Shown here: positions 1 to 34,481 of the stretch, piece by piece
Position numbering within the stretch: position 1 is the first letter of the stretch
Layout: each line of letters begins with the position of its first letter
Source of the DNA: Actinomycetota bacterium
GTDB lineage: Bacteria > Armatimonadota > SYMT01
Assembly (NCBI GenBank): GCA_005798285.1
Contig: SYKE01000020.1
Location: 1 to 34,481, forward strand
Direction: 5' to 3'
Length of the DNA stretch: 34,481 nucleotides
Program-made: the position numbers and the translations under genes
The notes under the pieces: generated by a model
Seen by the model: only the letters and a program-made list of their open reading frames with translations
Told to the model about the DNA's origin: nothing
Databases searched by the model: none

Positions 1-182
1 CATGGAGGTGCTCCTGTGGAGTGAAGTTTTCAGGAGACTCTTCCACGTCTACCCAACTTCGACCTCAGTCAGAGCTAAACGACATTTTCAGCATACTTCC
101 GAATGGAATCTGTCCGGAGCGACAATCAAATCGCCGTGCCGGCGAACCGTGTGTGCTGCCCGGAAACCAAGGCCACAACCCG

Positions 183-1202
183 TCAGCCGTCCTGTTTACC
201 GCGGGTGAAGCGGTCGACGAGGGCGACGGAGAGGATGATCGCTCCGGTGGCGACCTCTTGCCAGAAGGGGGGCACGTTTCTCAGGTTGAGCGCGTTGTTC
301 ATCAGGCCGATGACGAGGACCGCGCCGCAAAAGCTGGCGACCACGCTGCCCTGGCCCCCGGTGAGGCGGGCGCCGCCCACCACGACCGCGGCGATTGCGT
401 TCAACTCATAGCCCTCTCCGGTGACGGGGGAGCCGGACTGCAGCGACGAGGCTTCCATCGCGCCCGTGAGGCCCGCGAGCGCGCCCATCAGCACGTAGGC
501 GCTTAGCCGGAGTCGACGCACCGGCACGCCCGAGAGGTGGGCAGTCCGTTCGCTGCCGCCCACGGCATAGACCTGCCGGCCCCAGCGCGTGCGCCCCAGC
601 AGCAGCGCCAGAAGCGCCATCACCGCCACCGCGATGAGGAAGGCGTTCGGCACGATCCCGCCCGCGTAGCCCAATCCCAGGTCGCGGAACTGTAGCCAGC
701 GGCCGTTGATCGCTTCGGAGAGCGGGTTCTCCGGCCCCTGAAGTCCCACGGGCACGCCGTCGGTCACGTGCTTGGCCAGTCCCCGAGCGATGCGCATCAT
801 GGCAAGGGTGACGATGAACGGCGGAATGCCGATGCCGGCCACCGCGCCGCCGTTCACCGCTCCGAGCGCGAGGCCCACGGCAATGCCCCCCGCCACGGCC
901 ACCGGCAGCACGCCGTCGCCGACCTGACGGTTCAGACCCGGGTCCACCAGGAGACGGGCGGCAGCCACGCCGGCCAGTGCGTGCACGGAACCCACCGAGA
1001 GGTCGATCCCACCTGAGAGGATGACCACGGTCATTCCGGCCGCCAGGATCGCGTTCACCGGGACCTGGGTCCCCACGTTTCTCAAATTTCGCGGGGAGAG
1101 AAAGTTATCGGTGGTGAGGGCCAACAGCAAGATGGCCGCCAGCATGGCGGCCGGAAGCCCCCACCGTCGAAGCAACTCCCGAGCGTCGAGCGTGGTTTGC
1201 AC
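183..1202 (-). CDS. Sugar ABC transporter permease (RbsC-like)
   Basis: Inner-membrane permease of a ribose/xylose-type (CUT2) ABC importer. The 339-aa protein is a succession of hydrophobic helices and carries the family's hallmark LSGGIDLSVGS near residue 65, followed by GIPPFIVTLAMM and a late GGxxLxGGxGS loop. Length is normal for the family. The start is GTG (cac on the plus strand at 1200-1202), only 9 bp after the stop of the binding-protein gene, so the two are almost certainly co-transcribed and translationally linked. CUT2 systems need an RbsA-type ATPase. None lies between position 1 and this gene's stop, so it must be outside the window or supplied in trans. Substrate cannot be read from sequence; ribose, xylose, galactose or autoinducer-2-type sugars are all possible. 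Confidence 0.93.
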   Translation of the reverse strand: MQTTLDARELLRRWGLPAAMLAAILLLALTTDNFLSPRNLRNVGTQVPVNAILAAGMTVVILSGGIDLSVGSVHALAGVAAARLLVDPGLNRQVGDGVLPVAVAGGIAVGLALGAVNGGAVAGIGIPPFIVTLAMMRIARGLAKHVTDGVPVGLQGPENPLSEAINGRWLQFRDLGLGYAGGIVPNAFLIAVAVMALLALLLGRTRWGRQVYAVGGSERTAHLSGVPVRRLRLSAYVLMGALAGLTGAMEASSLQSGSPVTGEGYELNAIAAVVVGGARLTGGQGSVVASFCGAVLVIGLMNNALNLRNVPPFWQEVATGAIILSVALVDRFTRGKQDG

Positions 1203-1211
1203 GGGGCGCGG

Positions 1212-2288
1212 TTAGTTCGCTTTGACGAGCGCGGTCGGGATGGGGGCCGACTTCGGCAGCGACTCGCCCAGCGAATGGCGAGCCACCGCCGCCACCACGG
1301 CCCGTCCGATGACGCCGGGGAATTGCGCGGCATCCGCCTTCAGCACGCCCCCCTGACGCATCACATTCTGTGCCTGGGGCGTGGCGTCAAAACCGACCAC
1401 CACCAGGTTCTTCCAATCCGGCCCCGAGGCCGCCTGGGCCGCCGCCAGGGCACAGTCGTCGTTGATGCCGAAGATGCCCTTGAGGCCCGGGTGCGATTGG
1501 AGCAGATCCTGCGCGATGGGGAACGCCTTGGCCTGCACCGCCATGTCGGGCGCGGGCCTGGCCACGATCTTGATGCCGGGATGCCGCGCGATCGCCTTTT
1601 CGAAGCCCTTCACGCGTTCCTGAACCGAGGTGACCGTCGGGAAGTCGATGATCGCCACGTCGCCCTTCCCGCCGATCTTCTCGGCGAGAAACTCTCCGAT
1701 CAGTTCGCCGCCCTGTTCGTTATTCGAAGCGACATGGCACACCACGTCGCCTGACTTTGCGGCGATGTCCGCCGTGAAGACCGGCACCTTTGCCTCGTTG
1801 GCGAGCCGCACGGTGCTGCCGGAACCCTGACTGTTCACGGGGCAGAGGATGAGCGCGTCGATGCCCTGCGAGAGCATGGTCTGCACTGTGCGCTGCTCTA
1901 CCGCCGCGTCCCCTTCGGAAGCCTGGATGAGGAGCGTGATGTTCTGCTTCGGCGCCTCGGCCTGCATGGCGGCTTCGAGGTCCTTGTAGAACTGATGCGC
2001 GCGCGTGAGGAGGCAGACACCGACCTTGAGCGGCTTCTCAGGTCGCCGGGAGGGAATCACCGCCGCAGGCATGGGCGGCTCGGCCGGCATCTCGATGGTG
2101 GCGGCTGTCTTGCCGTCGGTCGAGTCTCCCGAAGCCGGGTCGCCGTTGCGGGCCGCCGCCGACTGCTCGGATCCGGGCGGACCAGAGTTCGGCCCGGCGA
2201 CGTTTGGCGGCTCGGGCTCCGCGCCCCCACACCCCGCCATCAGCGCCGCCACTGCGAGCGCGATGAAACCCAGTGATACCCGCCGCAT
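1212..2288 (-). CDS. Sugar ABC transporter substrate-binding lipoprotein (RbsB-like)
   Basis: Periplasmic or surface-anchored binding protein that delivers a sugar to the permease encoded 9 bp downstream. The 358-aa product opens with a lipoprotein signal ending in LMAGC, so Cys20 should be lipidated. A low-complexity Pro/Ser/Gly/Glu linker runs to about residue 85. A periplasmic-binding fold of the RbsB/LacI type follows (KVGVCLLTRAHQFYKDL, IDALILCPVNSQ, KGIFGINDDCALAA, VVGFDATPQA). A GGAGGGG ribosome-binding site lies about 10 nt before the ATG. The long linker is unusual beside E. coli RbsB but common in lipoprotein versions. It is the first gene of its unit. Confidence 0.92.
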   Translation of the reverse strand: MRRVSLGFIALAVAALMAGCGGAEPEPPNVAGPNSGPPGSEQSAAARNGDPASGDSTDGKTAATIEMPAEPPMPAAVIPSRRPEKPLKVGVCLLTRAHQFYKDLEAAMQAEAPKQNITLLIQASEGDAAVEQRTVQTMLSQGIDALILCPVNSQGSGSTVRLANEAKVPVFTADIAAKSGDVVCHVASNNEQGGELIGEFLAEKIGGKGDVAIIDFPTVTSVQERVKGFEKAIARHPGIKIVARPAPDMAVQAKAFPIAQDLLQSHPGLKGIFGINDDCALAAAQAASGPDWKNLVVVGFDATPQAQNVMRQGGVLKADAAQFPGVIGRAVVAAVARHSLGESLPKSAPIPTALVKAN

Positions 2289-2441
2289 CTCGCGCCGTCC
2301 CCTCCGCCTCGAGGCAATCCACTCCGCACCGTTCCCCTTGGAATTGGCCGCGGGCAGCGCCAGGCCCTTCCGACGGGGGCGGGGGGTTTTGTCGGGGGGA
2401 AGGCGAGGGTGGGCGAGCGTTCGACGACGGGGTCGGTTTGG

Positions 2442-2483
2442 ATCAGTCCGATGGGTCAGGTTCGTTCAACCCATCGGACTGAT
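2442..2483 (-). terminator. Long perfect hairpin, probable terminator
   Basis: A 15-bp perfect inverted repeat (2442-2456 with 2469-2483) encloses a 12-nt loop. It starts 25 bp after the stop of the minus-strand lipoprotein gene at 2509-2727 and lies 154 bp before the start of the binding-protein gene. No T-run follows on either strand, so calling it a terminator is inference from position and stem strength. Confidence 0.6.
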
Positions 2484-2508
2484 GCGGCTTCCGCGGAATC
2501 AACTCCGC

Positions 2509-2727
2509 CTAGCGAGGACCGCTCACGCCCGGGGCGCCGTTGGCGGCGCCGCCGGTGCCGAGGGTTTGTGGCCCACCGGTCGCCATGGCGCCGGCGCCGC
2601 TCTTCATCATGGCGCTTGTCGAATCCTGGCCCTCGGGAACCTTGTCCGGGCTTGCGCCGCATCCGGACAGCAGGAGGATCCCCAACAGTGCGCTCAGCGT
2701 CGACCAGCACAGCAGCTTGTTCTTCAT
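2509..2727 (-). CDS. Small lipoprotein, unknown function
   Basis: A 72-aa protein starting MKNKLLCWSTL, with a hydrophobic core and a lipobox LLSGC (Cys about residue 23), then a short Gly/Ala/Ser-rich tail containing MMKSGAGAMATGG. No domain is recognisable. An upstream in-frame start at 2766 would add 13 polar residues before the signal peptide and is rejected. The ribosome-binding site is weak (AGAAG about 17 nt upstream). The second tiny lipoprotein at 6997-7194 has the same plan: an LSALLG..LLL.GCG signal, a Pro-rich stretch, and a tail with a Met-Gly/Ser segment. The two may be paralogues. A strong hairpin follows the stop, supporting a separate short transcript. Function unknown; exported to a membrane by inference. 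Confidence 0.7.
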   Translation of the reverse strand: MKNKLLCWSTLSALLGILLLSGCGASPDKVPEGQDSTSAMMKSGAGAMATGGPQTLGTGGAANGAPGVSGPR

Positions 2728-2892
2728 GGGGTTCGCATCGGATGTCTTCTGAAGGGGATGGCCCAATCGCCGTCACGTCGTCCGAAGCAGCCTCCGACGG
2801 AGCTGTTGTTAGGATTATTCATCGCATTCGGTAGGAAAAACCTCCTTTCTTCGGTGGCTGAACCTCTGAACTGAACCGATGGCAACAATTGT

Positions 2893-2913
2893 AAGGAGGG
2901 TCAAATTGAAATG
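2893..2913 (+). promoter_or_regulatory. Strong Shine-Dalgarno plus ATG, out of frame with the next gene
   Basis: AAGGAGGG at 2893-2900 is followed after 10 nt by ATG at 2911. It is among the best ribosome-binding sites in the window. The frame it opens is not the frame of the sulfotransferase at 3005; a TGA at 2912-2914 blocks that frame. It may be a leader peptide, an indel in the sequence, or chance. Confidence 0.35.
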
Positions 2914-3004
2914 AAACTCACCAATCTGTCGTCGTCGGCGTCGATGGTTTGGGCTTCATCATCATCTCGGCCGAGTAGTCCGCCGGCCAACCGCACTTAT
3001 CGGA

Positions 3005-3919
3005 ATGCAAAACGTCATGGGCGAAACAGGGGTTCGCTCCGTACTGGCGCGCCTCAGGGCCGCGCCTCCGGTCATCGTGATCGGAATGCATCGCTCGGGG
3101 ACCAGCCTGGTCGCGGCGATGCTTTTTCAACTCGGCGTTTACGGAGGCGCCGACATCGACATCCGACGCATTCGATCGGAGGTAGCCGCCCGCTCCGCCG
3201 CGCTGGTCAGCGGGTATGCGGAGTCGGGAGTGTTCTTTCGGCTCAACGAGGAGATGTTGGCGCGGGCGGGCGCCCGTTGGGACGATCCGCAGCCGTTTCT
3301 GGAGCGACGGGATGATCCCCGAGTGGCGCCCAGAGAAGTGGCCGCGCTGGAACAACGGGCGGCCAGAGAACTTGCAGTGGGATTCCTGTCAGGATTCGAG
3401 GCGGGCCGCCGGAGCGTGTGGGGGTGGAAAGATCCGCGAAACAGTCTGACGCTGCCCTACTGGCTCAATCTGTTCCCCGGAGCGCGGGTGCTGCATGTGC
3501 GGCGGGACCTCGAATCCAGCGCTCAGAGCGTCCATCGCCGTGCGCTGCAGTGGGAGCAGTCCCCGTCGGTGGAAACCGTGCCGGGGTGCCGGCCCCGGAT
3601 CCAGGGCATGAACTCCGAACGGATCGTCGGGGCGTTGCTCCGGCGGCTGGGCAAGGACGGACGGCCCTCGAACCCGTGTCTGGATCTGGACTACTGCCGC
3701 CGGCTCTGCCTCTGCTACGTGGACGAGGCTTGCCGACATCGCGCGCTCGGCAGTTCCTATCGGGAAGTCTGGTACGACGACGTGCTTCGAGAGCCGGAAT
3801 CTGCGGCGAGAGAACTGTGCAGCTTCATCGGGTTGGAGGCCGGTACGCACACCCATCGTCTGGCGGCGGGCTATGTGCTCTCGCGGACGGACACGCCCAC
3901 CGTCACGTCGAGATCGTAG
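3005..3919 (+). CDS. PAPS-dependent sulfotransferase family protein
   Basis: Transfers sulfate from PAPS to an unknown acceptor, probably a glycan or small molecule. The 304-aa protein has the 5'-phosphosulfate loop VIVIGMHRSGTS at residues 23-34. WGWKDPRNSLTLPYW (139-153) is typical of the bacterial Sulfotransfer_3 group, and LHVRRDLESSAQS (163-175) matches the 3'-phosphate-binding segment. There is no signal peptide, so the enzyme is cytosolic. ATG at 3005 is the first start in frame; ATG at 3017 is an alternative, and neither has a convincing ribosome-binding site. A much better SD-ATG at 2911 lies in another frame. The gene stands alone, convergent with the M14 peptidase gene. I see no PAPS synthesis genes nearby, so the donor supply is encoded elsewhere. 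Confidence 0.85.
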   Translation: MQNVMGETGVRSVLARLRAAPPVIVIGMHRSGTSLVAAMLFQLGVYGGADIDIRRIRSEVAARSAALVSGYAESGVFFRLNEEMLARAGARWDDPQPFLERRDDPRVAPREVAALEQRAARELAVGFLSGFEAGRRSVWGWKDPRNSLTLPYWLNLFPGARVLHVRRDLESSAQSVHRRALQWEQSPSVETVPGCRPRIQGMNSERIVGALLRRLGKDGRPSNPCLDLDYCRRLCLCYVDEACRHRALGSSYREVWYDDVLREPESAARELCSFIGLEAGTHTHRLAAGYVLSRTDTPTVTSRS

Positions 3920-3966
3920 CACGGTGAGCCGGCGCCGTGCCGAGGCGGACCGGGTGCGATCCAGAA

Positions 3967-3997
3967 CAGCCGGTGGGCGTTGCCCGCTCACCGGCTG
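3967..3997. terminator. Hairpin between convergent genes, probable bidirectional terminator
   Basis: CAGCCGGTG (3967-3975) pairs perfectly with CACCGGCTG (3989-3997) around a 13-nt loop that can itself fold (GGC...GCC). It sits between the stops of the convergent sulfotransferase (3919) and M14 peptidase (4015) genes. No T-run is present. Confidence 0.55.
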
Positions 3998-4014
3998 GGC
4001 GGTAATCAGCGAGC

Positions 4015-6723
4015 TCAGTTCACCGGAGCATAGAGCGCGTTGAAGACGAGCTTGAACGTGCCGTGCGGCTGGGCGCGGAAGAGCACCTCGGGGCCGTAGA
4101 GCACCAGATGCCCCGCTCCGACCGAGGCATCGACGACGGCCGCGGCTCCGTCGAGGTAGCTCTGCCCCCACGCCCAGCCCGAGCGGAGCGGCGTCGGACT
4201 GCCGTACCAGGCCACAACGCGCGTACGATCGTCGGCGCGCACCCGGAACGCCGGGCTCTCGTCGAACACCACATCGGCTCGCTCGCCCATTCCGAGGGCT
4301 ATCGGCTGGGTGGGGTCCAACCGAACCTCGAGAATGGAGCCGGGGATGAAGAACTTCTCGCGGGGAAGGGTACGGCTGCCGGCGCCCGACTCCACGAGTG
4401 CGCTGGCGACCGGTAGTCCCAGTGCTCGAGCGAGATCGGTGCTGCTTCCGATGCTGAGCACGGTGCCGCCGGCCTCCAGGAATTCCCGAATTACCGGGAC
4501 CGTCCGTTCGCGGCTCAGTCTGCCCCTTCGTCCCCGGTATTCGGCGGGCAGGTTCGACTCGTCCGGTTCGGCGCCCGCGGCGGCGCCGAAGCCCGTGCGG
4601 GTTCCGGCGGTCAGACGAAAGGCGCCATCCGGCAAGAGCAGCACGTCGCAGCGAGAACGCAAGGCGCCGGCGTCGATCTGGGCGGGGTAGATCACTTCAA
4701 ACGGAAACTCCCAGCGCTCGAGGATGAAGCGGGTCCAACCGGAGGTCATCGATCCGCCGTAGGTGTCCCAGAGGGCGATGCGGGCCGGTCGCAGTGGAGG
4801 TCCGACGGCGGGAGCCGTGGCGACACCCGCGGCATCCACTCCCAGCGAGCGAACGGCGTCCTTCAAGGCGGTGGTAGACGCGGGCGAGGCCGGAATGAAG
4901 AAGGAGCCGGTGGGGTAGGTCTTCGCGCCGACCTGATGGGTGGAGAGGGTTCTCCGCACCGGGAGGCCGCGCTTCATCAGCCGATTCGCGGTGACGAAGC
5001 TGTGATTGGCCCCGGCGTGCAGCAGGTAGCCGGCCGCGCCGGACTCCCCCGTCAGAGCGCCCGCGGGGAACGGCGCCTCTTCCGCCAGTTCCTCTACCGG
5101 AGCTTCAAAGGCGGTGAGGATTCGATCGAACCGAAAGCCCATCTGAAAGGCCAGCGTCCAGCCGGCGCTGTCGTAGGGGGCGATGGGCGGACCTCCTGGA
5201 TAGCGAAAGTCGTCGGGATGGTCTTGAGGCTCGAAGAGATCGAGCACGTGCGGGCGGAACGCCTGATCGCAGCGCACCACCAGCGATCCCGTCGGATAGT
5301 CGGTGTCGCCGATCTTGAACGCCGCCGTGGCGCGGTGCACCCGAACCCCGGTGTTCATCAGCGCCCGCGCGAAGCGAATGGCCGTGGCGAAGTCGGGCTG
5401 ATCCGAGGTGATGACAAAACCGCGAGGATCTCGGTGCTCGGGCTTGCGAAGCTGTCGTTCGAAGTCCTGCCGCGAGCCGTCGGTTCTCCGGGCGGCCTGA
5501 ATGCGCCGGGGTGAAGGCGTCCAGGAGTCGGATCGACCCTTCTCGATCTGCCGCATCCCCATCCTCCAGCGATTGAGCTGAAGTTCCACCCGGTGCTTCG
5601 ACGCGAAATCCATCACGGCGCGATTCGCGGTGAGGGAGTAGTCGATGGACTGTCGGAAGCGCCACTCCTGGGGCTCCACGGGGAGCACCTGGTTGCCGCC
5701 GGGCAGCAGCCGGTCGGGAACGAACGGCACGCGCATGGGGGTCGGGTTGCCGATGGTTTCGGTCAGCAAGCCGATGATGTTGTGGAAATAGGCGGTGGTG
5801 CGGAGCCCGCCGTTCCACCAGGCGGAGTAGGCGGCGCCGGCGCGCTGCACCACTCCGCCCTTGCCCTCCTGCAGGAAGCGATTCAGCATCGCGCCGCCGA
5901 CCATGTCCAGGCCGGAGATGATGAGCGGATCCACCCGATAGTTGAACGGATCACGGAAGGGGGGAGCGAACATCACCGTCCCGACCGGACCGGTCTGGTG
6001 GTGGTTGTACATGATCTGGGGATTCCAGATCCGATAGAGCACCCGGTTCATCGCCTGACTTTCGCGTTGGGTGCAGGCGTAGAAATCCCTGTTGTTGTCG
6101 TGCCCGATGTATTTCTGATAGAGCCGCGGCACGCCGGCGAGGCTTCGCTTTGTGGGGTCCTTCTCTCGAAGGTACCAGTTGGCGACCAGTTCGATGCCGT
6201 CCGGGTTTGCAGGCACGGCAAGGATGATCAGATCATCGAGGAAGCGGCGGGTTTCGGCGTCTTCCCCGGAGGTCAACCGGTAAACGGTTTCGATGAGCTG
6301 CATGAAGCCCAGCGTCTCGCTGGAGTGGAGTCCACCGTCGATCCAGACCACGGCGCGACCTTCCCGCGCCAACTCTGCCGCCCGCTCTTCGTTCAGACCG
6401 TCCGCAGTGGCGAGGCGATTGGAAATCTCACGGAAGCGCTCCAGCCGCCGGTGGTTCCTGGGAGAAGTGATGATGGCCATCACCTGGGTGCGTCCTTCCT
6501 CGGTCTCTCCGATGGGAACCACCTTCACCCGGTCCGACTCGCGATCCAGCTTCTCGAAGTAGGCTTTCATCTGGGTGTAATTGGCGAGCTGGTAGTCATC
6601 CCCAATGTCGAAGCCGAACTCCTGCTTCGGCGAGGTGACGCCAACCGCTCGGGCCGGCATGCTCGAGAGCGCGCACAGTGCGGCGAGGGCCAGAAACAGT
6701 TGTGAGAGGCGGAAGTGAGTCAT
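4015..6723 (-). CDS. Secreted M14-family zinc carboxypeptidase, large form
   Basis: An exported 902-aa metallocarboxypeptidase-like enzyme, likely used for peptide scavenging outside the cytoplasm. A signal peptide (about residues 1-26, ending MPARA) precedes the M14 domain. Visible active-site elements are the zinc motif HSSE (H133, E136), the GHDNNRDF substrate-binding segment near 208-215, a third zinc ligand in YNHHQTG (H241 or H242), and a probable catalytic Glu322 in GLLTETIG. Residues from about 390 on are accessory. The last 250 residues contain IALWDTYGGSMTSGW and a CDVLLLPDGA segment that resemble the glutamine-amidotransferase-like domain found at the C-terminus of this long M14 subgroup. 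All key catalytic residues look intact. It is probably monocistronic, bounded by hairpins on both sides. Substrate specificity is not readable. Confidence 0.9.
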   Translation of the reverse strand: MTHFRLSQLFLALAALCALSSMPARAVGVTSPKQEFGFDIGDDYQLANYTQMKAYFEKLDRESDRVKVVPIGETEEGRTQVMAIITSPRNHRRLERFREISNRLATADGLNEERAAELAREGRAVVWIDGGLHSSETLGFMQLIETVYRLTSGEDAETRRFLDDLIILAVPANPDGIELVANWYLREKDPTKRSLAGVPRLYQKYIGHDNNRDFYACTQRESQAMNRVLYRIWNPQIMYNHHQTGPVGTVMFAPPFRDPFNYRVDPLIISGLDMVGGAMLNRFLQEGKGGVVQRAGAAYSAWWNGGLRTTAYFHNIIGLLTETIGNPTPMRVPFVPDRLLPGGNQVLPVEPQEWRFRQSIDYSLTANRAVMDFASKHRVELQLNRWRMGMRQIEKGRSDSWTPSPRRIQAARRTDGSRQDFERQLRKPEHRDPRGFVITSDQPDFATAIRFARALMNTGVRVHRATAAFKIGDTDYPTGSLVVRCDQAFRPHVLDLFEPQDHPDDFRYPGGPPIAPYDSAGWTLAFQMGFRFDRILTAFEAPVEELAEEAPFPAGALTGESGAAGYLLHAGANHSFVTANRLMKRGLPVRRTLSTHQVGAKTYPTGSFFIPASPASTTALKDAVRSLGVDAAGVATAPAVGPPLRPARIALWDTYGGSMTSGWTRFILERWEFPFEVIYPAQIDAGALRSRCDVLLLPDGAFRLTAGTRTGFGAAAGAEPDESNLPAEYRGRRGRLSRERTVPVIREFLEAGGTVLSIGSSTDLARALGLPVASALVESGAGSRTLPREKFFIPGSILEVRLDPTQPIALGMGERADVVFDESPAFRVRADDRTRVVAWYGSPTPLRSGWAWGQSYLDGAAAVVDASVGAGHLVLYGPEVLFRAQPHGTFKLVFNALYAPVN

Positions 6724-6935
6724 GGGGGGTTCCCGTGCGGGGGGAGTGTGGAGAGGACCCGGAAGCGCTCCGGCGGTGTGCGAGCCGAACCCGAGACGGC
6801 CAAAAGAAGGATAGCCGAAACAGAACGGGCCTCATCAAGAAGGGGCCGGATCAAGCCCGGCGCCCGGGGGCTCGGTGGAGTCGGGTGGATCGGAGCCGGG
6901 ATGAGGCGTGTGGTCGGCTCCCGGTGGGCTTGATC

Positions 6936-6981
6936 GGACCATGGACGACGTCGACCCTGACGTTGGCGTCATCCATAGTCC
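6936..6981 (-). terminator. Hairpin downstream of small lipoprotein gene
   Basis: Segments 6936-6952 and 6965-6981 form a 17-position stem. On the minus-strand RNA the two C/T differences become G-U wobbles, whereas on the plus strand they would be mismatches, so the structure belongs to minus-strand transcripts. It starts 15 bp past the stop of the lipoprotein gene at 6997-7194. Confidence 0.6.
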
Positions 6982-6996
6982 GGGAGCGGCGGCCGA

Positions 6997-7194
6997 CTAG
7001 CGGGGCGCGGTGGTTCCGGGCGCGGTGGTTCCGGATCCACCCATCTTGCTGTTCAGCTCTTGCTGAACGTTCGGCGGGATCGCCGGCGGGGCGTTTTCGG
7101 GCGACTTGGCGGGTTCGCCGCAGCCGGCGAGCAGCAGCCCGCCCAAGAGTGCAGACAGCGCGAGGATCGCGCGAAACGGTAGCATTTGCATCAT
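6997..7194 (-). CDS. Small lipoprotein, unknown function
   Basis: A 65-aa protein beginning MMQMLPFRAIL, with a hydrophobic signal and lipobox LLAGC, then a Pro/Asn-rich stretch and the tail SKMGGSGTTAPGTTAPR. Two start codons are possible (7194 and 7185); GGAAGGG about 8 nt before 7194 favours the first. A longer in-frame start at 7239 would place 15 charged or polar residues before the signal and is rejected. No domain is recognised. Its plan matches the 72-aa lipoprotein at 2509-2727. It lies 74 bp downstream of the KimA-like transporter gene on the same strand, but a GC-rich hairpin between them suggests separate transcription. The tail is a low-complexity TTAPG repeat (two units). Confidence 0.7.
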   Translation of the reverse strand: MMQMLPFRAILALSALLGGLLLAGCGEPAKSPENAPPAIPPNVQQELNSKMGGSGTTAPGTTAPR

Positions 7195-7242
7195 CTGGGA
7201 TTCCCTTCCAACCGGAGGGATTGGCCGAGAACGGCGCAAATC

Positions 7243-7264
7243 CCTCCGCGCGTGTCGCGCGAGG
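7243..7264 (-). terminator. GC hairpin between transporter and lipoprotein genes
   Basis: CGCGCG (7247-7252) pairs with CGCGCG (7256-7261) around a TGT loop, extended by CCT/AGG with one bulged C. It lies 4 bp past the minus-strand stop of the transporter gene at 7269. There is no T-run, so terminator function is inferred from position. Confidence 0.4.
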
Positions 7265-7268
7265 ACTG

Positions 7269-9455
7269 TTATCCGGCGCCGGCCCCGGGCGCCACCGACT
7301 CAGGAGCAGGAGGCGTCTCGGAATGCCCGTTTGTGCCGTTGGATTCCCCCTCGATTCGGCTCGTCAACGGATGAACGAACGGTTCCGGATCTCCCAGGCT
7401 TTCGAGGTAGTAGCGAATGTTGGTCACAACGACGCCCTTCTTGAACAGCAGGGCGCCCTTCAGAATGAGCCCGTTCTGGTTGTGAAGGAACTTGGTCCAC
7501 CACTTCCGGGTGACGAACTCCGGCAGGATTATCGTGACCACGTCATCGTCGCGCTCTCGCTCCACTTCGTCGATGTAGCGCAGCAGGGGCTCCGTCAGGG
7601 CTCGGTAGGGTGAATTGAGGACCACTAACTCAATGTCGGGGACGAAGTGTTTCCAGCGGAGCAGGGTTTCTTCGGTCTTGGCGGGATCCACCTCCACATA
7701 GACGGCGCGAACGCTTCCCCTCATGGAGCGGGCGTACTGGAGCGCCGGCATCACGCCTCGGTGCACCCCCGGGACGACGACGAGCACGGTGTGCTGGAAT
7801 GGCCTCGGCCCCTCGAAGCGCTCCATCGTGAGGTGCTGGGCCACTTCCTGGTAATGGGCGCGGATGCGGAATTTCCCCCAGATGAGGCAGGGAATGGTGG
7901 CCATCACCATCCAGGCGCCGAGGTGGATCTCCAGCGGTTCCAGCAGGTTCGGATGGGCGACGGCACAGAACAGTGCCATCCCGGCAACCGATGCCGCTAC
8001 GAGCCCGCGCCCCATCCAGCGGTGGTACATCGAGATCAGCACGAAGGCCAGCGCGGTGAGGGTGAACCACACCCCGAGGATGCTGGTCAGCGGGTAGAAG
8101 CTGACCGGGTCACCCGCCATGAACTTGGTGACGGCGATGACGATCAGCACCACAAAAGTGGTCATGGCGCCCACGCCGTTCACCATGGCGCCCGACACCC
8201 AACCGGCGGGCCGCAGCCGGCACCAGCGAATCACCATGCCGAGCTGGCTCAGGGTGAACGAGATGAACACGCCGAGCGCGTACAGGGGGATGAGGTGGTG
8301 CGTGCTGGCGTTGAAGGCGATCACGGTGATCATCGACAGCAGAGAGAGGCCGATGATGCCGTTTGAAAAGACGAGGCGGTCTCCCACATTCGCCATCTGG
8401 CGCGGCAGGAAGCGATCCTGCGCCAGAAACATGCTCAACCGGGGGAAGTCCACAAACGCCGTGTTCGCCGCCAGGATGAGAATCATGGCGGTGGATCCCT
8501 GGATCACGAAATAGAACCAGCTTCTTCCGAACACGGCGTAGGCAATCTGAGAAACCACGGTTTGCCGGTGCTCGGTGGGTCCTTCCATGTCGGCCGGGAA
8601 CGGCACCACGTGCATCGAGTGGGCCAGGTAAGTGAGGCCCAGGAACATCGTGATCAGGATGATGCCCAGGATGCCCAGCACATTGGAGGCGTTCTTGGCT
8701 TCGGGCGGGCGAAACGCGGGGACACCGTCGGTGACCGCTTCCACGCCTGTCAGAGCGGTGCAGCCCGAGGAGAAAGCGCGGAGGATCAGGAAGAGGCTGA
8801 GCGATTCGCCCATGTTCTTCCACGACTCTTCCGGCGGCATCGGGGGGTGGAGATCGTGTCCCATCGCGATACGCGCAAAGCCCACCACCATCAGCACGGC
8901 GATGCTGGCGATGAACAGGTAGGTGGGCACCGCGAAGAGCATCCCAGACTCTTTCGCGCCCCTCAGGTTGGCGATGGCGATGAACGCGATGCACGCCATC
9001 GCAATCGGGATTTGCAGCGAGTGCACCTCCGGGAATGCGGAGGTGATGGCCGCCACGCCGGCTGAGATGCTCACGGCGACGGTGAGGATGTAGTCAATCA
9101 GCAGCGCCGAGGCCGCCGTGAGCCCCGCCAGGGTGCCCAGATTCTCCTTGGACACTCGATAGGCGCCGCCCCCCTGGGGATAGGCATGAATCGTCTGCCG
9201 ATAGGAGGTGGCCACGATGGCCAGCAGGGCGGCGATAGCCAGACCGATGGGCCAGGAGAGTTGGAGCGAACTCGACCCCACCGCAACCCCGGTGGTGACA
9301 AGCACCAGCAGGATCTCCTCGGTGGCGTAGCTGACGGATGAGAGCGCGTCGGATGCGAACACCGGCAGCGCGAGGTAATTGGGGAGGCGAGTGTGGTGCG
9401 CCAGAGTCGTCGGGAATGGATCCCCGAAGATCAGGCGACGTAGGGGGTGTGGCAT
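7269..9455 (-). CDS. KimA-like APC-superfamily potassium transporter
   Basis: Probable high-affinity K+/H+ importer of the inner membrane. The 728-aa protein has about 12 hydrophobic segments (residues 25-515) followed by a cytosolic domain with the alternating strand/helix pattern of a universal-stress-like fold (TVLVVVPGVHRG, VRAVYVEVDP, VTIILPEFV). From memory it matches Bacillus subtilis KimA (YdaO) closely along its length. FASDALSSVSY puts Asp36 and Tyr43 at KimA's own numbers, and SYRQTIHAYPQGGGAY, LIDYILTVAVSISAG and AFSSGCTALTGVEA cover the other ion-site regions. In KimA the cytosolic domain is the c-di-AMP inhibition site. It is longer than KimA by about 120 residues, mostly loop and tail. 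I do not recognise a c-di-AMP riboswitch in its 150-bp leader, which instead holds a terminator-like hairpin. A generic amino-acid permease is the alternative. Confidence 0.88.
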   Translation of the reverse strand: MPHPLRRLIFGDPFPTTLAHHTRLPNYLALPVFASDALSSVSYATEEILLVLVTTGVAVGSSSLQLSWPIGLAIAALLAIVATSYRQTIHAYPQGGGAYRVSKENLGTLAGLTAASALLIDYILTVAVSISAGVAAITSAFPEVHSLQIPIAMACIAFIAIANLRGAKESGMLFAVPTYLFIASIAVLMVVGFARIAMGHDLHPPMPPEESWKNMGESLSLFLILRAFSSGCTALTGVEAVTDGVPAFRPPEAKNASNVLGILGIILITMFLGLTYLAHSMHVVPFPADMEGPTEHRQTVVSQIAYAVFGRSWFYFVIQGSTAMILILAANTAFVDFPRLSMFLAQDRFLPRQMANVGDRLVFSNGIIGLSLLSMITVIAFNASTHHLIPLYALGVFISFTLSQLGMVIRWCRLRPAGWVSGAMVNGVGAMTTFVVLIVIAVTKFMAGDPVSFYPLTSILGVWFTLTALAFVLISMYHRWMGRGLVAASVAGMALFCAVAHPNLLEPLEIHLGAWMVMATIPCLIWGKFRIRAHYQEVAQHLTMERFEGPRPFQHTVLVVVPGVHRGVMPALQYARSMRGSVRAVYVEVDPAKTEETLLRWKHFVPDIELVVLNSPYRALTEPLLRYIDEVERERDDDVVTIILPEFVTRKWWTKFLHNQNGLILKGALLFKKGVVVTNIRYYLESLGDPEPFVHPLTSRIEGESNGTNGHSETPPAPESVAPGAGAG

Positions 9456-9522
9456 ATTCGATTACCTACCGGGAGGCCCGCTCGACCCGAGAATTCATGC
9501 ACTCGCGGTCGATACAAGAATC

Positions 9523-9558
9523 TCGCGGGTCGACCCCCCAGTTGGGATCGACCCGCGA
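9523..9558 (-). terminator. Hairpin between hydrolase and transporter genes
   Basis: TCGCGGGTCGA (9523-9533) and TCGACCCGCGA (9548-9558) form an 11-bp perfect stem, with extra CCC/GGG pairing possible inside the loop. It is 53 bp past the hydrolase stop and 67 bp before the KimA-like start on the minus strand, so it most likely terminates the hydrolase transcript. It could also act as a leader structure for the transporter. Confidence 0.55.
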
Positions 9559-9611
9559 AGCATCGCCTGTTGAGCTTCCGGCCCAGCGCCGCGCACGGCG
9601 CACTCCACTTC

Positions 9612-10712
9612 CTAAGCTGCCGGCCGTTTCAGCCAGCGATCCATCCAATCCAGCATGGCGTTGACTTCCGCCAGGAGCTGGAACACGTTCGTCGGGGCAT
9701 GCGTGAGCCCCGGCGCGATGCGAAAATCGACTCGGTCCACCGCGTTCACTTCCTGATAGCGGCTGCGAACCCGATTGTAAACCTGCTTGGCGCCTTCGAT
9801 GGGAAAGAGTTCGTCCAGTTCGTGGCTCAGAATGAGCAGCGGTCGGGGAGCAATCTGCGGAATGACGTTCGCGGCGTCGAACCGGTCCAGCATACCCGGG
9901 ACCAGACGATTCCACGCGCTTTTCAGCACCTTGCTGTTGATCTCGTTCTCTCCCAGGTCTTTGGCGTACTCCTTGAACACCGGCTCGAAAAGCTTGATTC
10001 GGAGTTGGGCGTTGGGGAGATCGGCGTTGGAGAGTGTCTCGCCGAAGTTGGTGACGCCGATGATGGGCACCGCCACCCGAATTCGCTCATCGGCCGCGCT
10101 GGTGAGCCAGGTCAGAATTCCACCCTCGGAGAAACCGGTCATGCCGATCTTTTCGGGATCCACGTCCGGCCGGGTTTGCAGGTAGTCGATCAGGCGAATC
10201 AGATCGAAAGCGGTGTCGTAGAGGAAGGGGTTGCCCTTGCCGCCCTTCAGCGCCGCGATCATTGCCGCCTCCAGGGAGGTGCCGTTCTGGCGCTCGCCGC
10301 GGAAGCGACCGTCGATGGCCACCACGACGAAACCTCGCTGGGCCATCGTCTGGTAGAGGAAGGAGAACGCGGGGTAATCCTTGGTGCCGCCCAGGAAGTG
10401 CTGCACGATGACGGCGGGATAGCGTCCCTCGGCCTTCGGGCGATGCACCAGTACGAAGACATCCTGTCCCGGCTCCGAGGTGAAGCGGACGCGCTCCTGG
10501 ATCACCTCGCCGACCGTCATCTCGGAGGTTTTCTGCGCATTGAGGATGGCCGTCGCGTGGGAGCCGATCAGCGTCTTCCGAAGGTCGTCGCGCAGGGCGG
10601 CCACGCCCTGGGCTCGGCAGCCGAGCGCCAGAAGTCCGCTGAAGAGAGTCGCCGCCACGACCAATGGCGTGAAGCGATGACGGAACGTGGTAAACATCGA
10701 TTTCGACTTCAT
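9612..10712 (-). CDS. Exported alpha/beta hydrolase (dienelactone-hydrolase/prolyl-oligopeptidase-like)
   Basis: A 366-aa serine hydrolase. The N-terminus MKSKSMFTTFRHRF plus a hydrophobic run ending ALGCRAQG is an export signal, possibly a lipoprotein with an imperfect lipobox (Cys32). The catalytic triad is readable: Ser195 in GFSEGG, Asp300 in SHELDELFP and His338 in GLTHAP. HFLGGTKDYP near 105-114 supplies the oxyanion-side loop. The open frame continues upstream to 11174 but that part overlaps the radical SAM gene and has no protein-like character, so ATG at 10712 is chosen; a G-rich stretch lies 8-15 nt before it. The gene follows the radical SAM gene by 56 bp with a small hairpin between them. 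Substrate unknown: an ester, acetylated sugar or peptide. Confidence 0.85.
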   Translation of the reverse strand: MKSKSMFTTFRHRFTPLVVAATLFSGLLALGCRAQGVAALRDDLRKTLIGSHATAILNAQKTSEMTVGEVIQERVRFTSEPGQDVFVLVHRPKAEGRYPAVIVQHFLGGTKDYPAFSFLYQTMAQRGFVVVAIDGRFRGERQNGTSLEAAMIAALKGGKGNPFLYDTAFDLIRLIDYLQTRPDVDPEKIGMTGFSEGGILTWLTSAADERIRVAVPIIGVTNFGETLSNADLPNAQLRIKLFEPVFKEYAKDLGENEINSKVLKSAWNRLVPGMLDRFDAANVIPQIAPRPLLILSHELDELFPIEGAKQVYNRVRSRYQEVNAVDRVDFRIAPGLTHAPTNVFQLLAEVNAMLDWMDRWLKRPAA

Positions 10713-10723
10713 CTGGTAACCCC

Positions 10724-10742
10724 GCCCGCCGTTCCGGCGGGC
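10724..10742 (-). promoter_or_regulatory. Short GC hairpin just upstream of the hydrolase start
   Basis: GCCCGCCG and CGGCGGGC form a perfect 8-bp stem with a 3-nt loop (10724-10742). It lies 26 bp after the radical SAM stop and 11 bp before the hydrolase ATG on the minus strand. It could terminate the upstream gene or limit ribosome access to the hydrolase. Confidence 0.4.
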
Positions 10743-10768
10743 CCCCGACCAAGATGCGACAGGATCAG

Positions 10769-11893
10769 TCAGTCTCTCCGAAAGAAGGCGCAGCACCGAG
10801 CGCAAACGGGATAGGGACCGGCATCGGTCAACCTCCGTCGATGCGCTCGAAACGCGTCTCCGTTCCAGATCTCCCCAAAACTCTGTTCTAACAGATTCCC
10901 GCACGTCAACTCGAAACAGGGCGAGACATCCCCGTTCGGCAAGACGTCGGTGCTGGTCCACGCGCACATCGGCGTCCCTGAGTGGGTAAACGCTTCCGGC
11001 TCGCCGTAGTAGCGGTGGATTTGCTCGCGATTCAACTCCGGGTAGACCATCACCGGGATGCCGAGCGATCCGTCGTTGAGACGTCGAACCAGCTCCCAGA
11101 GGGCATCGGGATGCTCCACCATGGTGGAGGTGCCGCCGATGCGCTCGTAGTTGAGTGGAAAACAGTCGCCCCAATGAGAATTATGGCGATTCACCATTTC
11201 CCGGGTCAGAAACCAGAAGTGCTGGAAGTTCAACACCTCGGCGCCGAATCGCCGGGCAACGGCCGCCATGTCCTGGGCGGACTGCCAGGTGGCCTCGGTG
11301 AGGGCGGTGTTCAGCACCAGGATGGGCATTCGCCGCCCTGCCTTCGATCGCAGGGCCTCGATCCCTGCCAGTGCGCGCGTGAAAGCGCCGGCCTTTCCGC
11401 GCACTGAGTCGTGCACCGCTTCGGGCCCGTCGATGGAGAGAATGAGCATGTCCGGCGGCTCGGCGGCAAGCTCGGCGGCGCGTCGTTCGAGGAGCGTGCC
11501 GTTGGTGGTGAGCACGCACCGGAGCCCGCACGCCCGAATTCGTGCCAGAAGCCGGGGAAGTTCCGGATACATCAAGGGCTCGCCTCCCGTGAGGCAGAGA
11601 TACGGCCGATAGGGAGCGACTTCGTCGATCACGCGCTCCCAGTCTTCGATGTCCATCCAATCGCGGCCGCCGAAGACATCTCCGTTGGCGACGAAGCGGC
11701 AGAACCCGCAGCGCAGATTGCAGCGAAGGGTGGGCTTCAGGGTGACGTACTGGGGGCCGGGGCTGAACTCGGGTCGGCGGGAGCGCTCCACGGCTGCGCG
11801 GGTCGCGCGAAATCGATTCTCGACGTACCAGGCGAGCAGCGCCGGGTGCTGAGCGGCGATGCGCATGGCGGACGTGAGCGTCACGAGGCGCAT
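10769..11893 (-). CDS. Radical SAM protein with SPASM-like C-terminus
   Basis: A cytosolic 374-aa S-adenosylmethionine radical enzyme. The [4Fe-4S] site CxxxCxxC is C58-N-L-R-C62-G-F-C65 within KPTLRCNLRCGFCRF. SAM-binding elements follow: LTGGEPLMYPE, LTTNGTLL and ILSIDGPEAVHDSVRG. The C-terminal part has PMCAWTSTDVLPNGDVSPC, then ...FELTCGNL, SFGEIWNGDAFRAHRR and PVCARCC. This is the Cys spacing and the 'NGDVxPC...GN...iWn...fr' pattern of SPASM domains that hold auxiliary clusters. SPASM enzymes often modify peptides, but I see no short precursor gene next to it, so the substrate is unknown. ATG at 11893 is the longest plausible start; 11866 is an alternative. It reads divergently from the stress protein gene at 12041. 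Confidence 0.87.
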   Translation of the reverse strand: MRLVTLTSAMRIAAQHPALLAWYVENRFRATRAAVERSRRPEFSPGPQYVTLKPTLRCNLRCGFCRFVANGDVFGGRDWMDIEDWERVIDEVAPYRPYLCLTGGEPLMYPELPRLLARIRACGLRCVLTTNGTLLERRAAELAAEPPDMLILSIDGPEAVHDSVRGKAGAFTRALAGIEALRSKAGRRMPILVLNTALTEATWQSAQDMAAVARRFGAEVLNFQHFWFLTREMVNRHNSHWGDCFPLNYERIGGTSTMVEHPDALWELVRRLNDGSLGIPVMVYPELNREQIHRYYGEPEAFTHSGTPMCAWTSTDVLPNGDVSPCFELTCGNLLEQSFGEIWNGDAFRAHRRRLTDAGPYPVCARCCAFFRRD

Positions 11894-11985
11894 TCATCTC
11901 CGTTGTTCGACATCCGGTCCACGACCCTTCGAACCCGGCTCCGCCATCCGGAACCGCTTCCTGAACAGGGTAACATGTTTAGGTC

Positions 11986-12016
11986 GTGAACCTTTGTGTG
12001 AACCTGTCTGTGAACC
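11986..12016 (+). promoter_or_regulatory. Three GTGAACC direct repeats at 12-bp spacing
   Basis: GTGAACC occurs at 11986-11992, 11998-12004 and 12010-12016, exactly 12 bp apart, ending 24 bp before the start of the universal stress gene. Tandem direct repeats near one helical turn apart are typical of sites for OmpR/PhoB-type regulators, though those usually have 11-bp phasing. TAACATGTTTA lies just upstream. Binding is inferred. Confidence 0.45.
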
Positions 12017-12040
12017 CCTTGTTCTTCGTCGGGAGCGCCC

Positions 12041-12940
12041 ATGCACACCGCCGCGCCGCAGTTTTCCGAGATTTTGCACGCCACCGATTTCTCCGAAGGG
12101 GAAATGCGCGCCTTTGCCCACTCGCTGCGGATCGCACTCGCCGCACGGGCGACCCTCACCTTGCTCCATATCTCGAGCATGGATGAAGAGACGGATTGGT
12201 CCGACTTTCCGCATGTCCGAACGATTCTGGAGCAGTGGGGACACTTGCAGCACGGATCGAATCGGGCGGACGTGGCCGCGGTGGGGTTGTCGGTGGAGAA
12301 GATGCGGCGTCGGGGGGACTCCGTGGATGAGATCCTGGCCCATCTTTCGGCGTACTCGACGGATCTGTTGGTGTTCTCGAACCACCAGCGGCGGGGATGG
12401 GATCGCTTTCGGCGGCGCCACGTTTCGCTTCAGGTGTCGCGCCGGGCGGGCCAATGCACCCTCTTCGTTCCCCGGCATCAACCCGGATTTGTCTCGCTCC
12501 GCACCGGACAGGTGCGACTGGCGGATGTCCTGATTCCCGCAGCGACCACGCCCGACCCCTCGGCTGCGATCCAAACTGCGCACTATCTGGCCGGGCTCCT
12601 CGGCGCTGCGCCCCGCTTCACGCTGCTGCACGTGGGTGAGGAGCAGCCGGCGCTGGCTCACATGGCGCGCCGTCCCGGCGAGGAATGCGCATGGCTCTGC
12701 CGACGAGGCCCGGTCGTCGACACGATCCTCTCCACCGCCGAAGAGCAGGGTTCGGAACTGATCGTGATGGCAACCGAGGGCGCCCACAGCTTCATGGATT
12801 CAGTTTTGGGGAGCACCACCGAGCGGATCGTACACGAAGCGCCCTGCCCGGTGCTGGCCGTGCCGGTGGCCCTGCTCACCCCGCAGCCGGTGCTGCCCGC
12901 TCGAGAGTCCTCACTTGTGGGGGTCCCGCAGCCGACCTGA
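12041..12940 (+). CDS. Tandem-domain universal stress protein (UspA family)
   Basis: A 299-aa cytosolic protein made of two Usp folds. Domain 1 (about residues 8-145) has ILHATDFSEGEMRAFAHSL and LLVFSNHQRRGWDRF. Domain 2 (about 160-280) has RLADVLIPAATT and ends with IVMATEGAHSFMDSVLGST followed by APCPVLAVP. That last segment fits the ATP-binding G-2x-G-9x-G(S/T) element approximately, with one Gly replaced, while domain 1 has lost it. GGGAG lies 5 nt before the ATG. Usp proteins bind nucleotides and modulate stress survival; the partner here is unknown. The upstream region holds three phased direct repeats, so this gene looks specifically regulated. The KimA-like transporter 2.6 kb away also carries a Usp-like domain, though nothing ties the two together. 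Confidence 0.88.
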   Translation: MHTAAPQFSEILHATDFSEGEMRAFAHSLRIALAARATLTLLHISSMDEETDWSDFPHVRTILEQWGHLQHGSNRADVAAVGLSVEKMRRRGDSVDEILAHLSAYSTDLLVFSNHQRRGWDRFRRRHVSLQVSRRAGQCTLFVPRHQPGFVSLRTGQVRLADVLIPAATTPDPSAAIQTAHYLAGLLGAAPRFTLLHVGEEQPALAHMARRPGEECAWLCRRGPVVDTILSTAEEQGSELIVMATEGAHSFMDSVLGSTTERIVHEAPCPVLAVPVALLTPQPVLPARESSLVGVPQPT

Positions 12941-12958
12941 TTGGGGCCTCGACAGGGC

Positions 12959-14236
12959 TCATGGGCGTAGCATGCGGCCGGCGCCCGCTCGACCCTGGGG
13001 CGAGTTCGGCCGGCGCACGCCGCCCCGGGGCGGCGCTCCACGGGGCGCCGGCGGGTTCATCCGGCCGGCGCCCGGGTTGGGTTTCCGGTCGGGCGTCTGT
13101 CCTGGGGGTCCGTTGGGCCGTCCGCCGCCAGGGAAGGCCCCTGGGCGCAGACCTTGGGCGGGACCTCTCATCGGTCCGCCGCCGACCTTGCCGCCCGGAA
13201 TGGGCTGCGGTCGTCGGAAGCGATCCTGCCAGAAGCGGGGCTTACCGGCCCGGCGGAACGGCCACACCCGATCGGTTTCCTCCAGAAGCGCCATCCAGCG
13301 GGAGTGTTTGGTCGCGAGCTGCGCCGCCCGACGAGCCCCCCAGCGGGCGGCTCGGAGTCGCCGTGCGGGGAGGCGCCACTCCTCGCCTTCGCGAATGCTG
13401 GCAGGCGGCTGGGTTCCCGTCGGATCGACCACGTCCACCTGGCCCTCGGCGGTGGTGAGGTTGAACTCGCCCTCCTCATCCGCCTCGATCTCAAACTCCG
13501 TGCCGCGCACCGAGGCCACGACATCCTGTCCCGACACCTCGAATCTGGAGCCGGCAGGCACGCTCCGCACCGCGAACCACACCTTCCCGCTGGAAACCTG
13601 GGTTCGCTGCACACCGCTCCGATTGTCCGGGACGTCCGGCACGAGGATACGGGTGTTTTCCTGCATCAAGACAACGCTGCGATCTTCCAGCGAGAGGATC
13701 GCGGCGCCGGCGGGTCCGGTCTCGATCTGGTCGCCCACGGCGAAGCTGTCGCCGCTCTTGAGCGATGTGGGAACCCCCTTCGCCGGGGTGCGCCTGACCG
13801 GTCCGCGGGCGGAGATGCACTTCAGGGCCTGAGGAGCGCCCTGTCGGGAGAGCGGCGCCGAAAACGTGAGGTTTTCCCCTCCCACATTCATGAGCTGGAG
13901 GGACAGCTTTGGCGCTCCACCCTCCACCACCGCGCTGAAGCCGCCTGAGATCGGTCGGGACTGCGCGCCGCGTCGAGCAACTCCTCGCGCCGTGCCGCGG
14001 TATTCGCTTCCCACTCGGGTTCCCGCGAGCTCCAACTCGATCGTGGCCCGCGCGGTATCGCCCCTCGCTGTGCCCGTCGCCTTCTGTCCATCCACCAGCA
14101 GGCGGAGGAGCACGTTCCCCGACTGGCCCGTCCACTCCACGGGATCGGCGCGGCCGGCCGAGGCCAGCGCCAGCGCCGCGAATAGAGCCGCGAGCCGGAG
14201 AAGGCGAGTGGGGCGGGGCATCACGGCGGCAAGCAT
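12959..14236 (-). CDS. Exported FecR-domain protein with Arg/Gly/Pro-rich tail
   Basis: A 425-aa exported protein. A signal peptide (about 1-30, ending ASAGRA) leads into a beta-rich region (31-135) whose pattern (ATIELELAGTRVGSEYRGTARG) is seen in other secreted proteins. A FecR domain follows (about 155-270: SGDSFAVGDQIETGPAGAAIL, VASVRGTEFEIEAD, GQVDVVDPTG). From about 330 the chain becomes strongly basic and low-complexity (GGGPMRGPAQGLRPGAFPGGG), ending GRMLRP. FecR proteins normally relay a signal to an ECF sigma factor, but no sigma factor gene is in the window, and this copy has a cleavable signal instead of a spanning helix. Such stand-alone FecR domains probably act as extracytoplasmic binding modules. 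GAGG 7 nt before ATG 14236 supports that start over 14221. It converges on the stress gene with an 18-bp gap. Confidence 0.82.
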   Translation of the reverse strand: MLAAVMPRPTRLLRLAALFAALALASAGRADPVEWTGQSGNVLLRLLVDGQKATGTARGDTARATIELELAGTRVGSEYRGTARGVARRGAQSRPISGGFSAVVEGGAPKLSLQLMNVGGENLTFSAPLSRQGAPQALKCISARGPVRRTPAKGVPTSLKSGDSFAVGDQIETGPAGAAILSLEDRSVVLMQENTRILVPDVPDNRSGVQRTQVSSGKVWFAVRSVPAGSRFEVSGQDVVASVRGTEFEIEADEEGEFNLTTAEGQVDVVDPTGTQPPASIREGEEWRLPARRLRAARWGARRAAQLATKHSRWMALLEETDRVWPFRRAGKPRFWQDRFRRPQPIPGGKVGGGPMRGPAQGLRPGAFPGGGRPNGPPGQTPDRKPNPGAGRMNPPAPRGAPPRGGVRRPNSPQGRAGAGRMLRP

Positions 14237-14495
14237 CGGCGGGCCTCAGGGGAGTTCGTTCTGGATTGGTGCCGCCGTCTCAGACGTCGAACGCCCGGAT
14301 GCGGCTGTGCGATTCTACACACACATGGCGCTCCCGGCGTCAGCCGTCAGGCGTGCAGGCGCCCCCGGCCTTGCCGCCTCTTACCGTGCAAACCGCAGTT
14401 CGGTGCACGATCTCGGGACTTCGGGAAGGGCAGAGCGCGAGGCTCGGTGGAATGATTGCTGACCTCCCAGACCGTTTCCGCCGAGACAACGATCC

Positions 14496-16658
14496 ATGAC
14501 CATCCCCGCGCTTCCCGCGCTTCCCGCGCCTTTCTGGCTCCTGCTGCTGGCTCTGCTGGCCGTCTGTGTGGTGAGCGAACCGCTGGAGGCGCAGCCCAGC
14601 TCGGCGGGGCTGCGCGCCGGCACGGCGGTGGTGGATGTGACCCCGACCCGGCTGCCGGTGCTGGTGAACGGCGGTATGACCAGCCGCAGCGTCGATAAGG
14701 TCAAGACGCGGGTGAACGCCCGCGCCCTGGCGCTCTCGGACGGCTCCACCCGGATAGCGATTTGCGTGGTGGATAGCTGCATGATGGGCCGCGAGCTGCT
14801 GGATGAGGTGAAGACACTCGCGGCCCGGCGAACCGGCATCCCGACCAACCGGATCACGATATCGGCGACCCACGCCCACAGCGCTCCCGCTTCCATGGGC
14901 TGCCTGGGGACGGATGCCGATCCCGCCTATGTGCCGTTCCTCAGGGACCGCATCGTGGAGGCGATCTCCCAGGCAGCGGAGCGACTCGAGCCGGCGCGCA
15001 TCGGCTTCGGCAAGGCGAACGCCGCCGCGTTCAATGCGTCTCGCCAGTGGATTCGGCGTCCGGACCGGGTGGAGGTGGATCCGTTCGGCAACCGCACCGT
15101 GCGGGCCAACATGCACGCCGGCCGGAACTGGGACGACGTGACCGGAGAAGCCGGCCCGAAGGATCCGGACCTTCAGCTCATTTCCGTGCAATCCCGCGAG
15201 GGCCGGCCCATCGCCGTTCTCGCCAATTACTCGATGCACTACTTCAGCGATCAGGACATCAGCGCGGACTACTTCGGGCTGTTTTGCGAAGGTCTCGCCT
15301 CGCGGCTCTCGGGTGGCGCTGCGGCAGGCGTCCGGCCGTTCGTCGGGCTCATTTCGCACGGCTGCAGCGGCGACATCTGGCGGCGCGATTACACGCGACT
15401 CAATGAGTGGAACGACAAGCTCGCCATCGAAGAGTACACGCGGGGTTTGCTCGACGTGGCGATGGGGATCTACCGCGGGATCCGGTATCAGGAAAACGCG
15501 CCGATCTCCATGGCGGAGCGCCGCATGACGATGAACTACCGCGTGCCGGATCTCCAGCGCCTGGAGTGGGCCCAGCGGATTGTGGCGGCGATGGGGGATC
15601 GCCTCCCGAAGACCCAGACCGAAGTGTACGCCCGGGAGCAGATCTTGCTGCATCAGAAGCAGAAGACCGAGGTGGTGGTGCAGGCGGTGCGAATCGGCGA
15701 TATGGCGATCGCGACTACCCCGTGCGAGACGTATGCCGTGACGGGGTTGAAGATCAAGGCCGCCAGTCCGCTGAAGCAGACGATGGTGATCGAACTGGCG
15801 AACGGCGGCGACGGCTACATTCCGCCCCCGGAGCAGCACCTGTTCGGAGGCTACAACACCTGGGCGGCTCGCTCCGCGGGATTGGAAACAACGGCGGAGC
15901 CCCGGATCGCCGAGGCCGCGATCGGTCTCCTGGAGCACGTGACGGGTCGCCCGCGGCGGCCCTGGACACTGCCCAACGGCGCCGCCGCGAAGAGCGTGCT
16001 GGCGCTGAAACCCACCGCTTACTGGCGGCTGAACGAAGTTTCGGGACCGCATGCCGCCGACGCCGGACCTCGCGGACTCCACGCGGTGTACGAGCGCGAA
16101 GTGACCTATTACCTGGAAGGCGCCCGATCGGCTGCCTTCTGCGGCCCGGAGGAGACGAACCGGGCGCCGCAGTTCGTGGGAGGGCGCCTGCGGGCGCGGC
16201 TGACCGGTGTAGGAGATCGCTGCTCGGTTTCGATGTGGGTCTGGAACGGAATGCCGACCGAGGGGCGAGACGTGGCGGGCTGGCTGCTTTCTCGCGGCCC
16301 GGATTACGGCATGGCGCCTTCGGGCGAACACCTCGGCATCGGCGGCAAGAGCGGCCACACGGGGCGGTTGGTGTATCTGCCGGGAGGCGCCAATGCCCAA
16401 CCGGTTGCCGGAAGCACGGTGCTGCCGCGTTGGCAGTGGCAGCACGTGGCGTTCACCCGGGAGGGCGGCGAGGTGAAGGTTTACCTGAACGGTAAGCTGG
16501 AACTCACCGCCCGGGCGCCCGAGGGCGCCGCGCCGGAGCAGTGGTTCTTCGGCGGCCGGTCGGATGGAGACAGCAGTTGGGAGGGGCGGCTCGATGAGAT
16601 CGCGGTGTTCTCCCGGGCGCTCACGCCGGAAGAGGCTGCCCGACTCGCGATTCCGTAA
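14496..16658 (+). CDS. Neutral ceramidase-like hydrolase with C-terminal LamG domain
   Basis: An exported 720-aa protein. Signal peptide about 1-32. The N-terminal half (about 40-450) resembles the catalytic domain of neutral/alkaline non-lysosomal ceramidases: an early beta strand AGTAVVDVTP, the zinc motif ISATHAHSAP (H126, H128, matching the HTH motif of that family), and NYSMHYFS (H248) as a further ligand. Many bacterial proteins with this domain do not act on ceramide, so 'ceramidase-like' is only a fold assignment; an amide or ester substrate on a glycoconjugate is possible. From about 505 a concanavalin/laminin-G domain starts (PTAYWRLNEVSG, SVSMWVWNGM, WQWQHVAFTREGGEVKVYLNG, GRLDEIAVFSRALTPEE), suggesting glycan or surface binding. 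It is divergent from the FecR gene with a 259-bp shared upstream region. No clear ribosome-binding site precedes the ATG. Confidence 0.85.
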   Translation: MTIPALPALPAPFWLLLLALLAVCVVSEPLEAQPSSAGLRAGTAVVDVTPTRLPVLVNGGMTSRSVDKVKTRVNARALALSDGSTRIAICVVDSCMMGRELLDEVKTLAARRTGIPTNRITISATHAHSAPASMGCLGTDADPAYVPFLRDRIVEAISQAAERLEPARIGFGKANAAAFNASRQWIRRPDRVEVDPFGNRTVRANMHAGRNWDDVTGEAGPKDPDLQLISVQSREGRPIAVLANYSMHYFSDQDISADYFGLFCEGLASRLSGGAAAGVRPFVGLISHGCSGDIWRRDYTRLNEWNDKLAIEEYTRGLLDVAMGIYRGIRYQENAPISMAERRMTMNYRVPDLQRLEWAQRIVAAMGDRLPKTQTEVYAREQILLHQKQKTEVVVQAVRIGDMAIATTPCETYAVTGLKIKAASPLKQTMVIELANGGDGYIPPPEQHLFGGYNTWAARSAGLETTAEPRIAEAAIGLLEHVTGRPRRPWTLPNGAAAKSVLALKPTAYWRLNEVSGPHAADAGPRGLHAVYEREVTYYLEGARSAAFCGPEETNRAPQFVGGRLRARLTGVGDRCSVSMWVWNGMPTEGRDVAGWLLSRGPDYGMAPSGEHLGIGGKSGHTGRLVYLPGGANAQPVAGSTVLPRWQWQHVAFTREGGEVKVYLNGKLELTARAPEGAAPEQWFFGGRSDGDSSWEGRLDEIAVFSRALTPEEAARLAIP

Positions 16659-16682
16659 GCCCGCCCCGGTCTCGGACCGCAG

Positions 16683-17210
16683 CTACGTGAGGGTGAGGGG
16701 CCAGGGGATGCACAGGAGCGCCGAGACCACGCCGATGACCGCCGCCACCAGCACGTCGGAGAGGAAGTGCACGCCCACATAGACGCGACTGTAGCCGATC
16801 AGCGCGGACACGATGAGCAGCGGCAGGGTCCAGAGCGGAAAGTGCCACGCGAGCACGGTGGCCAACGCGAAGGTGGTGGCGGTGTGACCCGACGGCATGG
16901 AGCCGTGTCGCGTCTCCGGGACGAGGAACCGCACCTCGGTGTGGGCGACCGGCCGCAGGCGCTTCACCCGTCGCTTGATGAGGTGTACGAACCCGGTGGC
17001 CACCAGAAAGCTGCCGATGACCGCCGAGGGCATCGTGGCGCCGGCAGCCTCGTGCCGGTGAAACCACCAGACTAGCGCCACCAGGGGGAGCTGCACGCCT
17101 CCCAGACCGAAGTGCGTGAAGCGTGCGAAAAACCAGTCCAGCACGCCGTTCGTGTAACGGCGGTTGATCAGCGTGAATAGATGTACGTCCAGCGTGCTCG
17201 GATTACGCAT
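16683..17210 (-). CDS. PAP2-family membrane phosphatase
   Basis: A 175-aa integral membrane phosphatase of the PAP2 superfamily, likely acting on undecaprenyl pyrophosphate, phosphatidate or a similar lipid phosphate at the membrane. All three catalytic motifs are present: KRRVKRLRP (KX6RP), MPSGHTATTF (PSGH) and SRVYVGVHFLSD (SRX5HX3D). Hydrophobic helices lie around these. The frame is open upstream to 17369, but those 53 residues are Pro/Gly-rich and overlap the region before the next gene, so ATG at 17210 (MRNPSTLDVHLF) is chosen; this gives the usual length. It converges on the ceramidase-like gene with a 24-bp gap and is divergent from the beta-propeller gene. A BacA/undecaprenyl pyrophosphatase role is possible but unproven. 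Confidence 0.9.
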   Translation of the reverse strand: MRNPSTLDVHLFTLINRRYTNGVLDWFFARFTHFGLGGVQLPLVALVWWFHRHEAAGATMPSAVIGSFLVATGFVHLIKRRVKRLRPVAHTEVRFLVPETRHGSMPSGHTATTFALATVLAWHFPLWTLPLLIVSALIGYSRVYVGVHFLSDVLVAAVIGVVSALLCIPWPLTLT

Positions 17211-17428
17211 TCGTCTCTCGGAGGGTTCGACCCATTCTACTCCCTCCAGCGCTCCCGGTGGGCGCGGATTCGCCCCACTGCCGGCGCCGGCCGGTGTTGG
17301 GGGAACCGGTTTCCAACGGACAGCGCGTTGGACGAAAGCTCTGGAAGGAAGTTTCTCCGGCGCGGGCAACGGAATGTTGGAACCGCCACTCTCTGTTTGT
17401 CTCCGTGTGGGCGGGAAAGGTTTCCCTC

Positions 17429-18784
17429 ATGCGCTCTCTGGCCTCTCTTCTGGCGGGTGTGCTGCTCACCGCCGGCGTTCTCTCCGTTCAGGCGCAATCG
17501 AACCAGGATTGGACGAACTGGCGGGGACCGAACTACGACGGCTCCTCCCCCGCCCGAAATCTTCCGGTGGAGTTTTCGCCGAACAAGAATGTGCGCTGGG
17601 CCACCGCCCTTCCCGGCCCATCCGCCGCCACGCCGGTGGTCTTGAAGGATCGGATCTACCTCTCCAGCGTGGACACGGCGAACAACGCGCTGCTCGCGCT
17701 CTGTGTGGATCGGAAGAGCGGCAAGATCCTCTGGCAGCACAAGGCGGGCAGCGGCTTCAAGCCCGCGGGGCTCGGCTCTGAAACCAGCCTGGATTACCGC
17801 AGCAACTACGCCTCTCCCTCGCCGGTGAGCGACGGTGAGCGCGTGGTCTTCTTCTACGGCAACGGCGATCTCGTCACCTACGATCTCGACGGGAAGCTTC
17901 TCTGGAGGCGAAACCTCCAGAAGGAGTACGGCGAGTTCTGCTTCGGATGGACCTTCTCCAGCAGCCCGCTCCTGTTCGACGGCAAGCTCTATTGCCAGAT
18001 TCTCCAGCGGAACCTCGCGGTTCAGGGCCGCGGCAGGGATGGCGAGCCGTCGTTCTTGCTGGCGCTGGAGCCCGCCACCGGGAAGGAACTCTGGAAGGTG
18101 GAGCGCCCGTCGCCCGCCAAGATGGAGAGCCGCGAGGCCTTTACCACGCCCGTTCCGGTGAAGCACGACGGCAAGTGGGAGATCGTGCTGGCGGGCGGCG
18201 ACCTGCTCTCGGGCCATGATCCCAAGACCGGCAAGGAACTCTGGCGCTGGGGCACCTGGAACGTGGGCCACAACCATCCCACGCTTCGGTTGGTTCCGTC
18301 GCCCGTCGCAGGCGGCGGCGTGGTGCTGGGATGCGCTCCCAAGGCCTACCCCGTCTTCGCGGTGAAGCTCGGTATGACCGGCGACATCAGCTCGACCGGA
18401 TCGGCCTGGCGCTCCGAAGAGCGAAGCGCGGTCACCTCCGACGTGCCGACGCCGCTCTTCTACCAGGGCAAGTTCTTCGTGCTGAGCGATCTCCGCAAGG
18501 CGATCTCCGCAGTGGACTCCGCCGGCAAGACTCTCTGGACCACCGCCATCCCGAGCCGGGCGATGTGCTGGGCTTCCCCCACGGGCGCCGACGGCAAGAT
18601 CTACGTGATGAGCCTGCTCGGGGAGGTGTTTGTCGTCAGCGCGGAAGACGGCAAGATCCTCGCCACCAACCCGATGGCGCAGGAGCAGAACGAAATCCGC
18701 TCTTCGGTGGTTGCGGCGTACGACTCGCTCTACATTCGTACCAATACCCATCTCTACTGCGTCGCTGCCGACGCCCAGCAGTAG
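17429..18784 (+). CDS. Exported PQQ-like beta-propeller protein
   Basis: A 451-aa protein with a signal peptide (MRSLASLLAGVLLTAGVLSVQAQ) followed by repeated WD40/PQQ-type blades: WTNWRGPNYDGSSP opener, TPVVLKDRIYLSS, LLALCVDRKSGKILWQHKAG, VTYDLDGKLLWRRNL, LLALEPATGKELWKVERP, SGHDPKTGKELWRWGT, SAVDSAGKTLWTT and VVSAEDGKILATNPM. The repeated 'D..tGK.lW' signature is that of outer-membrane assembly BamB and the PQQ_2 family. Planctomycetes and relatives have many similar proteins of unknown role. There is no evidence that PQQ is bound. An open frame continues upstream to 17258, but GGAAAGG about 8 nt before ATG 17429 and the signal peptide fix the start. A dioxygenase-like gene begins about 17 bp after its stop, forming a likely operon. 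Confidence 0.9.
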   Translation: MRSLASLLAGVLLTAGVLSVQAQSNQDWTNWRGPNYDGSSPARNLPVEFSPNKNVRWATALPGPSAATPVVLKDRIYLSSVDTANNALLALCVDRKSGKILWQHKAGSGFKPAGLGSETSLDYRSNYASPSPVSDGERVVFFYGNGDLVTYDLDGKLLWRRNLQKEYGEFCFGWTFSSSPLLFDGKLYCQILQRNLAVQGRGRDGEPSFLLALEPATGKELWKVERPSPAKMESREAFTTPVPVKHDGKWEIVLAGGDLLSGHDPKTGKELWRWGTWNVGHNHPTLRLVPSPVAGGGVVLGCAPKAYPVFAVKLGMTGDISSTGSAWRSEERSAVTSDVPTPLFYQGKFFVLSDLRKAISAVDSAGKTLWTTAIPSRAMCWASPTGADGKIYVMSLLGEVFVVSAEDGKILATNPMAQEQNEIRSSVVAAYDSLYIRTNTHLYCVAADAQQ

Positions 18785-18800
18785 ACGACGGCAGGTTCTC

Positions 18801-19577
18801 CTGACTCAACCGTTCCCCATCGAAGCCTATCAACGGGACGGCTTCGCGGTCATCGAGGATCTCCTCCCGCCGGAGGAGATCCTCGGCTTGCTGAGCCGCA
18901 TCCGGGAATACACCCACGGCGACCGGCCCCGGGGGAGCCTGGCGGTTCAGATGGAGCCGCGCGTGCAGCGTGGCGAGCTGCGGGTGTCCCATCCCGGAGA
19001 CGGCATCCGAAAAATCGAGGGGCTGGTGGAGTGGGACCCCCTCTTCCGGGAGCTGGCGCTGAATTCGAGGATCGTGGATCGGATCGCCCAGGTGCTGGGA
19101 CCGGATCTCAAGCTGTTTCGCAACGCTCTGATGCTGAAGCCGCCCGCCGTGGGCTCCCCCAAAGGCTGGCACCAGGACTCGCCCTACTGGCCGATCGAGC
19201 CGATGTCGCTGAGTTCGTGCTGGATTCCGCTGGAAGACGCCACGCCGGAGAACGGCTGCATGGCTGTGATTCCCGGAGGGCACTTGCTGGGACCGCTGCC
19301 TCACATTCGGGTGACCGACGACTACGTGATCGATCCGGACTCGCTCCCCGGAGGCTTTTCCGGCCCGGAAGCGGGGCTGCTCGTTCCGATGAGGGCGGGC
19401 AGCGGCCTGTTTTTCCACAGTCTGATTCCGCACTACACGGCCCCGAACCTGAGCTCCGGCTGGCGGCGGGCCGTGGTGCTGGCTTACATGTCCTCCCACT
19501 CCCGCTACACGGGCGCGGGTCCGTGCCCGACCTACTTCCCCATCCGCGGCGAAACCTTTCCCGGCTGCATCGCCTGA
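18801..19577 (+). CDS. Phytanoyl-CoA dioxygenase (PhyH) family protein
   Basis: A cytosolic Fe(II)/2-oxoglutarate-dependent oxygenase-like protein of about 258 aa. Numbered from the chosen start, GWHQDSPYW supplies the facial-triad pair His124/Asp126. HYTAPNLSSGWRRAV supplies the distal His211 and the 2-oxoglutarate-binding Arg222/223. The N-terminus IEAYQRDGFAVIEDLLPPEE is the standard opening of this family. The start is uncertain: between the end of the upstream gene and this motif there is no ATG, GTG or TTG in frame, only CTG at 18801 preceded by GGCAGGTT. Otherwise translation would have to begin inside the upstream gene (TTG 18711 or ATG 18630). It is coupled to the beta-propeller gene 16 bp upstream. 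Substrate unknown; members hydroxylate lipids, amino acids and natural products. Confidence 0.85.
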   Translation: MTQPFPIEAYQRDGFAVIEDLLPPEEILGLLSRIREYTHGDRPRGSLAVQMEPRVQRGELRVSHPGDGIRKIEGLVEWDPLFRELALNSRIVDRIAQVLGPDLKLFRNALMLKPPAVGSPKGWHQDSPYWPIEPMSLSSCWIPLEDATPENGCMAVIPGGHLLGPLPHIRVTDDYVIDPDSLPGGFSGPEAGLLVPMRAGSGLFFHSLIPHYTAPNLSSGWRRAVVLAYMSSHSRYTGAGPCPTYFPIRGETFPGCIA

Positions 19578-19828
19578 CCTATCGGACCCCTGGGCCCACC
19601 GCATCGGGTTCGATGGGACGGGTGGATGCCTGAGGCGACGTAGAGGGCTGAGGTTGGGGTCGGCAAGATGACACGCGGTGAGGACGCTTCATAAGCGAGA
19701 TCGACTCGCCTGTGGGGAGCGCTGGTCCGCGGGCCGGCGATCCAAGCATTCGATGTCGCTGCCGACCGGAGCGCGGCCCTGGGAGTCCTGCAGCGCAGAC
19801 GCTATTGGGCCGACCAGCCGACGAAGAG
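19578..19828. other. Intergenic region, no gene seen
   Basis: The space between the dioxygenase and pilin stops (19578-19911) holds only the terminator hairpin annotated separately at 19829-19856. Short open frames crossing it have no protein-like composition or start signals. Confidence 0.6.
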
Positions 19829-19856
19829 AGGGGCGCCCGGTGATCCGGGCGCCCCT
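19829..19856 (-). terminator. 12-bp perfect hairpin, pilin terminator
   Basis: AGGGGCGCCCGG (19829-19840) pairs perfectly with CCGGGCGCCCCT (19845-19856) around a 4-nt loop. It lies 55 bp past the minus-strand pilin stop and is convergent with the dioxygenase gene, so it may stop both. No U-tract is present. Confidence 0.65.
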
Positions 19857-19911
19857 CCTGGGAGCGTGTTCGAGTTCGTGCGGAGAGCGTATCGAAGCTG
19901 AGGCGCCGCGC

Positions 19912-20286
19912 CTAGTTGGCGAGCTCGTGGTCGTCGGTCGTGTCGGACGTGCCGCTGGTGCCGATGGTGCAGCTCGGCGACGTGGTGGCGTCGTTGATCG
20001 AGTAGGTGCCGCCGCTGGGGCAGGTGGGGGTGTTCTTCACGTAGGTCGGCACGATGTCGGTCATCCCGCTCGGCGCCGTGGTGGTCTTGTTGTCGAGCAT
20101 GTACTGCTCCTTGCCGGCGTCGATCTGGCGCAGGTTCGAGATGCAGCTCTTGCTGCGGCCGCTGTTGCGGGCCTTCACGAAGTTGGGGATCGCGACGGCG
20201 AGCAGGATGCCGATGATCAGCACCACGATCATGATCTCGACGAGCGTAAAGCCTTTTCGAAGGCTCTTCTTGATTCCGGTTTGCAT
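19912..20286 (-). CDS. Type IV pilin-like / pseudopilin protein
   Basis: A 124-aa prepilin. The short basic leader MQTGIKKSLRKG is followed by the cleavage/methylation site G|FTLVE and the hydrophobic helix IMIVVLIIGILLAVAIPNF. Glu5 of the mature protein is present. The rest is a small pilin head (SKSCISNLRQIDAGKEQYM, then a Thr/Ser-rich end with CPSGG and SPSC cysteines). This style matches competence/type II secretion-type pseudopilins. The frame is open upstream to 20448, but ATG at 20286 with GGGAGT about 10 nt before it gives a correct class III leader. A prepilin peptidase and assembly ATPase are needed and are not in this window. It is followed by a strong terminator hairpin and read divergently from the H-X9-DG prepilin. 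Confidence 0.88.
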   Translation of the reverse strand: MQTGIKKSLRKGFTLVEIMIVVLIIGILLAVAIPNFVKARNSGRSKSCISNLRQIDAGKEQYMLDNKTTTAPSGMTDIVPTYVKNTPTCPSGGTYSINDATTSPSCTIGTSGTSDTTDDHELAN

Positions 20287-20764
20287 CGTACTCTTACTCC
20301 CACGCTGCCCTCTGGCGGCGCCTGTGACCTGTAACCTCCGCCCCCGAAGAGTGGGTCCCGGGTCTTCTTGATCCGGTTCCTCGGCGGGCGGCCTTCTGAT
20401 GTCTTCATATTGGGCAGCCCATGGAAGAGCTCGAGAGGCTGTTCGCACAGGTGGGAAGTGGGAAAAGGAACGAACCGATGGGCGACTTCCACCGTGGAAT
20501 ACCCGAGGAAGTGTCTTTGGCGCGACGCGAATCGCCCGAGCCGAGCTTCGCGGGCCGCCGTGGAAGATTGGGTGGCGACACGACCACCTCCCTCCGACTG
20601 CGTGAGGACTGGAGCTTGAAGCGGATTCCCGATACCGGAGCCGGATCGTGGAGGCTCCTCACGCCATCACTCGGCGACTTGCGACCCGGTTCGAAAGGGT
20701 TAAGCTCCCCTTAGGCCCTGGTGCATTCGCCTCCAAGACGGGCGGGTTATCTGAGTAGCGTGCT
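20287..20764. other. Divergent intergenic region, no gene seen
   Basis: About 525 bp separate the two divergent prepilin genes. Open frames within it (for example 20421-20714 plus) have Arg/Ser-rich, shadow-like composition and no ribosome-binding site. Promoters for both genes should lie here, but I cannot assign -35/-10 boxes with confidence. A hairpin near the right end is annotated separately. Confidence 0.5.
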
Positions 20765-20796
20765 GGGGCGGACCGATCGTTCGGTCCGGGGGCCCC
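20765..20796 (+). promoter_or_regulatory. Leader hairpin upstream of the H-X9-DG prepilin gene
   Basis: CGGACCGA (20769-20776) pairs with TCGGTCCG (20781-20788) across a TCGT loop. GGGG at 20765-20768 can pair with CCCC at 20793-20796 around a bulge. It ends 16 nt before the ATG at 20813, covering the region where a ribosome-binding site is expected. It may control translation or mRNA stability. Confidence 0.4.
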
Positions 20797-20812
20797 ACTC
20801 AGAAACAGATCC

Positions 20813-21661
20813 ATGCACCGAAGATCCAGAGGCTTCACCCTCATCGAGTTGCTCGTGGTGATTGCCATCATCGCCATTCTCGCCGCTATCCTCTTCCCCG
20901 TCTTCGCTCAGGCTCGCGACGCGGCCCGAAAGACCGCCTGTGTCTCCAACCTGAAGCAGATGGGCACCGCCCTGCAGATGTACCTGCAGGACTACGACGA
21001 AATGCTCCCCGCCGTGACGTGGGGCGACTCATGCCGTGCTACCGGTACGCCCGGCGCCACTCGAACCGATGCCGCGTGGGATGGGATGCTCTCGTTTCCC
21101 ATCAGCCTGCAGCCGTACGTCAAGAACTACGGGTTTCTTGTGTGCCCCTCCGACGCCATTCGGGGCGGGTTCGCGAAGACGGGTTCCCTCTGCTACGAGC
21201 GCCAGCTTCTGGCGGGCGCAGTTCCGGGAGCCTACGCCGGCATCAACGCCAGTAACGCCGACATGCGGCGGGTGCTCCCGCTGAGCTACGCTGCGAACTA
21301 CTGGCTGAGCCGCACCACCGGCAGCTCGGTCAACACGCCCAATGCCGACACTCCGGGCGGGCTGGCCATGGCGAGCATCAACAAGCCGGCAAACGTCTTC
21401 TTCGCATCCGAGGTGGGGAACAGCACGGGGAACTTCGCGGCCTACTACATCACCCCCGGCTACGGCAACGGCACGGGCGACACGCGCTGGGAGAACGGCA
21501 AGCGCCATGCTCAGGGTCGTGTCTGGCTCTTTGTCGACGGCCACGCCAAGTGGACCAAAGACACGCCGAACGTGACCGCCGCCGGGGCGCGCAAGTCTGA
21601 AGCCCAGATTCAGCAGGAGTACCGCGCGATGGGGATCTACACCGATCCCGGTTGGGACTGA
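20813..21661 (+). CDS. DUF1559-type prepilin-like protein with H-X9-DG motif
   Basis: A 282-aa protein with a prepilin N-terminus: [26 protein letters not shown], then [20 protein letters not shown] and [19 protein letters not shown]. The C-terminal part has the H-X9-DG signature (His in [13 protein letters not shown], then DGHAKW). This domain organisation is massively expanded in Planctomycetes and, with the FPVFAQAR variant, in Armatimonadota. It is the main taxonomic clue in the window. The family presumably builds pilus-like or secretion-related structures, but individual roles are unknown. The cysteines in SDSCRAT..., FLVCPSD and SLCYERQ may form disulfides. No Shine-Dalgarno is evident; a hairpin occupies the leader. 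It ends before a shared terminator with folD. Confidence 0.9.
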
Positions 21662-21689
21662 ACCCCATCGGCGTACGGGCCGGTCTTGT

Positions 21690-21723
21690 GGAACCGATCT
21701 CTACCGAGGCAGAGATCGGTTCC
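21690..21723. terminator. 13-bp perfect hairpin, bidirectional terminator
   Basis: GGAACCGATCTCT (21690-21702) pairs perfectly with AGAGATCGGTTCC (21711-21723) around an 8-nt loop. It lies between the convergent prepilin stop (21661) and folD stop (21792) and should serve both. No T-run on either side. Confidence 0.7.
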
Positions 21724-21791
21724 CGCCCCCACCTCGGCGAAAGGAGCGCGGGATGAACGCGGGAGCGCGAACCGGGGCGCCACTGGATTGC

Positions 21792-22652
21792 TTAGGGCTG
21801 CGGGAGACCGGCCTGGGTGCAGGCGGCGGTGAGGGTGTTGCGCATGAGCATCGCGATCGTCATCGGTCCCACACCGCCGGGGACCGGTGTGATGCAGGAC
21901 GCCTTCTCCGCTGCCGGGGCGTAGTCCACGTCGCCCACCAGCTTGCCGTCCACCCGGTTGATGCCGACGTCGATCACCACCGCGCCCTCGCGGATGTAGT
22001 CCGCCGTCAGCATCCGGGGGCGGCCAACCGCGGCCACCAGAATCTCGGCGCGGCGACACACGGCGGGCAGGTCCACCGTGCGGCTGTGGCAGATCGTCAC
22101 CGTGGCATGCCGGTGGAGGAGCAGCATCGACACCGGCTTGCCGACCAGATCGCTGCGGCCGACCACCACCGCTTCCTTGCCGCGAGGGTCGACCCCGGCG
22201 CGGCGGAGCAGTTCCATGATCCCGGCGGGCGTGCAGGGCGGCAGCGTGGCCTGGCCCGCCACCAACGCGCCGATACTGTAGTAGTGCAGGCCGTCGACGT
22301 CCTTCGCAGGGTCGACGCAGTCCACCACGGCGCGGTAGTTGAGGCCGGGCGGCAGCGGCGACTGGATGAGGATGCCGTTGACGGCCGGGTCGGCGCTGAG
22401 GTCGCGGATGAGCTGCTTCAGGTCTGACTCGGAAGTTGTGGCGGGCAGCACGTAGTCGCGGGAGTCGATCCCCAGACGGGCTGCGGTGCGGACCTTGCTC
22501 CCGACGTACGTGTGCGAGGCGGGATCGTCGCCCACCAGCACCACGGAGAGGTGGGGCGTGACGCCGGCCTCCCGCAGGGCCGCCGCTTCGCGCTTCAGGT
22601 CTTCGTGAATCTCCGCCGCAATCGCTTTTCCGTCCAGAATCTGTGCCGCCAT
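21792..22652 (-). CDS. folD: Bifunctional methylenetetrahydrofolate dehydrogenase/cyclohydrolase
   Basis: A cytosolic 286-aa enzyme interconverting 5,10-methylene-, 5,10-methenyl- and 10-formyl-tetrahydrofolate with NADP, feeding purine and formyl-Met synthesis. Readable signatures: [12 protein letters not shown] with catalytic Lys53, [10 protein letters not shown] with Gln97, [10 protein letters not shown] near 114-123, the dinucleotide-site segments [12 protein letters not shown] and TVTICHSRT, and the C-terminal [11 protein letters not shown]. Length is standard. ATG 22652 has GAGGGG about 9 nt upstream. The gene is 62 bp downstream of the PHP-domain gene on the same strand with a short hairpin between them; co-transcription is possible. 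Confidence 0.97.
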
Positions 22653-22681
22653 ACCCCATCCCCTCGGGCCGCGAGAGGCCC

Positions 22682-22698
22682 CGGTGATTTAATCACCG
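22682..22698 (-). promoter_or_regulatory. Short hairpin between PHP-domain and folD genes
   Basis: CGGTGAT and ATCACCG form a 7-bp perfect stem with a TTA loop, 16 bp after the PHP stop and 29 bp before the folD start (minus strand). It may be a weak terminator or a leader element of folD. Confidence 0.35.
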
Positions 22699-22714
22699 AT
22701 GGCTCCTTGCTTCG

Positions 22715-23653
22715 CTACTTCGTAAAGGTTACCGGGTTCGACCACGCCCGGCGCCCGTCGGCGTCGGTGATCTCCACCCGCACGTATTTTTCCCCGCGAA
22801 TCACCGGATACTCCGCCGTGGTGAGCGCCTCGCCTTCCGGCGCGAGGAAGCGCTCCCCGCGGGAGCGCTGGCCCTTGAAGACAATGGATGCGGCGGGGGA
22901 GCAGCGCACCCGAACCACCGGCGCCCGTCGGACGGCGCCGCCGGAGAGCGTGACATCGCTCTCCACCACCTCCAGATCGACGATTTCGGGGCCCTGGGTG
23001 CTGTAGAACCGGCCGGCAGCCAGCGCGGCTTTGAGAGATTCCAGGGTTAGTTCCTCGGCCTTCACCATGAGCCAGCCCTGAAACACATCCTCCGTCACGC
23101 CGTGGGCATCGTCTGCGGCGATGCCGAAGCATGGCCCCACCTCATCCAGAAGATCATCCCAGTGCGACTCCGACAGGCTCTTGCCGATCCGGCCGCAGGT
23201 GGCGTTGAACACTTCCACCGCGAAGTACCCCTGCAGCGGCGCCAGATCGCGCAGGGTGTGGCCGCACCAGTAGGGGTGACACACCACCAGCAGTCCGCCC
23301 TGCTCGCGCACTTCCCGGATCACCTCGTTCGGATGCCGATCGTCGTACGGAACCGGCTTGTGGATGTCGATGGCGACGAAGTGGTAGCGGTCTCCGCCGT
23401 AGGGGTTCGGAGGGTGCAGCTCGCTGCCGGAGATCGCCACAAAGTCTTCCCGGCTCTCGGCGGAAACATCGGTCACCTTCCCGTGATCCGTCAGCACCAG
23501 AAAGTGGTAGCCCGCCTTACGGTAGGCGTCGAAGCGTTCGGCGACGGGCAGGCGGCCGTCCGAAACCGTGCTGTGGCTGTGTGTGTTGCCGCGGAACCAG
23601 CGTCCCGGCGAGCGGTAGAACTCGGTCACTCGTGAATCTCCCCGGCCCGACAT
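22715..23653 (-). CDS. PHP-domain metallohydrolase (CehA/McbA-like)
   Basis: A 312-aa cytosolic metal-dependent phosphoesterase-like protein. PHP motifs are visible in order: GNTHSHSTVSDG (His25, His27, Asp32), FLVLTDHGK, ISGSELHPP (Glu), LVVCHPYWCG (His) and GIAADDAHG (Asp-x-His). The C-terminal 90 residues form a beta-rich segment (VRVRCSPAASIVFKG, KYVRVEITDADGRRAWSNPV) common in CehA/McbA relatives, which include carbaryl esterases, although most members have no known substrate. ATG at 23653 is used; a GTG at 23629 is also possible. It is divergent from the TetR gene across a 176-bp region, so that regulator might control it. Confidence 0.88.
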   Translation of the reverse strand: MSGRGDSRVTEFYRSPGRWFRGNTHSHSTVSDGRLPVAERFDAYRKAGYHFLVLTDHGKVTDVSAESREDFVAISGSELHPPNPYGGDRYHFVAIDIHKPVPYDDRHPNEVIREVREQGGLLVVCHPYWCGHTLRDLAPLQGYFAVEVFNATCGRIGKSLSESHWDDLLDEVGPCFGIAADDAHGVTEDVFQGWLMVKAEELTLESLKAALAAGRFYSTQGPEIVDLEVVESDVTLSGGAVRRAPVVRVRCSPAASIVFKGQRSRGERFLAPEGEALTTAEYPVIRGEKYVRVEITDADGRRAWSNPVTFTK

Positions 23654-23829
23654 CCGCCCCGGAGGAACCCGAAGCAGGATCGGGTCCGTCTTAGAAAGCG
23701 GTTCGGCCCGAAAACTCGATCTCAGTCTGGACGCCGCTTCGCAGAAAGATCATTCTCCCTGAACTTTCCCGGCCGGCAGAAACGACTATACGTCTTGGGA
23801 CTATCGCTCCCATTGAGGATCTTGATCGA

Positions 23830-24504
23830 ATGAACCTGGCTCCACCCGAGTCCGATCCAGGCCTGTCTCGAAGAGAGCGCAAGGCCGCCGAGTCTCGCGA
23901 CAAGATTTTTCGAGCCGCGATTGAACTCTTCTCCCGAGAGGGGCTCGACGGCGTCACCATCGAGCAGATCACCGAGCGAGCCGATGTGGGCAAGGGTCTC
24001 TTCTTCCATTACTTCCCGAACAAAGAGGCCGTTCTCAACCACTTCGGCACGCTGCAGGTGCTTCGACTGCGGGAAGCGCTGGCAACGGGCGAGATTTCCG
24101 GTCCACCCCGACGGCGCGCCGAACAGGTTCTCAGCCTTCTCTGCACCTATCCAGAGATCACACCGGAGCTGGCGCGAAACCTCTTTCTCTCGGCGCTCGC
24201 CACCCGGGAGTTCCGGGAGATCGGCGGACCCAACATCTGGGAGGTTCGCAACCTCCTGGCGGAGATCATCCGGGAGGGTCAGTCAACCGGAGAATGCTGT
24301 CCCACGGCAGCGGACCCACACGCGGCCGCGCTTTTCTTGCTGGGGCAGTACTTTCTCGGGCTGCTCGCCTGGTGCTCGGGGTTCAGCACCGACTCGCTGG
24401 AAAAGACGGTGCTGGACTTCGCCCAATGCGCCTTCAACGGGATCGATGTGGAGGGCGCCCCGTGCCGGACGTGCGAGCGCGCGTCGGACGACGGCTCGCA
24501 CTGA
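23830..24504 (+). CDS. TetR-family transcriptional regulator
   Basis: A 224-aa regulator. The N-terminal helix-turn-helix (about residues 14-60) is clear: RRERKAAESRDKIFRAAIELF, GVTIEQITERADVGKGLFFHYF, PNKEAVL. The ligand-binding half is all-helical with no recognisable specificity. GAGG lies about 11 nt before the ATG. The gene is divergent from the PHP-domain gene and 110 bp upstream of an arylsulfatase on the same strand, so either side may be its target; TetR proteins usually repress a divergent neighbour and themselves. I could not pick a convincing palindromic operator in the 176-bp intergenic region. The C-terminus CRTCERASDDGSH has two cysteines (CxxC), perhaps incidental. Confidence 0.92.
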   Translation: MNLAPPESDPGLSRRERKAAESRDKIFRAAIELFSREGLDGVTIEQITERADVGKGLFFHYFPNKEAVLNHFGTLQVLRLREALATGEISGPPRRRAEQVLSLLCTYPEITPELARNLFLSALATREFREIGGPNIWEVRNLLAEIIREGQSTGECCPTAADPHAAALFLLGQYFLGLLAWCSGFSTDSLEKTVLDFAQCAFNGIDVEGAPCRTCERASDDGSH

Positions 24505-24614
24505 CTTCCCTCTCAAAAAAACTGAGGCGGTCCGCGTTCCGGATCGAGGGTTCTCGGTGAACAGCATGAGGTGTGAGAGGGCCAACTCTCCACTTCGTTT
24601 CGGAAACCATCCCC

Positions 24615-26282
24615 ATGCGTCGAATCGCCCTCTGGATGTTTCTCGCCTGCGCGCTGTGCTGCTGTGGCGCCGGGTCTGCGGCGACCGCTCCTGCCGGCGA
24701 GGCGCTCCGTGGGCGGCCGAACATCCTTCTGATCCTGGCGGATGATCTGGGATACTCGGATCTGGGCTGCTATGGCTCCGGCGTTCGCACTCCAAATCTG
24801 GACCGGCTGGCGGCGGAAGGCGTACGCTTCTCGCAGTTCTACAACGCCGCCCGCTGCTGCCCCACCCGCGCCGCGCTCCTCACCGGCCTCTATCCGCACC
24901 AGGCCGGGGTGGGACACATGCTGCAGAACTGGCATCCGCCGGCGTACACCTCCGGGATCGGGGAAGACACCGCCACCCTTGCGGAGACGCTGCGGACGGG
25001 CGGCTACGCGTCTTACCACGTCGGCAAGTGGCACGTCGGTGGAGTCGGCGCGGCGGTTGGCCGGAACCATCCCCTGAACCGCGGCTTCGAGCATGCCTAC
25101 GGCACCGGCGGCGGGGGCAACTACTTTGCGCCGCAGCCGCTCTACCGGGATCGCGAGTCGGTTCGGCCCGAGGGCGACTACTACGTCACCGATGCCTTCT
25201 CGGAGTGGGCCGCGCGCTACATTCGGGAGCACCGACAATCCGCACCGGACCGTCCCTTCTTCCTGAACCTCTGCTACACCGCGCCGCACTTCCCGCTGCA
25301 CGCCCGCACCGAAGACATCAACCGCTACCTCGGCACGTTCCGTCGGGGATGGGATCACGAGCGAGCCGTCCGTTTCGCACGGCAGCGGCAGCTCGGGCTC
25401 GTGCAGCGAGAGTGGAGCCTTTCCCATCGCGATCCCGTGGCCCAACCCTGGTCGGAGGTCCGCGACGAGACAGCCATCGCCGAGTGGGATCGACGAATGG
25501 CGGTGCACGCCGCGATGATCGATCGCATGGATCAGGGCATCGGACATGTGCTCTCGGCCCTGCGGGAGACCGGGCAGGAGAAGAACACGCTGGTGCTGTT
25601 CCTCTCCGACAATGGCGCCAGCGCCGAGGCGCTCGACTCCTGGCCCAATCCGGCTCGGGGTCACCGTCCCGGCGCGGTTGTGGGCGCCGCCGACTCGCAT
25701 CGCTGTCTGGAGATCGGCTGGGCGAATGCCGCCAACACGCCCTTTCGCGAGAACAAGATGTGGGTTCACGAGGGCGGCATCTCCACCCCGCTCATCGCAC
25801 ACTGGCCGGGGCACGTGCGCAATCCCGGTTCCGTGGCCGGTTCGGTCGGCCACATCATCGATCTGATGCCCACCTTCCTGGATGCCGCGGGCCTCAGCTA
25901 TCCGACGATGCTGGGCGGTCGCACGCTCCGTCCGCTCGAAGGCGTGAGCCTGCTGCCCGCGCTGAGGGGCAGGTCGCTCGGACCGAGACGTCTGGGCTGG
26001 GAGCATGAAGGGAATCGCGCCTATCGCGATGGAGACTGGAAAGTGGTGGCGACGCATCGAGGCCACTGGGAACTGTACGATCTGGCGGCGGATCGGACGG
26101 AAACGCAGGACCTCGCCACGCGGATGCCGGAGAAGACCCGGGAGATGGCCGCAGCCTGGCAGAAGTGGGCCGAGCGGTTGGGCGTGGTCCCGTGGGAAAC
26201 GCTGCCCGGTTCGAGTTACCGTCCCACCCCGGGCTATCGCCGAAAGTCCGAGCCGCCGCTTTCAACCGTCGCGCCGTTGTAG
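24615..26282 (+). CDS. Exported arylsulfatase-type sulfatase
   Basis: A 555-aa type I sulfatase hydrolysing sulfate esters outside the cytoplasm. A signal peptide (MRRIALWMFLACALCCC...) is followed by RPNILLILADDLGYSDLG with metal ligands Asp43/Asp44. The formylglycine site is C81-C-P-T-R in ARCCPTRAALLTG, with Cys81 the residue to be oxidised. GKWHVGG, the SDNGASAE metal site near 335 and the C-terminal YDLAADRTETQDLA block are also present. It is a complete, canonical member of the arylsulfatase A/ATSA group. An upstream in-frame start at 24573 lacks a signal and is rejected. A formylglycine-generating enzyme is needed and not seen here. It is in line with the TetR gene and with a second sulfatase 0.8 kb downstream. 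A hairpin follows the stop. Confidence 0.94.
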   Translation: MRRIALWMFLACALCCCGAGSAATAPAGEALRGRPNILLILADDLGYSDLGCYGSGVRTPNLDRLAAEGVRFSQFYNAARCCPTRAALLTGLYPHQAGVGHMLQNWHPPAYTSGIGEDTATLAETLRTGGYASYHVGKWHVGGVGAAVGRNHPLNRGFEHAYGTGGGGNYFAPQPLYRDRESVRPEGDYYVTDAFSEWAARYIREHRQSAPDRPFFLNLCYTAPHFPLHARTEDINRYLGTFRRGWDHERAVRFARQRQLGLVQREWSLSHRDPVAQPWSEVRDETAIAEWDRRMAVHAAMIDRMDQGIGHVLSALRETGQEKNTLVLFLSDNGASAEALDSWPNPARGHRPGAVVGAADSHRCLEIGWANAANTPFRENKMWVHEGGISTPLIAHWPGHVRNPGSVAGSVGHIIDLMPTFLDAAGLSYPTMLGGRTLRPLEGVSLLPALRGRSLGPRRLGWEHEGNRAYRDGDWKVVATHRGHWELYDLAADRTETQDLATRMPEKTREMAAAWQKWAERLGVVPWETLPGSSYRPTPGYRRKSEPPLSTVAPL

Positions 26283-26304
26283 TCTGCAGCCGATCATCGC
26301 ACCC

Positions 26305-26329
26305 CGCTTCGCCCGTGATGGGTGAAGCG
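26305..26329 (+). terminator. Hairpin after sulfatase gene
   Basis: CGCTTCGCCC (26305-26314) pairs with GGGTGAAGCG (26320-26329) around a 5-nt loop, with one G-U pair. It starts 23 bp after the sulfatase stop and is followed by the moderately T-rich GTACTTCTCT, so it is the closest thing here to a standard intrinsic terminator. Confidence 0.6.
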
Positions 26330-26354
26330 AGTACTTCTCTAGAGGGCCCCGACC

Positions 26355-26948
26355 ATGCCTGTTTCCCGCAAGTTCACTCTGGTGCTCGGCGCTGCTGTCG
26401 CGGCGTTCTTTTTCGGCGCCGGGCGCTCGTCCGGCCAGGGGGCGCCCGATCCCGCCGCCCTCATGACCGCACAGCGGGACGCGATGAAGCGGCTCGCCTT
26501 TATGGACGGTCAATGGCGCGGGCCTGCCTCTATCACGCTGCCGAACGGGCAGAAGCACACTGTCACTCAAACCGAGCGCGTGGGGCCGATGCTGGATGGA
26601 ACCATTCGCGTTGTCGAGGGGCGAGGCTACGAAGCCGACGGCAAGACCGCGTTCAACGCGCTGGCAGTGGTGTCCTACGATCCGGCGAAGAAGAGCTACT
26701 CGCTTCGTTCATACGCGCAGGGCCGATCCGGCGACTTCACGCTCACGCCGACGGAACGGGGTGTGAAGTGGGAGATCGAGGCGGGGCCAATGACCATTCG
26801 CTACACGGCGGAGATCGCGGACGGCAAGTGGCACGAGATCGGTGAGCGGATCCTGCCCGGCCGCGATCCGATCCGCTTCCACGAGATGACCCTCACCCGC
26901 ATCGGAGACACGAAGTGGCCGTCCGCGGATGCCGTACCGCCGCAGTAG
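26355..26948 (+). CDS. Small exported DUF1579-like protein
   Basis: A 197-aa protein with a signal peptide (about 1-30: FTLVLGAAVAAFFFGAGRSSGQ) and a compact beta-rich domain. The opening MKRLAFMDGQWRGPA, VVEGRGYEADGKTAFNALAVVSYDPAKK and the closing WHEIGERI...RFHEMTLTRIG follow the lipocalin-like pattern of DUF1579 and related domains ('FL.G.W.G...G.G...yd...'). No catalytic residues are known for the family. AGAGGG lies about 8 nt before the ATG. It sits between two sulfatases on the same strand, but a terminator-like hairpin precedes it, so membership in one operon is unproven. I recognise the fold only by pattern. Confidence 0.7.
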   Translation: MPVSRKFTLVLGAAVAAFFFGAGRSSGQGAPDPAALMTAQRDAMKRLAFMDGQWRGPASITLPNGQKHTVTQTERVGPMLDGTIRVVEGRGYEADGKTAFNALAVVSYDPAKKSYSLRSYAQGRSGDFTLTPTERGVKWEIEAGPMTIRYTAEIADGKWHEIGERILPGRDPIRFHEMTLTRIGDTKWPSADAVPPQ

Positions 26949-27120
26949 CCTCGATGAGACCTGCGGAATCTCGCAGCGTCGCGCCCCGAGTTTGTCGAAC
27001 GGCTGCGAGGCAACCTCCCACAAAACCCCGGAGCCGTTGCCCCGGAACGTCGCGGCTTGATCCGAACCGGCGCGAGACCGAGACTTTCGGAGAGGGCGCC
27101 GGTACCTGGAAGCATCTGTC

Positions 27121-29235
27121 ATGAAAAGCCGTGTGAATTGGAAGAGGCTCTCGGTAGCTTGCTCGCTCCTCGTGGTCGCCGCGGGAGCGGCTCGCTCGGC
27201 CCAATCACTCCCGGCAGTCCGGCGGCCAAACCTCATCCTCGTCCTGATCGACGATATGGGCTGGGGCGACTTCTCCTGTTTCGGCAACAAGGATGCCCGC
27301 ACCCCGAACATCGATCGGCTGGCCGCGGAGGGGATCCGGTTCACGCAGTTCTACGTGAACGCTCCGATCTGTTCGCCCTCGCGCTGCGCCCTCACCACTG
27401 GCCAGTACCCACAGCGCTGGAAGATCACGTCCTACCTCAACAATCGGGCAGACAACGCCCGGCGGGGTGTGGCCGACTGGCTCGATCCGAAGGCGCCCAG
27501 TCTGGCGCGTGTCTTGAAGTCGCACGGCTACGCCACGGGTCACTTCGGCAAGTGGCATCTGGGCGGGCAGCGCGATGTCGACAACGCGCCTCCCATCAGC
27601 GACTATGGGTTTGAGGAGTCGCTCACGAACTTCGAGGGGATGGGTCCCAAGCTATTGCCGCTCACGCTGCGCCCGGGTCAGGCGCAGCCGGGGCGGATCT
27701 GGGCCGACGCCGAGCGACTGGGCGGCCCCGTCACCTGGATGCAGCGCTCCCGGATCACCACCGGCTACATCGATGCCGCCCGACAATTCATGGATCGGGC
27801 TCAACGCGACGGGAAGCCGTTCTACATCAATCTCTGGCCGGACGACGTACACAGTCCGTTCTGGCCACCGGTGGAGAAGTGGGCCGACACCAAGCGAGGA
27901 CTCTATCTCTCGGTGTTGCAGGAGCTGGACTCGCAGTTGGGGCGGCTGTTCGATTACCTGAGGGAGGACCCCGCACGGCGCGACAACACGCTGGTGCTGG
28001 TCTGTTCCGACAACGGTCCGGAGCCCGGCGCGGGGAGTGCGGGTCCATTTCGAGGCGCCAAGACCCGACTCTACGAGGGCGGCGTCCGCTCTCCCTTGAT
28101 CGCCTGGGGTCCGGGTCTGGTCCGGAAGGCGCGTGCCGGATCTCGGGACTCGACGTCTGTCTTCGCCGCGTTCGATCTGGCGCCGTCGCTGCTTCGGGTG
28201 GCGGGGGTTCAGGCCGGCGGAGTCTCGTTCGACGGAGAGAATGTCTCCGAAGCGCTGTTGGGTCGTGCCGCGCTCTCCCGCCGGGCGCCGATCTTCTGGA
28301 GTAGACCGCCGGATCGGAAGCAAGGGGGGCCCCTGGATCCACAGCCCCAACCGGATCTGGCTGTCCGCGATGGGAAGTGGAAGCTTCTCTGCGAATACGA
28401 TGGCAGCCGATTGGAGCTGTACGATCTGGAGAATGATCCATCCGAGCGAACGAACCTGGCGGAGCGGGAGCCCGAGGCGGCAGCCCGGCTGAAGGCGGCG
28501 CTTCTGAGCTGGCGCCGATCCATGCCGTCCGACCGCGGCCCCGAGCTGGGCAGCCGGCAAGAACCCGTCGCGCCCGCCGTACCGCCGGTTCCCGTTCGCG
28601 AAACCCGCCGGATCGCGGGGTGGACCGTCCATATCAATCAGGCGTTGTTGACCGAGCAGCAGCGACTCACCGAACGGGCGCTGGAACTGCTGAAGCAGCA
28701 GTTGGATGAGATCGTGCGAAGCGTCCCCGCGCCGGCCGTGGAGCAGCTCCGTCGCGTGCCGCTCTACATCTCGCCGGAGTACCCCGGAGTCCCGCCGCGG
28801 GCCGAGTATCACCCCGGGGCCGCCTGGCTTCGCGCGAACGGGCGCGACCCGGCCATGGAGAAGGCCGTTGAGTTCACGAACGTCCGCATCTTCGAGCAGG
28901 AGGTCTCCCGGATGCCGAACTTCGCGCTCCACGAGCTGGCGCACGCCTATCACGACCGTTTCCTGCCCGGCGGCCACCAGCACGCCGGCGTCCGCGCGGC
29001 CTTCGAGCGGGCGAAAGCAAGCGGATCCTACGATCGGGTCGAGCGCCGCCACGGCTCGGGCCGACCCAACAGCTTCGACCGGGCCTACGCGCTGTCAAGC
29101 CCGGCGGAATACTTCGCTGAGAGCACGGAGGCGTTCTTCTCGCGGAACGACTTCTATCCGTTCACCCGCGACGAGCTTCGCCGCCACGACCGGGCCATGT
29201 ACGACCTTCTCCGCGAACTCTGGCGCGTCGAATAG
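27121..29235 (+). CDS. Sulfatase fused to an HExxH metallopeptidase domain
   Basis: A 704-aa exported protein with two enzyme domains. After a signal peptide (about 1-27) the sulfatase domain (35-465) has RPNLILVLIDDMGWGD (metal Asp44/45), the formylglycine site C84-S-P-S-R, HFGKWHLGG, and SDNGPEPG. A Pro-rich linker (about 475-495) follows. The C-terminal domain (about 500-704) begins IAGWTVHINQALLTEQQ and has HELAHAYH with zinc ligands His604/His608 and catalytic Glu605. Downstream AEYFAESTEAFFSRNDFYPF offers a third ligand (Glu667 or Glu670), as in gluzincin-type peptidases. I recall this metallopeptidase-like domain in planctomycete/verrucomicrobial secreted proteins, but not its name. 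Both active sites look complete, implying action on sulfated glycoproteins or mucin-like material. No terminator is visible after it; a gene remnant starts 6 bp downstream. Confidence 0.88.
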   Translation: MKSRVNWKRLSVACSLLVVAAGAARSAQSLPAVRRPNLILVLIDDMGWGDFSCFGNKDARTPNIDRLAAEGIRFTQFYVNAPICSPSRCALTTGQYPQRWKITSYLNNRADNARRGVADWLDPKAPSLARVLKSHGYATGHFGKWHLGGQRDVDNAPPISDYGFEESLTNFEGMGPKLLPLTLRPGQAQPGRIWADAERLGGPVTWMQRSRITTGYIDAARQFMDRAQRDGKPFYINLWPDDVHSPFWPPVEKWADTKRGLYLSVLQELDSQLGRLFDYLREDPARRDNTLVLVCSDNGPEPGAGSAGPFRGAKTRLYEGGVRSPLIAWGPGLVRKARAGSRDSTSVFAAFDLAPSLLRVAGVQAGGVSFDGENVSEALLGRAALSRRAPIFWSRPPDRKQGGPLDPQPQPDLAVRDGKWKLLCEYDGSRLELYDLENDPSERTNLAEREPEAAARLKAALLSWRRSMPSDRGPELGSRQEPVAPAVPPVPVRETRRIAGWTVHINQALLTEQQRLTERALELLKQQLDEIVRSVPAPAVEQLRRVPLYISPEYPGVPPRAEYHPGAAWLRANGRDPAMEKAVEFTNVRIFEQEVSRMPNFALHELAHAYHDRFLPGGHQHAGVRAAFERAKASGSYDRVERRHGSGRPNSFDRAYALSSPAEYFAESTEAFFSRNDFYPFTRDELRRHDRAMYDLLRELWRVE

Positions 29236-29240
29236 GGCCC

Positions 29241-29351
29241 CCTCCAGCCGCTGAAGTGCGCCGCCAACGACCGCTTCGCGCTGGCGGCGCGGCTGACCCG
29301 TTGAGCTATCGGCTTCCCACCGAGAAAGGCTTCTGGATCATCACCGAGTAG
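29241..29351 (+). pseudogene. 3'-end remnant of an unknown gene family
   Basis: The frame from 29242 reads LQPLKCAANDRFALAARLTR then stops. A second frame continues with YRLPTEKGFWIITE and a TAG at 29349-29351, as if one C-terminus had been split by a frameshift. The first part matches LKPLKSAANDRFALAARL at about 32.0 kb: 52 of 56 bases are identical (29241-29296 versus 32024-32079), and differences in the ANDR and ARL codons are synonymous, the mark of formerly coding DNA. Family unknown. The remnant lies 6 bp after the sulfatase-peptidase stop and borders the XRE-ImmA/PIN cassette. Confidence 0.55.
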
Positions 29352-29433
29352 GGCCGGTCGGATACCACGCTGCTTCTCCCGGACGAGTACTGATCCCTTC
29401 GAGTTAGTAGGATCCAGAGAGAGACAAGTGTGA

Positions 29434-29994
29434 CTAGCGGCCCGACGCCGGTTCGTCTGGTGGCTCGATCGCTGGAAGAAGCTCCTGGAAAGAGACCAGC
29501 TTCAGAGCGAAGCGGTGGTGCAGGCGCCATTCCTCTTTGATGGCGTCCGCCTCTGGAACCGTCAGCGCGCCTTCCTTGATGCTCCGTAGAATGATGTCGG
29601 ATGTCGTGAGGATGGAGAGGGTGGGGTAGACACGGGTCGCGGCGGTGATAGCCTTCCGGTCATCCATCGCCAGGAGCGCACCGTCTCTGTGAGCAGCGAC
29701 AATCGAAACAGATTCGCCGTCACCGAGGCCCATGCCGACCAGGTGTGCCGCCGCTTGAAGATCAGCATGCACGGAGAGGGACACTTCGTGGAACTCGCCC
29801 TGCGCCAGAGCCTTCTCCAATTCGTTTGACTGGTAGCGCTCCGAGATCTCGCGCCGCACCACGTCTGTTACCAGGAGACGATAGGGGAGGCGGGTCAAGA
29901 GATCCCGCCTCCCGATGCGCAGGAAGTTAATAAGTGTCGAGGAGTCTGATAGGAGCAGGTCGTCAGCTTCCACGACAAGGGGTTGGTCCGCCAT
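29434..29994 (-). CDS. PIN-domain protein, probable toxin ribonuclease
   Basis: A 186-aa protein with PIN-nuclease features: LLLSDSSTLINFL with Asp17, VVRREISERY with Glu49, GLGDGESVSIVAA with Glu94, and LLAMDDRKAI with Asp111/112. These are the four acidic positions that hold the metal in VapC-type RNases. ATG 29994 is chosen because GTGGGG lies about 10 nt before it; GTG 30009 would add five residues. The gene starts 18 bp after the stop of the XRE-ImmA gene on the same strand, so the two form an operon with the regulator first. PIN proteins next to ImmA-type peptidases are a known gene arrangement and are usually read as toxin-antitoxin-like. Toxicity is inferred. No VapB-like small antitoxin is present; the XRE-ImmA protein would take that role. 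Confidence 0.82.
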   Translation of the reverse strand: MADQPLVVEADDLLLSDSSTLINFLRIGRRDLLTRLPYRLLVTDVVRREISERYQSNELEKALAQGEFHEVSLSVHADLQAAAHLVGMGLGDGESVSIVAAHRDGALLAMDDRKAITAATRVYPTLSILTTSDIILRSIKEGALTVPEADAIKEEWRLHHRFALKLVSFQELLPAIEPPDEPASGR

Positions 29995-30012
29995 GCCCGT
30001 AAACCCCACGCG

Positions 30013-31245
30013 TTACCGACCGCTGCGGACCAACTCCAGAAGCTGTTCGCCCTCTGCGATCCCGAGTTTGTCGCATACGTCGAGCAGGCGTCCACCGGAG
30101 ATCGCTTCTTGCCGATAGGCTTCCACCGCCAGACGGCCAATTTCTGCGGTGAGCCTGGGCTGGTCGTCCTGTTCTCGCGCATCGGGGTTCCTGAGATGCA
30201 GAAGCCCAATGAGCTGCTGACCGAGCGGGCGCTGCAGCAAGAGTTCCTCAAGTTGCGGGCGGGTGATCCGCCCAAGGTCACTCAGCCGGTAGGCCGCGGC
30301 GTCGTAGCTCACCATGAACTCGTGGGCCAGGTATGCAACGTCTTGGTAACCAATGGTTTGAGAGCCGGGGGCGTTTCGGCGCTCAAAGTGCTCGCCACTT
30401 TCGTTCGCCACATCCCACACCCAAAAGGTCTCTCGGCTGCCCGCGCCTTTGTTCAGCGTGTCCAGTAGGTCCGTTACCCCGGCCGCCGGCATCAGGAACG
30501 CTGCGGCAAAGGCGTTGGCGCGCCGCTCCATGAGTTCGGTACCGTTCTGACGCTGCGTCACAGTCGCCGGATGGCGCAGGCGGTCCAGAAGCGCGTGGGC
30601 GTATTCGTGGCCGTATGAGAAGCGCCGTCTGCCGCGGGTGTGGCTCTCGTTAACCAGTATCGCAAGCCCGAGCGAGGGATGGGACAGAAAGAGGCCGGAG
30701 AAGTCATCTGGGAGCGCAGCGGCTGCCGCCCAGACCCCCTCACGAGCCAGGACCTCGGCGACATCTGCGATGGGGCGGGCGCCGAGATTGAGGCGCCGGC
30801 GTTCCTCATCTGCCACCGTTTCACCTTGCTCGGCTGCGTCTTCACGTCGCTCCGGCTCTGGCAGGTCATAGGCGGGTGGCGCCGAACGGGAACGCTTTCC
30901 GAGCAAACGCTCCAGGACGCACGCTTCCTGAAAGAGACCGAGGTAGCGCGAGATCTCCATCCGGACCAGGGGATGATCGGCCACTGCCGGCGCGATGCGA
31001 CAGAGAGCGACCAGCGGGCTCTCCGCCGCCGGCTCCTCGTCGCTAAGGAGCGAATTGAGGTCCCGGCGGTACAGCCGGGCCAGACGTACCGCCTCCAACG
31101 AGGTGAGCGCCCGCTTCCCGGTCTCAATATGGAGCAGCGCGGTGCGGGGAATGTTGATCGCGAGAGCAGCGTCCTCCTGGGTCAGACCACAGTTCTGGCG
31201 CGCATCGCGCAACCGCTCTCCGAGGGTGGTCTGGGTAAGGGGCAT
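30013..31245 (-). CDS. XRE helix-turn-helix / ImmA-IrrE metallopeptidase fusion
   Basis: A 410-aa cytosolic protein. Residues 8-66 are an XRE/Cro helix-turn-helix (LGERLRDARQNCGLTQEDAA, INIPRTALLHIETGKRALTS). From about 150 an ImmA/IrrE peptidase domain follows with HEYAH (His213, Glu214, His217) and the third ligand Glu240 in MERRANAFAAAFLMP. The last 100 residues are helical and unassigned. Such proteins (COG2856 fused to XRE) act as DNA-bound regulators or antitoxins whose peptidase responds to stress. AAGGA lies 5 nt before the ATG. A promoter with a palindrome over its -35 box lies 54 bp upstream, suggesting autoregulation. It is followed by the PIN gene. Sequence composition is like the rest of the window, so recent transfer is not obvious from GC alone. 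Confidence 0.9.
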   Translation of the reverse strand: MPLTQTTLGERLRDARQNCGLTQEDAALAINIPRTALLHIETGKRALTSLEAVRLARLYRRDLNSLLSDEEPAAESPLVALCRIAPAVADHPLVRMEISRYLGLFQEACVLERLLGKRSRSAPPAYDLPEPERREDAAEQGETVADEERRRLNLGARPIADVAEVLAREGVWAAAAALPDDFSGLFLSHPSLGLAILVNESHTRGRRRFSYGHEYAHALLDRLRHPATVTQRQNGTELMERRANAFAAAFLMPAAGVTDLLDTLNKGAGSRETFWVWDVANESGEHFERRNAPGSQTIGYQDVAYLAHEFMVSYDAAAYRLSDLGRITRPQLEELLLQRPLGQQLIGLLHLRNPDAREQDDQPRLTAEIGRLAVEAYRQEAISGGRLLDVCDKLGIAEGEQLLELVRSGR

Positions 31246-31298
31246 AGAGTCCTTCTTTCGCTCACGGCCCGGTTCTTGATCCGGCCCTGCCTGTCGTA

Positions 31299-31327
31299 AG
31301 AGTATCGAATTCGGACAGATCTGTCAA
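31299..31327 (-). promoter_or_regulatory. Promoter and palindromic operator of the XRE-ImmA/PIN operon
   Basis: On the minus strand TTGACA (31322-31327) is separated by 17 bp from TACTCT (31299-31304), with the start codon 54 bp further on. The -35 is a perfect match; the -10 is weak, with GATACT two bases upstream as an alternative. GACAGATCTGTC (31314-31325), a perfect 12-bp palindrome, overlaps the -35 and is a natural operator for the XRE domain. CGAATTCG (31306-31313) adjoins it. Confidence 0.65.
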
Positions 31328-31640
31328 AACATGCCCATCTTGTTGCAACTGTGTTTGGGGCGGACGCTCTTCACCTGTCCGCCCAGGACACGGAAACCAT
31401 GGCGGGACGCAACCAACACGTCGCGCCTCATCGTGATGGGTGGACAGTCGGGCCAGAGAGTGGCAAGCGCGCATCGTTGGTTCATCAGATGCAGCAAGAG
31501 GCAATTGATCGGTGGTGGGAGATCTCTCGCAACCGAGAGTCGGAACTCCCCATCCATGGCTCCGATGGGCGGATTCGGGCGCGCGACAGCCACGGTCACG
31601 ATTCCTGTCCCCCAAAAGGAATGCTACTCTGACGCAAGGT
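31328..31640. other. Intergenic region, no gene seen
   Basis: Upstream of the XRE-ImmA promoter, reading away from it, I find only open frames with shadow-like composition and no start signals, up to where the degraded gene becomes recognisable near 31641. Confidence 0.45.
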
Positions 31641-32023
31641 CGCTGGGATGTGCAACGTTTCCGCTGGGTGTTCCAGGCAGATTCACGCGGGAACCAGCGG
31701 ATTGATGCAGTTCCAGGCTGCTACGCCGTTTGCGACGTCCTGCCTTGTGGCGCTCTGCTTTCGGCAGAGCAGGCGAGATTGCTCGCGGGGCAGGCCTGTG
31801 TCGCCATGAGTGGACCGGCGACGGGGCCAGAAGGCCTGTTCCTGGCGGGGGCAAGCTGGGAACTCGTGCAGCCGGGCTCGATCCTTTGCCGGGTGGCGTA
31901 ATGCCAGGAGTTCATCAAGGAAGACCCCTCTGGGACGGTCTTGGATGCCGTCTTCGTCATCGTGGACGGCGTGACGGGAGAGATCTGGCAGACGGGCCCG
32001 GTGCTGGCGGGATCGCGGACTCG

Positions 32024-32079
32024 CCTCAAGCCGCTGAAGAGCGCCGCCAACGATCGCTTCGCGCTGGCGGCGCGGTTGA
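32024..32079 (+). repeat. Second copy of a 56-bp coding-type repeat
   Basis: Matches 29241-29296 at 52 of 56 positions in the same orientation. The copies lie 2.78 kb apart and bracket the XRE-ImmA/PIN operon. Confidence 0.75.
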
Positions 32080-32097
32080 GCGCGGTTGAGCGCGGTT
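32071..32097 (+). repeat. 10-bp tandem repeat
   Basis: CGCGGTTGAG occurs twice head-to-tail (32071-32080, 32081-32090), followed by a partial third copy CGCGGTT. Because the unit is not a multiple of three, gain or loss of a copy changes the reading frame through it. Confidence 0.85.
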
Positions 32098-32118
32098 CCG
32101 CGGGGGAAGCGGTGGGGC

Positions 32119-32388
32119 ATGGAACTGGCGGCCGGCCGGCCGATCAAGGGGAGTCAGCCGGAAGCAGGCGCCCGGCGATGGAGCGTAGCGGCAGGCAAGA
32201 GCCGGATCGAGCTGGCGCGATCGGATCGGAACCGATCGCTCTGGGTGCGCTCGACCGGAGGCGGATGGACGGGCGTGAGCCTGACCCGGACGCAGGTGAC
32301 CAAGATCCAGGCGCTCGCCGCGGGAACGCCCTCGGACCGTCTCTACCGAAATCCGATCTGGAAGGACGGACGCGCCACAAGTGGTTAA
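32119..32388 (+). CDS. Small hypothetical protein or 3' end of a broken gene
   Basis: An 89-aa frame from ATG 32119 (MELAAGRPIKGSQPEAG) with GGGGAAG about 11 nt upstream. The middle, SRIELARSDRNRSLWVRST then GGGWTGVSLTRTQVTKIQAL, has a convincing beta/helix pattern and differs from the Arg-rich look of shadow frames. The end is IWKDGRATSG. No family is recognised. It may be an independent small gene. Alternatively it may be the C-terminal part of the degraded gene upstream, since deleting one 10-bp repeat unit puts both in one frame. The next gene starts 177 bp downstream. Confidence 0.4.
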   Translation: MELAAGRPIKGSQPEAGARRWSVAAGKSRIELARSDRNRSLWVRSTGGGWTGVSLTRTQVTKIQALAAGTPSDRLYRNPIWKDGRATSG

Positions 32389-32565
32389 CTGTCTTAGCGC
32401 TTCCCCCTACTTCGTGCTGGACCCAGCGGGCTGCCACGGAAAGATCCTCGATCAGCCCTGGACCGAATTGCGCTGGCATCCATCCTGCCTGCCGGTCTGG
32501 GTCTGATGGTCCCCTGACGTTGGAAAGTGGGCTTTCGAGGTCGGGACTCCCAGGAGATCGCGTCA

Positions 32566-34317
32566 ATGAATTGGCTGCCACTGGCTGCGAAGCGGGCTTG
32601 GATGATCCAGTGTGCCATTTCAGTGCGAGGTGTGATTCTGAGTCTCTCGACCGCACTGTTCTGCATCTCCGCATCCCTTGCGCTGCCTGACGATCAGGAG
32701 AGGCTGCAGCTTCAGGTAGAACTCGGGTCGTCGCTCGAGAGAGCTCTGGGATCGTGGTCCAAAGGCTCGCCCATCAAATTCACCCTGGACCCGGAACTTC
32801 GGGACCAGAAGGTCACCTTCGCCCCACAGGGCCCTGTGGGGCGAACCGACCTGTTGGACAACGTGGCTGATCTCCTCCAGTCGCAGTGGCGGCCTGATCG
32901 CGATTCTCCCGACAAGCGAGTGCTGAAGCGGTCCAAGGCTGCGACCGATGAACTGGCGCGGCGACGGCGAGTTCTGGAACAGCGCCTGCCTCTCGCGCGA
33001 GCGCAGCAAAGGCAGCGTTTGATTGCGGCATTTCGCGCCGCTCGAAGTAAAGTCGATGGGCCGGCTGTGGAGATCTTTCCGGGACATTGGGGTCGGATCG
33101 GCGTGCCGCCTGGATCGGAACCTCTGGTGCGTTTTTTGGATATTCTGTCCGATCGAGATTGGGACAGTCTCTGTGAGCCGCTGACGCCTTCCGGATGCAT
33201 AGAAGACGATTCTCTCCTGAATGCCGCTCAGCCCCCAACACTCCTCTGGCGGGGTTCTGCCCTTAGCAGAGATCAGCGAGGTCACCTTGAAACGTATCTT
33301 TCCGCCACCGGCGGAGGGGACTTCGATCCAAGTAGGGCAGTTGTCACGGTGAGTGGTCGATTCAGTCAAGGGGGGACGAGGATATCGGTGAGGATATTCG
33401 GCGATTCTCTCCGAGAGGGGGTAGCGGTCATAGCTGGACCGGGTTCTGAGCTAAAGAAACTTGATAGTATGCAGGAAGAACCGTTGTTCATTGGCATGGA
33501 CCCTGTATTTAGCAAAGGAATCCCCGAGGGGCTGAAAAAACGGTCCTCTGAGTCTGTTGTGTTGGACTGGGAACGGATGGATTATGCGGAAGCGGCTCGG
33601 GCGCTGTCTCGGGCGGTTGGCGTTCCCTTTTTGGCAGATTATTACACGTTGGAGATTCGAGAAAATAATAGACTTCCTACCGGAAAAATGTCTATAGACG
33701 CGTTGTTTGGCAAATTCGGCACTGCATTTGGATGTCAATTCGCCTGGAGCAGAGGGATGCTCCTGATTCGGCGCGGCGATTGGTATCATCTGGACAGGAG
33801 GGAGATGCCGGAGAAACTGAGTCAGTATTGTCTTGGGAAAAAGAGGCCCGACGGGGGATGGCGAACTATGAGCACACTGACTCTCGTTCAGCTCGCGGGT
33901 GTGCTGAGTCGGGAGCAATTACAATGTTTAAGATTTCTTTCCGACCGAGAGAATCGAAATATCTTTTGTGCCGGAGAGTCCAGGGCCATCTCCAAAGAAT
34001 ATGAATTGCTTCGCCTGATTGGAGAGTTGACGCCGCAGCAGCGCCGAGAGTTTGTTGGCGGTCAGGGCTTGACTGCGAGTAGCATCTCCTCCAGGGGGCA
34101 AAGAGAGCTCATGACCTACATCCGGCTCAATACGCCCTCGTTGCTCAGTTGCCCGGATCCAGCCCAACTCTGGTTGCGCCTGGCTGTGACTCGATCCGGG
34201 AAGACAGTCTTCGGGCTGCCCGATATTGTGAAGCCGCTGGAATTGGAGGCGGCATTTCGGACAGCGGGCAAACCTGTGCGTTTCTCGATTGTCACGGGCA
34301 TCCCCTACATTCAGTGA
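32566..34317 (+). CDS. Exported protein with STN-like segments, unknown function
   Basis: A 583-aa protein. The N-terminus MNWLPLAAKRAW plus a hydrophobic run (about 18-40, VILSLSTALFCISASLAL) is a signal peptide or anchor. Two stretches resemble the secretin/TonB short N-terminal fold. One is near residues 65-110 (GSPIKFTLDPELRDQKVTFA, DLLDNVADLLQSQW); the other is near 340-400 (MDYAEAARALSRAVGVPFLA, ALFGKFGTAFGCQFAW, GMLLIRRGDWYHLDRR). No secretin pore or plug domain follows. A GTG start at 32527 is in frame, but AGGAG 9 nt before ATG 32566 decides the start. The stretch around 33420-33700 is visibly richer in A and T than the rest of the window, with codons such as ATA, AAA and TTG, which may mean foreign origin or weak expression. 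No operon partner is visible; the window ends 164 bp after it with nothing recognisable. Confidence 0.75.
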   Translation: MNWLPLAAKRAWMIQCAISVRGVILSLSTALFCISASLALPDDQERLQLQVELGSSLERALGSWSKGSPIKFTLDPELRDQKVTFAPQGPVGRTDLLDNVADLLQSQWRPDRDSPDKRVLKRSKAATDELARRRRVLEQRLPLARAQQRQRLIAAFRAARSKVDGPAVEIFPGHWGRIGVPPGSEPLVRFLDILSDRDWDSLCEPLTPSGCIEDDSLLNAAQPPTLLWRGSALSRDQRGHLETYLSATGGGDFDPSRAVVTVSGRFSQGGTRISVRIFGDSLREGVAVIAGPGSELKKLDSMQEEPLFIGMDPVFSKGIPEGLKKRSSESVVLDWERMDYAEAARALSRAVGVPFLADYYTLEIRENNRLPTGKMSIDALFGKFGTAFGCQFAWSRGMLLIRRGDWYHLDRREMPEKLSQYCLGKKRPDGGWRTMSTLTLVQLAGVLSREQLQCLRFLSDRENRNIFCAGESRAISKEYELLRLIGELTPQQRREFVGGQGLTASSISSRGQRELMTYIRLNTPSLLSCPDPAQLWLRLAVTRSGKTVFGLPDIVKPLELEAAFRTAGKPVRFSIVTGIPYIQ

Positions 34318-34481
34318 AGCTGCCCGGTTGGAATTGGCGTCCATTGGCGTCGTCCTGGCGGCGGCTTCTTCGTCGCGTCCGGGTAGGATACGGTGTCGGC
34401 TCTCGAGTGGGCACGTTGGCACGTTCGCGGACTTGCAGCGCTGTGTGTTGTTCCAACGGGAGTGGGCGCCTGAGGGATACC

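Follow-up and report, generated by a model that had tools for sequence, protein, structure and literature searches.

Among the described gluzincins, those closest to the predicted peptidase reported here belong to the families M34 and M90. PPEP-2 and PPEP-3 (MEROPS M34) are exported enzymes with an HExxH motif and a Tyr-x6-Glu pair, Tyr174/Glu181 in PPEP-2 (PMC9147577) and Tyr190/Glu197 in PPEP-3 (PMC12828418), and the PPEP literature consulted does not mention any fusion to a sulfatase, an esterase or dipeptidyl peptidase IV (DPP IV). MtfA, of Peptidase_M90 (PF06167), combines HExxH with a Tyr-x6-Glu-[FY]-F-A signature. For Svx of Pectobacterium atrosepticum, an exported gluzincin with a further domain, hydroxyproline-rich glycoproteins of the cell wall have been put forward as substrates (PMC9266454). 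CD1597 of C. difficile, with a PPEP-like domain and an intact HExxH, showed no proteolysis in assays (PMC11460543), and therefore a PPEP-like fold and motif are no proof of activity or of Pro-Pro specificity. As for sulfatases, PyuS of Pedobacter yulinensis (PDB 7stt) acts on aromatic sulfates and phosphates (PMC8746622).

In the present study, we analysed one stretch of DNA of 34,481 nucleotides (hereafter the window), in which a sulfatase and a predicted zinc peptidase are encoded as a single polypeptide. Its sulfatase half has catalytic motifs in common with PyuS and with the kappa-carrageenan sulfatase S1_16 (PDB 9fo1), but the solved chains of these two lack the appended peptidase. Its peptidase domain resembles PPEP-2 and PPEP-3 in fold (its best match), HExxH, Tyr-x6-Glu and apparent export, whereas no significant sequence match to them was obtained and the spacing from the second His to the third-ligand Glu is 55 against 40 residues in PPEP-2 and PPEP-3. 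With M90 it shares HExxH, the Tyr-x6-Glu-[FY]-F-A signature, an alignable catalytic half and a similarly long spacing (57 in M90); however, PF06167 scores are 250-295 bits for true M90 proteins in the phylum and about 22 for the window domain, and the M90 reading frames inspected have no leader, unlike the leader-like start seen here. Svx, likened by description only, is again an exported gluzincin with a further domain, but differs in its HExxH-x22-E spacing and M60-like sugar-binding residues (PMC9266454). In the freely accessible papers searched, a fusion of a sulfatase with such a peptidase is not described. The parts are known and their combination appears new; the wider and newer point is the module itself, a predicted exported gluzincin that has no name and many partners.

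The fusion gene and its sulfatase half

The gene is a single frame from ATG, free of internal stops, with the following features:

27121..29235, plus strand: sulfatase-metallopeptidase fusion gene, 704 aa (open frame and Pfam matches)
27121..27204, plus strand: N terminus resembling a Sec signal peptide, about residues 1-28 (by sequence: basic start, hydrophobic VACSLLVVAAGAA, then ARSAQS)
27226..28521, plus strand: type I (S1) sulfatase including its C-terminal subdomain, residues 36-467 (PF00884, SGSH_C, PDB 7stt)
27370..27384, plus strand: CSPSR formylglycine motif, residues 84-88, with Cys84 (sequence and homologue alignment)
28522..28599, plus strand: Pro-rich linker, residues 468-493, with P488-P489-V490-P491 (model confidence and sequence)
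28597..29232, plus strand: predicted PPEP/M90-like gluzincin domain, residues 493-704 (AlphaFold, Foldseek, hhalign)
28930..28944, plus strand: HELAH, predicted zinc-binding motif, residues 604-608 (sequence; within predicted helix 601-613)
29086..29088, plus strand: Tyr656, probable transition-state tyrosine (invariant in 109/109; Tyr-x6-Glu spacing as in PPEP-2/3)
29107..29109, plus strand: Glu663 of AEYFAE (662-667), probable third zinc ligand (invariant in 109/109; predicted helix 661-673)

The sequence-only reading, which saw a type I sulfatase, complete in itself, run on into a HELAH domain at the C terminus, is confirmed by the open frame and the motifs. PF00884 covers residues 36-363 (E 2e-47; 162 bits, cut-off 25) and SGSH_C residues 315-451. 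The expected site residues are all present, namely Cys84, Arg88, Asp44/Asp45, Lys144/His146, His244, Asp297/Asn298 and Lys314, and the active-site positions checked are invariant across six aligned sequences, the five homologues being 46-59% identical. Among solved structures the best match is 7stt (E 1e-63), and PyuS, the kappa-carrageenan sulfatase and GALNS-type enzymes are the closest. The sulfatase half most likely belongs to the GALNS-like/carrageenan-sulfatase-like branch of the formylglycine sulfatases.

The signal-peptide-like start suggests that the fusion protein would be exported. No hydrophobic leader is visible by eye upstream of the peptidase domain, while most stand-alone relatives carry one before the domain (38 of those scored), which argues for a true fusion and not for two genes that have lost a stop between them. 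In the full-length model, of which only the linker and peptidase parts were interpreted given a shallow alignment and a poor sulfatase half, residues 468-485 have a pLDDT below 50, consistent with a flexible tether.

Around the gene, a second complete-looking sulfatase (24573-26282) lies two genes upstream, preceded by a TetR-type regulator (23830-24504), possibly in one gene neighbourhood with the fusion. A 197-aa protein with no Pfam match (26355-26948) stands directly upstream on the same strand. On the minus strand, 29434-31245 holds an HTH + M78 (IrrE-like) protein beside a small one (about 190 aa), arranged in the manner of a toxin-antitoxin pair. No RNA family or promoter match was found near the fusion gene.

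The predicted peptidase domain between M34 and M90

The AlphaFold model of the C-terminal domain, built from 67 aligned sequences, reached a pLDDT of 96.0 and a pTM of 0.92. Foldseek against the PDB ranked PPEP-2 (6fpc) and PPEP-3 (9g3t) first, with probability 1.00, TM of about 0.5 and E of about 0.006 to 0.02. The lethal-factor- or gluzincin-like peptidase that had been proposed from the sequence thus finds its counterpart in M34, the MEROPS family to which the PPEPs belong as well. In the models HELAH lies on helix 601-613 and Glu663 on a later helix (661-673), the arrangement of a gluzincin.

At the sequence level, no Pfam or NCBIfam family scored above cut-off for this domain. Peptidase_M90 gave 21.5-22.3 bits against a cut-off of 26.2, covering only model positions 147-243 of 243, and ATLF (PF07737) gave 13-16 bits, below the 27.4 needed for membership. 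Such sub-cut-off hints recur among the relatives (M90 in 65/67, ATLF in 63/67), and some longer relatives exceed the ATLF cut-off, e.g., L034 at 32.6, which also has a second zincin domain. Searched by sequence, the PDB gave nothing significant for the single domain or for alignment A1, and for alignment A2 only weak matches to lethal factor and MtfA, at their third-ligand motif; in a viral structure library the only match was a weak one to a halophage protein (E 0.006). Aligned by hhalign with true M90 members of the same phylum, the domain gave 95.6% and E 1e-8 over 90 columns in the catalytic half. By this profile comparison, the predicted domain is a distant homologue of M90/MtfA in its catalytic half. 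Since the sequence cut-offs of both families are missed, it is, by the tests made, a predicted gluzincin near M34 and M90 and a formal member of neither. It most likely represents a peptidase family so far unnamed, closest in modelled fold to the M34 PPEPs and in sequence to MtfA (M90).

HExxH, Tyr656 and Glu663 are identical in 109/109 related domains, whether alone or fused, so that in these alignments the putative catalytic positions are conserved far beyond chance. The earlier view that both active-site signatures are intact is borne out by this and by the invariant sulfatase residues, and the downstream Glu which it had singled out is Glu663, seven residues after Tyr656 as in PPEP-2, PPEP-3 and M90. 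Neither a missing third ligand nor an unconserved motif, the two outcomes named beforehand as arguing against a peptidase, was found: Glu663 is a candidate ligand and the motif holds throughout. The domain would accordingly be expected to bind zinc and to cut peptides.

Partners, distribution and links to sulfatases

Of 291 genomes sampled from the window's phylum, 76 have the domain, and it is widespread in Planctomycetota and Verrucomicrobiota; no relatives were found on plasmids or viral contigs. One copy (G140) looks identical to that on a contig labelled Chthonomonas (L070), from which the phylum is probably Armatimonadota. In a sample of 110 copies, skewed to close relatives of the query, 43 stand alone, most with hydrophobic leaders, 27 are paired with a second HExxH (zincin) domain and no other partner, and the remainder include fusions to DPP IV (14), SASA esterase (12) and sulfatase (2), with single or few cases of GH127 (one), BD-FAE and others. 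Both DPP IV and SASA may precede or follow the domain, and must therefore have been joined to it more than once. When 109 domains are placed in a tree, well supported branches keep the window and L060, the two fusions with a sulfatase, apart, so the fusion arose at least twice; their sulfatase halves are about 28% identical. The window domain falls into a supported group (99/97) whose other labelled members are Planctomycetota and Verrucomicrobiota, at a distance from copies that stand alone in its own phylum; this position suggests lateral acquisition. From such comparisons, the predicted peptidase domain is mobile, a module attached to secreted degradative enzymes in several phyla.

The second zincin is a different HExxH/Tyr-x6-Glu domain, with HEFAH or HEMAH and then YA..N..EYFAEGVQSWFDNNRENDHDHNHVNT, found in either order with the module at 27 loci (among them L034, L063, L017, L004, L047, L052 and L107) and with weak ATLF/M91 hints only in Pfam. 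In the DPP IV-peptidase fusion at L046:2667-6161, the tail (roughly 1055-1162 of 1165 residues) looks like a sulfatase's C-terminal subdomain, matches the window protein at E 1e-7 and is perhaps the remnant of a triple fusion. L090:4134-5798 and L092:1-1956 show an N-terminal part with no Pfam match, then the module, then a hydrophobic tail.

Of the 48 PF00884 matches in the window's genome, a 5 Mb draft in 326 contigs (69% complete), 46 exceed the cut-off, as do 24 matches to the FGE family, numbers that suggest a specialist on sulfated polymers; the genome has one copy of the peptidase domain. Most of the closest homologues of the sulfatase half (55-61% in the genome search, 54-59% by tblastn) stop at the start of the linker, and the phylum sample yielded the fusion from a single genome. 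In the homologue at L141 (a sulfatase from this phylum; minus strand, frame containing 1501-2802), a lectin-like extension at the C terminus, judged by eye, takes the place of the peptidase. Separate, co-oriented sulfatase genes lie close downstream of the domain in L069, L081, L093 and L041, a hint of functional pairing. In raw counts, sulfatases are enriched about four-fold over the genome average around the domain; after related loci are collapsed P is about 0.02, and significance is lost at a doubled background density, so that we take the enrichment as no more than a hint.

The sequence-only reading had also offered that the peptidase might mature the sulfatase. We rejected a general role in sulfatase maturation or export, because a single domain copy faces 46 sulfatase matches over the cut-off, the nearest sulfatase homologues mostly do without the domain, and the domain itself occurs mostly alone or with unrelated enzymes.

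Possible roles of the fusion

The explanation that we favour, at a probability of roughly 0.6, is an exported bifunctional enzyme whose two halves act on the same sulfated, protein-containing polymer. The sulfatase half would remove sulfate from this polymer, the zinc endopeptidase half, on its flexible Pro-rich tether, would cut the peptide part, and the tethering would bring desulfation and peptide cleavage together on one substrate, perhaps a sulfated glycoprotein. We would guess, by analogy, at a proline-rich glycoprotein, because of the PPEP-like fold, the repeated DPP IV fusions and the one GH127 fusion. A bolder extension, unlikely but of some appeal, is that the domains are exported endopeptidases directed to proline, a new family in their own right, and that the fusions with DPP IV, GH127, SASA, sulfatase and a paired zincin would make up an unrecognised kit against sulfated, proline/hydroxyproline-rich glycoproteins, e.g., of algal or plant walls.

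What counts against joint action is the diversity of partners, through which the domain may add just general proteolysis. In the most serious alternative, it would be a generic exported protease or nutrient-scavenging module, joined to the sulfatase incidentally, with the two sites working on unrelated substrates. The many copies that stand alone, the unfused nearest sulfatase homologues and the weak neighbour enrichment all fit such a module. Nevertheless, sulfatase fusions arose at least twice, separate sulfatase genes directly adjoin other copies of the domain, and the partners that can be named are mostly degradative enzymes; we regard this alternative as doubtful, while giving it more weight than any other.

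That the module is catalytically dead, or no peptidase at all, and serves for binding or anchoring has a precedent in CD1597. Some loss of catalytic residues would be expected in a binding module, whereas HExxH, Tyr and Glu are retained in every relative, and we therefore consider this improbable. No more attractive is self-processing, in which the peptidase would cut its own linker between AVP and PVP (486-491) and free the sulfatase. The stretch A486-V487-P488-P489-V490-P491 does resemble the P-P-V-P type substrates of PPEP-1 and PPEP-2, and the fold of the domain is PPEP-like. However, Pro-Pro occurs in just 4/48 upstream linkers and PPxP in that of the window only, which is why we rate self-processing low; the other sulfatase fusion, L060, has no Pro-Pro linker motif, and cleavage at PPVP was set aside as the motif is not conserved in other fusions. 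Finally, an assembly or sequencing artefact joining two genes, conceivable in so fragmented a draft and in a phylum sample with no second copy of the fusion, is very improbable indeed in view of the continuous frame, the missing leader before the domain and the many analogous fusions in independent genomes, another sulfatase fusion included.

Returning to the bifunctional enzyme, a sulfatase and a peptidase in a single exported-looking protein provide a concrete lead on the breakdown of sulfated glycoproteins by environmental bacteria. Since dipeptidyl peptidase IV, acetylesterases and a GH127 arabinofuranosidase are likewise partners of the module, and since it has no family name, the characterisation of a single member would allow many unknown proteins to be annotated, from about a quarter of the sampled genomes of this phylum to many Planctomycetota and Verrucomicrobiota.
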